A model generated the notes under the pieces. The model searched no databases. It was not told the DNA's origin and saw nothing but the letters and a program-made list of their open reading frames with translations. From the NCBI GenBank assembly GCA_009835005.1, contig WTFG01000003.1, forward strand, positions 1-64,000: 64,000 nt of DNA, written 5' to 3'. This stretch comes from Flavobacteriaceae bacterium Ap0902. Lineage in GTDB: Bacteria; Bacteroidota; Bacteroidia; Flavobacteriales; Weeksellaceae. A program made the translations under genes and the position numbers. Every line of letters starts with the position of its first letter. The first letter of the stretch is position 1. Shown here one piece after another: positions 1-64,000 of the stretch.

Positions 1-17
1 AACGTTTTATAAACTAA

Positions 18-857
18 TTATTCTAAATCGAATTTAAAATCCTTAAATAACGTAAACCCACTAGAATCTCCGATTTCATTTCCAAATTCTACAGAAGTTA
101 CATAATCATTTGGGTTTAAGCCATGGTTTTTAATTAAATAATCTATAAACACCATCAAATCTAAATGTCCAGATTTTCTGGGATCTTGCCGAACAAAAGC
201 ATAATATTGCCAATCTTGTTGCCATTCTTCTTTTTTTAGATATCCACTCATCACATCATACGCTCCAAAATCAGTGACTAACTCACCCACTTTCTTGCCA
301 TAGGAATTAAAATCATAATGATCTTCCCATACCATAATTTCTGTGGTAATATTATCTTTATTAGCAGGTAGTGTCTCATTTAACCAAATATCAACAGCTA
401 AATTATAAGTTTTATGCTTAACATAAATTTCCGTATCAAAATCAACAGAAAGATGATTAATAGTGTTAATTTGTTTTGGCAAACCATTCATTCGGGCTAA
501 ATCATTTCTCCACGGCCCAGGACCAACCCTTATAGATGGATAGCCGATAACACCTTTGGCATGATTTGGGACACTCCATTTCCAACCAAAACGCTCTCCT
601 TTAGAAAAAGTGCATAAGGCTGCCGAATCCTTCTTCAAATTTGCTTCTCCCCACATATTATTAAGCACAACATAAGCGTTATGCTCATGCTGGGTGTTCT
701 TCTCACAATTCACAATATCTGCGTTTGATTCCAACGCCTTTGCCTCCTGAGAGCGCAATGCCATGACCTCTTCCATGGTTAATCCAGCATTTAATGCTGG
801 TTTGCAAGATGAGCCAATCACTAATAAAGTGAAAATAATTATTAGATTATTCCTCAT
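18..857 (-). CDS. GH12-family endoglucanase-like lipoprotein
   Basis: Probable secreted or surface glycoside hydrolase of family 12, which cleaves beta-1,4-glucans or xyloglucan with retention. Seen: a short hydrophobic leader with lipobox LVIGSSC; an NNMWGEA stretch like the GH12 N-terminal strand; YNLAVDIWL; TEIMVWE, where the first Glu matches the family nucleophile position; and TSVEFGNE near the C-terminus, where the last Glu matches the acid/base. About 279 residues, normal for a GH12 domain plus leader. I chose the start at 857 (MRNN), because the more upstream ATG at 884 only adds residues before the signal peptide and lies deeper in msrB. The start overlaps the msrB stop by 11 bases, suggesting translational coupling in aroB-msrB-GH12. 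The family call rests on motif recall; substrate is not determined. Confidence 0.75.
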   Translation of the reverse strand: MRNNLIIIFTLLVIGSSCKPALNAGLTMEEVMALRSQEAKALESNADIVNCEKNTQHEHNAYVVLNNMWGEANLKKDSAALCTFSKGERFGWKWSVPNHAKGVIGYPSIRVGPGPWRNDLARMNGLPKQINTINHLSVDFDTEIYVKHKTYNLAVDIWLNETLPANKDNITTEIMVWEDHYDFNSYGKKVGELVTDFGAYDVMSGYLKKEEWQQDWQYYAFVRQDPRKSGHLDLMVFIDYLIKNHGLNPNDYVTSVEFGNEIGDSSGFTLFKDFKFDLE

Positions 858-1374
858 TATTAGAATCGGCTGAATCCTTGTCAAAATCTAACGAAACTGA
901 ATTCACGCAATAGCGTAAGCCTGTTTCTGTGGGACCATCATTGAATACATGACCTAAGTGAGAGCCACAATTAGCACACAAAATCTCCATTCTAATCATC
1001 CCATGCGATCTGTCTAATTTCTCTACTACTTTGCCTGGAATAGCTTTGTCAAAACTTGGCCAGCCACAATGGGCATCAAATTTAGTTTCTGATTCAAAAA
1101 GTGGTTCTCCACAGGCATTGCACTTATAGATTCCATCCTCAAAATGCATATTATATTTACCCGTACCAGGGTGTTCTGTTCCTTTTTGGCGCAGAACGAA
1201 ATATTCTTCATCAGATAGAATTTGTTTCCATTCTTCTTCCGATTTATTCAAATTAAAATTTTCTTCTTTTTTCATTTCTTTAGACTCTTTGGTATTGTTA
1301 TTATCAGAACTTACTTGGCTTTTACAAAAAGTAAGTATGCATAGCATCCCTATTATTAAAAGTATTTTATTCAT
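847..1374 (-). CDS. msrB: Peptide-methionine (R)-S-oxide reductase MsrB, lipoprotein form
   Basis: Reduces methionine-R-sulfoxide in proteins. Seen: an N-terminal leader with a Cys (ILTFCKS) indicating a lipoprotein, then a full MsrB domain: EEEWKQILSDEEYFVLRQKGTE, the zinc CxxC pairs CNAC and CANC, HCGWPSF, GSHLGHVFNDGP and the catalytic Cys in RYCVNSVSL. About 175 residues. The start at 1374 gives MNKILLIIG; an upstream ATG at 1398 would add eight residues inside aroB. The start overlaps the aroB stop by eight bases. The leader implies repair of oxidised envelope proteins, with electrons delivered outside the cytoplasm. Family assignment is secure; the periplasmic location is inferred. Confidence 0.93.
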   Translation of the reverse strand: MNKILLIIGMLCILTFCKSQVSSDNNNTKESKEMKKEENFNLNKSEEEWKQILSDEEYFVLRQKGTEHPGTGKYNMHFEDGIYKCNACGEPLFESETKFDAHCGWPSFDKAIPGKVVEKLDRSHGMIRMEILCANCGSHLGHVFNDGPTETGLRYCVNSVSLDFDKDSADSNNEE

Positions 1375-2416
1375 TATAATTTGATCGATAGAATTCAAAC
1401 GCTGCAGAAATCAATTTATCATTCACAACATAGGTTTCAAAAGAGGCATTTCCTATTTTATCTAATAGGATGAATTGCACCACACCATTCTCATTCTTTT
1501 TATCATATTGTAAGTAATTCAAAATTTGTTCCGATTCTGGTAAATCACGTTTATCATAAAATTGATGAATCCCTTTCCAGATTTTTGTAAAATCTTTCTC
1601 TGGCAAAATTTGCATTTCTTTGGATATAAAAGATTCTAATAATAGACCTAAAGCCACAGCCTCTCCATGCGTAATTGCTATATCATTATCTAAATACCAA
1701 CTCTCTAATGCATGTCCTAAAGTGTGTCCTGCATTCAATATTTTTCTTAATCCTTGCTCTGTGGGATCTTGTTCTACAATTTCTTTCTTAATGCAAACTG
1801 ATTGTTTAATTAAATCTACCCATTTATGTGATTCTAAATTATTTATATTAACTAAATCAAACCAATGGTTAAAGGACTTAATTAATCCATGTTTTAACAT
1901 TTCTGCCAATCCTGATAGCAGTTGATTTCTAGGTAATGTCTCTAAGAATTCTGGTAAAATAACCACCATCTCTGGTTGAGTGAAAGTCCCTATTTGATTC
2001 TTGGAATGAGCCAAATTAATCCCCGTTTTACCCCCAACAGAGGCATCTACCATCGCCAACAAAGAGGTAGGAACATTAATAAATTTAATACCTCTTTTAA
2101 AAGTGGACGCAATGAATCCCCCAAAATCTGTCACGACACCACCCCCACAATTTATCACAATACTGTTCCTATCTGCCCCTAATTCTAATAAACTTTGCCA
2201 AACTTGATGGGCTACTTCTAATTCTTTGGCAGATTCCCCAACTGGGATTTCAATAATTTCAATATCATCTACGGCTTCTAAATCTGCTAATAAAACGGGT
2301 AAACAATATTCATGGGTATTGCCGTCTACTATTAAGAAAAACTTCTGCTTCTTATGATGCTCTATGAATTTATTAAGTTTAGAAACATCAGAAAAGTATA
2401 TAGGTGCTTGCTCCAT
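1367..2416 (-). CDS. aroB: 3-dehydroquinate synthase
   Basis: Second step of the shikimate pathway: DAHP to 3-dehydroquinate, NAD- and zinc-dependent, cytoplasmic. Seen: NCGGGVVTDFGGFIASTFKRG (cofactor-binding loop), the PTSLLAMVDASVGGKTGIN segment, GLAEMLKHGLI, and the zinc-ligand region NAGHTLGHALE followed by ITHGEAVALG. Length 349 residues, typical of the flavobacterial enzyme. First gene of a tightly overlapping minus-strand set with msrB and the GH12 gene. No leader peptide or attenuator was seen upstream. Confidence 0.95.
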   Translation of the reverse strand: MEQAPIYFSDVSKLNKFIEHHKKQKFFLIVDGNTHEYCLPVLLADLEAVDDIEIIEIPVGESAKELEVAHQVWQSLLELGADRNSIVINCGGGVVTDFGGFIASTFKRGIKFINVPTSLLAMVDASVGGKTGINLAHSKNQIGTFTQPEMVVILPEFLETLPRNQLLSGLAEMLKHGLIKSFNHWFDLVNINNLESHKWVDLIKQSVCIKKEIVEQDPTEQGLRKILNAGHTLGHALESWYLDNDIAITHGEAVALGLLLESFISKEMQILPEKDFTKIWKGIHQFYDKRDLPESEQILNYLQYDKKNENGVVQFILLDKIGNASFETYVVNDKLISAAFEFYRSNYNE

Positions 2417-2679
2417 AGATTAAGTTTTATCAAATGTAACAAAATCATTTGATAGCAATCATTTTATACCCCGTGGTCAGGCACCTTATAGAGATATATA
2501 AACTCCCAAATATCTATTTATAAATCATTAAGCTCGCAGTAGATTATAAATAATGTCAAACTTTATAGGATCAAAGTTTCTATGTGAATATTATATAGAA
2601 ATATTAGATAATTTTGAGTGTACTTATTCTTGAAAATATGCTTGACAACCTTTAAAACTCTTGACAAAATGGCATCTTG

Positions 2680-3147
2680 TCATTTTGCAGCTTCTCCCTT
2701 TAAATACACTTTGAATTCCTCTAGACTCATAGACTTAATATCTGATTTATCTGCATAAATGCTCTTTCCATCCCCTAAGTCAATACGCATATTATATTTA
2801 TGAATCTTGAAATAATAAGATTTCTCATCCAAATAATTTAAATTAATTTCTTGCCTGATTAAATTATCTAATTTTCTGAACGCTTCTTGCAGTTTATCTT
2901 CTTCTAAAATTTGATTAATCCTAGTTTGCAAATATTTGCGGTAAGTGCTAACATTCCCATTCTCTTTGACCACACCTCCATTTAATTTATGAATAGCAAT
3001 ATCATTTTTCTTCTTTGGGTTAAATTCAAAGATATACAGCGAATGTGTTGGCGATTTGTAATAAACAGATTCTGAGTTACCATCATAATTGAATTCTTCT
3101 AAATCCAAAGACGATACGAGCTTATTTAACTTATTGTAGTCTTGCAT
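2680..3147 (-). CDS. Hypothetical protein, 155 aa
   Basis: Not recognised. A soluble, charged, mostly alpha/beta protein without signal peptide or membrane segment. It contains a helical middle region (YRKYLQTRINQILEEDKLQEAFRKLDNLIRQEINLN is one long amphipathic stretch near residues 70-105; shown here only to locate it by its first residues YRKYLQTR) and a C-terminal segment resembling a single strand-turn-strand. It stands alone on the minus strand between aroB and three tRNA genes on the same strand. Codon usage looks like its neighbours. No function can be assigned. Confidence 0.65.
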   Translation of the reverse strand: MQDYNKLNKLVSSLDLEEFNYDGNSESVYYKSPTHSLYIFEFNPKKKNDIAIHKLNGGVVKENGNVSTYRKYLQTRINQILEEDKLQEAFRKLDNLIRQEINLNYLDEKSYYFKIHKYNMRIDLGDGKSIYADKSDIKSMSLEEFKVYLKGEAAK

Positions 3148-3219
3148 AAAAATATTGTACTATTCATAATAAAAAAGCACCTACATAATCAATGTAGATG
3201 CTTTAATTAACTTAATAAG

Positions 3220-3293
3220 TGATCGCGGAAGGATTCGAACCTTCGACCGTCTGCTTAGAAGGCAGATGCTCTATCCAGCTGAGCTACGCGACC
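3220..3293 (-). tRNA. tRNA-Arg (anticodon TCT)
   Basis: Read on the minus strand the acceptor arms GGTCGCG and CGCGATC pair, the D-arm AGCTCAGCTGGATAGAGC and T-arm GGTTCGAATCC are canonical, and the seven-base anticodon loop CTTCTAA gives TCT, decoding AGA. CCA is not encoded. First of three same-strand tRNAs. Confidence 0.96.
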
Positions 3294-3351
3294 ATTATTA
3301 TTTTAAACTAAAATTCCCTTGGTTTTATTTACATAAAACAAAGGGAGTTAG

Positions 3352-3426
3352 TCGGGATGGCAGGATTCGAACCTGCGACCTCCTGGTCCCAAACCAGGCG
3401 CGATGACCGGGCTACGCTACATCCCG
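3352..3426 (-). tRNA. tRNA-Pro (anticodon TGG)
   Basis: Minus-strand acceptor arms CGGGATG and CATCCCG pair; the T-loop GTTCGAATC is canonical; the anticodon loop TTTGGGA presents TGG for proline. The 5' CGGG start is usual for bacterial tRNA-Pro. CCA is not encoded. Confidence 0.95.
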
Positions 3427-3454
3427 AAATTATTTCTAATTCCTTTTTTACTTG

Positions 3455-3538
3455 CGGAGAGACAGGGACTCGAACCCTGGCGACGGTTACCCGTCGACAG
3501 ATTAGCAATCTGCTCCGTTACCACTCCGGCACCTCTCC
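3455..3538 (-). tRNA. tRNA-Ser (anticodon GCT)
   Basis: A class II tRNA on the minus strand with acceptor arms GGAGAGG and TCTCTCC, a long variable arm (GTCGACGGGTAACCGTCG region), T-loop GGTTCGAGTCC and anticodon loop TTGCTAA giving GCT, which decodes AGC/AGT. CCA is not encoded. Confidence 0.95.
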
Positions 3539-3668
3539 TTATATTTTGTACTCCCCCCGATAAGGAACTATATATCTCAAAGAGCGGATGCAAATATAAA
3601 GAAAACCTTTCTTAAAAAACAAACATTAATCAAACATTTTTTAATATTAATTTCTAATTCATTGAACA

Positions 3669-4316
3669 TTAAAAAGATAAAATTTGTGCCTCTTTAAAAT
3701 CTGTGATGATTTTGTCTGCCAAACTATAATCTTGATTGATACTATGTGGACTTTTATAGGCAATACAGTAAATTCTGGCAGCATGTGCAGCTTGGATTCC
3801 ATTGGTAGAATCCTCTATTACCAAACAGTTTTCTCTCTCCTCTCCTGCCATTTGTGCGGCTTTGATGAATATTTCTGGATTAGGTTTGGACTCCTGTAAA
3901 TCTGCTCCAGAAATTTTGTCTATAAAATATGGATTAAGATCAAACCTCTCAAACACCCAGTTAATGGTATTCATACTTGCAGAAGACGCAAGTACTAACT
4001 TTACACCATTCTCATAATAAAATTGAATCAGATCTTTAACACCAGAGAGTAAATCAAAGTTAGGGTCATTATCAAATGAATCCTTGAATAGTTTCCTCTT
4101 AATTTTAATCATTTCCTCCACTTCTATATCCAAATGGAATGATTCCTTTAATTCGTTGCATACATTTTTGGTGGATTGACCTGTAAAACTTCTGTAAAAA
4201 TCTGGTGAGACTTCTATTCCTACCTTCTCAAACATACCATAATAGGCAGAGTAATGCAATGGTTCTGTATCTACTATTACACCATCCATATCAAAGAGTA
4301 CCGCTTTTAATTCCAT
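3669..4316 (-). CDS. HAD-superfamily phosphatase/phosphomutase (beta-phosphoglucomutase-like)
   Basis: HAD subfamily IA enzyme. Seen: motif I FDMDGVIVDTEP with both catalytic aspartates, motif II LASSAS, a Lys in ESKPNPEIF, and motif IV VIEDSTNGIQAA. The helical cap lies between residues 20 and 85. About 215 residues, the usual size of the beta-phosphoglucomutase / 2-deoxyglucose-6-phosphatase-like group. I used the internal start at 4316 (MELKAVLFDMDG), since HAD proteins start a few residues before motif I; an upstream ATG at 4349 would add 11 residues. The DxDG signature suits either a phosphatase or a sugar phosphomutase; substrate unknown. Confidence 0.85.
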   Translation of the reverse strand: MELKAVLFDMDGVIVDTEPLHYSAYYGMFEKVGIEVSPDFYRSFTGQSTKNVCNELKESFHLDIEVEEMIKIKRKLFKDSFDNDPNFDLLSGVKDLIQFYYENGVKLVLASSASMNTINWVFERFDLNPYFIDKISGADLQESKPNPEIFIKAAQMAGEERENCLVIEDSTNGIQAAHAARIYCIAYKSPHSINQDYSLADKIITDFKEAQILSF

Positions 4317-4441
4317 ATTAAATTTTGATAAAAAGTAAATTAAGAACATTTATGAGAAAAAAAGAAATTCTTTTAAATAAAATTCTATACAAATTGTCTG
4401 CTTTAATGGAATTCCTTAATTTTGAATGTAAAATAAATACA

Positions 4442-5848
4442 ATGATGCAAAATTTTGACATTACCATTATAGGTTCTGGTCCTGGAGGATATGTTTGTGC
4501 TATACGTTGCGCACAATTAGGTTTTAAAACAGCTTTGATAGAGAAATATGATACATTGGGTGGAACCTGCCTCAATGTAGGTTGCATTCCCTCTAAAGCA
4601 CTTTTAGATTCTTCTCATCATTATCATGATGCTAAAGAAAGTTTTGAAGACCATGGCATAGGTCTGGATAGCTTGAGCATTGATGTACCCAAAATGATTG
4701 AACGTAAGAGAAGTGTGGTGGATATGACAACCAAAGGAATTGATTTCCTTATGGATAAGAATAAAGTGACTGTTCTGCATGGTATGGGAACAATCAAAGA
4801 TAAAACCCATATCGTAGTTAAAGATAAGGATGGTAAAGAAGAGGAAATTGAGTCTAAAAATATCATTATTGCTACAGGGTCTAAACCAGCTAATTTACCT
4901 TTTATAGAAATTGATAAAGAAAGAATTATTACTTCTACAGAAGCTTTGGAATTACAAGAAGTTCCAAAACACTTTATCGTGATTGGAGGCGGTGTGATTG
5001 GTCTTGAATTAGGTTCTGTCTATAAAAGATTAGGCGCTGATGTAACGGTCATAGAGTTTATGCCAAGGATTGTACCTGGAATGGATGGTGCCATTTCTAA
5101 AGAATTAAACAAGGTTCTTAGAAAACAAGGAATGAAGTTTAATCTTTCTAGCAAGGTAACTAAGGTAGAGAGAAAGGGTGATGAGGTAGAAGTTACTTTT
5201 GAAAATAAGAAAGGTGAAGAAGAAACTATTAAAGGAGATTACTGTTTGGTGTCTATAGGTAGAAAACCATATACAGAATCTCTAGGTCTAGAAAACGTTG
5301 GCGTAGAAGTAGATGAAAGAGGTCGGGTAAAAGTAGATGAGCATCTGAAAACAAACATTGATAATATCTATGCTATTGGCGATGTGATTAAAGGAGCTAT
5401 GCTTGCACACAAGGCAGAAGAAGAAGGAATTCTTGTAGCAGAACAGTTAGCTAACCAAAAACCACATATCAATTATAATTTAATCCCAAGTGTTGTATAT
5501 ACATGGCCAGAAGCAGCAGGTGTAGGAAAAACAGAAGAACAATTAAAAGAAGAAGGCGTTGAATACAAAGCTGGGCAATTCCCGATACGTGCTTTGGGTA
5601 GAGCCAGAGCTAGTGGAGATATTGATGGAATGGTGAAAATTCTTTCTGACAAGAAAACAGATGAAGTTTTGGGAGTACATATCGTGAGTGCCAGAGCAGC
5701 AGATATGATTGCAGAAGCTGTAACGGCCATGGAATTCCGTGCATCTGCAGAAGACATTGGTAGAATTTCTCATGCGCATCCAACGTATATGGAAGCTGTG
5801 AAAGAAGCTGCATTGGACGCTACAGAAGGCAGACCAATTCATACTTAA
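4442..5848 (+). CDS. lpdA: Dihydrolipoyl dehydrogenase (E3)
   Basis: Reoxidises the lipoyl groups of pyruvate and 2-oxoglutarate dehydrogenase complexes and the glycine cleavage system, using FAD and NAD+. Seen: N-terminal FAD fingerprint GSGPGGY, redox disulfide GGTCLNVGCIPSKALL, NAD-binding GGGVIGLELGSVYKRLG, second FAD site YAIGDVIKG, and the C-terminal active-site HAHPTYMEAVKEA. 468 residues from the ATG at 4442, typical length; the open frame extends further upstream (to 4325) but that part is not homologous and overlaps the divergent HAD gene. Monocistronic, closed by the hairpin at 5885-5915. Confidence 0.95.
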   Translation: MMQNFDITIIGSGPGGYVCAIRCAQLGFKTALIEKYDTLGGTCLNVGCIPSKALLDSSHHYHDAKESFEDHGIGLDSLSIDVPKMIERKRSVVDMTTKGIDFLMDKNKVTVLHGMGTIKDKTHIVVKDKDGKEEEIESKNIIIATGSKPANLPFIEIDKERIITSTEALELQEVPKHFIVIGGGVIGLELGSVYKRLGADVTVIEFMPRIVPGMDGAISKELNKVLRKQGMKFNLSSKVTKVERKGDEVEVTFENKKGEEETIKGDYCLVSIGRKPYTESLGLENVGVEVDERGRVKVDEHLKTNIDNIYAIGDVIKGAMLAHKAEEEGILVAEQLANQKPHINYNLIPSVVYTWPEAAGVGKTEEQLKEEGVEYKAGQFPIRALGRARASGDIDGMVKILSDKKTDEVLGVHIVSARAADMIAEAVTAMEFRASAEDIGRISHAHPTYMEAVKEAALDATEGRPIHT

Positions 5849-5884
5849 AATTTAGATAATTTTATAAGTTCTAATTTGAATATG

Positions 5885-5915
5885 AAACCCTTAAAGCTAA
5901 ATACTTTAAGGGTTT
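5885..5915 (+). terminator. Intrinsic terminator after lpdA
   Basis: A perfect 12-bp stem: AAACCCTTAAAG at 5885-5896 pairs with CTTTAAGGGTTT at 5904-5915 around a seven-base loop. The stem is A/T-rich but has a GGG core and ends in T residues. Confidence 0.8.
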
Positions 5916-6209
5916 ATTTGCAACTGTCACAAAACCTTAAAAACTGGTCATTCCGCATTTAATTTATAATCTTAATCCATTATTAACCAGTTTATTATGA
6001 GGGTATAAAATGAATTCACAGTGATAAAAGTATTATTTTACCATGACTACATTTATTTAGTCAAAGGTTAAAATTATTTCTGCAATTATTTTATTTTTAT
6101 CTACAATTCATTAAGTCAATTTTCGCATAAAATACGAAAATAATCGTTGTAAGATTATAAGATGAAGTTATTATATTTAATTGATTAAATATTATTTAAA
6201 CCATTCACA
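5916..6209. other. Intergenic stretch upstream of a lipoprotein gene
   Basis: No gene seen. It contains a small inverted repeat ATTTTCG / CGAAAAT (6119-6125 and 6135-6141) and a looser AAACTGGT / ACCAGTTT pair near 5940 and 5985. It probably holds the promoter of the lipoprotein at 6210. The role of the inverted repeats is unknown. Confidence 0.4.
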
Positions 6210-7505
6210 ATGAAACAAAAATTCGGATTATTGGTTCTTTTTATGTTAACTTTTTGGGCATGTTCAGATGATGATGACACCATAGCTCTACCCAAAGATC
6301 ATGTAGTAACCTTTCAGGAAGTAGAGCTAGATTTTGGTGAATCCAGAGAACTCTCTTCTCCCAACAATGCTTTGAGACGTTGGTATTTTGGTGATTCTCT
6401 TATGACTGCATCTACAAGCTACCAATTTGTAGGAGATAAAGTTGGAGATTTTACTATTTCTGCTGTAACAGAACAATCTCAAGTTATAGATAGCCTCGTA
6501 TATCAAATTAAAGTTTTTGGAGAATTTGCCCAAGGTGTGATTATCGTAAATGGCACATCAGAAGAGATGGATAATGGGACATTAACATTCATTAATAAGA
6601 ATAATGAGATTATACCAAATGCTTTTGAAACAGTTAACAACGCTAACCTATCTAGTGGCTTGATTAGCGCTAATACAAGAACTCAAGATATGTATGTGGT
6701 TTCCTATGACGGACCCAATTATATTTCTAGCATCAACAGAGAAACGCTACTACTTAATAAAAATGTAACATCCTCTGAAGCCGATTCACCCACATATTTA
6801 AATTTTTATGGAGATAAAGGTGTATTGGTGAACAATTCTACAGAAAATAGAACCATTTATTTCTGGGATGTAGATGCTAATAATATTTATTCTTCTAACC
6901 TATCCAACTTAAATGATGTGCCATTAATCCAGTCTGCCACTTTGCAAGTAGGAGACAACTTGCTTATTGCAGATGGCAATAATGTGTATGTTTATAAGGA
7001 TGATGTTCTACAAGAAATTCCATTATATACAAGTGATGGATTTATAAGTGGGCTATTAGAAGACGGAAGAAAAAATTTCTATATTGCTACACAACAAACT
7101 GGATCTGCGCCGGCTAAATTGATCCATTTTGATTCATCTTTAACTCAAAAAGAGGTAATTGAATTACCCATTAATTATTCGTTGCCTAGAAATGGGAACA
7201 TCAATTCCTCTGGTGATAATTTTTATTGGCAAGAAACCTCTACTGGTAATTTGATTAAATTTGATACTACCAATCAAAACATTACCGATTTAGGCTCTGG
7301 CTATACTTATGGGCTTATGTTTACTACGGTGATTAAGGAAAATCCATTTACCCAAGAAATTTACATTGGTGGACTATCAGATTTTACAACTTCTAAAGGG
7401 ATGGTAATAAAATTGAGTCCAGAAGGCAATTTACTTGAAACTTACAATGAGGTTGGCTATACTCCCATAGATTTTGTATTTAATGATAAAAGTTTATTTA
7501 ATTAA
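6210..7505 (+). CDS. Surface-type lipoprotein, predicted beta-propeller (DUF5074-like)
   Basis: Lipoprotein of 431 residues with signal peptide and lipobox FWAC, immediately followed by SDDDD; an acidic stretch right after the lipidated Cys is the known Bacteroidota surface-export type signal. Residues about 30-105 look like a PKD/Ig-like strand-rich domain. From about 110 onward there are repeated short strand units (YVVSYD..YISSINRE, LIADGNNVYVYKDD, FYIATQQTG, IYIGGLSDF) that suggest a YncE-like propeller, as in DUF5074 proteins. Such proteins often bind metals, cofactors or glycans on the cell surface, but nothing here shows a ligand. Alone, with its own terminator at 7530. Confidence 0.7.
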   Translation: MKQKFGLLVLFMLTFWACSDDDDTIALPKDHVVTFQEVELDFGESRELSSPNNALRRWYFGDSLMTASTSYQFVGDKVGDFTISAVTEQSQVIDSLVYQIKVFGEFAQGVIIVNGTSEEMDNGTLTFINKNNEIIPNAFETVNNANLSSGLISANTRTQDMYVVSYDGPNYISSINRETLLLNKNVTSSEADSPTYLNFYGDKGVLVNNSTENRTIYFWDVDANNIYSSNLSNLNDVPLIQSATLQVGDNLLIADGNNVYVYKDDVLQEIPLYTSDGFISGLLEDGRKNFYIATQQTGSAPAKLIHFDSSLTQKEVIELPINYSLPRNGNINSSGDNFYWQETSTGNLIKFDTTNQNITDLGSGYTYGLMFTTVIKENPFTQEIYIGGLSDFTTSKGMVIKLSPEGNLLETYNEVGYTPIDFVFNDKSLFN

Positions 7506-7529
7506 ATCTTTTAAATAAAATTAATTTTC

Positions 7530-7567
7530 ATAAACCCTTGAAGATAATCCTTTGAGGGTTTATTTTT
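7530..7567 (+). terminator. Intrinsic terminator after the 431-aa lipoprotein
   Basis: ATAAACCCTTGAAG pairs with CCTTTGAGGGTTTAT (with G.T wobbles in the inner part), followed by TTTTT. Confidence 0.75.
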
Positions 7568-7697
7568 GAGGGTATATAAAGTATAGTTAAAGTTAACCTC
7601 ACATTAAATTTTAAAAAATTTGAATAGAATTTCTTTAATATATATACATTTACTAATTAATTAACACATCTATTAATAAAAATTTAAAAATAACAGG

Positions 7698-8237
7698 ATG
7701 AAAAAAGTTTTACTCATTGTCACCATAATTGGCTCTTTTGTAATGGCACAGGAAACGCTTAACGGGGATTCTCCAAACATTGCTCAAAATGAAATATCCT
7801 TAAACCTACCTATGTCCATTTTTGCAGAGTTCCCAATGGTTTCTTATGAACGATTGGCTAGTCCTGATCTTGGATTTGGCGCTTCTCTGGGATTTTCTTT
7901 GGATAATGAAGAGGATTTAGGAGATGATATTATTTTTTAATTTACACCTTTTATCAGATGGTATTTTCTAAACTCTGGTAATGAAACCGTGTATGGGAGA
8001 AAATTCTTCATTGAGGCGAATGCGGGAATTTTGAGTTATGATAAATACGTTTATAATCCAAATAATTATGACGAAAAAGAAAGTGAAGTAGGCTTTGGCC
8101 TAGGTGCTGCCATTGGTTATAAATATGTAAACACCTCTAATTGGGTTGGCTCTCTATATTTAGGAGCAGGAAAAACCTTTGGAGATTATGAAATCGGTTA
8201 CCCTCATCTAGGTGTAAATATTGGTAAAGGGTTTTAA
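7698..8237 (+). pseudogene. Outer-membrane beta-barrel protein interrupted by one in-frame TAA
   Basis: Two halves lie in exactly the same frame, separated by a single TAA at 7938-7940. The first half has a signal peptide (MKKVLLIVTIIGSFVMAQ) and barrel-like strands (SLNLPMSIFAEFPMVSYER, GFGASLGFSL); the second continues FTPFIRWYF, KFFIEANAGILSYD, VGFGLGAAIGYKY and ends in GKGF, a terminal aromatic as in outer-membrane barrels. Without the stop the product is about 179 residues. The local context IIF*FTPFIRWYF suggests an original Gln codon (CAA to TAA). It could be a recent nonsense mutation, a base-call error, or read-through; the sequence alone cannot decide. Confidence 0.75.
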
Positions 8238-8437
8238 AGATACTGTTAGAACTTTTCAATTGGGTAAACCTGCTCTAATAACTGAAGTTATTAATATAAT
8301 CCTTTTATACATTTAATGATTCAATTAATTCTTGACACGAATAATTAGGATTTTGTATTTAATTATGAATAATTCGATTATATTGATTTATATTTAACAT
8401 AAAATATATCTAAAAAATAATTTCTAAAAACTGAATT

Positions 8438-9343
8438 ATGAGAAAATTTTACTATTTATTTTTTATTGCGTCATTTCTAAACGCTCAGGAGCAAATTTCT
8501 TTTGAAGCTGAAGAAGGTTATACACTTGGTAATATTAATCAACAGCAAAATTGGACTACAACAGGGCTGGGAAATAACCAATTTACAGAACTTCAAGTAA
8601 TCACAGACGACATCGCCAAAACAGGAGAAAGATCTTTAAGAGTTACTTATGACCCTAGTGCTGGGTTTCAACCTTTGCCTATCATGGGAGCATTTAGAAG
8701 TTTAGACGCTCCTCTAGAGAAAGATGATTTCGCTCTATCCTATAGTATTTATTTAGAAAATCCACCTAGCAATAACTCTTCTACTTTTGCCTTAGAATGT
8801 GGTAGTGTCGTAGATGAAAAATTGGTATTAGAAATATACTTTAATTATAATGGGAAGATTTTAATACTAGAAAATGCGGACACAGAATTTACAGTTAATG
8901 AAATAGGAACATGGCAAACTGGAACGTGGTATGATATTGCAGTCTCTGGAGGTGAGAATGGAGTAAATTATTACCTCAATGGGGAATTAATGTATTCTGG
9001 TACGCTGTTATATAATATAGATGAATTAAGATTTGTTCATGATAATTATTCTGGAACGGCTTATTTTGATGATATCTCATATGATTACTCTAAATTGAAT
9101 GTGGATGAGATGAATTCAACAGAGTTCAATATATATCCTAACCCTGTAGTAGATCAATTATTTTTAGGTAATCTAAAAGAAGATGTGGAAGAAATGAAGG
9201 TCTACGATTTAACTGGAAAAATAGTATTAAATTTGAATATTTTAAACAACACCATAGATGTTTCTGCTTTAGCAGACGGTGTATACGTATTACAACTTAA
9301 AACTTCTAATGGAATTAAATCTAAAAAATTTATTAAAAAATAA
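8438..9343 (+). CDS. T9SS-secreted protein with a lectin-like jelly-roll domain
   Basis: 301 residues: signal peptide ending in FLNAQ, a jelly-roll/LamG-like region (residues 20-220) with SFEAEEGYTLG, TGERSLRVTYD, WYDIAVSGGENGVNYYLNG and YFDDISYDY, then a type A T9SS sorting domain (about residues 228-301: NIYPNPVVDQLFL, VYDLTGK, LADGVYVLQLKT, KKFIKK). The protein should be exported by Sec, then secreted and anchored by the type IX system. The jelly-roll part resembles carbohydrate-binding modules, but no ligand can be named. Confidence 0.8.
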   Translation: MRKFYYLFFIASFLNAQEQISFEAEEGYTLGNINQQQNWTTTGLGNNQFTELQVITDDIAKTGERSLRVTYDPSAGFQPLPIMGAFRSLDAPLEKDDFALSYSIYLENPPSNNSSTFALECGSVVDEKLVLEIYFNYNGKILILENADTEFTVNEIGTWQTGTWYDIAVSGGENGVNYYLNGELMYSGTLLYNIDELRFVHDNYSGTAYFDDISYDYSKLNVDEMNSTEFNIYPNPVVDQLFLGNLKEDVEEMKVYDLTGKIVLNLNILNNTIDVSALADGVYVLQLKTSNGIKSKKFIKK

Positions 9344-9382
9344 GTTTCATATTATTCCAAGTATATTTGAAATGATAGCAAA

Positions 9383-9414
9383 AAAATGCCCGCGTTTAAA
9401 CACTCGGGCATTTT
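9383..9414. terminator. Bidirectional terminator between the T9SS protein and glgC
   Basis: AAAATGCCCG at 9383-9392 pairs with CGGGCATTTT at 9405-9414. A-run on one side and T-run on the other, so it can serve both convergent genes. Confidence 0.85.
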
Positions 9415-9436
9415 AGCATCAAATATTTAGCTCGTA

Positions 9437-10735
9437 TTAACTTCCTCCTATAATCGTACCATTTGGAATGATAGCTCCTTTTTTAACAACGACAATTCCA
9501 TCTACAATTTTGTATGCATCCGTCTCTGTATCTTGTAGATGAGGTCCACCATGAATACTCACATCATTACCAATTCTAATATTTTTGTCTAATATAGAAT
9601 TATTAATATGACAACGCTCTCCCACTCCTATGGGTGGAATACCCACTTGGACATTTCTCTCTATCACGTCTATCGTCTCATAATAATCGCTACCCATGAT
9701 ATAAGAATTTGATATAGTAGATGAAATCCCAATTCTAGTTCTAATTCCTATAACAGAATTCTCTATTCTACTAGCATGGACAATGGCACCATCAGACAAA
9801 ACTACGTTTTCTAGCGTCGTACCTACTACTTTTGCGGGAGGTAACATTCTAGCGTGTGTATAAATAGGATTGCTATTATCATATAAATTAAATTCTGGCA
9901 TAATCTTAGCCAAATCTAAATTGGCATCATGAAAGGATTTGATAGTTCCTATGTCTGTCCAATAGCCCTCAAATTGATAACTATTGACCTTATGCGTTTT
10001 AATGGATTCTGGGATAATATTTTGTCCAAAATCTGCGCCTTCATGTTCAAAAAGTAATTCTTTTAATACTTTTTTATTAAATAAATAAATCCCCATAGAG
10101 GCTAGGTAATTTCTACCCTGACCCTGCATTTTTTCTCCTGTGTTAGAAGACCATTCACCCAATTCATCATGGCTTGGCTTTTCCACAAAAGAAGTTATCG
10201 TACCCTCCTCATTGGTCTTCATAATGCCGAATCCAGTCGCATCTTCTGCGTTTACGGGAATCGTAGCAATCGTTAAATCGGCTCCTTTCTCAATATGATT
10301 GTCCAACAATTTCTTATAATCCATTTGATATAGCTGATCGCCAGATAGTATTAAAATAAAATCATGATTTGCTACACTATCAAAATGTCCAAAACTTTGT
10401 CTCACTGCGTCGGCTGTTCCTTGATACCACTCTACGCTATCAAAAGTTTGCTCTGCCGCGAGAATATCCACAAACCCTTTACTGAATAAATCAAAGTGGT
10501 AACTATTTTTAACATGCCTATTGAGAGAAGCAGAATTAAATTGCGTAAGTACATAAATTTTGTTAATTCTAGAATTTAGACAGTTAGAGATAGGAATATC
10601 CACAAGCCTATATTTACCAGCTAATGGAACTGCTGGTTTAGAACGTTGTTCTGTCAAAGGATGGAGTCTGGTACCTCTACCACCTCCTAATATAACTGCT
10701 AATGTTTTTTTATGGGGTTCAAAGTAGTTTTTCAT
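9437..10735 (-). CDS. glgC: Glucose-1-phosphate adenylyltransferase
   Basis: Makes ADP-glucose from glucose-1-phosphate and ATP, the committed step of glycogen synthesis. Seen: nucleotide-binding LAVILGGGRGTRLHPLTEQRSKPAVPLAGKYRL region near the N-terminus (key residues GGGxGTRL), substrate loop GIMKTNEEGTITSFVEKP, GYWTDIGTI, and a C-terminal left-handed beta-helix of hexapeptide repeats. About 432 residues from the ATG at 10735; an ATG at 10744 is also possible. The start overlaps the end of glgA, so glgA-glgC is one coupled operon. No glgB or phosphorylase gene is in this window. Confidence 0.95.
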   Translation of the reverse strand: MKNYFEPHKKTLAVILGGGRGTRLHPLTEQRSKPAVPLAGKYRLVDIPISNCLNSRINKIYVLTQFNSASLNRHVKNSYHFDLFSKGFVDILAAEQTFDSVEWYQGTADAVRQSFGHFDSVANHDFILILSGDQLYQMDYKKLLDNHIEKGADLTIATIPVNAEDATGFGIMKTNEEGTITSFVEKPSHDELGEWSSNTGEKMQGQGRNYLASMGIYLFNKKVLKELLFEHEGADFGQNIIPESIKTHKVNSYQFEGYWTDIGTIKSFHDANLDLAKIMPEFNLYDNSNPIYTHARMLPPAKVVGTTLENVVLSDGAIVHASRIENSVIGIRTRIGISSTISNSYIMGSDYYETIDVIERNVQVGIPPIGVGERCHINNSILDKNIRIGNDVSIHGGPHLQDTETDAYKIVDGIVVVKKGAIIPNGTIIGGS

Positions 10736-12131
10736 ATAGAGCATGATATTTAATTGCTGATTTTTCCCATGAAAAATCTTGTTGCATTATAAATTTACGT
10801 AGTTTATTTAACTTTTTCTTATTATTATACAAATCTTTTGCTCTTCTCAAGGCATGAATTATATCATCTGTATTTAAATGAATGAAACGGATACCATTTC
10901 CATTTTCATCATCAATATCTATAATAGAATCTAACAAACCGCCAACAGTTCTCACAATAGGAACAGCCCCGTATCGCAAGGCATAGAATTGATTGAGCCC
11001 AGAAGGTTCAAACCGTGAAGGCATTATCAAAAAGTCTGTAGCCGCATATACATTCCTGGCCATTCCCTCATTATACCCAATATATGTATTGAATTTAGAT
11101 TGAGTAAATTGCTTCATCTCATCTAAACCATGGGCGAAAAGCGGGTCTCCACTACCCACCATTAAGAAGTTCATTTCTCCGTTAAATTCTTTAAGATATC
11201 TCCAAATGGCGTCACTTAGTACATCTGCCCCTTTTTGAGGAACAAATCTCCCAATAAATGATACCAATGGCAACGCTGGATCAAACCCAAAGTGATTGCA
11301 AATATCTAATTTATTACTTTCTTTTCCTTTAGTAACAGACTCTATATTGTAATTATATTTAAGAAAATGATCTTTCATAGGATTCCATTCCTCTACATCT
11401 ATTCCATTTAAAATCCCAGTTGTTTTTTGATATTCTTGCCTTAATAGCATGGCGATAGAATTGGGCTCGGACGCTAACTCACTCATGTATTGGGGGGAAA
11501 CTGTGGTCACCATCCATGCACATTTAATGGCAGAAGCCATTGCATTTAGTTCATTATCCCATTCCAATAATGGAAACTGCCAAGTATCAAACCATGGGAA
11601 ATATTGGGTCAAATCTTTAGAATATTTACCTTGGTATTCCCCATTATGTATAGTGAATATACTTGGGGTGTTTCTAAATTTCGGAAACATGTGTGCATGC
11701 TTCATCATAAATGGGACAAATCCTGTATGTTGATCATGACAATGAATAATATCTGGTTGCAAATCCCATTGATGAATCCAAATTAATACTGCGATTTGAA
11801 AAGCCAAGAAATACAAAGGATCATTGTCATAGCCATAAACTTCTTCTCTAATACCAAAACCTTCTATTTGTACAAGAAACAAAGGAAATTCTAAATCATC
11901 ATTTTTTAAAATATTCACACGCGTGTGCCCTCCACCAAAAGGCATGTCAAAAGAGTAATCTACACTTAGGCTATGTGTTCTAGTAAATTTATTCTCTACA
12001 AATGGCATAATCACCATAGATTCTGTACCCTCTATTTTATTCAAATATTTGGGTAATGCGCCAACTACATCGGCTAAACCACCAACCTTGGCTACTGGAA
12101 AACATTCTGCAGAAAGATGTACTATTAGCAT
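10719..12131 (-). CDS. glgA: Glycogen synthase (ADP-glucose type, GT5)
   Basis: Extends alpha-1,4-glucan chains from ADP-glucose. Seen: the N-terminal KVGGLADVVGALP motif with the ADP-glucose-binding Lys, IHCHDQHTGFVPF, IFTIHNGEYQGKY, FIGRFVPQKGADVL, and the C-terminal RFEPSGLNQFYALRYGAVPIV motif of GT5 enzymes with the conserved Glu. 470 residues, normal length. First gene of glgA-glgC on the minus strand, with a 3' overlap into glgC. Confidence 0.95.
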   Translation of the reverse strand: MLIVHLSAECFPVAKVGGLADVVGALPKYLNKIEGTESMVIMPFVENKFTRTHSLSVDYSFDMPFGGGHTRVNILKNDDLEFPLFLVQIEGFGIREEVYGYDNDPLYFLAFQIAVLIWIHQWDLQPDIIHCHDQHTGFVPFMMKHAHMFPKFRNTPSIFTIHNGEYQGKYSKDLTQYFPWFDTWQFPLLEWDNELNAMASAIKCAWMVTTVSPQYMSELASEPNSIAMLLRQEYQKTTGILNGIDVEEWNPMKDHFLKYNYNIESVTKGKESNKLDICNHFGFDPALPLVSFIGRFVPQKGADVLSDAIWRYLKEFNGEMNFLMVGSGDPLFAHGLDEMKQFTQSKFNTYIGYNEGMARNVYAATDFLIMPSRFEPSGLNQFYALRYGAVPIVRTVGGLLDSIIDIDDENGNGIRFIHLNTDDIIHALRRAKDLYNNKKKLNKLRKFIMQQDFSWEKSAIKYHALYEKLL

Positions 12132-12306
12132 AGTTTATAGTTTGCTTAAAATTACAAAAAAAACAGGAATTTTCGAGTGTTTTAGTCCAATTTGAAATAT
12201 TTAATTATTATTTAACATTCAAAGAAATTCATAGGGAAATCTTAAAATTACTGCTTTTATTTATGCGTAAATAGTATTCTAGAATCATTAACCATCATTT
12301 CATTTC

Positions 12307-12675
12307 TTACAGTTTCGTTACCCATAACTGTATAATCTTTGGTAAGAAAATCAAAAGTCCAATAATTACGGAAATCAAGGCGCTCCATAAAACCGCAGCT
12401 GCACTCATATCCTTCAAGACTTTAACATTTTCACTATGCTCGGGATGATAGAAATCTAAATATTTTTCTACCACTGTATTCAAAACCTCCAATGCACTCA
12501 CTATCATAATGCAAAGCAAAATGACACACCACTCCCAACTTCTAATGTCAAAAATAAATCCGAATAAAATTATTAATACGGCAAATCCACTATGAATTCT
12601 CATATTTGGTTCGCTAGAGAAAACCAATCGTAATCCGTTCAAAGCGTATCCAAAGCTGCTAAATAATCGCTTCAT
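12307..12675 (-). CDS. dgkA: Diacylglycerol/undecaprenol kinase family membrane protein
   Basis: Small integral membrane lipid kinase. Seen: three hydrophobic segments in about 122 residues, the conserved SALEVLNTVVEKYLD motif (ExxNTxxE type) and VKVLKDMSAAAVL (KDxxAA type), both characteristic of the DgkA family. I used the ATG at 12675 (MKRLFSSFGYALNGL), which places the amphipathic N-terminal helix as usual; an upstream ATG at 12702 would add nine residues. Lacks the extra PAP2 domain of some relatives. Acceptor could be undecaprenol or diacylglycerol. Confidence 0.9.
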   Translation of the reverse strand: MKRLFSSFGYALNGLRLVFSSEPNMRIHSGFAVLIILFGFIFDIRSWEWCVILLCIMIVSALEVLNTVVEKYLDFYHPEHSENVKVLKDMSAAAVLWSALISVIIGLLIFLPKIIQLWVTKL

Positions 12676-12874
12676 TATAAATTCCTTTATTGTTTGAAAC
12701 AAAGCTAACGCTTCTTGAATTAATTATTTTTAACCTAAAAAAAAACCCTCTTTAAAGCTATCATTTTAGTGACATTTGCATTAAATAAATAGATATTAAT
12801 TAATAAATTTAGTTTCTATAAGTGGTATTTGTATTTAATAATTCTTACATTTACCACAATCTGAATTATTATCA

Positions 12875-13297
12875 ATGAAAATAATGAAAATATACTTGCT
12901 TGCTATCTTGCTCTTATTTTCTTTTAGCTGTAAAACGCAAATAAATAATCAAGGGGGCTCATTAACTCCTAAAAACGATAAATCTTTCATGCAAAATGAT
13001 TATACTTCTGTATATAATGGCAATAAAACTTTGATTCTATATTATAAAATAGAACAAACCAGAAGTGACCCTGCCAAACACTTCACGTATTTTGTGGAAC
13101 GTGTTAGTGATGGTCTCAAAATATACGAGGATACGTTTAGAGGTGAGAATATAGCGTGGTATGATAATCAATCATTAGTACTAACACCCTACGTTGGAAT
13201 CATTCAAAAACCAGATGATTCTCTCTTAAACGGCAATGGAGACGTGAAAAAAGAAACCACTAAAAATAATAACAAACAAATAATAAAAATTAATTAA
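12875..13297 (+). CDS. Hypothetical lipoprotein, 140 aa
   Basis: Not recognised. Signal peptide with lipobox SFSC followed by KTQ, then an approximately 115-residue mature part with predicted strands (NKTLILYYKIEQTRSD, HFTYFVERVSDGLKIYEDTF) and a lysine/asparagine-rich tail. An in-frame ATG at 12884 could be used instead of 12875. It ends one base before the TTG start of the large T9SS protein, so the two are probably co-transcribed and coupled. Confidence 0.65.
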   Translation: MKIMKIYLLAILLLFSFSCKTQINNQGGSLTPKNDKSFMQNDYTSVYNGNKTLILYYKIEQTRSDPAKHFTYFVERVSDGLKIYEDTFRGENIAWYDNQSLVLTPYVGIIQKPDDSLLNGNGDVKKETTKNNNKQIIKIN

Positions 13298-13298
13298 T

Positions 13299-16200
13299 TT
13301 GAAAAAGTTTTACTTTAAAAATCTATCGCTTGCGGTAGTAATGGCATTGGGTTTAACTTCTTGTAATAAGAATGTTGAATCAGAAAGAATACCATCAACG
13401 GATGGCAGTAAGGATACAGAATTAAACATCAATAATTTTTCTGTTGATAGCGAGGCAATACATACAGGTCTTACTGACACAAAAAAAGAAAATCATGAAA
13501 TAGAAAATTCTATTAACCCTAAAAGAAATGTTTCTATTGAGCAATCTCCCAAAGGCTCTAACAAAACTTTTATTAACAATCAAAAGTATAAAAAACAGGA
13601 AGATAGAAAGATAAAAGGTATAGAGGAAATTGCCTTATACAGAGAACAAATCGCTAAAGGTATGGGAGAAAAATCTCCTAAATATAAAAAAGGATATTTG
13701 GTATCTGAATATCATAAAGCTGCACAAAGACTTTCTTCTATTAAAGGTAATTTAAAGGCTAATTATACGGTAGAATTTAGAGAAAGAGGTCCTGCCAATG
13801 TTCCTGGTAGAGCAAGAGCGATAGAGGTTAATCCAAATAATTTAAATAATTGGTTTATTGGTACTGCTGGAGGTGGTATTTGGGAAACCAATGATGGGGG
13901 GACTTCCTGGTTTAATAATACAGATTACGCTATCCCTAATCTAGCAACGCCTAGTATGGATTCGCCAGCTAGCAATCCAGATATCATATATGCTGGTACA
14001 GGAGAGCCTTATGGGCATCTAGATGCTATAGGTGGCTTTGGTGTGGTGAAATCCACAAATGGCGGTGATAGTTGGGAATTATTAGAATCATCTGTCATGA
14101 TGGGTGATGTGGGTAGACTTGTCGTTAATCCAAATGACGCTAATATGGTTGTGGTTGCATCCATCACGGGTATCTATAAAACTATAAACGGAGGAGCAAC
14201 ATGGAGTAAAACTATGCCAGAGGGCTATTTCCAAGATATGGTGTATGAGCCAGGTAATTTCAATGTTATTTATGCATCTTCTAATGGAGAAGGAATTCTA
14301 AAATCTACAGATGCTGGAGATACTTGGGAAATGATTTTTGATGCACCTGCGGTTAATCCTAATATCGCAAGAATGGAAATTGATATTTCTCCTGTAAACA
14401 CAGATAAGATTATAATTGCTGCTTATATGACAGGAAGTACCGGCTATTTCTTATCTAATGATGCTGGCTCTACTTTTACGCAATTAACTGTAAATCCTGG
14501 TTCTGATGGTACTATTTTAAACGCACAAGGGTGGTATGATAATGCCTTGGTTTGGCATCCAATGGATGAAAATGTCTTTTATTCTGGAGGTATTTATATG
14601 GCTAAAATTACTATAAATCCAGCTACAAATAATTACACCACCAAGCCTATTGCTGGTGGATATGGGAACATTTCTGGGCAAATTAACAGATATGTACACG
14701 TGGATATGCAGAATATTGATTATGTGATTAACCCAGACAATCCAAATGAATTTAGATTAATTCTGGTTTGTGATGGTGGTGTATATTTCACTGATTATGA
14801 TACTGATCCTGGTAATTACGAAGGTGCTTGGAGCGATGCTGCCATGGGAATGAATAGTACCCAATTTTATGGTGCAGATAAGCAAAATGGTGCTAATAAT
14901 TATACAGCAGGTGCGCAGGATAATGGTAGTTGGGTATCAAACACCAACAATGCCAATGAGAGCACTCCTTATATATTTCGCTTTGGTGGAGATGGGTTCA
15001 AGGCATTATGGAACTATGAAGACACCAATAGAGTTTTATTAAGCTCACAATATAATAATTTTGTAAATGTTAATTACCAAACAGGACAAGGGTTCTATGC
15101 TAATCATAATGACCAAGGCTCTGCTAATTCTCCTTTTTATTCTAAAATTAGTAATGTGAATAATAACCCTAATGTAGTGTTTAGCATTTCTAACAATGGT
15201 ATCTGGAGAACAGATAATTTTGGAGCTGAATGGGAATTAACACCAATTAGTGATGCCTGGGCTCCTAATGGTAGAGCAGTTAGTTCTTTTGAAGTCCAAT
15301 CATCTGTAGCTAATCCCAATATGGTATGGGCTGGAGCCGCTATGACAGAAAACAATGCCTTTGCTGTACATATTTCTCAAGATAATGGAAAATCTTTTAA
15401 TCCAATACAAGGATTCGTAGACCCTAGATCTAATTTTTCACATAATTATTATCTCTCTGGTTTGGCAACCTCTTCTATAGATGAGAATAGAGCATATACT
15501 TTATTTTCTGGATCTAGAAGTGCAAAGGTTCTAAGAACTAATGATTTGGGTCAAACCTGGGAAGACCTTTCGGGATATTCTATGAATGAGGATAGAGGTT
15601 TCCCTGATGTTTCTGTACACGCATTACTAGAAATGCCTTTTGATGAAAATATTATATGGGTGGGAACCGATATTGGAATTTTTGAAACCTTAGACGGCGG
15701 TGCTTCTTGGCATATAATAGAGGATTTTATTCCTGTAGCTGTATTTGATATGAAATATGTGAATGATGAGGTAGTAATTTCCACGCATGGTAGAGGTATA
15801 TGGACCGCCACGATTCCAGAATTATTGGATTTCGAATTACCAAATTATGTTAACCCCCCTTCTATTTTGAATGTTTCGCAAGCAGGGATTCATGATATGA
15901 GAGCAGTAATTAACTTTAGTTATGATTCACCTGACATAAATGGTGTCTCTGTATTTATAGATGATCAATTCGTTACAACGATTATAGATGACATCGCTCC
16001 CAATACAGAAATCACCTATACCACCAATGAGGAATATGCAGAAGGAACCCATGAGGTTGCCCTAATTGGAATTTATGATAATAATCTTAAAACAATTCCA
16101 TCTAATGAATCTGGAGCCTTTATTAATTTTAATGATGGTATTTCTAATTTTAACATAGAAACGTTTAATGATACAGATGTTGCTTCTGTAGATGACTATG

Positions 16201-16907
16201 GTTTTGTAGTTGATAATGTAAATGGAAATTTCAACTATAATGTTTTACATAATGATGGGCATCCTTATGAGAATTCTGTTGATTACATCGCTTATCTTAG
16301 AACACCGTTTGTTAATACAACAGAAGGTATATTGACGATTACCCATATGGCGCTAACAGAGGCAGATTATGATTTTGCTATTATAGAGGCATCTACAGAT
16401 TTACAAGAATGGGTGAGTATTGGAGAATTCTCTGCTGCATCTGATTCTGATTGGATGAATGTAAACAGTTCTCAAGTCAATGAAAGTTTATTCAAAAAAC
16501 ATGATTTAGATTTCTCTGGAGATTTTGCACCAAATCAAGAAGTTGTTATTAGATTAAGGCTGACTACGGATGTTTATGAAACTGCTTATGGGTGGTTGAT
16601 TAAATCACTTGTGAATGAGGATAAATTATCTGTTACAGATGTTTCTCTAGAAGCAAGTTCACCTACGGCTAAGATAGTTCCAAATCCAGTCGTGGATCAT
16701 GTGAATATATACCTATCTAATAAGACCACAGAGAAAGTGGATGTAGAGATATATGATATGACAGGTAGAATCATCACTTCTCAACTGGATGTTACACCAA
16801 TTAGTGGGATTGTATCTATTCCATTTAAAAAGTTGGCATCTGGTAATTACGTTGCCGTAATTAAAACAGATGATTTTACTAAATCCATTAATTTCTTGAA
16901 GAAATAA
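13299..16907 (+). CDS. Large T9SS protein with sortilin/BNR-type propeller repeats
   Basis: 1202 residues, starting at TTG directly after the previous stop; no ATG lies close enough to preserve the signal peptide. The N-terminus MKKFYFKNLSLAVVMALG ends in lipobox LTSC. After a charged linker comes a two-propeller region (about 165-870) with at least eight Asp-box-like turns: NDGGTSWFN, TNGGDSWE, INGGATWSK, TDAGDTWEM, NDAGSTF, QDNGKSF, NDLGQTWED, LDGGASWH. Strand-rich modules follow, and a type A T9SS sorting domain closes it (NPVVDHVNIYL, IYDMTGRI, SGNYVAVIKTD). Probably a surface or secreted glycan- or protein-binding or hydrolytic protein; no catalytic residues can be named. A lipobox combined with a T9SS tail is unusual. 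Confidence 0.85.
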   Translation: MKKFYFKNLSLAVVMALGLTSCNKNVESERIPSTDGSKDTELNINNFSVDSEAIHTGLTDTKKENHEIENSINPKRNVSIEQSPKGSNKTFINNQKYKKQEDRKIKGIEEIALYREQIAKGMGEKSPKYKKGYLVSEYHKAAQRLSSIKGNLKANYTVEFRERGPANVPGRARAIEVNPNNLNNWFIGTAGGGIWETNDGGTSWFNNTDYAIPNLATPSMDSPASNPDIIYAGTGEPYGHLDAIGGFGVVKSTNGGDSWELLESSVMMGDVGRLVVNPNDANMVVVASITGIYKTINGGATWSKTMPEGYFQDMVYEPGNFNVIYASSNGEGILKSTDAGDTWEMIFDAPAVNPNIARMEIDISPVNTDKIIIAAYMTGSTGYFLSNDAGSTFTQLTVNPGSDGTILNAQGWYDNALVWHPMDENVFYSGGIYMAKITINPATNNYTTKPIAGGYGNISGQINRYVHVDMQNIDYVINPDNPNEFRLILVCDGGVYFTDYDTDPGNYEGAWSDAAMGMNSTQFYGADKQNGANNYTAGAQDNGSWVSNTNNANESTPYIFRFGGDGFKALWNYEDTNRVLLSSQYNNFVNVNYQTGQGFYANHNDQGSANSPFYSKISNVNNNPNVVFSISNNGIWRTDNFGAEWELTPISDAWAPNGRAVSSFEVQSSVANPNMVWAGAAMTENNAFAVHISQDNGKSFNPIQGFVDPRSNFSHNYYLSGLATSSIDENRAYTLFSGSRSAKVLRTNDLGQTWEDLSGYSMNEDRGFPDVSVHALLEMPFDENIIWVGTDIGIFETLDGGASWHIIEDFIPVAVFDMKYVNDEVVISTHGRGIWTATIPELLDFELPNYVNPPSILNVSQAGIHDMRAVINFSYDSPDINGVSVFIDDQFVTTIIDDIAPNTEITYTTNEEYAEGTHEVALIGIYDNNLKTIPSNESGAFINFNDGISNFNIETFNDTDVASVDDYGFVVDNVNGNFNYNVLHNDGHPYENSVDYIAYLRTPFVNTTEGILTITHMALTEADYDFAIIEASTDLQEWVSIGEFSAASDSDWMNVNSSQVNESLFKKHDLDFSGDFAPNQEVVIRLRLTTDVYETAYGWLIKSLVNEDKLSVTDVSLEASSPTAKIVPNPVVDHVNIYLSNKTTEKVDVEIYDMTGRIITSQLDVTPISGIVSIPFKKLASGNYVAVIKTDDFTKSINFLKK

Positions 16908-16943
16908 GTTTTTATAACATAAGTGTTTATTATTAACAATGGT

Positions 16944-16972
16944 AAAGCCACCTCCAATGAGGTGGCTTTTTT
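16944..16972 (+). terminator. Intrinsic terminator after the large T9SS protein
   Basis: AAAGCCACCT at 16944-16953 pairs with AGGTGGCTTT at 16960-16969, loop of six bases, followed by a T-run. Confidence 0.9.
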
Positions 16973-17200
16973 GAGTTTTGATTTGGAATCTACCTTGTCT
17001 ATGAACGTGTTTAGTATAGTTTATGTTCTGTCTATTAATTAAAACTTACCATGACCCCGAGAATACTATGGCTGTTTATTAAACATAAGAAACAATACGA
17101 TAAATCACGTATGAATACAAGGTATATTACAAGTTATATTATAGGGTATATGCTTAAAAGTAAAGAATATCACGAAAGACAATATCTTTTAAATTTTAAT

Positions 17201-19630
17201 TTAAAAATCCACCTCAATAGTTTTATGATTTGCAGTGTCCCAATCAAAAATTACTTTAAGCATTTTAGAATTTCCAGTCCAATCAATATTATATTTTCTA
17301 TCATCAATTTTAACTGACTTCGGCTCTTTTTTTAGATTATGTAAAACCAATGCTATATGTTTCACTTGCGTAGCATAGTTTGAGCCAGTTTTTGCAGATA
17401 ACTGGACGATTAAATTATTTCTATCTGTGGCATTACTTTCTATATTTAATAATTCATAAGCTTCTTTTTCAAAGGCCAATCTGGTGACACCGTCATCATT
17501 ATATATATTTGTAGGGTTTAAACGTCCATGCTCATCTACATAACAATTTAAAATTAGTTCAGTCCCATCGTATTCTCTAGTTGATTGCATTGGTTTTGTC
17601 ATAGGAATAATAGCACCCGAACGCACAAAAGTTGGTATATAATCTTCTTTTAAATCGATGGAATAGGTTTTTCCGCCTTTAAATCGAACTCCAGTGTAAA
17701 AATCAATCCAATTGCTTGTACTTGGAAAATATACTTCTAGCTTTTTTTGTTCTGCTTGCTTAATGGGTGCAACTAAAAAATCATCTCCCCATAAATAGGC
17801 AGTATCATCATTGTATAAGAAAAGATTTTCAGGTTCTTCAAAGAATAAAGGACGCATGAGCGGCTGTCCATTTTTATGATTCTCAAACATTAAGTTATAA
17901 TTATACGGTAATAATTTATATCTTAATTCAATAGCATTTTTGGCTATTTCCTTGGTTTCATCACTCCTATAGATTGGCTCACTGGGAACTTCCTCTTGTG
18001 CATGAGGTCTAAATATGGGTTGGAAAACACCGTATTGCAACCATCTCTCATACAATTCCTCATCCAAATAATCTCCAGCGAAACCACCCAAATCACTATG
18101 CATCCACCCGATACCTTGTAACCCCATCTGCAGGGCAATTTCTGGTTGTTTCTGCAATCCACCCCAGGTTCTATTCACATCACCACTCCACGGGACAATA
18201 CCATAACGTTGAGACCCGGAATACCCTGCGCGCATTAATATAAAAGGCCGCAAATTATCATCACTTTCATTATAAGCATCTTGAACTAATCTAGCCCAAT
18301 CATGCCCATAAATATTATGCACTTCTTGTCCATTCCCTTGGGCATGAATAATATCATGTGGATGAACCTCTGGCTCACCTAAATCGCCCCACATGCCATG
18401 CACGCCCATGTTGATTAAACCTTTATAAATATGTTTAAACCAATTATATCCTTTATCAGAATAAATATCTACGATGCCCGTATTTCCAAAGAAAAAATCA
18501 TAGGTATAAGGTTTTCCCTCCTTGTTTTTGGCTAAAACATCTTCCCGAACAGCTTCATCCCATCTATTAGAAGTGGTGAGTATAAAAGGTTCTGTGATTA
18601 AAACTGTCTCTGTATTTAATTGATCTAAATCTTGAATCATTTTCTGTGGCTTTGGAAATGAATCTAAATCAAACTTTAAATTTCCCATATGGCCAAGAAC
18701 CTCTTTGCCAAACCAATATAAATCTAAAATCACCGCATCCACAGGAACATCTTCTTCTCTAAACAATTGGATGGTATTCATCACCTCTTCTTGTGAATGA
18801 TACCCAAATCTACTCGCAAAGTTTCCTAATGCCCAACGTGGAAGCATAGGTTGTTTACCTGTGAGTTTGGTGTAATTTTTAATCAAACCTTGCCAATCAT
18901 TTCCTACGACAATTTGATATGTTTGTCTGCCACTAACAGACTCAAAGATCAAAGTATTATTGGATTGGCTATCTAAATCTAAATATCCATTGGTAGGATT
19001 ATCAAAATGAATTAAATATTGATGGTTAGAAATCACAATCGGCATGGTATAATTCATCAATTCAGAATACTCCTCATAGCCATAATGCGCTCTATTAAAT
19101 AATGGCAAACGGTGTCCTCTACGATTCATACCTAAAGCTCTTGCCCCTGCACCCATCAGAATTTCATCTTCACTAATATTAAATTCTATTTTATGGGTTT
19201 TCTCTGCGATTATATTTTCTTTTACCATGTCTAATGGTTCATGAGCTGACTTAAAATAGCCTCTCTTCTCAGCAATTAATTCCTTGTTGTTTTTTAAATA
19301 TTGAATTTTGAATGGCGCATAATAAATTCTAACTTTTAGATTATCCGTCCCAAAATCCAGAAAATCAACTCCCTCTTTGATAAAAGTTTTATTTAATTTG
19401 TCCTTGATTACAACTGCATGAGATTCAGTATTAAATTCTTCTCCCAGAGGGACAAAATTAGTTTCTAGAATATTTTGATTATAAAACAGAATATAATAGT
19501 CTCCGTCAGATACTTTTATATGTAAAATTTGATTTTCTATCGTATGGTCTTGGTAAACCCTATCCGTATTTTGAGCATTAGATATCACGCAAAAGAATAT
19601 TAATATGATGGTTAGAAGTGACTTTTTCAT
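17201..19630 (-). CDS. GH31 alpha-glucosidase, secreted
   Basis: About 809 residues from the ATG at 19630, which gives a clean signal peptide (MKKSLLTIILIFFCVISNAQ); an open frame extends upstream without homology. Seen: N-terminal galactose-mutarotase-like domain (to about residue 230), then the GH31 barrel with GNFASRFGYHS, AVILDLYWFG, GMWGDLGEPE (Asp as nucleophile), RAGYSGSQRYG, WSGDVNRTWGGL, and WMHSDLGGFAG (Asp as acid/base), and C-terminal beta domains. Family enzymes release glucose from alpha-glucans, with some acting on xylosides. Given glgA/glgC and an amylase nearby, a role in starch or glycogen breakdown is likely but inferred. Confidence 0.92.
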   Translation of the reverse strand: MKKSLLTIILIFFCVISNAQNTDRVYQDHTIENQILHIKVSDGDYYILFYNQNILETNFVPLGEEFNTESHAVVIKDKLNKTFIKEGVDFLDFGTDNLKVRIYYAPFKIQYLKNNKELIAEKRGYFKSAHEPLDMVKENIIAEKTHKIEFNISEDEILMGAGARALGMNRRGHRLPLFNRAHYGYEEYSELMNYTMPIVISNHQYLIHFDNPTNGYLDLDSQSNNTLIFESVSGRQTYQIVVGNDWQGLIKNYTKLTGKQPMLPRWALGNFASRFGYHSQEEVMNTIQLFREEDVPVDAVILDLYWFGKEVLGHMGNLKFDLDSFPKPQKMIQDLDQLNTETVLITEPFILTTSNRWDEAVREDVLAKNKEGKPYTYDFFFGNTGIVDIYSDKGYNWFKHIYKGLINMGVHGMWGDLGEPEVHPHDIIHAQGNGQEVHNIYGHDWARLVQDAYNESDDNLRPFILMRAGYSGSQRYGIVPWSGDVNRTWGGLQKQPEIALQMGLQGIGWMHSDLGGFAGDYLDEELYERWLQYGVFQPIFRPHAQEEVPSEPIYRSDETKEIAKNAIELRYKLLPYNYNLMFENHKNGQPLMRPLFFEEPENLFLYNDDTAYLWGDDFLVAPIKQAEQKKLEVYFPSTSNWIDFYTGVRFKGGKTYSIDLKEDYIPTFVRSGAIIPMTKPMQSTREYDGTELILNCYVDEHGRLNPTNIYNDDGVTRLAFEKEAYELLNIESNATDRNNLIVQLSAKTGSNYATQVKHIALVLHNLKKEPKSVKIDDRKYNIDWTGNSKMLKVIFDWDTANHKTIEVDF

Positions 19631-19696
19631 AAATCTACTTATTAAAAATATAAATTCAGGACAATAATTTGTAAATTTACCAATAAAAGCAATAAG

Positions 19697-20194
19697 ATGA
19701 TTAGCAAAGTTCAAAGTTATTTTTTGGATTACCCATCAGAATCAAAACTATGGGTATTTATGGCAGAACGCCCTTTAATGGCTGCAGAATTAGATGTAGT
19801 AAAAGTATATCTAAACAATTTCATCCCGCAATGGCAGGCTCATGGTGATGCCCTGAAAGCTGGATTCGAACTCATAGACAATCAATTCATTGTAATCACA
19901 GTAGACGAAACTCCTGCAGCAGCATCTGGCTGCTCTATTGATTCTATGACAAGAATCATTAAGGAAATAGAGAACAAATTAGGCATTAGATTTACAGATA
20001 GAATGTTAATTTCTTATGTAGAGGATGGGCAATTAAACACCGTGAAACTTTCAGAATTTAAACAGAGAGTTAAAAATGGTGAAATATCCAAAAACGCCAC
20101 TGTTTATAACAATAGCGTTTCTAATCTATCTGATTTCTGGGATCATTGGAAACAACCCATTATAGAAAGCTGGGCAGCCTCCCTCCTACCATAA
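19697..20194 (+). CDS. Conserved flavobacterial hypothetical protein, 165 aa
   Basis: Short soluble protein. Similar proteins in flavobacteria are often labelled as ABC transporter ATPase, but no Walker A, signature or Walker B motif is present, so that label is not supported. Seen: WVFMAERPLMAAEL, FIPQWQAHGDALKAGFELIDNQFIVITVDE, AASGCSIDSMTRIIKEIE and LISYVEDG, which together give an alpha/beta fold with a single conserved Cys in SGCSID. Starts divergently from the GH31 gene. Function unknown. Confidence 0.8.
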   Translation: MISKVQSYFLDYPSESKLWVFMAERPLMAAELDVVKVYLNNFIPQWQAHGDALKAGFELIDNQFIVITVDETPAAASGCSIDSMTRIIKEIENKLGIRFTDRMLISYVEDGQLNTVKLSEFKQRVKNGEISKNATVYNNSVSNLSDFWDHWKQPIIESWAASLLP

Positions 20195-20207
20195 AATCAA
20201 TATAGAA

Positions 20208-20600
20208 TTAAGCCTTTTTCTCAAGATTATCTGCAATATTTTCTATAAACTTGGTTAAAGGCTTTTTAGCCATCATAGAAATCATCGGGTTAAATTTACC
20301 TTCAAAGTCGATTTTGACTTCAGAGGTTTTCTGGTTACCAGAAATATTTACCTTCATTTCATAGTTAAAATTTTCTGACGGAGATTCAAACAAGATATAT
20401 TCTGGTTCTTTCTTCTCTTTTAGTTTTAAACCAACTTTTGGCAAACCTTTTAATTGAACTTGAAAGCCCTCACCACTTTCATGCACAGAGAAATCTGCTC
20501 CTTCTGGCATTAATTCTTCGTAATTTTTAACATCAGACAGATATTGGTAAGTTTCTTGTTGTGATTTATTTAATTTTACGATTTTACTTTCAAAATTCAT
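20208..20600 (-). CDS. SRPBCC/START-like fold protein, 130 aa
   Basis: Small helix-grip protein: N-terminal strand SKIVKLNKSQQETYQYLSD followed by the helix-turn of the family, alternating strands (FQVQLKGLPKVGLKL, EYILFESP, YEMKVNI, SEVKIDFEGKF) and a long C-terminal helix (PLTKFIENIADNLEKKA). SRPBCC proteins bind hydrophobic ligands in a cavity; ligand and role here are unknown. It is convergent with the preceding gene and divergent from the Nudix hydrolase, an arrangement I believe is common in flavobacteria. Confidence 0.8.
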   Translation of the reverse strand: MNFESKIVKLNKSQQETYQYLSDVKNYEELMPEGADFSVHESGEGFQVQLKGLPKVGLKLKEKKEPEYILFESPSENFNYEMKVNISGNQKTSEVKIDFEGKFNPMISMMAKKPLTKFIENIADNLEKKA

Positions 20601-20648
20601 AGCTATTATTTATATATAATTATATTTCAACGATTAAACTAATATCAA

Positions 20649-21236
20649 ATGTACAAAGTTTTCATTAATAATAAAGCCCTAACTTTTGGTTCTACCAAGG
20701 GAAATGCAGCTAAAAATATTCCATACATGAATGGGGCAGATTTAGACGTCGCCATTGATCTATTGAATCATTCTGCAGAAAACGTACACATTTATTCCAA
20801 CCATATAGAGAAAGTTTGGGCAAAGTTTCAAGATAAGTTTAAAAAAATTCACGCAGCAGGAGGAATCGTTTTAAATACGGATAATCAATTGTTATGGATT
20901 TATAGACTGGGCATGTGGGATCTGCCTAAAGGTAAAATGGAAAAGGGAGAAGACCAAGAAACAACAGCGCTCAGAGAGGTAGAAGAAGAATGTGGAATTA
21001 CGGGTTTAAAAATTAATCATAAAGTTGCAGATACTTTTCACATATATTATCACAAAGAATATATTCTTAAAATCACCCATTGGTTTGAAATGGAGTATCA
21101 TAAGGATGAGAAATTAGTACCCCAGACAGAAGAAGGAATCACGCGTGTGAAATGGTTTGATAAAAAAGATTTAAATGAACCAATTTCTAATACTTATGGA
21201 AATATAAAAGATTTAATTATGCCATATTTAGATTAA
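20649..21236 (+). CDS. Nudix hydrolase
   Basis: 195 residues with an intact Nudix box GKMEKGEDQETTALREVEEECGI (all conserved Gly, Arg-Glu and Glu-Glu positions present) near residues 97-119. The N-terminal 70 residues are an extra domain (MYKVFINNKALTFGS start). Cleaves a nucleoside diphosphate linked to another moiety; substrate cannot be inferred. It overlaps the end of the convergent GlcNAc kinase gene by nine bases. Confidence 0.9.
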   Translation: MYKVFINNKALTFGSTKGNAAKNIPYMNGADLDVAIDLLNHSAENVHIYSNHIEKVWAKFQDKFKKIHAAGGIVLNTDNQLLWIYRLGMWDLPKGKMEKGEDQETTALREVEEECGITGLKINHKVADTFHIYYHKEYILKITHWFEMEYHKDEKLVPQTEEGITRVKWFDKKDLNEPISNTYGNIKDLIMPYLD

Positions 21237-22088
21237 ATATTTGAAGTGATAGGCAACTAATTTATCTATAGGCTTTTGAACCACTTGTCCAATCATTAAA
21301 TTATTGTTCTTGGATACTGCAGATAATATTTCTCTAAAATGATGTGCTATAGAACCAATGAAGTTGATCTCTTCATAATCAAATCTATGATATGGATATA
21401 CTTGATATTCAAAAAACTCTTGAAAGCAATCTGCCACTAAATTTTCTATAAAAGGATGGCGTTTATTTTCTACAGCAAAGGATGCAAATGAAGCTAAATA
21501 AGCATTGGCAGAAGGTTTCTGGTAAATGGTTTCTAACAAATCATCTACCATAAGGTTGTACTTATTTTCAAATTCCGTTTTAATCTCTTCTGGGAACTTA
21601 CCAGCAAAATAACTCCGTAATAAATTTTTACCTATATGGTTTCCAGATCCTTCATCACCTATAACATATCCCAGCGATGGATTAGGTTTTTGAATGGCTT
21701 TTCCATCAAAATAACAAGTGTTGCAACCCGTACCAAGAATACCAACCAAGGTAGGTCTTCCCTTATACGCTGCATAAGCTGCAGCTAGCATATCCCCCTC
21801 AACTTGAATGGTAGCTTTGGTGAACAACTTGCCCAGAACAGATTTAATCAAATTTTGCAGCCTTTCTGTTTGCGCTCCAGCACCATAGTAGTATACCGCT
21901 TTCACATGCTTTCCTATTTTAACTAAATCTTCATTTCCTTTCAGATTAATCAAAATATCCTCAACACTAATTAATAGAGGATTAAATCCAATTGTTTGGG
22001 TTCTATATAATTCTTCTCCTTTTAAATTACTAAATATAAAATCTGTTTTGGTAGATCCTCCGTCTATAATTCCTATTAAATCCATCAA
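21228..22088 (-). CDS. BadF/BadG-type ATPase, N-acetylglucosamine kinase-like
   Basis: ASKHA-fold sugar kinase of 286 residues. Seen: phosphate-1 loop LIGIIDGGSTKTDFIFSN at the N-terminus, GDMLAAAYAAYKGRPTLVGILGTGCNTCYF (phosphate-2 region), and GYVIGDEGSGNHIGKNLL, which is typical of GlcNAc kinases. An ATG three bases downstream (22085) is an alternative start. Located 12 bases after the ROK kinase on the same strand, so the two sugar kinases form a pair, suggesting phosphorylation of free amino sugars and glucose for glycolysis or cell-wall recycling. Confidence 0.85.
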   Translation of the reverse strand: MMDLIGIIDGGSTKTDFIFSNLKGEELYRTQTIGFNPLLISVEDILINLKGNEDLVKIGKHVKAVYYYGAGAQTERLQNLIKSVLGKLFTKATIQVEGDMLAAAYAAYKGRPTLVGILGTGCNTCYFDGKAIQKPNPSLGYVIGDEGSGNHIGKNLLRSYFAGKFPEEIKTEFENKYNLMVDDLLETIYQKPSANAYLASFASFAVENKRHPFIENLVADCFQEFFEYQVYPYHRFDYEEINFIGSIAHHFREILSAVSKNNNLMIGQVVQKPIDKLVAYHFKYLI

Positions 22089-22100
22089 TAAATTTTAAAG

Positions 22101-23066
22101 TTAAGACCAGACAAGAGCACTGGCACCCAAAATTGCTGCATCTGCCTCATTTAATTTGCTGACATATAGTTTAACTTTATTTCTAAAAATAGGGAATAGA
22201 TTTCTTTCCATGTGCATTTTTGCAGGTTTTAGAATATAATCCCCTGCTTGGATAACCCCTCCAAATAATAATATGGCTTCTGGTGAAGAGAACATGACAA
22301 AGTTAGCTAAAGCTTCTCCTAATCTTTGACCAGTATATCTAAAAACCTCCTTGGCTATAGCATCACCTTTTTCTACACATTCAAAAACGGTTTTAGCATT
22401 AATTTCTGATTCCTCATATTGATTGAGCATGGAATTAGGAAATTCTGCACGCATTTTTTTAGCTGTAATCGTGATTCCTGTAGCAGAAGCATAAGCCTCT
22501 AGACTCCCTTCGGATCCAGTGCTCCAATGTTTCCTACCTCCTGGTTTAACAATGGTGTGACCTAATTCTCCTGCAAATCCGTCATGTCCATATATCAATT
22601 GTCCACCAGCGACAATACCACTTCCAACACCCGTACCTAGTGTAATCATAATAAAATCTTTCATCCCTCTTGCGGCACCATACATCATCTCGCCAAGTGC
22701 TGCTGCATTGGCATCATTGGTAATTTTACAAGCATACCCAAATTTCTTGGATATTAAATCTGTCATAGGTATTATGCCATCCCAGACCAAATTGGGTGGA
22801 TTTTCTATATTCCCAGAATAAAAATTTGCATTAGGAGCTCCCACGCCAATACCTGCAATATTTCCAAGGGCTTTAACCTCATCTATCATCGGTTGAATCT
22901 GTGCGTAGAGAGCCTCTACAAAGTCCTTTGGCTTTGGGTAGTCCTTAGTTTTCATTCTACCACTGTTGATGACTTCTCCTCGTTGATTAACTAAACCAAA
23001 CTTGGTATTAGTACCCCCAATATCTATCCCAACTGCGTATTCATTGTGCTTTTCTACTACAGACAT
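22101..23066 (-). CDS. ROK-family sugar kinase (glucokinase-like)
   Basis: 321 residues. Seen: N-terminal ATP loop YAVGIDIGGTNTKFGLVN, ITNDANAAALGE, LGTGVGSGIVAGGQLIYG, ELGHTIVKPGG, and C-terminal SPEAILLFGGV. Length and motifs fit an ATP-dependent glucokinase. Odd: where most ROK proteins have the zinc motif CxCGxxGCxE, this one reads WSTGSEGSLE, so all three zinc-binding Cys are replaced while the Gly and Glu positions remain. Upstream of the GlcNAc kinase-like gene and downstream of gap, from which it is separated by a hairpin. Confidence 0.88.
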   Translation of the reverse strand: MSVVEKHNEYAVGIDIGGTNTKFGLVNQRGEVINSGRMKTKDYPKPKDFVEALYAQIQPMIDEVKALGNIAGIGVGAPNANFYSGNIENPPNLVWDGIIPMTDLISKKFGYACKITNDANAAALGEMMYGAARGMKDFIMITLGTGVGSGIVAGGQLIYGHDGFAGELGHTIVKPGGRKHWSTGSEGSLEAYASATGITITAKKMRAEFPNSMLNQYEESEINAKTVFECVEKGDAIAKEVFRYTGQRLGEALANFVMFSSPEAILLFGGVIQAGDYILKPAKMHMERNLFPIFRNKVKLYVSKLNEADAAILGASALVWS

Positions 23067-23127
23067 ATCTATTAAGTTTCCTGTAAAGATATTAAAATTG
23101 ATTAAAAATAGTTGAAAGTTTAATACA

Positions 23128-23166
23128 TAAAAAAGGGCGACAAAATATAATTTTATCGCCCTTTAA
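23128..23166 (-). terminator. Terminator between gap and the ROK kinase
   Basis: AAAGGGCGA and TCGCCCTTT arms with an A/T-rich inner stem (one C/A mismatch) at about 23132-23164; the A-run at 23128-23133 is the T-run on the minus strand. Placed right after the gap stop. Confidence 0.75.
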
Positions 23167-23180
23167 CTTATTTAATCTTA

Positions 23181-24200
23181 TTATGAAATTAAACCTGCAA
23201 AATATTTTGCTAATCTAACTAATTGTGCCGTATAAGACATTTCGTTATCATACCATGACACAACTTTCACCAATTGTTTACCATCTACTTCCTGAACTGT
23301 AGTGGATAACATATCAAAGTAAGAACCATATTTGATGCCGATGATATCAGAAGAAACGATAGGATCATAAGTGTACCCTAAAGTATCCTTTAACTCTCCA
23401 TCTGCTGCCTCTTTGATAGCATTGTTAATATCTTCTACTGTCACTTTGGTATCTAGTTCTGCAACCAAATCTATAATAGAACCTGTCGCTACAGGTACAC
23501 GCATTGCCATCCCATCTAATCTACCTTTTAATTCTGGCATCACAACACCAACTGCAGTAGCTGCACCTGTGGTAGTAGGTACAATGTTAGCTGCTGCCGC
23601 ACGTGCTCTTCTTAAATCTTTGTGCGGGCTGTCCAAAGTACTTTGATCATTGGTATAGGCGTGCACAGTAGTCATTAAACCATTGACTAAACCAAATTTA
23701 TCATTCAATACTTTTGCTACAGGTGCTAAACAGTTTGTAGTACATGAAGCTCCAGATAACACAGTCTCTGAACCATCTAACACGTCATGATTCACGTTAT
23801 AAACAATCATTTTCATATCACCCTTTCCTGGTGCAGAAATAATTACTTTTTTAGCTCCAGCCTTGATGTGCTTCTCTGCTCCTTCTTTTGAACGGAATAC
23901 TCCTGTACATTCTAAAACTACATCTACATCTAAATCGCCCCAAGGTAAATCCTCTGGATTTCTTTCTGAATATATTGTAATTTCCCTACCATCTACAACA
24001 AGTGAATTTTCCTTAACCTCTAAAGAGTCTGTTTTAAATTGTCCCTGTGTTGTATCATATTTTAATAAATGACCTAAAGTTTTAGCATCGGTTAAATCAT
24101 TAATTGCAACGATATCAAACTCCGGACTATCTTCCATTAATCTGAAAGCTAATCGGCCGATTCTTCCAAAGCCGTTAATTGCTACTTTTACTTTTGACAT
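23181..24200 (-). CDS. gapA: Glyceraldehyde-3-phosphate dehydrogenase
   Basis: Glycolytic type I GAPDH, NAD-dependent, cytoplasmic. Seen: Rossmann [21 protein letters not shown] (the Asp favours NAD), catalytic [19 protein letters not shown] with active Cys, TVHAYTNDQ with catalytic His, and [15 protein letters not shown]. 339 residues, normal. Starts 24 bases after pfkA ends on the same strand, so pfkA-gap is a glycolytic operon. Confidence 0.97.
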
Positions 24201-24224
24201 AATGTATATAATTTAAAATGTTAA

Positions 24225-25211
24225 TTATCGGGCCAAAATATCTGCAACCCTGATCAATTCTTGATCTATTTCGTTATGCTTTTGTATTGCCTCATTAAAT
24301 GGTGTAAACATCAAGTTATTACTTCTAATACCAGCCATTACATTCCTCTTACCTTCTAATAACCCTTCAACCGCTCCTATACCTAGGCGACTGGCTAATA
24401 CCCTGTCGGAACATGTGGGGTCACCCCCTCTTTGAATATGTCCTAGAACAGTTACTCTAATATCATATTGAGGATATTTCATCTTGGTAAATTTAGCTAA
24501 ATCATAGACACCACCTAATTCCTCACCTTCCGCTACTACTATAATGTTAGATAACTTCCCAGAACGCTCTCCACGGCTTAATGTTCCAAACAAATCATCT
24601 ATTTCATCCTTTCTTTCTGGAATCAAAATATCCTGAGCTCCTGTGGCAATCCCACTATTCAAAGCAATAAAGCCAGCATCACGTCCCATTACTTCTACAA
24701 AGAACATTCTATTATGTGATGTCGCAGTATCCCTAATTTTATCTATAGCTTCTACTGCAGTATTCAATGCGGTATCATAACCAATAGTAAAATCCGTGCC
24801 AAAAATATCATTATCTATGGTTCCTGGAACACCAATGGTGGGAGTTCCAAATTCTTTTTCAAAAATCATAGCTCCTGTGAAGGAACCATCTCCGCCAATC
24901 ACAACCAATGCATCTATATCATTATCTATGACATTTTGAAAAGCTTTTTTTCTACCTTCTTCTGTTATGAATTCTGGGGATCGGGCAGTCTTTAAAATAG
25001 TTCCACCACGATTAATAATATTACTCACGCTCCGTGGGCCTAATTCCACTACATTATTATCTATTAACCCCTGATATCCTAGTCTAATACCTTTGCAATT
25101 AATTCCATGAAAATTACACGCCCTAACTACAGAACGAATCGCAGCATTCATACCCGGAGCATCTCCTCCTGACGTCATTACTCCAATCGTATGGATTTGC
25201 TTATCTGCCAT
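24225..25211 (-). CDS. pfkA: ATP-dependent 6-phosphofructokinase
   Basis: Phosphorylates fructose-6-phosphate. Seen: MTSGGDAPGMNAAIRSVVR, GGDGSFTGA (Gly at the ATP-discriminating position following GGDGS), PGTIDNDIFGTDFTIGYDTA with catalytic Asp, VMGRDAGFIA and LGHIQRGG. 328 residues, the bacterial allosteric short form. Divergent from the Nudix-type regulator; the 138-bp space holds a tandem repeat that is a good operator candidate. A TATATTTG element on the minus strand close to the start is a likely -7. Confidence 0.97.
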   Translation of the reverse strand: MADKQIHTIGVMTSGGDAPGMNAAIRSVVRACNFHGINCKGIRLGYQGLIDNNVVELGPRSVSNIINRGGTILKTARSPEFITEEGRKKAFQNVIDNDIDALVVIGGDGSFTGAMIFEKEFGTPTIGVPGTIDNDIFGTDFTIGYDTALNTAVEAIDKIRDTATSHNRMFFVEVMGRDAGFIALNSGIATGAQDILIPERKDEIDDLFGTLSRGERSGKLSNIIVVAEGEELGGVYDLAKFTKMKYPQYDIRVTVLGHIQRGGDPTCSDRVLASRLGIGAVEGLLEGKRNVMAGIRSNNLMFTPFNEAIQKHNEIDQELIRVADILAR

Positions 25212-25283
25212 AAAAATATTTTCTGCAAATATAATAATCTTTAGAATTATAGACTGTATGCTGTTTGCAATAATTACTATAAG

Positions 25284-25333
25284 TTTACGTTAAGTTTAAC
25301 ATAAACCAAAAAATTTTACGTTAAGTTTGACAT
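25284..25333. promoter_or_regulatory. Tandem candidate operator between pfkA and the Nudix-type regulator
   Basis: A 19-bp sequence occurs twice as a direct repeat: TTTACGTTAAGTTTAACAT at 25284-25302 and the same with A to G at one position at 25315-25333. Start-to-start distance is 31 bp, close to three helical turns. Each copy contains the dyad GTTAA-GT-TTAAC (one mismatch in copy 2). Copy 2 contains TAAGTTTG, a perfect match to the Bacteroidota -7 pattern TAnnTTTG, so a bound protein would block the regulator's own promoter. Likely bound by the adjacent regulator; inference. Confidence 0.6.
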
Positions 25334-25349
25334 GAGCAAAATTTAATTT

Positions 25350-26045
25350 ATGACAGTTAACCGCAAACTTCTCCACGTTTCTATAGATTGTGTTATTTTT
25401 GGATTTGATGACAATCAACTTCAAGTTCTACTTATAGAACAAGAAAAAATTACAAAAAGCCATATCCCTATGCATGCACTACCTGGGGATCATGTCATAG
25501 AAGGAGAGGGTTTAGATGAAGCGGCAGCTCGTGTTTTAAAAGAACTCACAGGTGTAGAGGGTGTTTATTTAAAGCAATTTAAAGCTTTTGGAAACCCTGA
25601 TAGAATCAAAGACCCCAAGGATAAAATTTGGCTTAGCCATGTGCGCAAAAATCCAGAGGCTCATGTAATTACTATTGGGTACTATTCCTTAGTGAAGATG
25701 AATGAAATTTCTACCATGCCTTCTTCTTTTGCTAAATCTGCTTATTGGGTCAATATACATAATATTCCACCACTGGCATTCGATCATAATGAGATATTTG
25801 AGGCTGGGTTAAACGAACTAAAAAAAGACACCGAAACCAATCATATTAGCATAGAACTTTTGCCTAAAAAATTCACTTTGTCCCAATTGCAGGAACTGTA
25901 TGAAACTATTTTGGAGAAGGAAATAGATAAAAGAAATTTCAGAAAAAACATGAAAAAGAATAATTGTTTGGTTCCACTTAATGAGAAACAAAAAGGAGTG
26001 AGGCATAAACCTGCACAATTATTTACCTTTAAGTTAGATGAATAG
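25350..26045 (+). CDS. Nudix-type transcriptional regulator (NrtR/AraR-like)
   Basis: 231 residues: N-terminal Nudix-like domain (LHVSIDCVIFGFDDNQLQVLLIEQ; KQFKAFGNPDRI; HVITIGYYSLV) and a C-terminal winged helix (LPKKFTLSQLQELYETILEKEID, FRKNMKKNNCLVPL). The Nudix box is degenerate: where catalytic members have REUxEExGU this has RVLKELTGV, so it should bind rather than hydrolyse its ligand. NrtR-family regulators in Bacteroidota control sugar or NAD pathways. Location opposite pfkA-gap and before a secreted amylase suggests control of glycolysis or alpha-glucan use; ligand unknown. Confidence 0.85.
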   Translation: MTVNRKLLHVSIDCVIFGFDDNQLQVLLIEQEKITKSHIPMHALPGDHVIEGEGLDEAAARVLKELTGVEGVYLKQFKAFGNPDRIKDPKDKIWLSHVRKNPEAHVITIGYYSLVKMNEISTMPSSFAKSAYWVNIHNIPPLAFDHNEIFEAGLNELKKDTETNHISIELLPKKFTLSQLQELYETILEKEIDKRNFRKNMKKNNCLVPLNEKQKGVRHKPAQLFTFKLDE

Positions 26046-26065
26046 CTTATTTATATCATAAAATT

Positions 26066-26115
26066 GGTGTACAAATTACACCTTGTAATTTAGTACCTTT
26101 ACAGGTACTAAATTA
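26066..26115. promoter_or_regulatory. Two consecutive inverted repeats before the amylase gene
   Basis: GGTGTA (26066-26071) pairs with TACACC (26077-26082). Then a perfect 13-bp hairpin, TAATTTAGTACCT (26086-26098) with AGGTACTAAATTA (26103-26115), four-base loop, ends seven bases before the ATG. There is no T-run, so it is not a typical terminator; it may be an operator or a 5'-UTR structure affecting translation. Confidence 0.55.
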
Positions 26116-26121
26116 TGTTTC

Positions 26122-28965
26122 ATGAAGAAGTTCTATATTCTCTGTTTATTCCTCCTGGGTTTGGTTTGTCTTTCGGCACAACAACAGGACATCGCTTATC
26201 AAATTTCTCCTTCTACTTTTAATGAAGATGAGGCTATTATCATTACAATTAATGGTAATTCCATAGATGAGTCTCTATGGGATGTCAACAATCATGCATT
26301 ATACCTATGGGCTTGGTCTTTAGGTTTAAATGGACAGAATGCACAAAATGCGCCTAGCAATGGGAGTTGGACTAATTTTAGTGAGCAGAATAAGTTGACT
26401 TATCATAATGATACAGATGTTTATACTTTTTCTATGAATCCATCTACGTTCTATAACAGAACGGGTATTGGGCAAATTGGATTTCTGATTAAAGCCAAAA
26501 ACGGCGATGGGGATAAGAAATCTCAAGATATTCTAGTGGATGTCGGGCGCTTTCAAGTAAATTTAGTTTCTCCACAAGAAAATTCTAATACGCTTTTAAA
26601 TATTGGTGAGTCATTAAATATAGAGGCTAATGCATCACAACCTGCCATATATGAATTAAGGTATAATAATGATTTAATTCATAATATTACTACACCTAGT
26701 ACGGTATATAATTATAGTTTCTCTCCAACACAAAGTGGAACTGCTATTCTTATAGTTAGGAATCCAGAAAATAACGAACAGGTCTCTTATGAATTCTCAA
26801 TCACTATAGATTCTGGAGACTTTAATGCGGCTATTCCCGATTGGATGATTCCAGGCATTAATTATTTAGATAATGACCCAACCCGTGCAGGACTTGCGAT
26901 TATTGCCCCAGGCAAAGAAAGTATGCATGTGATTGGTAGTTTTAATAATTGGCAAATATCAGATACTTATAGGATGTATCGTGATACAAATAATCCAGAT
27001 TTATTTTGGATTGAATTAAATAATTTAACTCCACAACAGATTTACACCTTCCAGTATTATACCCATGATAATATTAAGGTAGCAGACCCCTACTCTCCTA
27101 TTGTTCTATCCCCGTATGATGACCCTTATATAGAAAGTTCTGATTACCCTAATTTACCAGCATATCCAGATGGACAAGATTTTGAGGTTTCCGTTCTGCA
27201 AACGGGACAAGAAGATTATAATTGGCAAGTAACTAATTTCCAAAGACCAGAAAAAGAAAATTTAATCATCTATGAAGTTTTGATTAGAGATTTCACAACA
27301 GAAAAGAACTTTCAGTCTTTAATAGATAAAATACCTTATATCAAAAATCTAAATGTAAACGCCATTCAGTTAATGCCTATTATGGAATTTGATGGCAATA
27401 ATTCTTGGGGTTATAATCCATCTTTTCATTATGCTTTGGATAAAGCATATGGAACGCAAGAAAAGTTTAAGGAATTTGTGGATTCTGCACACGCCAATGG
27501 CATTGCCGTGATATTAGATATCGCATTAAATCATGCCACGGGTAGAAACCCATACGTACGCTTATGGAATGAAGATACCTCTGGAGATGGTTATGGACCA
27601 GTACGCGCAGACAACCCATACTTCAACACAACTCCAAGGCATTCCTATAATGTTTTTGAGGATTTTAATCACCAGTCCACTTACACGCAATATTATGTAA
27701 AAAGAGTGATTCAACATTGGATCCAAGAATATAATATAGATGGATTTAGATGGGATTTGACTAAAGGTTTTACTCAAAATTGTAGTGCTAATGATGGGAA
27801 CTGCACCAACGCTTATCAACAAGATCGCGTAGATGTTCTAAAAACTTATGCAGACTATCAATGGGAGGTCGATGCAACTTCTTATGTCATTTTTGAACAA
27901 TTAGGAACTTCTGCAGAGGAAAGAGAATGGGCTAATTATAGAAACAATGAGGGAAAGGGAATTTTACCTTGGAATAATCTGAATGTTGTTTTCAATCAGA
28001 ACACGATGGGCTATGCAGATAATAGTAATTTTAATTATATACATCATGAGATCAAAACCTTTGATAAACCATTTGCTTTGAGTTACGGAGAAAGTCATGA
28101 TGAGGAGAGATTAATGTTCAAAAACTTAGCTTATGGAAATTCCAATGGCACATATGATATCAAAGATTTATCTACCGCTTTAGAAAGACAAAAAGCCTAT
28201 GGTGCCATTCTATTAACCGTTCCTGGTCCCAAAATGATTTGGCAATTTGGTGAGTTAGGTTATGAATTTAGCATCAATACATGTGAAGACGGAAGCATAA
28301 GCAATGACTGTAGATTATCTCCTAAGCCTATCGCTTTTGAGATGAATTATGAGAATGATACAGACAGAATGAATTTATATAATGTTTGGGCAGATATTAT
28401 TCAATTAAGATTAAATAATGAAGTTTTCCATACAGATACTTATTCCATTACCTCTGGGAACTTGTTACCGATTATTCACATTTGGAATAACGATTTGCCT
28501 CAGGACGAATTAAATCATGTGGTTGTAATCGCCAATTTTGACGTGGTAAGCAAAGCAATCACACCTAATTTCCCAAATACTGGAAACTGGTATAATTTAA
28601 TGGATGACACCGTGGTTAACGTTAACTCCAGCAATCAAAGCATTACATTACAACCAGGTGAATTCAGGATTTTAGGAAATAATCAGGATGCGAATCTTGC
28701 TACTAATGACCTTGAATTAAATCACAATGAAATGTTTAAAGTAGTCCAAAACCCTGCTAAAAATGGACTTGTCCAAATAGCCTATGATATAGACACGGAT
28801 GGAATTTTAGAAATTTATAACCTACAAGGTAGAAAATTAGAGACCTATGCAATCAAAGCCAATGCGAATTCGCGCACACTCTACACAAGATTAAAAAGTG
28901 GATTGTATGTTTTAAATTTAAAAACCCATCAATCTGTTTTAAATCAAAAGATAATCATTCAATAA
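26122..28965 (+). CDS. Secreted GH13 alpha-amylase-family enzyme with T9SS sorting domain
   Basis: 947 residues. Signal peptide ends in CLSAQ. Two strand-rich N-terminal modules (to about residue 240), then a CBM48-like E-set (MHVIGSFNNWQISDTYRMYRD; YTFQYYTHDNIKVADPYSP), then the GH13 barrel: NAIQLMPIMEFDGNNSWGYNPS, region I DIALNHATGR, region II GFRWDLTKGF (nucleophile Asp), region III YVIFEQLG (acid/base Glu), region IV GESHDEERL (HDE rather than the common HD). A T9SS-type C-terminal domain (LEIYNLQGRKLE, LKSGLYVLNLKT, QKIIIQ) follows. Predicted to act on starch or glycogen at the cell surface, feeding the GH31 enzyme and glucokinase. Exact linkage specificity not determinable. Confidence 0.92.
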   Translation: MKKFYILCLFLLGLVCLSAQQQDIAYQISPSTFNEDEAIIITINGNSIDESLWDVNNHALYLWAWSLGLNGQNAQNAPSNGSWTNFSEQNKLTYHNDTDVYTFSMNPSTFYNRTGIGQIGFLIKAKNGDGDKKSQDILVDVGRFQVNLVSPQENSNTLLNIGESLNIEANASQPAIYELRYNNDLIHNITTPSTVYNYSFSPTQSGTAILIVRNPENNEQVSYEFSITIDSGDFNAAIPDWMIPGINYLDNDPTRAGLAIIAPGKESMHVIGSFNNWQISDTYRMYRDTNNPDLFWIELNNLTPQQIYTFQYYTHDNIKVADPYSPIVLSPYDDPYIESSDYPNLPAYPDGQDFEVSVLQTGQEDYNWQVTNFQRPEKENLIIYEVLIRDFTTEKNFQSLIDKIPYIKNLNVNAIQLMPIMEFDGNNSWGYNPSFHYALDKAYGTQEKFKEFVDSAHANGIAVILDIALNHATGRNPYVRLWNEDTSGDGYGPVRADNPYFNTTPRHSYNVFEDFNHQSTYTQYYVKRVIQHWIQEYNIDGFRWDLTKGFTQNCSANDGNCTNAYQQDRVDVLKTYADYQWEVDATSYVIFEQLGTSAEEREWANYRNNEGKGILPWNNLNVVFNQNTMGYADNSNFNYIHHEIKTFDKPFALSYGESHDEERLMFKNLAYGNSNGTYDIKDLSTALERQKAYGAILLTVPGPKMIWQFGELGYEFSINTCEDGSISNDCRLSPKPIAFEMNYENDTDRMNLYNVWADIIQLRLNNEVFHTDTYSITSGNLLPIIHIWNNDLPQDELNHVVVIANFDVVSKAITPNFPNTGNWYNLMDDTVVNVNSSNQSITLQPGEFRILGNNQDANLATNDLELNHNEMFKVVQNPAKNGLVQIAYDIDTDGILEIYNLQGRKLETYAIKANANSRTLYTRLKSGLYVLNLKTHQSVLNQKIIIQ

Positions 28966-29097
28966 ATTTGATATTTTAATTCTCCAATGGTCGCGTCTCA
29001 TCCAGATGTGGATATTTTTTATTTAGGCTAAATTCCACAAATCATTATTTAAGATTAAACTAAAAATTGAAATATATTTTTATCATACATTTGCAGC

Positions 29098-30750
29098 ATG
29101 TGGAAATCAATTTTATTATCTATAATATCTGGGCTTTTGCTGGTACTGAGTTGGCCTACTTATGGCTTCGCTGGTTTATTGTTTATAGCCTTTGTTCCTT
29201 TGCTCATCATAGAAAAGCAGTTCTCTGATGCACCTTTTAAATACAAAAGCCTCAGAATATTTTTATTATCATTTATCACTTTCTTAATTTGGAATGCTTT
29301 GACATACACTTGGCTTGCCCAAGCAAGACCACAGATAGACCCTAGCGCCTCTGAAATACAACAAGCCTGGTTTGCTTATGCATTTGCGGTGATTATGAAT
29401 GCACTATTTATGGCTATTGTATTTATAACTTATCATTTCATTCGTAGAAAGCAAGGAAATTTCTTTGGTTTTATATTCCTCCCTGCTTTTTGGATGACAT
29501 TTGAAAAATTACATTTAAACTGGGATTTCTCTTGGCCCTGGCTCAATTTAGGAAACGGTTTTGCATCTTATTATCAATGGGTTCAATGGTATGATATAAC
29601 GGGAACCTTTGGAGGAACTTTATGGGTTTGGATTTGTAATTTACTTATCTTCAAAGCGATTCTACTCTATCTAGAACATGGAAACCAACGTACGATGCAA
29701 AAATATTTTGCTGGTTTTGCCTTGGCCGTATTAATTCCTATTGGCGCTTCTTATATGATTTATTATAATTATGAAGAAAAGGGAGAAGAAATAGAAGTTG
29801 CGGTAATACAGCCAGAACTAGAACCTTATAGAGAGAAGTACAATAAGTCTGGACAAGAAATAGTAGCGGAAATCATTAAACTTGGAGATGACGTTAATCT
29901 TTCTAATACAGATTTAATCATCACTCCAGAAACCTCATTTCCAGGGTTAGGTCAAATCTATTGGAATGATATTCAACATGATCCATACATCAATCAATTT
30001 AGAAACTGGTTGCAAAAATATCCAAAGCTTGTATTAATCGCTGGAACAGATGTAGCCAAAATCACAAGAGCGGTAGAAGCGCCTAATATCACCGCTATAC
30101 CTTTAGATCAAAATGTCTGGGCAAATAGGTATAATGCTGCTATTCAATTAGAAAACAACATAGATTCTATTCCAAGACACGACAAATCTAAACTAGTTGT
30201 GGGGGTAGAATACTTCCCATACCCTGCTACTTTGAAACCAATATTAGGAAGTTTTATGTTAGACTTTGGTGGAAACACCAATTCCTTAACCAAAGCAAAA
30301 GAAAGCACCGTACTCACCAACCACCAAAACAGTGCAGCAGTGGTTCCATTGATTTGCTATGAATCCATTTATGGTGAATACACAGCAAATTTTATTAAAA
30401 AAGGAGGCAATTTAATCACCATATCTACAAATGATTCTTGGTGGGGCAATACAGAGGGGCATAGGCAACTACTAGCATATGCCAGATTGCGTGCCATAGA
30501 AAACAGACGAAGCATTGCAAGAGCCGCTAATAGTGGTATTTCTGGATTCATCAATCAACGAGGAGATTTAATGAATAGCCTGCCTTATGATACGCAAGGG
30601 AGCGCCAAACATCCATTAAAATTAAATACAGAACAGACAGATTACACCTATGCTGGTGATTTAATTGCACGGATTGCCTTGCTAATAAGCGGCATCTTAT
30701 TAGCCTATTATATCGCAGAAAAATTTATAGGGAATAAAAAAGAAACCTAA
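29098..30750 (+). CDS. lnt: Apolipoprotein N-acyltransferase
   Basis: N-acylates the lipidated Cys of lipoproteins in the inner membrane. 550 residues: several N-terminal membrane segments, then a periplasmic nitrilase-fold domain with the Glu-Lys-Cys triad visible as TPETSFPG (Glu), HDKSKLVVGVEYFP (Lys) and PLICYESIYGEY (Cys), then TNDSWWGNTEGHRQ and a C-terminal membrane helix. Motifs are complete, so it should be active; the many lipoproteins in this window are likely substrates. Confidence 0.95.
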   Translation: MWKSILLSIISGLLLVLSWPTYGFAGLLFIAFVPLLIIEKQFSDAPFKYKSLRIFLLSFITFLIWNALTYTWLAQARPQIDPSASEIQQAWFAYAFAVIMNALFMAIVFITYHFIRRKQGNFFGFIFLPAFWMTFEKLHLNWDFSWPWLNLGNGFASYYQWVQWYDITGTFGGTLWVWICNLLIFKAILLYLEHGNQRTMQKYFAGFALAVLIPIGASYMIYYNYEEKGEEIEVAVIQPELEPYREKYNKSGQEIVAEIIKLGDDVNLSNTDLIITPETSFPGLGQIYWNDIQHDPYINQFRNWLQKYPKLVLIAGTDVAKITRAVEAPNITAIPLDQNVWANRYNAAIQLENNIDSIPRHDKSKLVVGVEYFPYPATLKPILGSFMLDFGGNTNSLTKAKESTVLTNHQNSAAVVPLICYESIYGEYTANFIKKGGNLITISTNDSWWGNTEGHRQLLAYARLRAIENRRSIARAANSGISGFINQRGDLMNSLPYDTQGSAKHPLKLNTEQTDYTYAGDLIARIALLISGILLAYYIAEKFIGNKKET

Positions 30751-30892
30751 ATCTTCATTCGATTTGCAAGAATCATTAATAAAAGGTTAAATTTGGAACC
30801 TAAATTAAACTAAGCAAAGCGTACTTAATTATTATATTTAGAAAGTGAACTTTAATTATTGATAAGCATTTAGTGAAAAATGTTTATAATTA

Positions 30893-30924
30893 TTTGTCTG
30901 TCTAAAAAATATTTTGTTACTTTG
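30893..30924 (+). promoter_or_regulatory. Likely promoter of rpmB operon
   Basis: TTTG at 30893-30896 and TTACTTTG at 30917-30924, 20 bases apart, match the Bacteroidota -33/-7 pattern (TTTG ... TAnnTTTG, one mismatch). The rpmB ATG is 27 bases downstream. Confidence 0.55.
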
Positions 30925-30950
30925 CATTCCGTTTTAAAAACGCAGCAATT

Positions 30951-31187
30951 ATGTCACGAGTTTGTCAAATCACAGGTAAGAAAGCACAAGTAGGAAACAA
31001 TGTTTCTCACGCCAACAATAAATCTAAAAGAAAGTTCGAGGTGAACTTGCTTAAAAAGCGATTCTTTATGCCAACAGAAGATAAGTGGATATCACTTAAA
31101 GTTTCTGCACATGGTCTAAAAACAATCAATAAGATTGGTATAGAAGAAGCTGTAAAACGCGGGCGTAAAAATGGATTAATTAAATAA
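30951..31187 (+). CDS. rpmB: 50S ribosomal protein L28
   Basis: 78 residues. Starts [33 protein letters not shown], the standard L28 N-terminus (residues named [17 protein letters not shown]), and ends in the basic GRKNGLIK. First of three small genes L28-L33-DUF4295, the arrangement usual in Bacteroidota. Confidence 0.97.
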
Positions 31188-31197
31188 ATTTAGTATC

Positions 31198-31380
31198 ATG
31201 GCTAAAAAAGGGAACAGAGTACAGGTTATTCTAGAATGTACAGAGCATAAAGAAAGTGGTCTGCCAGGTACTTCTAGATATATTACAACTAAGAATAAGA
31301 AAAATACTCCAGATAGATTAGAACTTAAAAAATTTAATCCTATCTTGAAGAAATATACACTTCACAAAGAAATTAAATAA
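31198..31380 (+). CDS. rpmG: 50S ribosomal protein L33
   Basis: 60 residues, [18 protein letters not shown] start and [16 protein letters not shown] end as in L33. It retains only one Cys and has no CxxC zinc pairs, so it is the zinc-independent form. Ten bases after rpmB. Confidence 0.96.
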
Positions 31381-31387
31381 TTAAGAT

Positions 31388-31540
31388 ATGGCTAAGAAGA
31401 CAGTTGCAACATTACAATCAGGTTCTAAGAAATTATCTAAAGTAATTAAAATGGTAAGATCTCCAAAGTCAGGTGCTTATGTTTTTGAAGAAAGAATGGT
31501 GAGTGCTGATGCAGTAAACGATTTCTTTAACAAAAAATAA
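31388..31540 (+). CDS. DUF4295 family ribosome-associated small protein
   Basis: A 50-codon gene, MAKKTVATLQSGSKK at the start and VNDFFNKK at the end, basic and lacking cysteines. DUF4295 proteins are almost always encoded directly after rpmG in Bacteroidota and are thought to be ribosomal accessory proteins. Seven bases after the rpmG stop, before a terminator. Confidence 0.92.
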   Translation: MAKKTVATLQSGSKKLSKVIKMVRSPKSGAYVFEERMVSADAVNDFFNKK

Positions 31541-31566
31541 TCGCTTTACTTTATATAATAAATTAT

Positions 31567-31597
31567 AAGTCGTTGCATCGAATGTAACGACTTTTTT
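31567..31597 (+). terminator. Terminator of the rpmB-rpmG-DUF4295 operon
   Basis: AAGTCGTTGCAT pairs with ATGTAACGACTT (one G.T pair), short loop, then TTTTT. Confidence 0.9.
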
Positions 31598-31667
31598 GTA
31601 TTTTTAGAAATTGAAACATTTATGATTCATTCAACTTCATAAATCGTCATTTAAATCCCACTAAATT

Positions 31668-32633
31668 ATGAGTTGGTTTAAGAAAGTATTTAGCAGTGAT
31701 AAGAAAGAAACACTAGACAAAGGTTTAGAGCAATCTAATCGTTCTTTTTTTGATAAAATGAGCCGTGCTGTTGTAGGTAAATCTACAGTAGACGATGAAG
31801 TTTTAGACGATTTAGAAGAAGTTTTAATCTCATCTGACGTGGGTGTTAATACCACGATTAAAGTTATAGAAAGGATAGAGGAACGTGTTGCTAGAGATAA
31901 ATATGTCAACAGTTCTGAACTAGATACAATCTTGAGAGAAGAAATCATGGGTCTTCTCTCAGAAAATAATACAGAGGATTATGAGGGGCTTGTAATTCCT
32001 AAACTACCTTCTGGCGACCCATACGTGATTATGGTGGTGGGTGTGAATGGTGTTGGAAAAACTACAACCATTGGTAAGTTAGCCTATCAGTTAAAGTCTA
32101 AAGGCAAGAAAGTCATACTGGGTGCAGGTGATACTTTCCGTGCTGCTGCTGTAGACCAATTGCAGATTTGGAGTGATAAAACTGGTGTGCCAATTGTAAA
32201 GCAAGCCATGGGATCTGATCCAGCATCTGTAGCGTATGATACTGTTCAATCGGCTAAAGCACAAGGTGCAGATGTAGTCCTATTAGACACTGCAGGAAGA
32301 CTACATAACAAGGTGAATCTAATGAAGGAACTTTCTAAAATTAAACGTGTCATGCAGAAAGTGATACCAGATGCTCCGCATGATGTTATGCTGGTATTAG
32401 ATGGCTCTACAGGGCAAAATGCGTTTGAACAAGCCAAACAATTTACAGAATCTACAGAAGTTACTTCTCTTGCTGTTACTAAATTGGATGGAACAGCCAA
32501 GGGTGGCGTGGTGATTGGTATATCAGACCAATTTCAAATTCCTGTTCGCTATATAGGAGTGGGCGAAGGAATGGATGATTTACAAGTATTTAACAAGGCA
32601 GAATTTGTAGATAGTTTTTTTAAGAAAGGATAA
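31668..32633 (+). CDS. ftsY: Signal recognition particle receptor FtsY
   Basis: SRP GTPase that docks translating ribosomes at the membrane. 321 residues, with a short charged N-terminus, the N domain (residues 30-100) and G domain: G1 VVGVNGVGKTTTIGKLA, DTFRAAAVDQLQIW, G3 DTAGRLHNKVNLMKEL, G4 TKLDGTAKGG, and the closing GVGEGMDDLQVF. Lacks the long acidic A domain of E. coli FtsY, normal for this phylum. Confidence 0.96.
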   Translation: MSWFKKVFSSDKKETLDKGLEQSNRSFFDKMSRAVVGKSTVDDEVLDDLEEVLISSDVGVNTTIKVIERIEERVARDKYVNSSELDTILREEIMGLLSENNTEDYEGLVIPKLPSGDPYVIMVVGVNGVGKTTTIGKLAYQLKSKGKKVILGAGDTFRAAAVDQLQIWSDKTGVPIVKQAMGSDPASVAYDTVQSAKAQGADVVLLDTAGRLHNKVNLMKELSKIKRVMQKVIPDAPHDVMLVLDGSTGQNAFEQAKQFTESTEVTSLAVTKLDGTAKGGVVIGISDQFQIPVRYIGVGEGMDDLQVFNKAEFVDSFFKKG

Positions 32634-32878
32634 ACTAAAAACCCTATTCACGTTATCTATAGAAGAGGTGGATTTTAAAACTTTCCCTTCCTCATTTTAA
32701 GAAAGCAGGAATCTTATTTATAAACTTGATTTTCTGAATAGGATGTGTCATCCATAAAGATAAAGGATACCGCTAAAAAAGTTTAGAATTTCGTATTTCA
32801 ACTTCTTCAGGATTATTGTAATTAGTCTTTGATATTTTATATTTTTACAAAATTCAATAAATAGATTAAACCTAATTT

Positions 32879-34198
32879 ATGATCAAGAATTCTATTATCA
32901 CCCCATTGCAGAAATTCGTTAATATAGAAAGTTTTGCAGGAATCCTTCTTCTTGCAGCCACTATCATCGCCTTGTTTTGGGCTAACTCTCCTTTTGGATC
33001 TAGCTATACCGCCCTTTGGCAACATGAATTAGGTTTTAGTACGCCTATTCTAGAAATAGAGAAACCATTGATTCTATGGGTAAATGATGGTCTCATGGCT
33101 GTTTTCTTCTTTTTGATAGGTTTAGAAATTAAAAGAGAGTTATTAATTGGAGAGTTAAATTCTATCAAAAAAATAGCATTTCCTCTATTTGGTGCACTCG
33201 GGGGTATGCTTATTCCTGTTATGTTTTTCTTATTAATTAATCAAAACCCAGAGACTACAAAAGGATGGGGTATTCCCATGGCTACAGATATTGCTTTTTC
33301 TTTGGCTGTTTTGAAAGTTCTGGGCAAAAGAATACCGTTAAGTCTGATAATCTTTTTAACCGCTTTTGCCATCGTAGATGATTTGGGTGCTGTCATGGTG
33401 ATTGCGCTGTTCTATAGTGGTGAATTACATCTCGAGCTCCTAGGATACGCCTCTATTCTACTCGCCATTTTATATTATCTATCTTATAAGGAGGTTTATT
33501 TTAAATACCTGAGTACTGCATTTGGTGTCATTGTATGGATATTATTTTTAAAATCTGGTATCCATCCTACGCTAGCTGGGATCTTAATGGCTTTTTCTGT
33601 GCCTATTAGACAGAAGATATTGACACGTGAATTTATTGCTGAATTAGAAACTATTACCCAAAATATTAAACAAGCGAAAGTATTGAATGATGAAATCCTA
33701 TCTAATGAACAAATCATAGAAATTGATAATTTAGAAGACTTAACAGAAAAATATCAATCCCCTTTGCAGAAACTAGAACATAATTTACATGGTTGGGTAG
33801 CCTATTTCATCATTCCAATTTTCGCACTTGCCAATGCTGGAGTAGCTTTTGGAGACTCTTCTAATTTAGATACAATGCTCATCATCAATATAATTATATG
33901 CCTGGTATTAGGAAAAAGCATGGGTATAACATCAATCATTTTGCTTGCCAAAAAATTGAATATTATTGATATCCCATCTGATATTAATGTTCAACATATT
34001 ATTGGAGTCTCATTTTTAGCAGGTATTGGCTTTACAATGGCCATTTTTATAGCTGGTTTAGCCTTTCAAATGGATCCTGTGTATATAGATTCTGCTAAGA
34101 TTGGCATTCTCATAGGTTCTTTGGCTTCGGCTATATTAGGCTATTTTGTACTTAGATTTGCGCCAAGTCAACAGGTCAAAACTGATAAGCCTAAATAA
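32879..34198 (+). CDS. nhaA: Na+/H+ antiporter NhaA
   Basis: 439 residues with about 12 hydrophobic segments. Seen: GLEIKRELLIGEL, MATDIAFSLAVLKVLGKRIP, the double-Asp ion site AIVDDLGAVMVIALFY, and GIGFTMAIFIAGLAF near the C-terminus. Exports Na+ in exchange for protons, supporting pH and salt homeostasis. A 245-bp gap with no gene precedes it. Monocistronic. Confidence 0.95.
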   Translation: MIKNSIITPLQKFVNIESFAGILLLAATIIALFWANSPFGSSYTALWQHELGFSTPILEIEKPLILWVNDGLMAVFFFLIGLEIKRELLIGELNSIKKIAFPLFGALGGMLIPVMFFLLINQNPETTKGWGIPMATDIAFSLAVLKVLGKRIPLSLIIFLTAFAIVDDLGAVMVIALFYSGELHLELLGYASILLAILYYLSYKEVYFKYLSTAFGVIVWILFLKSGIHPTLAGILMAFSVPIRQKILTREFIAELETITQNIKQAKVLNDEILSNEQIIEIDNLEDLTEKYQSPLQKLEHNLHGWVAYFIIPIFALANAGVAFGDSSNLDTMLIINIIICLVLGKSMGITSIILLAKKLNIIDIPSDINVQHIIGVSFLAGIGFTMAIFIAGLAFQMDPVYIDSAKIGILIGSLASAILGYFVLRFAPSQQVKTDKPK

Positions 34199-34370
34199 AT
34201 CCATATAGCAGATTTAAGTTCCCATGATTTCAGCAGAATAAGTATAACGGATTGAATATATTTCACAGCATTATTTTTAATAGAATATTGATGGTCTGCT
34301 ATTGCACAATTCTTGTATAAACACCACGACGTATCTTTTCTCATTTTACCAGCTTTTTTTTAATATTATG

Positions 34371-34551
34371 ATGAAAAACTACCATAATTTTTTGGGATTT
34401 TTGGGTTTTGCTTTCCTTGCATTGGCGGTATTACCAATTGGTAGCATTTATAATTTTGATTTCTGTATTAACCTATGACGTCTCTGCGCCTATTATTATG
34501 AGAAAGCATGAGAATAAAATTACTTCTTCACCTGGAAATGATAAGAAATAG
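34371..34551 (+). pseudogene. Small frameshifted membrane-protein ORF
   Basis: In the 364-bp gap between nhaA and the DtxR-type gene, an ATG at 34371 opens MKNYHNFLGFLGFAFLALAV and stops at 34476-34478. In another frame the same stretch continues as FIILISVLTYDVSAPIIM and runs to a TAG at 34549-34551. Joined by one shift these would give a protein of about 60 residues with two hydrophobic segments and a charged tail. Likely a broken small membrane protein; could also be chance. Nothing else was seen in the gap. Confidence 0.35.
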
Positions 34552-34562
34552 ATTAAAAAAAA

Positions 34563-35222
34563 CTATATCACATAAATGTTATTGGTGAATTTTTGGCTCA
34601 CGGTTTTCTTTTCTCCATTTACCTCGATAGTCGTGAGACCATCAAAACCTTGTCTATCAATGATTTTAATTTGATTATTTAATCTTAAACCTAAAGATGC
34701 CACATATTGTAAAAAAACACTAGAATTATCTTTTACGGAAACCATTTTACAGGTTTCCCCAACTTCAATCGCAGATAATAATTGTTTAGTTCTTCTCTCG
34801 ATTTTACCATCTTTATCAGGAATAGGATCACCATGCGGATCAAACTTAGGGTGCCCTAAGAATTTATCTAAGCCGTTAATCAACTTTTTGGAATGAATAT
34901 GCTCTAATTCTTCTGCAACTTCATGCACCTCATCCCAACTAAAATCTAATTTCTCATAGAGAAAAGTCTCCCATAGCCTGTGTTTTCTAATGACATCTTT
35001 GGCAATGGTAGTCCCTTCAGGAGTTAACTTAGTTTTTTCATATTTCTTATAAACCACTAAATCTTTCTCTGACAAACGTTTAAGCATTTCATTTACAGAG
35101 GCTGGTTTCAAATTCAATGCAGTAGCTAAATCATTGGTACCTGCTTCTTGCTCTCCATTTTCTACACCAATCTTAAATATAGCCTTAAGATAATTTTCTT
35201 CTGTAAAAGATAACGTAGTCAT
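34563..35222 (-). CDS. DtxR/MntR-family metal-dependent repressor
   Basis: 219 residues: N-terminal winged helix (SFTEENYLKAIF, NDLATALNLKPASVNEMLKRLSEKDLV), dimerisation/metal domain with RKHRLWETFLYEKLDFSWDEVHEVAEELEHIHS (metal ligands in His, Glu and His of the EHIH region) and LGHPKFDPHGDPIP, and a C-terminal FeoA/SH3-like domain. Represses metal-uptake genes when Fe(II) or Mn(II) is bound. Divergent from a TonB-dependent receptor with a consensus-like operator between them; metal not distinguishable by eye. A TATCTTTG at 35246-35239 on the minus strand is a likely -7 for this gene. Confidence 0.92.
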   Translation of the reverse strand: MTTLSFTEENYLKAIFKIGVENGEQEAGTNDLATALNLKPASVNEMLKRLSEKDLVVYKKYEKTKLTPEGTTIAKDVIRKHRLWETFLYEKLDFSWDEVHEVAEELEHIHSKKLINGLDKFLGHPKFDPHGDPIPDKDGKIERRTKQLLSAIEVGETCKMVSVKDNSSVFLQYVASLGLRLNNQIKIIDRQGFDGLTTIEVNGEKKTVSQKFTNNIYVI

Positions 35223-35267
35223 TTTTTTTGAATTTAGTCAAAGATAGCAAAAATCATATCAAATTAA

Positions 35268-35299
35268 TTTGTTAGGCTAACCTAACTTATATACTTTTG
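35268..35299 (+). promoter_or_regulatory. Promoter of the TonB receptor with embedded DtxR/IdeR-type operator
   Basis: TTTG at 35268-35271 and TACTTTTG at 35292-35299 (20 bases apart) fit the Bacteroidota -33/-7 pattern. Exactly between and overlapping them, 35271-35286, is GTTAGGCTAACCTAAC, an inverted repeat whose first 15 bases equal the 3' 15 bases of the published IdeR/DtxR consensus TTAGGTTAGGCTAACCTAA. A bound repressor would occlude the promoter. Distance to the receptor ATG is 26 bases. Confidence 0.75.
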
Positions 35300-35325
35300 T
35301 AAAACAATTCTAAATAAGTAGATTA

Positions 35326-37620
35326 ATGAAACTAATAATTAAACAATGGCTCATATTGCTCCCTCTTTTTGGGCTTATCATTGGACATGCGCAAGAGGGC
35401 AGTATATCTGGTACAGTATCTTCAACAGATGGTACAATAGGGAATATTCAAATTAAATTGTTAGAGAGCGATTTTCAAACTACTACCAACAACAGCGGTT
35501 TTTTTATTTTAGAGAATATTCCAGTAGGAAGTTATACCCTCCAAATTTCTGATTTATTGTATAAACCATACCAAGAAAAAATTCAAATAATAGAGAATGA
35601 ATCGCTGGATATGGATATTTATTTAGAAGAGCGGAAGGAAGAAATGGATTTGAACGATATTGTCATTTCTGGTACCATGAAAGCGGTGCAAAGAGATAAG
35701 AGCCCTGTACCTGTAGAAGTATATAGCCAAACCTATTTTAAGAAAAATCCCACACCCAATATGTTTGAAGCCTTGCAAAATGTGAATGGTGTACGTCCAC
35801 AGGTAAATTGTAATGTTTGTAACACAGGAGATATTCATATCAATGGATTAGAAGGACCTTACACTATGGTTCTTATTGACGGAATGCCAATTGTAAGTTC
35901 ATTGGGTACAGTATACGGGCTTTCTGGAATCCCTAATGCATTGATAGAAAGAATAGAGGTAGTGAAAGGACCTGCCTCTTCTCTATATGGAAGTGAGGCT
36001 GTTGGAGGCTTGATTAATATTATCACCAAAAAAACTAAAAATGCAGATAAATTTTCTGCAGACGTGATGGCTACTTCTTGGCAAGAATACAATGCGGATT
36101 TGGGTTATAAATTCAATATCGGAGAGAATGTAGATGTCTTGACAGGTGTAAATTATTATAATTATTCTAATCCAATAGATAACAACGATGATAACTTTAC
36201 AGATGTGACTTTACAAGACAGAATTTCTGTTTTCCAAAAATGGAATTTTAAAAGACCAGAAAATAGACTGTTCAGTATTGCGGGAAGATATTTATATGAA
36301 GATCGTTGGGGTGGTGATATGAACTGGAATAAATCTTACCGTGGTGGAGAAGAGGTTTATGGTGAGAGTATCTACACTAGCCGTGCAGAATTAATCGGTA
36401 ACTACCAATTACCACTAAACGAAAAGATGTTTTTCTCTTTCTCTTTTATTAGTCACGATCAAGATAGCCGATATGGGAGCACTTCCTATATCGCAGATCA
36501 AAAGATTGGTTTTGGACAATTAACTTGGGATAAAAAAGCAGGAATGCATGATTTGCTCACAGGAGTTGCTTTACGTTACACCTATTATGATGATAATACA
36601 CCAGCCACACTAGGCGATGGAAATCTTAATATTCCAGAAAAAGATTGGCTGCCTGGAATATTTATCCAAGATGAAATGAACGTTGCACCAGGGCACAATC
36701 TACTTCTAGGAATGCGTTATGACCACAATCAAGTACATGGGAATATCTTCACCCCTCGTGTAGCCTATAAATGGCAAGTAAATAGCAATAATATACTTAG
36801 ACTAAATGCTGGTACGGGTTTCCGAGTAGTGAATTTATTTACAGAGGATCATGCAGCGCTTACGGGTGCTAGAGATGTAGTGATTGAGAATGATTTAGAG
36901 CCAGAAAAATCATACAATGCGAATCTGAATTTCATCAAAAAAATTCATACCAACAGTGGAGCTCTTATTAATTTAGATGCTTCTGCATTCTATACTTATT
37001 TTAATAATCGCATTGTACCTGATTATGATACCAATCCCCAACAAATCATATATGATAATTTAGATGGTCATGCAGAGAGCAAAGGGATTAGCCTAAATTC
37101 AGAAATTAAATTCCGCAATGGATTAGATATCATTTTAGGGGCTACCTTAATGGAAAATACCATCACAGAAAATGGTGTGACAGAAGAGCCAGAATTTGCA
37201 GAAAATTTTATGGGAACATGGGCTGCATCTTATAAAATCAATGCCTGGAATTTAGCTATTGATTATACAGGAAATGTTTATAGTCCAATGAATCTTCCCC
37301 TTGTGTCAGATTTAGACCCAAGAAAACCAGAATCGCCATGGTGGAGTATTCAAAACATACAATTGACTTATGATGGTTTAGATAATTTTGAAATCTATGG
37401 AGGCGTAAAGAACTTATTGAACTGGACGCCTAATGAAGGGAATCCATTCATTATTGCTAGAACAAATGATCCATTTGATCAAGAAGTTGATTTTGATCAA
37501 GAAGGAAATGCTATTGCAACTCCTGAAAATCCTTATGCATTAGTCTTTGACCCAGCCTATGTATATGCATCCAACCAAGGAATTAGAGGTTTCTTAGGTT
37601 TAAGATATATTATTAGATAA
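35326..37620 (+). CDS. TonB-dependent outer-membrane receptor, probable metal uptake
   Basis: 764 residues. Signal peptide, then a carboxypeptidase-regulatory-like domain (residues about 25-100), plug domain with VNCNVCNTGDIHINGLEG, TMVLIDGMPIV, IERIEVVKGPASSLYGSEAVGGLINIITK, and a C-terminal 22-strand-type barrel ending GLRYIIR. The CNVC pair inside the plug is notable. The upstream DtxR-type box and the divergent DtxR-family gene imply metal-repressed expression, so the cargo is likely an iron or manganese complex. Followed 22 bases later by a thioredoxin-like gene in the same direction. Confidence 0.92.
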   Translation: MKLIIKQWLILLPLFGLIIGHAQEGSISGTVSSTDGTIGNIQIKLLESDFQTTTNNSGFFILENIPVGSYTLQISDLLYKPYQEKIQIIENESLDMDIYLEERKEEMDLNDIVISGTMKAVQRDKSPVPVEVYSQTYFKKNPTPNMFEALQNVNGVRPQVNCNVCNTGDIHINGLEGPYTMVLIDGMPIVSSLGTVYGLSGIPNALIERIEVVKGPASSLYGSEAVGGLINIITKKTKNADKFSADVMATSWQEYNADLGYKFNIGENVDVLTGVNYYNYSNPIDNNDDNFTDVTLQDRISVFQKWNFKRPENRLFSIAGRYLYEDRWGGDMNWNKSYRGGEEVYGESIYTSRAELIGNYQLPLNEKMFFSFSFISHDQDSRYGSTSYIADQKIGFGQLTWDKKAGMHDLLTGVALRYTYYDDNTPATLGDGNLNIPEKDWLPGIFIQDEMNVAPGHNLLLGMRYDHNQVHGNIFTPRVAYKWQVNSNNILRLNAGTGFRVVNLFTEDHAALTGARDVVIENDLEPEKSYNANLNFIKKIHTNSGALINLDASAFYTYFNNRIVPDYDTNPQQIIYDNLDGHAESKGISLNSEIKFRNGLDIILGATLMENTITENGVTEEPEFAENFMGTWAASYKINAWNLAIDYTGNVYSPMNLPLVSDLDPRKPESPWWSIQNIQLTYDGLDNFEIYGGVKNLLNWTPNEGNPFIIARTNDPFDQEVDFDQEGNAIATPENPYALVFDPAYVYASNQGIRGFLGLRYIIR

Positions 37621-37642
37621 AATATTAAAGACAAGAAATAAA

Positions 37643-38116
37643 ATGAAAATTCTAAATGCCATATTTAGATATACAATGATTCTGGGAAGCCTTGTGCTTT
37701 CCAGCCATTGTTTTTCTCAATTAAAAGAATATTCATTTCCTGAGATTGATTCATTACAACAAGTAGAACCAAGAAAGACAGTGGTTTTTATTCATACAAG
37801 CTGGTGTACTTATTGTAGCATGATGAATAAATCTGTTTTTGGCGACGAGAAAATCGCTGATATACTAAATGAAAAATATTATTATGTTCCTCTTGATGCC
37901 GAAGGCGAAAAAAATATAGATTTTGCTGGTAAAACATTCAAATTTATCCCAAACGGCATGAACACTGGAATTCACGAATTGGCTACTGCTTTGGGTACAA
38001 TAGATGGTAAATTATCCTACCCCACACTCGTTATATTAAATGAAAAATATGAAATCGTTTTTCAGTATGGTGGTTTGCTAGATAGAGAAAGCGTAAAAGA
38101 AATTTTACTGAATTAA
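37643..38116 (+). CDS. Thioredoxin-fold exported protein
   Basis: 157 residues: signal peptide ending in CFSQ, then a thioredoxin-like domain with redox motif HTSWCTYCSMM (CTYC), a cis-Pro segment LSYPTLVIL and YVPLDAEGEKNI. The motif and the leader suggest periplasmic thiol-disulfide exchange, similar to DUF255/thioredoxin_7 proteins. Co-directional with the receptor and 22 bases behind it, so it may keep the receptor's plug Cys pair reduced or act in the same metal-stress response; that link is inference. Confidence 0.85.
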   Translation: MKILNAIFRYTMILGSLVLSSHCFSQLKEYSFPEIDSLQQVEPRKTVVFIHTSWCTYCSMMNKSVFGDEKIADILNEKYYYVPLDAEGEKNIDFAGKTFKFIPNGMNTGIHELATALGTIDGKLSYPTLVILNEKYEIVFQYGGLLDRESVKEILLN

Positions 38117-38129
38117 TCCAAAATTTTTA

Positions 38130-38160
38130 TTGGGTATTTCAAAAGTTTTAATTACTTTTA
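38130..38160 (+). promoter_or_regulatory. Likely promoter of the asnB leader transcript
   Basis: TTG at 38130-38132 and TACTTTTA at 38153-38160, 20 bases apart, approximate the Bacteroidota -33/-7 pattern. This would place the transcript start about 20 bases before the leader-peptide ATG. Confidence 0.4.
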
Positions 38161-38187
38161 TCAAATAATAAACGAATAACAAACGAA

Positions 38188-38256
38188 ATGTTTATCAATT
38201 TTAATCTTAACAATGCTAATAATAATCTTCTATATCAGAGGACAAGATGGCTATGA
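38188..38256 (+). CDS. Asparagine-rich leader peptide of the asnB attenuator
   Basis: A 22-codon reading frame with ATG at 38188 and TGA at 38254. It begins MFINFNLNNANNN: seven of its first 13 codons are Asn (six AAT, one AAC), including runs of two and three, then a tail LLYQRTRWL. The position (160 bp upstream of asparagine synthetase), the enrichment in the amino acid the downstream enzyme makes, and the following overlapping hairpins are the classic layout of a ribosome-mediated attenuator. Control codons span 38197-38226. No Shine-Dalgarno sequence; the ATG is preceded by an A-rich stretch, usual for the phylum. The product is expected to be only a regulatory translation event. Confidence 0.85.
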   Translation: MFINFNLNNANNNLLYQRTRWL

Positions 38257-38298
38257 TTTAAATTGAAAATTAAAAAAATATTATGAACCTCTTGTCCT
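38239..38298 (+). promoter_or_regulatory. Antiterminator of the asnB attenuator
   Basis: AGGACAAGA at 38239-38247, lying inside leader codons 18-20, is complementary over nine bases to TCTTGTCCT at 38290-38298. The second segment overlaps the 5' arm of the terminator (38286-38296), so the two structures exclude each other. A ribosome stalled on the Asn codons leaves 38239-38247 free; a ribosome that reaches the stop at 38254 covers it. Confidence 0.8.
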
Positions 38299-38321
38299 TA
38301 TGGCAGGAGGTTTTTTTTTTT
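38286..38321 (+). terminator. Attenuator terminator upstream of asnB
   Basis: AACCTCTTGTC (38286-38296) pairs with GGCAGGAGGTT (38302-38312) over 11 bp with two G.T pairs and a five-base loop, followed by a run of 11 T (38311-38321). It sits 26 bases before the asnB ATG with no gene end to terminate, so it can only act on the leader transcript. Confidence 0.9.
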
Positions 38322-38347
38322 GGAATAAACTTTAAAAACTAAATATT

Positions 38348-40018
38348 ATGTGTGGTATTGTAGCTGCTTTTGATTTAAAAGAATCAAGCCAAAATTTAAG
38401 AGAACAAATCCTAGAAATGTCTAAAAGATTAAGACACCGCGGTCCTGATTGGAGTGGAATCTATTCAGATGATAATACGATAATCTCTCACGAACGATTA
38501 GCCATTGTAGATCCAATATCTGGAAAACAACCCTTGGTGAGTACAGATGAAAATGTAATCTTGGCCGTGAACGGGGAAATCTATAACCATAGAGAACTTA
38601 AAAAAGAATTGTCAGATTATAAATTCAAGACCGCCTCTGATTGTGAGGTAATCATCCCACTATATCAGAAGAAAGGCGCAAAATTCTTAAATGACTTGAA
38701 TGGAATTTTTGGTTTTACGTTATATGATAAAAGACAAAAAAGTTATCTAATTGCAAGAGATCACATGGGCATCATCCCACTCTATATTGGCTGGGATAGA
38801 AAGGGATGTTTCTATGTTGCCTCAGAACTTAAAGCACTAGAAGGTTACTGCAACAAGATAGAAATATTCCCTCCTGGGCATTATCTAGACAGCCAGGAAG
38901 GTGAGATTAAACCTTGGTATCATACTAATTGGCGTACTTATGATGTTGTAAAAGATAAGCATACTGATTTAATTAAAATCAGAAAAGCTTTAGAGGATGC
39001 GGTTCATAGACAATTGATGTCTGATGTTCCTTATGGGGTATTACTTTCTGGTGGTTTAGATTCTTCTATAATCTCTGCCATTGCTAAAAAATATGCAGAT
39101 AAACGCATTGAAAGTGATGACCAATTAAATGCTTGGTACCCACAATTACATTCGTTTTCTATTGGATTAAAGGGTTCTCCAGATTTAACAGCGGCTCAAA
39201 AGGTGGCAGATCACATTGGTACTATTCATCATCCTATAACCTTCACTGTCCAAGAAGGCTTAGATGCCATACGAGATGTGATTTATTATTTAGAGACTTA
39301 TGATATAACCACTGTACGAGCGAGTACGCCTATGTATCTGATGGCGAGAGTGATTAAATCTATGGGGATTAAAATGGTGCTTTCTGGCGAAGGCGCAGAT
39401 GAAATTTTTGGAGGATATTTATACTTTCATAAAGCACCCAATGCACAGGAATTTCATGAAGAAACCGTGCGTAAATTAGATTACCTATACCAATATGATT
39501 GCCTAAGAGCCAATAAATCACTCATGGCATGGGGCATAGAGGGACGGGTTCCTTTTTTGGATAAAGAATTTATAGATGTTGCCATGCAGATAAATCCAGA
39601 GGATAAAATGATCAAGGATGGCAAAATTGAGAAATGGGTTCTACGCAAAGCTTTTGAAGATTTATTACCCCCAGAGATTGTATGGAGACAGAAAGAACAA
39701 TTCTCTGATGGTGTGGGTTATACTTGGATAGATTCCCTCAAAGAATTAGTGAGTCAAAAAATAAGTGACAAAGATTTAGAAACCGCTTATCATAGGTTTC
39801 CAGAACAACCACCTCAAACCAAAGAGGAATACTATTACAGAAGTATTTTTCAAGATCTTTTCCCGTCCAAAAGTGCCGCACTCACAGTGCCTTCTGCTCC
39901 ATCCGTTGCTTGCAGCACACCTACGGCTCTCAAATGGCACAAAGCATTTGAAGCCCTGAATGACCCTAGTGGCCGTTCCGTGGCACAAGTACACACAGAT
40001 GCTTATAACAAAGTATAG
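38348..40018 (+). CDS. asnB: Asparagine synthase (glutamine-hydrolysing)
   Basis: Makes asparagine from aspartate, glutamine and ATP. 556 residues: N-terminal class II amidotransferase domain starting MCGIVAAFDL with catalytic Cys2 exposed after Met removal, RLRHRGPDWSG, NGEIYNHRELK; then the synthetase domain with PP-loop LLSGGLDSSIISAIAKKYA and LSGEGADEIFGGYLYF. Length and domain order match E. coli AsnB. Controlled by the Asn-leader attenuator directly upstream; followed by its own terminator. Odd detail: a serine/alanine-rich tail near residues 518-535. Confidence 0.96.
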   Translation: MCGIVAAFDLKESSQNLREQILEMSKRLRHRGPDWSGIYSDDNTIISHERLAIVDPISGKQPLVSTDENVILAVNGEIYNHRELKKELSDYKFKTASDCEVIIPLYQKKGAKFLNDLNGIFGFTLYDKRQKSYLIARDHMGIIPLYIGWDRKGCFYVASELKALEGYCNKIEIFPPGHYLDSQEGEIKPWYHTNWRTYDVVKDKHTDLIKIRKALEDAVHRQLMSDVPYGVLLSGGLDSSIISAIAKKYADKRIESDDQLNAWYPQLHSFSIGLKGSPDLTAAQKVADHIGTIHHPITFTVQEGLDAIRDVIYYLETYDITTVRASTPMYLMARVIKSMGIKMVLSGEGADEIFGGYLYFHKAPNAQEFHEETVRKLDYLYQYDCLRANKSLMAWGIEGRVPFLDKEFIDVAMQINPEDKMIKDGKIEKWVLRKAFEDLLPPEIVWRQKEQFSDGVGYTWIDSLKELVSQKISDKDLETAYHRFPEQPPQTKEEYYYRSIFQDLFPSKSAALTVPSAPSVACSTPTALKWHKAFEALNDPSGRSVAQVHTDAYNKV

Positions 40019-40027
40019 TATTGACCA

Positions 40028-40062
40028 AAAAAGTCTCAAGACAAACTATTTTGAGACTTTTT
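40028..40062. terminator. Bidirectional terminator between asnB and the YihY gene
   Basis: AAAAGTCTCAA pairs with TTGAGACTTTT, flanked by A and T runs on both sides; convergent genes share it. Confidence 0.85.
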
Positions 40063-40083
40063 CAATTTTTATTATTAATGCTC

Positions 40084-41007
40084 TTATTCGGATGTGGCTC
40101 CTTTGCCTAAATTGGCATATTCTTGACTCTTCCATACGGCGTGATCAGAAGGCTTGAATTTATAACCTTTTTCCATTGCGTGAATTTTTGTGAATTCCGC
40201 GCCAAAAAATATGATTAAAAAGGAATAATTAATCCATATCATGATTAGTACCACCGTACCTGCAGCCCCGTAAGCCGAAGCAGGTTCAAAATTTTCAAAA
40301 TAATATCCTAGTAAAAATTTACCTAACGTAAATAAAACGGCTGTGACCAACGCCCCCGTATAAACTGCTTTCCATGGAATTTCTACATCTGGTAAAATCT
40401 TGAAAATAATGGCAAAAATAGCTGCCACTAATAAAAAACCAACCCCCAAATTGATGATTTGAGCCATTTGATAAGTTTCTGCGCCGAATTCTGTGGTAAT
40501 GAATTCATTTAGTGAACTTAAAACGGTAGATAATATCATAGATACGACCATCAACAAACCTATAATCAGAATCACCACCAAGGAATTGATTCTATCCATC
40601 ACATATTTTTTAATAGCCTGATTAGGCTGCGTTTCAATGCCCCAAAGATTGTTTAATGATTTTTGAAGCATAAAGAATAAGGTGGTAGCACCAAAAATGA
40701 GCGTCATCACCCCTACCGTTTTCATCAATATACCATCTTGATCGATCATAGCCTTTTCTATAATTTTTTGAATGCTCCTGGCCGCATCCCTATCGAGTGC
40801 CATTTCTATTTGATTGCTAATTTCTCCACGTACCACTTTTTCTCCAAAAAAAGCACCCGCAGACCATATAATGATAATTAATAATCCGGGTATAGAGAAC
40901 AAGGCAGAATATGCTAGTCCCGCTGATTCTATAAAAACATTAGAATCTGTGTAGGACTTGAAAGTTTTCTTAAATACTTCTAGGTAAAACTTAAATGTAT
41001 CTTTCAT
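40084..41007 (-). CDS. YihY/BrkB-family inner-membrane protein
   Basis: 307 residues with about six hydrophobic segments. Seen: AGLAYSALFSIPGLLIIIIWSAGAFFG near the N-terminus, IFGATTLFFMLQKSLNNLWGI, and GAAGTVVLIMIWINYSFLIIFFGAEFTK, all typical of the YihY (formerly RNase BN) family. Transport or envelope role is suspected for the family but unproven. It lies 12 bases after the TamL gene and on the same strand, so it is likely part of the TamB-TamL-YihY transcription unit. Confidence 0.9.
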   Translation of the reverse strand: MKDTFKFYLEVFKKTFKSYTDSNVFIESAGLAYSALFSIPGLLIIIIWSAGAFFGEKVVRGEISNQIEMALDRDAARSIQKIIEKAMIDQDGILMKTVGVMTLIFGATTLFFMLQKSLNNLWGIETQPNQAIKKYVMDRINSLVVILIIGLLMVVSMILSTVLSSLNEFITTEFGAETYQMAQIINLGVGFLLVAAIFAIIFKILPDVEIPWKAVYTGALVTAVLFTLGKFLLGYYFENFEPASAYGAAGTVVLIMIWINYSFLIIFFGAEFTKIHAMEKGYKFKPSDHAVWKSQEYANLGKGATSE

Positions 41008-41019
41008 AATTTTTTTTAA

Positions 41020-43329
41020 TTAAAATGGATAACCTATGGCGAGATTAAATATTAGATTATCACTTCTCCAATCACTGTCTCCAAAATCAATTTTGTCAAA
41101 TGTCCATCGGTCATCTTCTTCATAATAGGGAATTCTTAAGGGAATAGCCAAATCCAGCCTCAAGACCAGAATGCTAAAGTCTAAGCGTAAACCCACACCA
41201 GCACCTACAGCAATTTCTTTAAACCAATCTTTGGTAAATTTACCTCCTGGTCTATCTGGGTCTTCGTTTACAAGCCAAATATTACCAGCATCTACGAAAA
41301 CGGCACCGTTAATGAAATTCCAAATATTGGCTCTATATTCTGCATTCAATTCTAATCTTATGTCTCCGCCTTGATCAAAATAGAATGAAGCATTTTGAGT
41401 CTCTGGATCATAACTACCAGGACCTAAAGTTCTGGCTCTAAAAGCACGGATACTGTTGGTACCACCTGCAAAAAATTGTCTAGAAAAAGGTATATACCTG
41501 GAATTACCATAAGGATAGGCCAGGCCAGCAATCAAACGCGTTGCTATGCTATGTTTCTGAGAAAAGTCATGATAAAATCTAAAATCATGTTCCATTTTAG
41601 CATATTGACTAAAGGGAATATCAAAGATTTCTTTTTGATCTCCTCCTTCTACATCGGCTCCCAAAAACAAGCCTGTAAGGTTCCCTGATAAATCCAGCAT
41701 ACCTCTATAATACATGGTGTTTTTGATGGGCAGCATGGTATTGGTATAAGTATAGGTATAGGTGGGGCCAAAAATTAGTTGATCCTCTACCACCCTTTGC
41801 AAAACTGGGTTATCTTGCATGATGCTATCATATGTGGCTGTAACATTTTGTGGATACACCAATGTAGCGTCTAAGACTTTTAAATGGTGCTCCTTTCTAA
41901 TATTTTCTTTCCATAAATATCCAAAAGAAGTATTGAAGTTATGCAAAGAATATAGTTGCGTTCTATTTAAAAACTCATACCCGATACTTGCATTGGTTCT
42001 TGGTACGAATGCGCCTCTAGTATTTATCTTGAATGGTACAATTAATCTCGGAATAGATAATTCTGCTTTGGCTCCTATTCTATATATATTGTTGGCATCA
42101 CGCTTCCCACCCATCTGTACATCGGTGCTACCATAAGCAGTTACCCTTAATTGCTCTGCGCCTTTGAATATATTTCTATGCGTCCAGTTTAAGTTAACCT
42201 CACTCCCTACATAATCGGCAGAGTTACTACGCGCGGTAGTTTCTAAACGTAAAGATTGCATCTCTCTAGGAGTCAACAAATAGTAGGCATCAAATTTATT
42301 CTGAGTAGAGTCTGAAATGATAAATTCATTTTTCACGAATTTATAAACCCCTAAACTCACCAATCTATTTAATGTTAAATTATGATCTGTCCTGTTATAG
42401 AGTTCATCTCTTTCAAATTGAAGCGCCCTATCAAATATTTTAGGTTTAAATTTATCTTCAGGATCAATAATATACATATCGTTATAAACTTCTAACGAAT
42501 CTGTATTATATGGAATCTCATAGCCACTGGATTTAAGGTCATTGATATTATAATCCGTAAAAATCACTACCTTATCGATTCTGAATTGTTTTCTAGCCAA
42601 TTCTGGTATACTCTTTTTTAATTGCGGTGTTAAATCAACTTTGCTATCATTGGCTACCGTACTATCTGCTTCTACAATGATATTATCTGGGTGAAAGTAA
42701 TAAAAACCCCTTTCCTTCAACCTTGTATCAATGCGTTGTCTTTCTCTTTTGATTACATCTAAATCAAAAGGGTCCCCAGGTTTTAAAATGGTTTTATCCG
42801 CTAATTTAGCGATCTCTTGCCCCAAAATGCTAGAATCTAATTTGAAATCTACATTGCTAATATAATAGCGATTCTTTGGCTTCACGGTATATTCCACCTG
42901 GGCCGTTTTGTCCTTTAGTTTGGTTTCATAGGAGGCTTGCGCATTAAAATATCCCTTATTCTCTGAATAATTTACAATGATATCTTGATTGAAATCCTCA
43001 TCCACCTCCTTGAGTAGCACTGGTTCTTCTCCCAATTTTTGTTTAATCCAGTGGCGAATACCTTTTTCTTTATCAACCTCGCCCATCAGATTATTGATGA
43101 ACAATTTGGGACGCAATCCCAAGATAGAAGTATTCGGCTTAGGGGTTATTTTATCTTCTAGACCATCAATCAATTGTGATTTATCTTTTTTGGATATAGT
43201 ATCTGAATCTATAATGATAGCAGCACCCGTATACAGACGCTCCCCTTCTTTTAAATGAGAAGTTCCACAGGAATTTAACCCAACACACAATGCACAAATG
43301 CCTATAAAATAAGATAGTGGCTTCTTCAT
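41020..43329 (-). CDS. tamL: TamL: BamA/TamA-family outer-membrane lipoprotein
   Basis: 769 residues. Signal peptide with lipobox VGLNSC, POTRA-like N-terminal half (to about residue 330; YYISNVDFKLDSS, GFYYFHPDNI), and a C-terminal 16-strand BamA-type barrel (residues 350-769) with GGTNSIRAFRARTLGPGSY (the conserved RGF-like loop region) and terminal LAIGYPF. Bacteroidota use this lipidated TamA version with TamB. It begins four bases after the TamB stop, so the pair is one operon. Role: moving lipids or assembling outer-membrane proteins. Confidence 0.92.
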   Translation of the reverse strand: MKKPLSYFIGICALCVGLNSCGTSHLKEGERLYTGAAIIIDSDTISKKDKSQLIDGLEDKITPKPNTSILGLRPKLFINNLMGEVDKEKGIRHWIKQKLGEEPVLLKEVDEDFNQDIIVNYSENKGYFNAQASYETKLKDKTAQVEYTVKPKNRYYISNVDFKLDSSILGQEIAKLADKTILKPGDPFDLDVIKRERQRIDTRLKERGFYYFHPDNIIVEADSTVANDSKVDLTPQLKKSIPELARKQFRIDKVVIFTDYNINDLKSSGYEIPYNTDSLEVYNDMYIIDPEDKFKPKIFDRALQFERDELYNRTDHNLTLNRLVSLGVYKFVKNEFIISDSTQNKFDAYYLLTPREMQSLRLETTARSNSADYVGSEVNLNWTHRNIFKGAEQLRVTAYGSTDVQMGGKRDANNIYRIGAKAELSIPRLIVPFKINTRGAFVPRTNASIGYEFLNRTQLYSLHNFNTSFGYLWKENIRKEHHLKVLDATLVYPQNVTATYDSIMQDNPVLQRVVEDQLIFGPTYTYTYTNTMLPIKNTMYYRGMLDLSGNLTGLFLGADVEGGDQKEIFDIPFSQYAKMEHDFRFYHDFSQKHSIATRLIAGLAYPYGNSRYIPFSRQFFAGGTNSIRAFRARTLGPGSYDPETQNASFYFDQGGDIRLELNAEYRANIWNFINGAVFVDAGNIWLVNEDPDRPGGKFTKDWFKEIAVGAGVGLRLDFSILVLRLDLAIPLRIPYYEEDDRWTFDKIDFGDSDWRSDNLIFNLAIGYPF

Positions 43330-43332
43330 AAA

Positions 43333-46300
43333 TTAATCATTTTCTTTTCTACCCTTCTTGGCTTTCTTGAATACATCTTTAAATTCATCAAAATCTAAAT
43401 TGATAATAAAACTCACCCCTGTTTCTATAATCTGTCCTTGCAGTGCCACTTCATATTCATTCATTCTAAAGGCACGTAGCATGTACCTACCGTTTTTAGA
43501 CAACATATAATCTATACTCAAATCACCAGCAATGTTGTTTAACTCTTCATTTTCTCTCGCAGAACCCTCTAAACCAAATTTACTACCCACGGTAATCTTT
43601 AATCGATCATTTAACAATCTTTTGCTTAAACCGACATTTAAATCTGTTCTTGTATTCTTTTGTCCTTGAGAATAATCATCATAAGAATCAAAGTCGAAAT
43701 CCATTTCAACCCCCGCAATTAAACCACTGGCAAGGTTATTTAATTGTTGCGATAATATTTGGCTCACACTCTGTCTGGCCATAGTCCCGGCCGACATACC
43801 AGATTCTGATGAGAATGGATCTTCTCCTATAAATCGATTCAATAATAATAGGGCAAAAACTTGTTTATTCATCTCTGATTCATCTTGGCGAATCTGATCT
43901 AACTTGGTCTTTGTGTTATCTATAACAGAAGTCGCGATGGATGGATTATCATCTTCTAGAGTAATATCAAAAGTAATTTCAGGCTTCATCAATTCACCTT
44001 TCATCATCAAAAGGGTATTGAATGGAATGCGTTGTTTATACATATTATATTCCGACGGTGCCATACCACTCAATTGTTGTTGTAGTAAATCAATCGGCGC
44101 GGCCTCTATTTTATAGTTGGCTGTAATATCCAACGTTGCTTCCAACGGATCCCCGTTCCAAACGATGGTGCTACCTTTTTGAATATCAAAACGCTTATTC
44201 ATCATGCTCACATTCAACTCATAAGCACCTTCACTTACTTCATACACGCCTGTGAGAGTGGTTTTACCAGACGGATCCACACCACCCGTTAATTCTGCAT
44301 TTCCTTGTAACTTCACAAAATCACCCGTGGCTTTATCTATAATTAAAGAAACCTTGGCCTCCTCTGTAATAGAAATATCTACATTCATGTTCATTCCCTT
44401 GATGCTTGCCTCTGTATTGATGCTATCATTGGCAACCGTTTCTTGCAACGCAATATCTTTATCTACAAATCGCACAATGCCTTCCCGCTCTTCTAAAGTT
44501 GGAGATTCTTGAGGTACTACAAAAGTAAAATCTGTCTCATCTCCCACGGCGATTAATCCATCTACTAGTGGTAAATCTAAATCACCCCCAATATGTAAAT
44601 CTGCATTGATAGTTAATACACCATACATCAATTGGTTTAAATCCTCCTCAGAGTCTACAACTTTAAAGTCTTCTGAATTCACATCCAAATTAAAGGCAAA
44701 ATCTTGATACGTTTGGGTTGAAATTTGTCCATCAACAATAAGTGAATTACCACTGTTATCATTCACATTGAATTGATCGAAAACAATTCCTTGTTCACGG
44801 AAATAAATTTCATCATTAATTTGCCTAAAATCACTTCCCGTTTGGGCGATATGTAATCCTACATCATTCAAGGATACCGTACCCAAAATTCGAGGGGCTT
44901 CCGTAGTCCCTGTAATATTCAAATCGCCAGAAAGGTAACCTTCTGTATCCTCAATTTCATTCATCGTTAACCCTTCTAAACTTTGCATTTGAAGTTGATT
45001 CAGGTCTAAAACTAAATTAAGCACATCATTGTTCATTCCATAAGTACCCGTGATGGTAGCATCGTTGCCATTCTCACTTAATTGAATATCAATATTCAAT
45101 AAATCTACATTTTCACTATTTACCTTGGCATCAATTCTACCTACCAATTGCTCATAAACATTTAGTTCTTGAATGTTTAAATCTGCCTCAAAGCGCATAT
45201 TACTTTGTAAATTCTCCACCGTTACCGTTCCATTAATGGTACCACTTGCAGGCAATTCTTCTTTTTTAATTATTTCTGTGATAGTAGCGATATCAAAGTT
45301 CTCTATATCCACTTGTAACGGGTTATTCATCGATTCCCTTTGCGATTGAATTTTAATGATACTTCCAGCGTTACTAAGTACAAAATTCTCTGCATAAATC
45401 CCACCCTCATTATTGATTTGTAAAAGATTATTTTCTCCTACCTCCCAATTTTCTCCATTTAATTTTAATCCATTTGGATCTAATGAGATTTGATGTATAT
45501 CATCTATAGATTCCAAGTTACCCGCAATCAGATAATTCTCATCACCTGCTGTATCTTGGGTAGAAATATGATAAACAATCTTATTATTGGCTACATTTCC
45601 ATGCGCATCTAATTGATTTAATTGGAAGTCCTCACTACTCACATTCGCTACAGATAATTGATAATTTAATGCCTCATTTTCGGTATTGATGGCAAGTACG
45701 CCATTATCTACGTGATATCCACTATACGTCAATTGTGGAATTTGACCATCCACCTGTAATTTTTTTGTATCTGCTACATAACTCCCTTGTAAGGTTACGG
45801 TTTCAAAGGACTCTAAATCTGGTACAAATTTTCTTAAAACCTTATCATCCTTTACTTTAACCTCAAAATTGGCATATTGATTCGGTGTAATTGGCTCCTG
45901 CTCAATCGATTCTTGGAATTGATAGTAGCCGTTGATGGTTTGCATCAAAGATCCTAAAATCTCTGTCAACTTATAATCACCTGTAATCTCAGCATCCACT
46001 ACTTGAGAATTTAGGATAAGGCTATTACTTTCCTCACTTGTAACAGATTTAAAATAAACCTCTTGCAAAGGATATACATCTTCCGTATCAGAAATCGCAA
46101 AATTGGTTAAGGTAAATTCTCCATTCAAATTATCTGGGTCCACATTCGTAAACTCACCATTGATATTCCCTGCCAAAATCATCTGATCGCTATAGAAATT
46201 AAGGGCGTGTAGGTCTAATTTTCTAATGTTCCCAGCCACCACAATGGTTGGGTTCTCTTCATTGTATAAACCGTTGACTCTTAAAGTTAAATTCGCATTT

Positions 46301-48321
46301 TGGTCTTTAGAATCTAAATCGATATCATAACGTCCTTGTTTTAAACTTCCATCCAAAACCATATTATTGTAGCGATAGCCATTATAATCTACATATTGAA
46401 TATTCCCTGCTAAATCTGCATCACCTTGTTCAAAATCAAAACTTCTGCCTTTGGCATTGATGCTTCCGCTGATTTTCTCTAAATCTTGGTTTTGAATGAT
46501 TTTCCCGATATTCAAATCATCTAAATTCGCATCCACATCATACTGCTCGTTGTTTTCTTGCGTCAAGTTTAGATGCGCAATTACTTTAGCATTTCCGTCA
46601 GAGGATTGTAGGTTTAAATTGGCATCAACGATTTCTGTCGTTCCTTTGGCGGTACCAGAGAGTCGCATCGTAGAGGGAAGCGATATATTATCTGGAATGG
46701 TATTGGGTGGAACTAATTTGTTGATCGTTCTTGCAGAACCAGATAGGTTTTGAATATTTAAATCATAAGTTAAAGCATCAGGATGGGTCGCATTTTTAAT
46801 CGTTCCATTAGTCGCCAATTGAATATCACCTAAACCATTGGCTTCTAGATTTTCTATGATTAAATTATCTACCGTACCATTTACATTCGCGTTTAAATTT
46901 AAAACAGCATCAGGATATTGATTGAATGGTGGATCTTGGCGAAGCGATGGCATAAAATTCAGAATATCTCTAAAGCCAATTTTGGAATCCTCTATATTAG
47001 CTGAAAGTTGTACTGCACCCAGATTATCAGATAGTTGATCTACATGATCATACGACAACACCACCTCATCCCTTAAAATGGTTTTATCTGTTTTTAACAA
47101 TAAATCCTTTAAGTACGCTTGTTGTTTATCGTATCTGAAACTGGTTTCTAACGCATGAATATTCAAATTTTCTTGTTCTTGAACTCTCGCAGATTCAACA
47201 ATTCCAGCGAAAGTCCCATCTTCCATTTTGAAATCCTCTAATTCAATATTCAAAGTTTGGAAATCCAAATGATTAAAATCCATTCCTCCCCCAGACCTTG
47301 GCATAGCGGTATTATTATAAACCAATTTTACATTATCAAGTTTCAATTGATTTAAATAAGCCGTTAAGTCAGATTGTTCCTGTGGATCAACTTCTACATC
47401 GGCTACCTCTTCTTCTGCATCGGTTTCTGGTAAGTGCAAATCAATCTTTAAATCAGCATTTTTAAATACCAAATCCTCTACATCATATAATTGATTTTGA
47501 AGATCAAGCTCATTAATATTTGAACTTAGTTCTTCAAATTGAATCTTACCATACGTTTGGGTATTATCATCTGCATAATCCACCTTAAAGTTCGTGAAAA
47601 CCACTTCATTCAATGCCAATTGGATAGGGCTTTGCGCACTCAAGGAATCCACATTTTGCTCTACTTCCGTCGCAACTTCTTTCACTAAATCTTGTTGCAT
47701 TTTCAGGTTCAATCCATCGAGGATAATCTTGTCTATGGCGTAATTGTTTTGGTCTAAATCAAACTCCTCTACTGTGGTTTCAAAATTATTGAAATAAACC
47801 TGTAAATCATTTTGCTGTTGTAAATCTAAAAAGGTAACCCCAATGTCTTGCAAATGAATTTCATCTAAAGAAATTACCCAAGGCTCTGATTCTGTCACTT
47901 CCTCATCTTCAGTCACAAAAGCATCGATGATATAATCAAAGTTAAATCTACCATCTTCATCTCTTACTACGTTGGCACGAACGGACTCAATATCTATAGA
48001 GGTGAGATCTACGGTGTTATTCAATAATTTAGGAATATCGAGTCCCACATCTAGTTTATGCGCATATAACAAGGTATCCTTTTTTTGCCCATGTAAATGC
48101 AAATTCTCTAGCACAATGCTACTCGGGAAATCTACATAAACACGTTCCAAGGAAACCTCTGTCTCTATCTTATCTTCCAGATAATTAACGACATAATTTT
48201 TAATCTGATTTTGAACCGCAGGAATGCGTAAACTGAATACTAGAATGATTAACAAAACCAAAATAGCACCTACCACGTATCCTGCAACCTTTAAAATCTT
48301 CAATGCCTTCTTTTTCTTCAA
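43333..48321 (-). CDS. tamB: TamB-like translocation/assembly module protein (DUF490)
   Basis: 1662 residues. N-terminal basic segment and single membrane anchor (GYVVGAILVLLIILVFSLRI), then a very long beta-rich, AsmA/TamB-like body with repeated short strand units, and the C-terminal TamB_DUF490 domain (about residues 1300-1662: GGVDPSGKTTLTGVYEVSEGAY, QLSGMAPSEYN, DLNVGLSKRLLNDRLKITVGSKF). It forms a periplasm-spanning bridge with TamL in known systems. First gene of TamB-TamL-YihY on the minus strand. Confidence 0.93.
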   Translation of the reverse strand: MKKKKALKILKVAGYVVGAILVLLIILVFSLRIPAVQNQIKNYVVNYLEDKIETEVSLERVYVDFPSSIVLENLHLHGQKKDTLLYAHKLDVGLDIPKLLNNTVDLTSIDIESVRANVVRDEDGRFNFDYIIDAFVTEDEEVTESEPWVISLDEIHLQDIGVTFLDLQQQNDLQVYFNNFETTVEEFDLDQNNYAIDKIILDGLNLKMQQDLVKEVATEVEQNVDSLSAQSPIQLALNEVVFTNFKVDYADDNTQTYGKIQFEELSSNINELDLQNQLYDVEDLVFKNADLKIDLHLPETDAEEEVADVEVDPQEQSDLTAYLNQLKLDNVKLVYNNTAMPRSGGGMDFNHLDFQTLNIELEDFKMEDGTFAGIVESARVQEQENLNIHALETSFRYDKQQAYLKDLLLKTDKTILRDEVVLSYDHVDQLSDNLGAVQLSANIEDSKIGFRDILNFMPSLRQDPPFNQYPDAVLNLNANVNGTVDNLIIENLEANGLGDIQLATNGTIKNATHPDALTYDLNIQNLSGSARTINKLVPPNTIPDNISLPSTMRLSGTAKGTTEIVDANLNLQSSDGNAKVIAHLNLTQENNEQYDVDANLDDLNIGKIIQNQDLEKISGSINAKGRSFDFEQGDADLAGNIQYVDYNGYRYNNMVLDGSLKQGRYDIDLDSKDQNANLTLRVNGLYNEENPTIVVAGNIRKLDLHALNFYSDQMILAGNINGEFTNVDPDNLNGEFTLTNFAISDTEDVYPLQEVYFKSVTSEESNSLILNSQVVDAEITGDYKLTEILGSLMQTINGYYQFQESIEQEPITPNQYANFEVKVKDDKVLRKFVPDLESFETVTLQGSYVADTKKLQVDGQIPQLTYSGYHVDNGVLAINTENEALNYQLSVANVSSEDFQLNQLDAHGNVANNKIVYHISTQDTAGDENYLIAGNLESIDDIHQISLDPNGLKLNGENWEVGENNLLQINNEGGIYAENFVLSNAGSIIKIQSQRESMNNPLQVDIENFDIATITEIIKKEELPASGTINGTVTVENLQSNMRFEADLNIQELNVYEQLVGRIDAKVNSENVDLLNIDIQLSENGNDATITGTYGMNNDVLNLVLDLNQLQMQSLEGLTMNEIEDTEGYLSGDLNITGTTEAPRILGTVSLNDVGLHIAQTGSDFRQINDEIYFREQGIVFDQFNVNDNSGNSLIVDGQISTQTYQDFAFNLDVNSEDFKVVDSEEDLNQLMYGVLTINADLHIGGDLDLPLVDGLIAVGDETDFTFVVPQESPTLEEREGIVRFVDKDIALQETVANDSINTEASIKGMNMNVDISITEEAKVSLIIDKATGDFVKLQGNAELTGGVDPSGKTTLTGVYEVSEGAYELNVSMMNKRFDIQKGSTIVWNGDPLEATLDITANYKIEAAPIDLLQQQLSGMAPSEYNMYKQRIPFNTLLMMKGELMKPEITFDITLEDDNPSIATSVIDNTKTKLDQIRQDESEMNKQVFALLLLNRFIGEDPFSSESGMSAGTMARQSVSQILSQQLNNLASGLIAGVEMDFDFDSYDDYSQGQKNTRTDLNVGLSKRLLNDRLKITVGSKFGLEGSARENEELNNIAGDLSIDYMLSKNGRYMLRAFRMNEYEVALQGQIIETGVSFIINLDFDEFKDVFKKAKKGRKEND

Positions 48322-48551
48322 TACCTCTATTATTTAATTAAACAAGCAAGCCTCTACTTTCACATAAATTTAATAATATGCAAGATAATTGTTAAATTCG
48401 GCATTTCAATATTCCCTTGATAATTTTAACAATATATCAAGGGAATCTGTTTATTTAATCTTCAGATTTAATTATTTCTAGTTATGAAGCATTTTTGTTT
48501 CACAATATACTATTCACGCATAATTTTTTACAAGATAATTCATCGAATTGA

Positions 48552-49730
48552 TTAAAGTCCAAAAGCCTTTAAGTATGTCGGTAAATCCTTATCTCCTCTA
48601 CCACTCAAGTTCACGACCACCTGATCTTCTGGTTTAAATTTTACTTTCTTTAAAAGCACCAAAGCATGGGCAGATTCCAAGGCAGGTAAAATTCCTTCTA
48701 ATTGTGTCAATTCTCTACCAGCCTCTAGTGCTTCCTGATCCGTGGCATCATGTATTTCTAATTGATTGATATCATGCAAATAAGCATGCAACGGCCCAAT
48801 GCCTGGATAATCCAATCCTGCAGAAATACTATGTGGGTCTATTAATTGCCCATCTGCTGTTTGCATCACTTTGCTTTTACTACCGTGTAAAACACCTGTA
48901 GTCCCAAGATGCAAAGTAGCAGCCGTTTTATCGGTTTCTAACCCATGCCCAGATGCTTCAGCCGCAACCAATTGAACATTTGGCTCACCAATAAAATGAT
49001 AAAATGCACCAGCTGCATTACTCCCACCGCCTATGGCAGCCAAAATATGGGTAGGCAGACCTCCTACTTTTTCTTCAAATTGTGTTTTAATCTCCTTGCT
49101 TATCACACTTTGAAATCTAGTAACCATATCTGGATAAGGATGAGGTCCCACTGCACTACCTATTAAATAATACGTGTCTGGGTTTTGAATCCAGTCTTCT
49201 AAAGCCTCATTCACGGCATCTTTCAGCGTTTTTGTTCCACTTCTAGCCGCACGCACTTCTGCTCCTAACATTTTCATGCGAGAGACATTGGTTGCTTGCC
49301 TCACCATATCAACCTCTCCCATATATATTACACATTCCAATCCGCGTAAAGCACAAGCCGTTGCGGTTGCTACACCATGTTGACCCGCTCCTGTTTCTGC
49401 AATTATACGTTTTTTACCAAGTTTCTCTGCTAATAGAATTTGACCTAAAGCATTGTTCATTTTATGAGAGCCTGTATGGTTGAGGTCTTCTCTTTTTAAA
49501 TAAACATGGGTTCCGTATTTCGCACTTAACTTTTTGGCGTGATACAAGGGCGTGGCTCTACCTAAATAATTTTGAAGCAAGTCTTGAAACTCCGTTTGAA
49601 ATTCTTCTGATTCTATGAATGGAATGTATTTCTCTTGTAATTCCTTTAAGTTAGCGGCTAATACTTCTGGCACAAATGCACCTCCGAAGTCACCGTAAAA
49701 TCCTTCTTGGTCTGGGTTTTTATTAATCAT
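48552..49730 (-). CDS. trpB: Tryptophan synthase beta chain
   Basis: 392 residues from the ATG at 49730 ([19 protein letters not shown]); the frame extends upstream into trpG without homology. Joins indole and serine with PLP. Seen: [15 protein letters not shown] with the PLP Lys, [38 protein letters not shown] phosphate loop, and C-terminal NLSGRGDKD. This is the TrpB1 type that usually works with TrpA. No trpA follows; the next gene downstream is tamB. Starts 19 bases after trpG and shares its leader-controlled transcript. Confidence 0.95.
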
Positions 49731-49749
49731 ATTTCTGGCTTTTTTAAGT

Positions 49750-50397
49750 TTATATTTTATTATTTCTATTTTTTGATTGCTTGATTGAGTTAATCCAATT
49801 TTGTAATAACACTTTACCATCAGGAGTCAAGATGCTTTCGGGATGATATTGAACGCCCACCATCGGATATTTTTGATGATAAAAAGACATAATAATTCCA
49901 TTCTCATCGGTTGAAGTAACTTCAAAACCCTCTGGTAAATGTTCCTCATCCACCACCCAGCTATGGTAACGCCCAACTTGTATTGGCTGTGTAGCATCTT
50001 CATATAACGAATGGGCGTTTTGCAGTTTTAAATTTACGCCAATCCCATGTTGTACTTTTTCTAATTGTTTTAATTTACCTCCATAAGCCTCTACCATGGC
50101 TTGATGCCCTAAACAAACCCCAAGCATGGGAACAGATGAAGAATATTGCTTGATTACTTCTAATAATTTACCTGCTTCTTCTGGTATTCCTGGACCTGGA
50201 GATAAAATTACACCATCGTAATTTGGGATTGATTCTAAATCGATTTCATCATTTTTAATCACCACAACCTCATCGCCCGTGATCTCCTCTACAAGTTGCA
50301 CAAGGTTGTAAGTAAATGAATCGTAATTATCTAAAATTAAAATTTTCAAAGGATTATTTTTTAAATTATGAGCACACATATTTTGATTTTTAGACAT
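49750..50397 (-). CDS. trpG: Anthranilate/aminodeoxychorismate synthase glutamine amidotransferase
   Basis: Class I glutamine amidotransferase, 215 residues from 50397. Seen: [32 protein letters not shown], catalytic Cys in [23 protein letters not shown], and the His-Glu of [12 protein letters not shown]. Supplies ammonia to anthranilate synthase (TrpE) or aminodeoxychorismate synthase (PabB); many organisms use one subunit for both. The ATG at 50397 follows directly after the attenuator T-run; an ATG at 50379 is an alternative. Position behind a Trp leader favours the tryptophan role, but no trpE is present here. Confidence 0.9.
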
Positions 50398-50433
50398 AAA
50401 AAAACCTCGATAAATGGTAAGATTTATCGAGGT
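50398..50433 (-). terminator. Attenuator terminator upstream of trpG
   Basis: Minus strand: ACCTCGATAAAT pairs with ATTTATCGAGGT, a perfect 12-bp stem with six-base loop (arms 50433-50422 and 50415-50404), followed by seven T (50404-50398) that abut the trpG start codon. Confidence 0.92.
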
Positions 50434-50485
50434 CTCTTCTGAATTAAATTAACAACATAGTTAAGTAACAGACACCGATAAATCG
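50421..50485 (-). promoter_or_regulatory. Antiterminator of the trp attenuator
   Basis: On the minus strand, GATTTATCG inside the leader gene (50485-50477) is complementary over nine bases to CGATAAATC (50429-50421), which is part of the terminator 5' arm. Forming this pairing prevents the terminator. A ribosome stalled on the three Trp codons would leave the first segment free; one at the leader stop would cover it. Confidence 0.8.
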
Positions 50486-50526
50486 ACTCTGCTCCACCAC
50501 CAATTGTTGTTTAATCTTGTATTCAT
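50461..50526 (-). CDS. trpL: Tryptophan leader peptide
   Basis: A 21-codon frame on the minus strand with ATG at 50526-50524 and TAA at 50463-50461. It begins MNTRLNNNWWWSRV, containing three consecutive TGG Trp codons (50502-50494), and ends DLSVSVT. Directly upstream of trpG-trpB with a following antiterminator/terminator pair. The arrangement is the standard design of Trp-dependent ribosome-mediated attenuation. No Shine-Dalgarno sequence is visible, and the likely -7 element ends only four bases before the ATG, so initiation may be leaderless. Confidence 0.9.
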   Translation of the reverse strand: MNTRLNNNWWWSRVDLSVSVT

Positions 50527-50530
50527 ACTG

Positions 50531-50564
50531 CTAATATAATATTTAATTTTAAAATGCACACAAA
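50531..50564 (-). promoter_or_regulatory. Likely promoter of the trp leader transcript
   Basis: Minus strand TTTG at 50564-50561 and TATATTAG at 50538-50531, 22 bases apart, approximate the Bacteroidota -33/-7 pattern (one mismatch in the -7). Located in the 62-bp gap between copA's stop and the leader ATG. Confidence 0.45.
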
Positions 50565-50588
50565 GCATTAAAAAAAATTTAAAGCAAA

Positions 50589-53195
50589 TTATAATTTTTT
50601 TGTTCTTAGTCTTAAAGCGTTTCCTATAACACTTACAGAACTAAAACTCATAGCCACAGCTGCAATCATCGGCGATAATAAAATACCAAAAAAAGGATAT
50701 AAAATACCTGCCGCAATTGGAATCCCTAACGTATTATAAATCAAAGCAAAGAATAAGTTTTGTTTGATATTCTTCATCACCGCTTGGCTCAGATGCAATG
50801 CTTTTTTAATGCCTTGTAAATCCCCTTTAATTAAAGTTACATCAGCAGATTCAATCGCCACATCTGTTCCAGTCCCCATCGCAATTCCTATATCTGCTTG
50901 TGCCAAGGCTGGTGCATCATTAATTCCATCCCCTGCCATTGCAACCTTTTTACCTTGGGCTTGTAATTTCTTCACAAAGTCTAATTTATCTTGTGGTAAA
51001 ACACCAGATTCAAAGTGGTCTATTCCAACTTCTCTTGCCACACTCTTGGCTGTATGCTCGTTGTCTCCTGTGAGCATATAAATCTCAATACCCTCTGCTC
51101 TTAATTCTTTAATCGCTTGTACAGAAGTATCTTTAATCTTATCTCCTATCACAATAAACCCTAAAACTTCTTTACCATTAGCGATAAAAGAAACCGTTTT
51201 GGCTTTGGCTTGATATTCCTCTGCCTCACGCAACATTGCTGGTGTTAAAGTAAGTTGATGTTTATGAATCAATTTTTTATTTCCTAAATAGTAGGTTTCA
51301 TCCCCTAAATCAGCCTGCACGCCAAGACCTGTACTGGATTTAAAGTTTTTAATTGGGATTAAATCAACCTTATGCTCTTTGGCATATTGCACCGTTGCTC
51401 TTGCCAATGGATGCTCACTTTGGCTATTGATGCTACCCACTAATTGGGTAACCTGCTCTACAGTCCATTGATTAGAAAAAGAGTAAACACCCTCTACACT
51501 TGGGTTTCCTTCTGTAATCGTACCAGTCTTATCCACGATTAAAGTATCAATATCATTTAATCTTTCTAGGGATTCGGCCTGTTTGATTAAAATTCCATTT
51601 TGTGCCCCTTTTCCAATCCCAACCATTACAGACATCGGTGTAGCCAATCCAAGCGCACATGGGCAAGCGATGATTAGTACCGCAATCGCATTCACCAAAG
51701 CATAAACATAAGAAGGCGCTGGACCCCAAATGGCCCAAATAATAAAAGTAATCACCGCAATAATCACTACGGTAGGCACGAAATAGGATGAAATTTTATC
51801 GGCTAAATTCTGTATCGGCGCTCTACTTCTACTCGCATGATTTACCATTTCTACAATCTGAGAAAGCATGGTATCCTTGCCAATTTTCTCTGCCTGCATC
51901 ACAAAACTTGCATCACTATTGATGGTTCCTGCAATCACTTGATCCTCCACCGTTTTATGCACTGGTAATGGTTCGCCACTAATCATGGATTCATCTATAT
52001 CCGATCCACCTTCTATAATCATCCCATCTACTGGGATTTTCTCTCCTGGTTTTACCCGTAACTTATTACCTTTTTGAATTTCTTCTATCTTCACCTCTTT
52101 CTCTACCCCATTTTCTATGAGCGTAGCATTTTTAGGTGCAAGATTCAATAGTTCTTTGACGGCAGAACTGGTTTTGCTATGCGCTTTGGCTTCTAGCATC
52201 TGCCCCATCATCACAAGCGTCAAAATCACGGTAGCAGATTCTATATAAATATGGACATTGCCATGCTCATTCAAGAATTGTGGCGGAAAGAATTGTGGAA
52301 ATAACATCCCAAAGAGACTGAATATCCAAGCAATCCCCGCACCTATCCCAATCAGCGTAAACATATTATAATTGAATGTTTTGATACTACGCCAAGCACG
52401 TTCAAAGAACATCCAACAGAAAACGAAAACCACAGGAATAGAAAGCACCAATTGAATCCAATTCCAATATTTCTGAGGCATGATATCGTACAAAGGATTA
52501 TCATTGAGCATCTCGCTCATCGCAATAAGAAATATAGGCAGCGTGAAGGCTGCAGAATACCAAAATTTCTTTCTTAATTTTTGATAATGCTCTTCTTCAT
52601 GATTGCTACTTTCATCAGTTTGGATTGGCACCAAATCCATTCCACAGACAGGACAATCTCCTGGTTTATCATACGTCTTATCGCCCTCGCACATCATAGG
52701 ACAATAATATTCTTGTGCGGTATTTGGATTTAAATCACTATGACTAGAAGAGTTTTTTTCTTCTAATTCCTCTTTCGTTTTATGCAGACTATAGTGCGTG
52801 TCTTCTAAAGACCGAGCTAGTTTAGCAAAGGAAACAGGCTCTGTTAAATTCATCTGGACCGCATTATCCTTTAAATCAATGGCTATATTTTCTACGCCCT
52901 TTACCTCCGACAATCTGTCACGCACTGTGGCTTCACAACTGGCACACGACATTCCTTTTACATAAAAAGTCTCCCGTTGTGCGCTATCCTGATCTTCAAA
53001 TATATCGTAATGCGTGTTTGCTAAGGCATCCTTTAACCGACTAAACGGAACTTCTGATTCTGAAGTTACCTCCGCAGATTGGCTTGTAAGGTCTACTTTC
53101 ACCTCATCCACGCCCTCTACTTTGGCAAGTTCCTTCTGTACGGTTGCTTGACAACCCCCACACGTCATCCCTTTTATAAAATATTTATCTGTCAT
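50589..53195 (-). CDS. copA: Copper-translocating P-type ATPase (P1B)
   Basis: 868 residues. Two N-terminal heavy-metal-associated domains with metal motifs [10 protein letters not shown] and [10 protein letters not shown], then a heavy-metal-binding YHS-like zinc/copper motif ([20 protein letters not shown] and [10 protein letters not shown]), eight membrane helices, transport motif [11 protein letters not shown], phosphorylation site [17 protein letters not shown] and the hinge [16 protein letters not shown]. Exports Cu(I). No terminator was seen after it, so read-through into the trp leader region is possible. Confidence 0.95.
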
Positions 53196-53269
53196 AGTGA
53201 TATGTTAAGTGCAAAAAACATGCTAATTTAAACTAATTCTAAATGGCGTGAAGTGACTTGAGTTACGGT

Positions 53270-53493
53270 AGGGGATTTTGCAATGAAATAAGTCAATTTA
53301 ATTCAATATCGAATAATATAGTTACAGAAAATCTAATCTATAAAGGATTAATAAACCGAATTGACGATGATAAAAACCGAAGAATATATTACATATTAAC
53401 TAAAAAAGCTAAATATTTTGGGAAAATTACATATTGTCAAAAAAGATAATGACCAAAGAAGAGTTAGACAAATTAGATTATTTACTGTTTTAA
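53270..53493 (+). pseudogene. Decayed MarR-family regulator remnant
   Basis: One frame reads ISNNIVTENLIYKGLINRID followed by DKNRRIYYILTKKAKYF, matching the recognition-helix and wing of MarR proteins (DxxDRR...LTxKG pattern). It stops at 53447, and the next frame continues MTKEELDKLDYLLF to a TAA at 53491-53493, which looks like a MarR C-terminus. The N-terminal half is absent. So this is a truncated and frameshifted remnant, read with moderate certainty. Confidence 0.5.
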
Positions 53494-53653
53494 AAATAAA
53501 TGATTATTAATAATTGTAATAATTAATTTCTTATTATCGTCTATTTCTGAAAACCCTACATAATGATGCCCTAACTTGGTGTGTCCATAAAAAATCAGAA
53601 ATTAATACACGAGAAACGTGGAAAACAATTAAAAAAATACTTAATAATAATTA

Positions 53654-54190
53654 ATGAAAAAAATTATAAAAATCCTTATCAAAGAAATAATTCCAATAAT
53701 AGTTGGTATTCTCATAGCGCTGTGGATTAACAATTGGAATGAGGACCAGAAAGATAAAAAGTACATTAGTCAAATTTCCTCTTCACTTGATAAAGAACTA
53801 ATTGAAACTGCCGAAGACATTACTTATAATATTAAGAATCAAAAATCTCTTGTTGATACTATTGAATTTTACAAAAACGACGACAAAATTTCAATATTAG
53901 ATATTGTGAAGAAAGTCAACGGGATTAAAATGCCCACAATAAGGATAAATTCTTGGAAAGCGATTTCTAATTCAAAAATTGAATTAATGGAATATAATAA
54001 AGTATCTACTTTGGCAAATATTGAAGAGCAAAAAGAGTTATTAAAAACAAAAAATCAAAATTTAATGAATTTCATCTTCCCAAACACTAAAGATACTGGA
54101 ATAGACAAAAAGGAACTATTGAAATTAATGATATTAGATATTATAAGTACCGAAAAAGCGCTTCAAAAACAAATTGAAGAAATATCTTAA
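53654..54190 (+). CDS. DUF6090-like membrane-anchored protein, 178 aa
   Basis: N-terminal cytoplasmic/basic segment and one hydrophobic helix (EIIPIIVGILIALWINNWNED), then a soluble helical domain. The start and the IPIIVGILIALWINNWNE signature match the DUF6090 family common in Bacteroidota; function unknown. It appears intact but lies between decayed remnants, so it may itself be an isolated accessory gene. Residues from about 60 to 178 are charged and helical (KSLVDTIEFYKND, ISTEKALQKQIEEIS). Confidence 0.65.
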   Translation: MKKIIKILIKEIIPIIVGILIALWINNWNEDQKDKKYISQISSSLDKELIETAEDITYNIKNQKSLVDTIEFYKNDDKISILDIVKKVNGIKMPTIRINSWKAISNSKIELMEYNKVSTLANIEEQKELLKTKNQNLMNFIFPNTKDTGIDKKELLKLMILDIISTEKALQKQIEEIS

Positions 54191-55148
54191 ACAGAATATT
54201 AATAGATATTTAAGAATATAATTTTAGTGTCGAAAATACACATTTCTGCCACTACTCTATCAGATCATTTAAACGTCTACTAATTTCCTCTACAACTAAA
54301 TATAAGTACGACAACTCTCTCACACCACATGAACACCCCAAACATCGATTTACGCTGTGTTTTATTAACCTATTAATTATATCCAAATAATGGATTAAAG
54401 GATGATTTGGGATTTTCTGTGCCGTATTTATTAGAAGGGAATATAATCGATCACTATGACTTAGAAATATCTGAAAATATTAGTCATAAAAATGCTTTGA
54501 ATTTTATAAAGAAAGTTTGGGGCTGAGGAAATTAAAATAATTTGTAAAAAGACAGCGTAAACTGTTGAAAAATCTCTTTAGACTATTAAGGATAAGGATT
54601 TACTTTTGTATGTTTGAGAAATGGAACAAATAGAAAATTTCAAAATAATCGAAATAGAAACGAAAACTATCAATAAAATTCAACAGACATACAACGACAA
54701 TTAATTCTCACGATAAATATTTAGGCTATTTCAACTTGATGGACAGCATGTAACAAGATAATCAGAATTATATTTACTTGTACCGTAAGTCTAAAAACTA
54801 CTCCTATTTCAATTTTTTTAGATTTTTTTAAGAGCGTATGAGGGATTAATAAATAAAGCTGTAAATTTATTTGGCGTTGATTATAACGATAAAATTAAAT
54901 TTGCTAGGCAAACAGAGATTCAGGAAATTAAAGACGAGTAAAAAAAGGTAAATACTGGGACTTTGGTAACATGACAATATTGATTAAAATTAACATTGGA
55001 ACACGCGATATTGGATTATTAGTAACACCTAAAAAGCATAATGAATAAAGCCATAGGTGATAATAATATATACAGACTAATTAGCGGATAGTGCTATTTT
55101 AAAAGTTGCTACATTCAATAAAGTGTGTAAATATTAAAAAGAATAATT
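54191..55148 (+). other. Gene-poor stretch with decayed coding remnants
   Basis: No intact gene. Short protein-like pieces in changing frames: NGLKDDLGFSVPYLLEGNII ending at a TGA at 54524-54526; MEQIENFKIIEIETK ending about 54704; and INKAVNLFGVDYNDKIKFAR followed by QTEIQEIKDE near 54850-54942. None is long enough for a family call. Stops and frame changes between them look like a gene graveyard. Confidence 0.5.
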
Positions 55149-55994
55149 ATGAATAAGAATCAATTAATTGGAGTTTTAATCTTGAGTTTATCTCTCGTTT
55201 CCTGTGGAACTTCTTTAAAAACCAATCTCACCAATAATTATGAACGTGAAAAGCTTACCAATGATGAAGTTTTCATTATTTATGATGAAACCGAACTTCC
55301 TAAAGAATCGAAAGAAATAGGAAGTATCAAAATTGGTGATTCTGGATTTTCTACTAAATGTTCAAAAGAAGAAGTTTTGAATGATGCAATAAATACAGCA
55401 AAAACAAACAATTCAAATATTATATTTATTGATGAACTTAAAGAGCCAAATTTTCACAGTTCATGTTATAGATTAGAAGGTCGTATCTTTTATAATAATT
55501 CGGAAAACATGAATGAATTATGGGCTAAGAGCAATAATGTATTTGATGAAAATGCAGATTATGCCATTGTTCATTTTTTATGCAAAGAGGAAAAGCCTAG
55601 TGGTCTCACCTACATGAAAGCAGGTCTAGTTGGTGGAACGTATAAGGTATCCTATAATAATGAAAAGTTTAAAATTTCTGAATATAGTGTAATTACCAAA
55701 AAAGTCCTTAAAGAAGGATTAACCGAGATTAGCGGTAGTTCATACACGAGAAGGGGTGAGGTAGAAATTGACATAAAGCATGGTCATGAATATTTTATAA
55801 CTATTACAACGCATACCAATATGGGGACAAGAGTTGTTTTGGAAGAAATATCTAAACCTGAAGGGTTGAAGTTGAAAAAAGATATTGAAACCATTTTAAA
55901 ACAAATTGAAGAAACTAAATTACAAAGACAGAAAGAAAAAGAACAAAGAAAACTAGAACGACAAAAACGTAGAGCATTAAGAAAAAATCAATAG
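55149..55994 (+). CDS. Hypothetical lipoprotein with coiled-coil tail, 281 aa
   Basis: Signal peptide with lipobox LVSCG. The mature part has two globular regions: residues 40-115, with KEIGSIKIGDSGFSTKC and a second Cys in FHSSCYRLEGRIF, which could form a disulfide; and residues 125-235, strand-rich (ADYAIVHFLCKEEK, MKAGLVGGTYKVSYN, HGHEYFITITTHTN). The C-terminal 45 residues are a highly charged Lys/Arg/Gln/Glu helix (LKQIEETKLQRQKEKEQRK). Not recognised. Next gene follows closely. Confidence 0.7.
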   Translation: MNKNQLIGVLILSLSLVSCGTSLKTNLTNNYEREKLTNDEVFIIYDETELPKESKEIGSIKIGDSGFSTKCSKEEVLNDAINTAKTNNSNIIFIDELKEPNFHSSCYRLEGRIFYNNSENMNELWAKSNNVFDENADYAIVHFLCKEEKPSGLTYMKAGLVGGTYKVSYNNEKFKISEYSVITKKVLKEGLTEISGSSYTRRGEVEIDIKHGHEYFITITTHTNMGTRVVLEEISKPEGLKLKKDIETILKQIEETKLQRQKEKEQRKLERQKRRALRKNQ

Positions 55995-56045
55995 CATTTG
56001 CTGTCATTACATGAACTGAATCATATAAAGCATTTGAATAAAACC

Positions 56046-56732
56046 ATGAATCAATTGCAAATGAAAGATCTAAATGAACTTATAAATTTAGAGGAACCTG
56101 CTTGGGATTTAATAAAAGGATGGCTGAATGAGGCAACTAACGAATATGAAATATTGCCAAGAAATTCTAAGCAAGCAGAAAAAGAACTTTTAAATACGCA
56201 AGTAACAACTCGTTCGGTCATGGGGGCTGTAATTTACGAAACTGGCGGAATTTTAATAGATAAAGGTTGGTTAAGAATTTTGGGTTCGGGAAGTGAAAGG
56301 CTTGATCGAGGTTTGAGTGAATGGAATAAAGGAAAAACTTTTGAAAACTATGGAGAACAACCTTTATATTTTTTGATTGCAGACGATATTATTGGAGGTT
56401 ACTTTGCAATCAATGCAGGGGGAATAGGAAACGAAATTGGGAAAGTTTATTATTTGGCACAAGATACGCTAGAATGGGAGTGTTTAAATATTGGATATTC
56501 TGACTTTTTATATTGGGCATTAAACGGTGATTTGGTTAAGTTTTATGAACCATTTCGATGGAATAATTGGGAAAGAGATATTCAGAAAGCAAATGGGAAT
56601 CAAGTATATTCTTTCGTTCCTTATTTATGGACAAAAGAAGGTGAAAATATTGAAAACATTGATAAAAAGTTAGTTCCAATTGAAGAGAATTTCAACTTAA
56701 CTCTTGACTTTAAAGAAAAACTAAATAAATAA
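56046..56732 (+). CDS. DUF2625 family protein
   Basis: 228 residues from the ATG at 56046 (MNQLQMKDLNELINLEEPAW); the frame opens further upstream at a TTG (55998), but the family N-terminus begins near NELINLEEPAWDLIKGW. Seen: TTRSVMGAVIYETGGILIDKGWLRILGSG, LYFLIADDIIGGYFAINAGG, GKVYYLAQDTLEWECLNIGYSDFLYWALNGD and PFRWNNWERDI, which match DUF2625. The family resembles SMI1/KNR4-type immunity-like proteins in layout, but no toxin partner is visible nearby. Role unknown. Confidence 0.8.
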   Translation: MNQLQMKDLNELINLEEPAWDLIKGWLNEATNEYEILPRNSKQAEKELLNTQVTTRSVMGAVIYETGGILIDKGWLRILGSGSERLDRGLSEWNKGKTFENYGEQPLYFLIADDIIGGYFAINAGGIGNEIGKVYYLAQDTLEWECLNIGYSDFLYWALNGDLVKFYEPFRWNNWERDIQKANGNQVYSFVPYLWTKEGENIENIDKKLVPIEENFNLTLDFKEKLNK

Positions 56733-56848
56733 TACCTATAACATTGGTTAGTAATTACTATTAATATCTTAAACTTCTGAATCCTAATAGTTCTCGGAAC
56801 CCATACTTTGAGTTAGATGTATTTAGATGTATATTACTCTCAACTATA

Positions 56849-56921
56849 AACCCTCAACCACATACCCTTTGCGATCAGGATAGCAATGGAAATCCCGCAG
56901 GCTTTGTGGGGCTAGACAAAA
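56849..56921. repeat. Direct repeat, copy A (left of the restriction-modification module)
   Basis: About 73 bp, nearly identical to 59370-59442. It contains CTCAACCACATACCC, GGATAGCAATGGAAATCCC and GGCTTTGTGGGGCTAGACA. Differences from copy B are one inserted C, one fewer T and two substitutions. Copy A breaks off right after AGACAAAA, before the longer downstream part seen at copy B. Confidence 0.85.
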
Positions 56922-56951
56922 TAGAATAAATATTCTATAGCATTTATTTTA

Positions 56952-57875
56952 TTATGTATTTGCTACAAAAATATGATTGGTGAATAAAGTATATGGAGCA
57001 CTAATTAAATTAATATCAAATTTAAGGGATGGTTCTACTCTGGAACTCGCATTATGTATTCTAAAAGATATTTGCCAACCCTCATTCAGCGAAACCAGTA
57101 AAGTTGTTTTGGAATTTTGTTGATAGACGATTTCAATTAATCTAGTGGGAAGTTTTAATGGAGGTATTTTAAATTTTGGCTTAATTCCATTAAAAGATTG
57201 ATTCAAAGTTCCGTGCAAATTATAGGCTTGAACCTCCACCTTATTCTTGCCTTTAATAACTTTATAGAAATCTTGATTACCTACCAGATATTGCACTAAA
57301 TTTTCTGCTACAATATTGGGGTTTTCTTTATCCAAGCGTAACAATTCTTTTCTAAAGGCATTAAGGATAGGAATATATACGACATCGTGCATATTTTCTA
57401 TGGAGGACCATTTGGTCTGCTTATCTTTTGCTTTAATATCTGAAAGCATATTGAATATAGGGTTGATCTCTTCAAAATAATCTTTTGAGCAAGGTACTCC
57501 AAGCCATTTATCTCCAAAATCGATTCCATTTGACAGCCGTGAGTGCTTAACGGCTCTATGATTATTTTTTGCAGAAATTCCAATTTCCCAATCTTGTAAT
57601 GAGCGTATCATCAACACATCACGCACATCACCTGTTTGACCTACTTTATCACTAACCAACTCAAGCGTTAATATATCTAAATCGTTTTTATTATTAGAAA
57701 GCCTTGGTTCAACGTCAATCAGAAAATTGATTGAGGCACTAGCCGTTATTTTAAAAGTGTTTTGCTCAATCTCAGTAAAACTATCGAAAAACCCTTTTGC
57801 GACTTTATAGGATTCATTCACATTGATTGATGCATTGCCAATATCCTTTAAACGCTCATAAGCCTCAATTAACAA
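56952..57875 (-). CDS. HaeIII-like type II restriction endonuclease, start uncertain
   Basis: 307 residues if started at the TTG at 57875. Seen: VGQTGDVRDVLMIRSLQDWEIGISAKNNHRAVKHSRLS and DFGDKWLGVPCSKDYFEEI, which match the R.HaeIII family (GGCC); the nuclease-like Asp/Glu-x-Lys pattern is in EIGISAK. The reading frame continues upstream in the same frame for 15 codons that encode VNGKAFEFA, a segment expected in the protein, back to the TAA that ends the methyltransferase; no ATG, GTG or other TTG lies there. So the true N-terminus lacks a start codon. Downstream partner of the methyltransferase. Confidence 0.7.
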   Translation of the reverse strand: MLIEAYERLKDIGNASINVNESYKVAKGFFDSFTEIEQNTFKITASASINFLIDVEPRLSNNKNDLDILTLELVSDKVGQTGDVRDVLMIRSLQDWEIGISAKNNHRAVKHSRLSNGIDFGDKWLGVPCSKDYFEEINPIFNMLSDIKAKDKQTKWSSIENMHDVVYIPILNAFRKELLRLDKENPNIVAENLVQYLVGNQDFYKVIKGKNKVEVQAYNLHGTLNQSFNGIKPKFKIPPLKLPTRLIEIVYQQNSKTTLLVSLNEGWQISFRIHNASSRVEPSLKFDINLISAPYTLFTNHIFVANT

Positions 57876-57920
57876 CGCAAATTCAAAAGCCTTCCCATTT
57901 ACTGTCTGACTAGCCTTATA

Positions 57921-58962
57921 TTATATTATTGTACTCTCCATGGTCACAGTATTTACGACAATCTCTTTTTCCTCATTAGATTTACTTTCTATTTGTCGCT
58001 TAATACTTTTGGCAATGTACATGGCAAGATTAACAGGAACAGCATTGCCAATCATCTTATACATAACGGCTACACGATTATAATAAAATATAAAATCATC
58101 TGGAAATGTTTGTATCCTTTCACATTCCCTAACACTTAATCTACGATATAAATGCTCTTTCCCTGGGACAAATATTCTTTTATTTTGTTCAACAAATGCC
58201 ATTTTGGGCGCCTGTGGATGAATCGGGGCATGTCTACCTCCCGCTTGAATCGTAAAAGATTGTTCGTCCCAACTCCTTACTCTATTTCTAGACATATACA
58301 TAGAGGAAAAATCTCCGATCATATATTCATGGTTAGGAATTTTCCAACTGTCTATGTTTGTCTTATTACCTTCTTTTGCGGAGACAACAGAATCCTTTAA
58401 ATCTAAAATGGCTTCCTTTAGTGATACCTTTTGTTGCAGAGGTTCAGGAAACTTGAATTCAATGCCAATATCTTCTCTAATTCCCACAAAAAACACTCTT
58501 TTTCTATCTTGTGGAACATTGAAATCCGATGAGTTCAATAATTTAAAAGACAAATTATATCCTGCTTTCTTAAATAATTCTTTAATATTTTCTAAAGCAT
58601 CCCTATGTCTACTTAGTAACATTCCACTTACGTTTTCTGCTAGGAAAAACTTTGGTTTTTTCGCTTCCAAAATTCTTATGAAATCATAAAATAATTGACC
58701 TCTTTTATCATTTATTCCCCTTAGAGAACCTGCCTCACTCCAACTCTGGCAGGGTGGTCCACCAATGATACCATCGCATTCAGGGACATCGTCAGCCTCT
58801 ATTTCTGTAATGCTTCTTCTATCTAATATAGTGTTTTTATGATTTTTTCGTAGGTCTCCCAAATATCTTTATCATATTCATTCGCCCAAACTACATTAAA
58901 ACCTGCCTTTTCAAAGCCTAAATCTAGACCCCCGGTCCAGCAAAGAATGATACAATATTCAT
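57921..58962 (-). pseudogene. HaeIII-like C5-cytosine DNA methyltransferase, frameshifted
   Basis: The downstream frame (to 58862) carries most of the enzyme: GGPPCQSWSEAGSLRG with the catalytic Cys, FFLAENVSGML, NVPQDRKRVFFVG, target-recognition part with NHEYMIGDFSSMYMSRNRVR, and KMIGNAVPVNLA. The N-terminal SAM-binding part is present but in two other frames: ATG at 58962 encodes MNIVSFFAG, then a run of five G (six expected) shifts the frame; [20 protein letters not shown] follows, and a run of six A (seven expected) shifts again before NHKNTILD. Restoring one G and one A gives a continuous protein closely like M.HaeIII. Confidence 0.85.
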
Positions 58963-58963
58963 A

Positions 58964-59296
58964 TTACAGTGTTTTTAATGTTTTATTAATACTTCTTCTA
59001 TATTCCGCCTTTTCTTCTGCCACCCTGAGTAATTGTTTTGAACAATTGGTTTCGTAAATCTGTTTGGCAATCTGGTCTGTAATATATTCATTTTTTAAAT
59101 CAACAAGATTCAATTTGAATACTTTGGCCAATTTGGGTAATCGCTTTTCATCAAAATCACGTTTCCCATTTTCTATTTTACATAGATTAGCAGCGTCTAA
59201 ATTTAACTTAGCGGCTAACTGTGTCAACGTTAACTTATTTTCAGTTCTCAAATTCTTAATATATTCTCCAAATGTTGCCTCCATAAGACTTGTCAT
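58964..59296 (-). CDS. XRE-type helix-turn-helix regulator of the restriction-modification module
   Basis: 110 residues: HTH region FGEYIKNLRTENKLTLTQLA with AKLNLDAANLCKIENGKRDF, followed by a helical C-terminus. A controller-type protein: it ends one base before the methyltransferase ATG at 58962 and is on the same strand. ATG at 59284 (MEATFGEY) is an alternative start. Likely regulates the methyltransferase/endonuclease genes or itself. Confidence 0.85.
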   Translation of the reverse strand: MTSLMEATFGEYIKNLRTENKLTLTQLAAKLNLDAANLCKIENGKRDFDEKRLPKLAKVFKLNLVDLKNEYITDQIAKQIYETNCSKQLLRVAEEKAEYRRSINKTLKTL

Positions 59297-59369
59297 ATTT
59301 TGACAAAATTAATTAATATTTATTGATATACAATCATCAAAGTGCTATTTTATTAAGTAACACTTTTAA

Positions 59370-59527
59370 AAACCTCAACCACATACCCTTTTGCGATCGG
59401 GATAGCAATGGAAATCCCACAGGCTTTGTGGGGCTAGACAAAAACGACGGCTGGGGTATGGCGCGGAGCAGAATACACCAGACTAGATTTTTGTCCGCCA
59501 CAAAACGAGGAATTGGAATGGATAGCC
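59370..59527. repeat. Direct repeat, copy B (right of the restriction-modification module)
   Basis: The first 73 bp (59370-59442) match copy A. Beyond that this copy continues with CGACGGCTGGGGTATGGCGC and further sequence to GGAATGGATAGCCC near 59518-59527, so it looks like the complete element. No transposase or integrase is encoded. It ends about 70 bp before the glyS start. Confidence 0.75.
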
Positions 59528-59599
59528 CTTTAAATCGCCCTAAAGTTTTTCTTTTATCTTGCTTTGATTAACTTTGTTTGTTATTAAAAATATAGAAAT

Positions 59600-61141
59600 A
59601 TGTCGCAACAAGAGGATCAATTGAAAAAGGTAATTTCCCACGCTAAGGAGTATGGTTTTATTTTCCCGTCTAGTGAAATCTATGATGGCCTTTCTGCCAC
59701 GTATGATTATGGGCAAAATGGAGCGGCACTGAAGCGTAATATCAAGGATTATTGGTGGAAGGCGATGGTGCAATTGAATGAGAATATTGTGGGGATTGAT
59801 GCGGCAATTTTTATGCACCCAACTACTTGGAAGGCTTCTGGGCATATGGATGCTTTTAATGACCCGATGATTGATAATAAAGATAGTAAGAAACGCTACC
59901 GTGCGGATGTTTTGGTAGAGGATTATGCGGCGAAAATCGAGGGTAAAATTGAGAAGGAGGTTGCAAAGGCGGAGAAGCGTTTTGGGGCTGATTTTGACAA
60001 GGAAATGTATTTGAAAACCAACCCAAGAGTGGTTCGCTATCAAGAGGAAATTGATGCAGCGCTTACACGATTAAATACGTCTTTGACGAATAATGATTTG
60101 GCTGATGTGAAGCAATTGATAGAGGATTTGGGGATTGCGGATCCTGTTTCTGGTTCTAAAAATTGGACAGAGGTTAGACAATTTAATTTGATGTTTGGGA
60201 CTAAACTAGGTTCTACAGCGGATAATGCAACGGATTTGTATTTGCGCCCAGAAACGGCTCAAGGGATTTTTGTTAACTTCTTGAATGTTCAAAGAAGTGG
60301 ACGAATGAAGATTCCCTTTGGGATTGCACAGATTGGAAAAGCCTTCCGTAATGAGATTGTGGCTAGACAATTTATTTTTAGAATGCGTGAGTTTGAGCAA
60401 ATGGAGATGCAATATTTTGTGGCTCCTGGAACCGAAATGGAATTTTATGAGCAATGGAAGGAACAGAGAATGAAGTGGCATTTGAACCTTGGCTTGGGTG
60501 AGGACAATTACCGTTTCCACGATCATGAGAAGTTAGCGCATTATGCAAATGCAGCAGCGGATATTGAGTTTAAATTCCCATTTGGATTCAAGGAATTAGA
60601 AGGAATTCATTCTAGAACTGATTTTGACTTGAGCCAGCACCAAGAGCATTCTGGTAAAAAACTACAATATTTTGATGCTGAAAGACAAGAACGATATGTG
60701 CCTTATGTGGTTGAGACTTCTATTGGATTGGATAGAATGTTCCTTGCCGTATTTTCTAATGCCTTGAAAGAGGAACAGTTAGAGGATGGTAGTGAGCGTA
60801 CGGTATTGAAGTTACCACCTGCACTGGCTCCGAACAAGGCGGCGATTTTACCATTGGTGAAAAAAGATGGATTGCCAGCGTTAGCACAGAAAATTATAGA
60901 TGACTTGAAGTTTGATTTTGACGTGGAATATGATGAAAAAGATTCTATTGGTAAGCGTTACAGAAGACATGATGCGATTGGTACGCCTTTCTGTATCACT
61001 GTGGATCATGATTCCCTGGATGATGATTCTATAACCATCCGTGAGCGTGACACAATGGAGCAACGCAGAGTGAAGATTTCTGAAATTAAAGGAATTATGG
61101 AAAAAGAAGTGAGCATGACGGCGCTTCTAAAGAAATTATAA
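59600..61141 (+). CDS. glyS: Glycyl-tRNA synthetase (class II, alpha2 type)
   Basis: 513 residues. Seen: HAKEYGFIFPSSEIYDGLSATYDYGQNGAALKRNI at the N-terminus (motif 1 region), GHMDAFNDPMIDNK, LRPETAQGIFVNF, motif 2 FRNEIVARQFIFRMREFEQMEMQYF, motif 3 ETSIGLDRMFLAVF, and a C-terminal anticodon-binding domain starting PALAPNKAAILPLVK. The single-chain dimeric enzyme, not the alpha2beta2 form. The methyltransferase module and repeat B sit just upstream; no regulatory leader was seen. Confidence 0.97.
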   Translation: MSQQEDQLKKVISHAKEYGFIFPSSEIYDGLSATYDYGQNGAALKRNIKDYWWKAMVQLNENIVGIDAAIFMHPTTWKASGHMDAFNDPMIDNKDSKKRYRADVLVEDYAAKIEGKIEKEVAKAEKRFGADFDKEMYLKTNPRVVRYQEEIDAALTRLNTSLTNNDLADVKQLIEDLGIADPVSGSKNWTEVRQFNLMFGTKLGSTADNATDLYLRPETAQGIFVNFLNVQRSGRMKIPFGIAQIGKAFRNEIVARQFIFRMREFEQMEMQYFVAPGTEMEFYEQWKEQRMKWHLNLGLGEDNYRFHDHEKLAHYANAAADIEFKFPFGFKELEGIHSRTDFDLSQHQEHSGKKLQYFDAERQERYVPYVVETSIGLDRMFLAVFSNALKEEQLEDGSERTVLKLPPALAPNKAAILPLVKKDGLPALAQKIIDDLKFDFDVEYDEKDSIGKRYRRHDAIGTPFCITVDHDSLDDDSITIRERDTMEQRRVKISEIKGIMEKEVSMTALLKKL

Positions 61142-61142
61142 G

Positions 61143-61775
61143 TTGGATTTAGCAATTTTGTTTGAGTTTCACAGGCTCTATACCATAATTGAGTTTCTGG
61201 GTACGGCTGCTTTTGCCGTATCTGGTGCTTTGATGGCGATGCGGTATAAGTTGGATGTGGTGGGGATTTTCACCTGTGCTTTGGTTACGGCCATTGGTGG
61301 TGGTACTTTGCGTGACTTGCTTCTGGGAGTAGACGTTTTTTGGGTAGATGATTATAGAATTTATTTCACGGTAATTATATCTACGATTATTGCCATTATC
61401 ATTCGGCAAAAGGATAAAAAATATGATAAGCCGCTTTTCTTTTTTGATTCTTTGGGACTTGGTTTATTTACGATTACGGGGGTAGAAAAAGGATTGGTGT
61501 ATGATCATCCCGCTATATTTTGTGTTACACTGGGAGTTTTGACAGGTTGTTTTGGTGGTGTGATTCGGGATATCTTGGTGAACCATATACCTGTTGTTTT
61601 ACGCAAAGAGATTTATATCACGGCAAGCATTATCGGGGGGCTTTTGCATTATGCGCTTCTAATCTATATTGAAATAGACCCAGTTTATAATTTATTAATC
61701 ACCTTGACCGTGATTGTTTTGATCAGAAGATTTTCCGTAAGAAAAAACCTGAACCTACCAACCTTTAATATTTAA
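61143..61775 (+). CDS. TRIC-type (UPF0126) cation channel family membrane protein
   Basis: 210 residues, started at a TTG one base after the glyS stop because the first ATG would remove the first membrane helix. Seen: seven hydrophobic segments and the duplicated signature: TAIGGGTLRDLLLG and CFGGVIRDILV, with SGALMAMRYKLDVVGIF. The bacterial family forms trimeric potassium-permeable channels in studied cases. Its last 11 bases overlap the convergent dinB gene. Confidence 0.88.
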   Translation: MDLAILFEFHRLYTIIEFLGTAAFAVSGALMAMRYKLDVVGIFTCALVTAIGGGTLRDLLLGVDVFWVDDYRIYFTVIISTIIAIIIRQKDKKYDKPLFFFDSLGLGLFTITGVEKGLVYDHPAIFCVTLGVLTGCFGGVIRDILVNHIPVVLRKEIYITASIIGGLLHYALLIYIEIDPVYNLLITLTVIVLIRRFSVRKNLNLPTFNI

Positions 61776-62895
61776 AACCTTCTTTCTTAAAAGGAATTTC
61801 TAATTGAATAACGGATTGGGTATCATCTTCTAAACCTTTAAAATTAGTTACGGACAATCCCAATAATCTCACCGACTCTTTTTTAGGTCTTTCATGCCAT
61901 AAGGCTTGGGCGTTTTCTAATATCAATTCTTTATCCTTAAAATACTGATCTATTAAAGTAATACTTCTGGTGTATTGTGTGAAATCTGCATATTTAATTT
62001 TAAGGGTAAGTGTCCTACCCTCCTTGTCCTTAGCAGAAAGCCTGTTTTCTAGTTCATTGCTTAAATAAACCAATTTGTCTAATATATCTTCTTGGTCTAT
62101 TATATTTTCTGAAAAAGTACGTTCTACCCCGATGCTTTTTCTGATTCTATTGGGGTTGACGGGGCTATTATGAATTCCACGCACGACATTATAATAATGG
62201 ATGCCAGATTTACCAAAATTTTGGCTTAAGAATGAAGGGCTAAGTTCTTTAAGATCTTTCCCATAAAAAACACCCATATCTTTAAATCGTTGAGCCGTTA
62301 CTTTACCAATTCCATGAAGTTTAGCAATAGGCAATTCATTTAGAAATTGATCTATTTGATTGGGATGAATGGTTTTCTGCCCATTAGGTTTATTGATGTT
62401 AGAGGCTACTTTGGCTAAAAATTTATTTATAGAGATTCCAGCCGAGGCAGTTAATTGTGTTTGATCATAAATGCGCTGTCTAATCTCTTTTGCAATTTGA
62501 TTGGCAGATTCAATGCCTTTTAAATTCTCTGTAACGTCAAGATATGCCTCGTCTAGAGAAAGTGGTTCTACAAGCGGCGTATATTCTAAAAAGATATCTC
62601 TAATTTGTTGGGATACTTTCTTATACTCCTCAAACCTGGGTTTTACAAAGATTAAATGAGGACAACGTTTTCTAGCCAAAACACTAGGCATGGCAGATTT
62701 AACACCAAATTTCCTAGCCTCATAACTTGCGGCAGCCACCACACCACGTTCTTTGCTACCCCCAACAGCCACAGGTTTACCTCGCAAAGCAGGATTATCC
62801 CTTTGTTCTACAGAGGCGTAGAAAGCATCCATATCTATATGAATAATCTTCCTATGCACTGGAGTTTTATTTTCTAAAGTGTCTTGATAATCCAA
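61765..62895 (-). CDS. dinB: DNA polymerase IV (Y family)
   Basis: 376 residues. Seen: catalytic HIDMDAFYASVEQRDNP (first Asp pair), YEARKFGVKSAMP, EPLSLDEAYLDVT with second catalytic Asp-Glu, helix-hairpin-helix LPIAKLHGIGKVTAQRFKDMG, and the little-finger domain IGVERTFSENI. The C-terminal tail VIQLEIPF could serve as a beta-clamp-binding peptide (Q-L-x-x-P-F type). Follows gph by three bases on the same strand. Translesion DNA synthesis. Confidence 0.95.
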   Translation of the reverse strand: MDYQDTLENKTPVHRKIIHIDMDAFYASVEQRDNPALRGKPVAVGGSKERGVVAAASYEARKFGVKSAMPSVLARKRCPHLIFVKPRFEEYKKVSQQIRDIFLEYTPLVEPLSLDEAYLDVTENLKGIESANQIAKEIRQRIYDQTQLTASAGISINKFLAKVASNINKPNGQKTIHPNQIDQFLNELPIAKLHGIGKVTAQRFKDMGVFYGKDLKELSPSFLSQNFGKSGIHYYNVVRGIHNSPVNPNRIRKSIGVERTFSENIIDQEDILDKLVYLSNELENRLSAKDKEGRTLTLKIKYADFTQYTRSITLIDQYFKDKELILENAQALWHERPKKESVRLLGLSVTNFKGLEDDTQSVIQLEIPFKKEGFKY

Positions 62896-62898
62896 ATA

Positions 62899-63570
62899 TT
62901 ATAATAAGTCTTGAATTTCTGCAAAATCATTGACTACCACTGTCGGATTATAATCTGCAATGGATTCATTGTAATTATAACCATAGGATAAACCAATGCT
63001 ATCTACACCAGCATTTTGTGCCGCCATGATATCGTTTTTAGAATCTCCTACCATGACGGTTTCTTGCGTTTCAAAACTAAATTTTTCCATTAAATAGAAC
63101 AATGGGCCTGGGTCTGGTTTTTTAACTTCTAAAGAGCCCTCGCCAATCCAGTCTTCAAAGAAAGATTTTATTTTTAATCCCTCTATAATAGGCTCTACAA
63201 AATCAATCGGTTTGTTGGTGCAAATAACCATGTCGTAGCCCGCTTGGTCTAGATATTCTAAAGTTTCTTTTACATGAGGATATAAATAAGTATCTACACA
63301 AACATGGTTTTTATAAAAATTATAATACGTATCCATGGTTTTTTGCACTTCTTCTAAGGTGGGTTTTTCTCCTGTAGTTTTATTTAATGCTCTTTCTATT
63401 AGGAGTTTAACTCCATTCCCTATCATGGTGCTCACATCTTCTACAGAAAGTTCTTTATAACCTATTTGGCTAAATGTATGGTTAATGGCATTGGCGATAT
63501 CTGGTAAACTGTTAATTAAAGTCCCGTCCAAATCAAAAATGATAAACTTCTTGTTACTTAAAATATTCAT
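62899..63570 (-). CDS. gph: HAD-type phosphoglycolate phosphatase
   Basis: 223 residues. Seen: FDLDGTLINSLPDIANAINHTF (motif I), VICTNKPIDF (motif II), KPDPGPLFYLM with the conserved Lys, and MVGDSKNDIMAAQNAGVDSIGLSYGYN (motif IV). Removes 2-phosphoglycolate in known homologues, which can arise from DNA end repair; being co-transcribed with dinB fits that idea. Substrate not proven. Confidence 0.88.
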   Translation of the reverse strand: MNILSNKKFIIFDLDGTLINSLPDIANAINHTFSQIGYKELSVEDVSTMIGNGVKLLIERALNKTTGEKPTLEEVQKTMDTYYNFYKNHVCVDTYLYPHVKETLEYLDQAGYDMVICTNKPIDFVEPIIEGLKIKSFFEDWIGEGSLEVKKPDPGPLFYLMEKFSFETQETVMVGDSKNDIMAAQNAGVDSIGLSYGYNYNESIADYNPTVVVNDFAEIQDLL

Positions 63571-63621
63571 GCAATCTATTTTTATTTATAATACCACAAA
63601 ATCTGTCCCATTTATCAAAAA

Positions 63622-63652
63622 AAAGCACCACTTCTAAAAGAAATGGTGCTTT
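63622..63652. terminator. Bidirectional-type terminator between the coiled-coil gene and gph
   Basis: AAAGCACCA at 63622-63630 pairs with TGGTGCTTT at 63644-63652. On the minus strand it closes the gene ending at 63672; the T-run is the A-run at 63617-63624. Confidence 0.8.
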
Positions 63653-63671
63653 AAAATAAGTTGATTAAAGA

Positions 63672-64000
63672 TTACTTATTGATGTTGTTTAATTTATCTT
63701 TAGCATCTTTAATCTCTTTTGCAGCATCTTCTACATTCTCTTTTGTATTTTCTGCCTCTTCTTTTACGTTGTCTAATGTTGCTTCTGCAGCCTCATTAAT
63801 ATTGTCTAACTTCTCTTCTGCACCATCTACAGCGCCGTTAACTTCTTGAATGGCCTCACCTACTTTTTCTTGAACGTTCTCAATTTTTGATTGTAAAGCG
63901 TCAAATTTCGCTTGGGCTTCTTCTATTAACACTTGGTCTCCAGATGCTTTTGCTGCTTCTAAAGCCTCTTTAGCCTCATTTAAAGCATTTTGAGCTTCGA
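63672..64000 (-). CDS. Coiled-coil protein, apolipoprotein-/YtxH-like, 5' end outside window
   Basis: At least 109 residues of continuous heptad-type helix: EAQAKFDALQSKIENVQEKV, EEAENTKENVEDAAKEIKDA. The frame stays open to the window's right edge (EAKEALEAAKASGDQ precedes the GTG at 63932), so the start lies outside. Almost no hydrophobic core beyond Leu/Ile/Val heptad positions. Possibly a LEA-like stress or membrane-associated helix protein; function not assigned. Confidence 0.6.
   Translation of the reverse strand, partial: EAQNALNEAKEALEAAKASGDQVLIEEAQAKFDALQSKIENVQEKVGEAIQEVNGAVDGAEEKLDNINEAAEATLDNVKEEAENTKENVEDAAKEIKDAKDKLNNINK

Follow-up and report, generated by a model that had tools for sequence, protein, structure and literature searches.

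The window analysed here, a 64-kb stretch of DNA taken as a whole, carries asnB, encoding a glutamine-hydrolysing asparagine synthase B, which is preceded on the same strand by a thioredoxin-like gene ending at 38116. The intergenic region between them (38117-38347) holds a promoter-like site, a small Asn-rich reading frame, and a hairpin followed by a T-tract (Table 1). This single asnB was the sole asparagine synthetase found in the genome, in which asnS was present and asnA gave no match. Given this gene complement, tRNA-Asn charging is expected to depend on asparagine that is either made by AsnB or imported. An Rfam scan of the window returned three tRNAs, no other RNA family, and no match to the T-box covariance model.

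Table 1. Features of the asnB and trpG-trpB leader regions in the window
Feature	Position	Strand	Basis or remark
Bacteroidota-type promoter-like site: TTG (38130-38132), 20 bp spacer, TACTTTTA (38153-38160)	38130-38160	+	Resembles TTTG/TAnnTTTG
Leader peptide ORF, MFINFNLNNANNNLLYQRTRWL-stop	38188-38256	+	Sequence, shuffles, sister-genus leaders in the same position
Antiterminator segment 1 (core AGGACAAGA, 38239-38247)	38238-38250	+	Sequence, duplex test, folding
Intrinsic terminator hairpin; 5' arm includes segment 2 (38288-38299, core TCTTGTCCT, 38290-38298)	38285-38313	+	-16.4 kcal/mol
Terminator 11-T tract	38311-38321	+	Sequence
asnB, glutamine-hydrolysing asparagine synthase B, 556 aa	38348-40018	+	NCBIfam NF006949/TIGR01536; Pfam Asn_synthase
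Trp leader of the trpG-trpB attenuator, MNTRLNNNWWWSRVDLSVSVT-stop	50461-50526	-	Sequence; internal control
Segment CGATTTATCG (50485-50476) and terminator ACCTCGATAAATC..ATTTATCGAGGT-T7 (50433-50398) before trpG	50398-50485	-	

The leader frame comprises 22 codons, from its ATG at 38188 to a TGA at 38254-38256, and Asn, encoded by both AAT and AAC, occupies codons 4, 6, 8, 9, 11, 12, and 13 (38197-38226), that is, seven of the first 13. This was the highest Asn content among 666 small frames in the window (7/13 vs 5 for the runner-up), and the pattern of an Asn core followed by six Ts had a single occurrence in the 2.6 Mb genome. It could be argued that the frame is an accident of AT-rich DNA and that the hairpin is merely the terminator of the thioredoxin-like gene, since that gene lies on the same strand and the region is AT-rich. 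However, a comparable frame arose in only 1 of 20,000 dinucleotide shuffles of the intergenic region, the hairpin is situated 170 nt from the thioredoxin-like stop codon vs 26 nt (from the end of the T-tract) from the asnB ATG, and no TAnnTTTG motif was present from the leader to asnB. Chance is a poor explanation for the Asn leader together with the pairing described below, and we regard this alternative as very improbable, also in view of the relatives discussed later.

The core of segment 1 is the exact reverse complement of the core of segment 2, giving nine perfect pairs, and folding lengthened this antiterminator to 38238-38250 paired with 38288-38299 and added an inner hairpin (-16.7 kcal/mol). 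The predicted stability of the antiterminator is thus close to that of the terminator, which has one bulged U in its 5' arm, and the two structures are mutually exclusive because 38288-38298 is common to both. Searched within 36 nt past the last Asn codon, the duplex between segment 1 and the arm reached -17.9 kcal/mol vs a shuffle mean of -8.3 kcal/mol (p=0.002). When folding was constrained with assumed values for the ribosome footprint edges, RNA free from 38238 (ribosome at codon 13) adopted the antiterminator at -16.7 kcal/mol, whereas RNA free from 38268 (ribosome at the stop codon) adopted the terminator at -16.4 kcal/mol. Segment 1 begins 10-12 nt past the last Asn codon, which on the modeled footprint is just past the leading edge of a ribosome stalled there and is within the footprint of a ribosome sitting at the leader stop. 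The original prediction, which had proposed an Asn leader with seven Asn in its first 13 codons, a nine-base complementarity, and mutually exclusive pairings upstream of asnB, agreed with the sequence in every coordinate of the leader, segments, and terminator, and its pairings were confirmed by both sequence and folding.

Together, these parts very likely form a ribosome-mediated attenuator of asnB transcription, with charged tRNA-Asn as the signal sensed and, as expected of an attenuator, a target gene whose product makes the amino acid in question. Transcription would start approximately 20-25 nt ahead of the leader, with a ribosome trailing the RNA polymerase. With ample asparagine, the ribosome would reach the stop codon and mask segment 1, the terminator would form, and transcription would stop in the T-tract. 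Under scarcity of Asn-tRNA, the ribosome would stall at codons 4-13 and leave segment 1 unmasked, allowing it to pair with 38288-38299 before the 3' arm of the terminator is made, so that asnB would be transcribed. Judging from this layout, asnB is very probably switched on only under asparagine shortage. Leader translation, transcription start and promoter use, and the response to asparagine are steps that we infer, whereas the analysis itself showed the parts, their statistics and geometry, their predicted exclusivity, and the evolutionary conservation of the arrangement. In the fold of free RNA, segment 1 showed weak alternative pairing only, and no clear 1:2 protector hairpin was seen; an untranslated leader is therefore expected to read through rather than terminate.

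The promoter-like site probably serves the leader, with TACTTTTA being an imperfect match to TAnnTTTG. In the sister genus and in f9, f36, f48, and f55 (handles of the form f9 denote families), an exact TAnnTTTG was located 24-34 nt 5' of the leader ATG, and most units displayed this motif or a near variant 24-39 nt ahead of the leader. Of four f64 units tested, two were preceded by the variants TATACTTG, and neither TAnnTTTG nor a variant was found before the leaders of L218 and L231.

Two further readings of the same parts were weighed. The sensor could be another RNA element, such as a T-box, a riboswitch, or a protein-binding antiterminator, with the small frame being incidental; T-boxes control asn genes in Firmicutes, and some protein-dependent antiterminators resemble this arrangement. 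Nevertheless, no tool gave a result in favor of such an element, the only Rfam matches in the window being tRNAs, while an in-frame run of Asn codons is common across lineages and the segment and arm sequences covary, which leaves this option extremely unlikely. Alternatively, the leader could act chiefly through translation, Rho-dependent termination, or reinitiation rather than the intrinsic terminator, since leader reading frames close to genes can increase translation by reinitiation (PMC4833913) and one asnB (L280) follows an Asn-rich frame without a T-tract terminator. In the window, however, the terminator and its T-tract are strong, the antiterminator is in competition with precisely the 5' arm of this hairpin, and the 91 nt separating the leader stop from asnB are too many for close-range reinitiation, so hardly any probability attaches to this mode of action. 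Attenuation at the intrinsic terminator by a ribosome reading Asn codons thus remains the preferred reading. At L280 itself (G455), a GC-rich inverted repeat that lacks a T-tract comes after the Asn-rich frame MQFRHNGNFGGNHNVNFNIVNSNNNS, near the asnB start, possibly a translational version of the device.

Comparison with relatives provided evidence for the predicted attenuation. Both other genomes of the same genus lacked asnB, and the closest genus carrying it was the sister genus g29, with AsnB 72-77% identical. All four g29 genomes contained an Asn leader (MIFLNNNNNINNNPYAKA, MKKNLLNNNNFNNNSYP, MKKNLLNNNNLNNNSYHR) whose Asn codons are immediately followed by an antiterminator segment, as well as a terminator, with 155-162 nt from leader start to asnB vs 160 nt in the window. 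The segments had changed and yet still paired, GGTAGGAAAAGG:CCTTATCCTGCC in L087-L089 (one mismatch) and GGGCAAG:CTTGTCC in L082 vs AGGACAAGA:TCTTGTCCT in the window, and the g29 terminator stem was altered on both sides, from AACCTC/GAGGTT to AGCTCC/GGAGCT. The upstream gene differed by group, being thioredoxin-like, pyruvate phosphate dikinase-like, a divergent asnS, or gltD-like (the last three named by eye). The attenuator unit therefore belongs to asnB, and its persistence as the upstream gene changes, even next to a divergent one, argues against the hairpin being the terminator of the thioredoxin-like gene. In L317 (G204), an asnS-like gene, named by eye, lies divergently upstream of the asnB attenuator.

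In the wider sample, the device was sparsely distributed. Among 190 distinct asnB upstream regions, a terminator lay within 120 nt of the gene in 10, of which nine had an Asn-rich or NNN leader; this count includes L122 (MIVIKVNNNFKT) and L275 (MKTQTHNNNRFFALASR), single distant cases with the device that missed the Asn threshold set in advance and entered the tally only once inspected. When that threshold was applied strictly, an Asn leader was present in 7 of the 10 terminator-bearing regions (Fisher p=5.6e-8). Neither a terminator nor an Asn leader occurred in 175 of the 190 regions, approximately 180 lacked the device, and the 80 named genomes of the first sample had no Asn leader before asnB. 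In genus g41, three of four genomes (L310, L311, L314) had the device, with fewer Asn in L314. Asn-rich frames without a terminator before asnB (L118, L288, L052, L286) were not counted. The conservation check suggested with the original prediction had a favorable outcome: relatives keep the Asn codons and the pairing despite sequence drift, supporting the Asn-sensing reading, but the distribution is patchy and the device is missing at most asnB genes.

A different arrangement was observed in Flavobacterium (L044, L049, L054, L056-L058, L074, L075), where asnB had no attenuator and a gene-proximal promoter, beside which conserved direct repeats like TTnAATTnTAAC were located 40-110 nt upstream of the gene. 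The absence of a leader together with the direct repeats beside the promoter suggests that a transcription factor controls asnB at these loci.

The device was also found before asnA, encoding AsnA, an ammonia-dependent asparagine synthetase unrelated to AsnB. The strict pattern of an Asn core followed by T6 was run on 395 genomes of the class, blind to the downstream gene; a relaxed version performed no better than a reversed control and was dropped. Thirty matches were opened, and most of them were due to chance, while those in two g166 genomes (f64) presented an Asn leader and then a terminator before asnA (TIGR00669). A search of 61 g166 genomes recovered 20 asnA genes, every one of them preceded by an Asn leader, a segment, and a terminator, giving 21/21 asnA-bearing genomes when L218 and L222 of the first search were included. 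In L249 (f36) and L254 (f48), apparent tandem leader-terminator units lay approximately 100-450 nt upstream of asnA, with leaders MKSLKNNFFNYNSNNNIRAERLFY and MLQFRINNNNTNKSPP in the former and MKTNFNNNFYFNPKN and MNFYFNNNFNYATPPGGD in the latter. Pairing taken alone was weak in the second unit of L254 (L254b; p=0.10) and, before asnB, in L310 (p=0.18). The candidate before asnA in L250, which was Asn-poor and failed the pairing test (p=0.37), was rejected. Most other asnA genes of the class sample had no such device.

Across 19 leader units (17 Asn, 2 Trp), matched segment/arm duplexes averaged -15.3 kcal/mol vs -9.8 kcal/mol for cross-lineage combinations, with a combined Fisher p of ~3e-18 for pairing, a value to be read in light of within-lineage sequences being related and not independent. 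Some f64 asnA leaders place the stop codon 20-41 nt past segment 1, where simple masking at the stop would therefore fail without an extra element, and details of the mechanism may differ in several f64 leaders. Among the g166 asnA leaders (L228-L247, L218), stop codon position varied widely. In the same loci, an extra hairpin immediately 3' of segment 1 appeared to covary (TTGTTC..GAACAA vs TTGCTC..GAGCAA). The distribution of the attenuator, viewed through an uneven sampling of taxa, may be the product of more than one origin, of transfer together with the gene, or of recurrent loss. Overall, Asn-sensing attenuation is probably a recurrent, partly convergent device of Bacteroidota, placed before AsnB and AsnA genes in about seven families and sometimes in tandem.

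The window contains a second putative attenuator, directly before trpG-trpB, whose products match Pfam GATase and PALP; it served as an internal control. Its segment lies 8 nt past the last Trp codon and is predicted to form a 9-10 bp antiterminator with the terminator 5' arm, which includes CGATAAATC; the duplex reached -19.0 kcal/mol vs a shuffle mean of -9.5 kcal/mol (p=0.002). It shares the two-segment architecture and spacing of the asnB unit but differs in its Trp codons and its target, and given this likeness, the organism appears to use one design for both amino acids. A Trp leader (MKKLNNLNNNRWWLFSVS) with a terminator was also observed before a trpE-like gene in L220 (G690), from another family of the class.

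Ribosome-mediated transcription attenuation is a textbook mechanism. The trp, his, leu, thr, phe, and ilv attenuators of enterobacteria and others share with the asnB unit a leader enriched in codons of the amino acid produced, a biosynthetic gene downstream, and a mutually exclusive antiterminator and intrinsic terminator. The asnB unit differs in its Asn codons, its asparagine synthetase targets, the lack of an evident 1:2 protector or pause hairpin, and a simple layout of two segments, the first of them located where the leader ends. The T-box of Firmicutes responds to the same signal, uncharged tRNA-Asn, at asn targets, but there the tRNA binds the RNA directly and no leader frame is involved. 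A 2010 paper stated that leader-peptide systems had been demonstrated in Proteobacteria and Actinobacteria alone (PMC2965389), whereas a 2021 study of Flavobacterium psychrophilum reported strong clues that amino-acid operons there are attenuated through leader peptides, and named structured 5' elements ahead of pheA and hisG (PMC9723704). That organism belongs to the same phylum, and the main text of the study mentions neither Asn nor asnB/asnA. No published Asn-sensing attenuator emerged from our search of open full texts, which was directed at Asn leaders, attenuation, and asn genes. The novelty originally proposed thus holds for the amino acid and the target genes, and not for the phylum, since a flavobacterium had previously been inferred to attenuate amino-acid operons through leader peptides (PMC9723704). 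What appears to be new, within a known kind of regulation, is the amino acid sensed, the targets, the placement before two unrelated synthetases, and the apparent tandem use.

Asparagine lies outside the amino acids of the classic attenuators, and the present finding would extend the textbook mechanism by one more sensed amino acid and one more regulon. The tandem units and the two unrelated enzymes make this a good case of the repeated evolution of a regulator. Ribosome-mediated attenuation requires a ribosome close behind the RNA polymerase. If true, its recurrence would mean that transcription and translation are closely coupled in bacteria largely without Shine-Dalgarno sequences, and the Asn and Trp attenuators of like design in one window would allow coupling in Bacteroidota to be tested directly in a genetically tractable setting.
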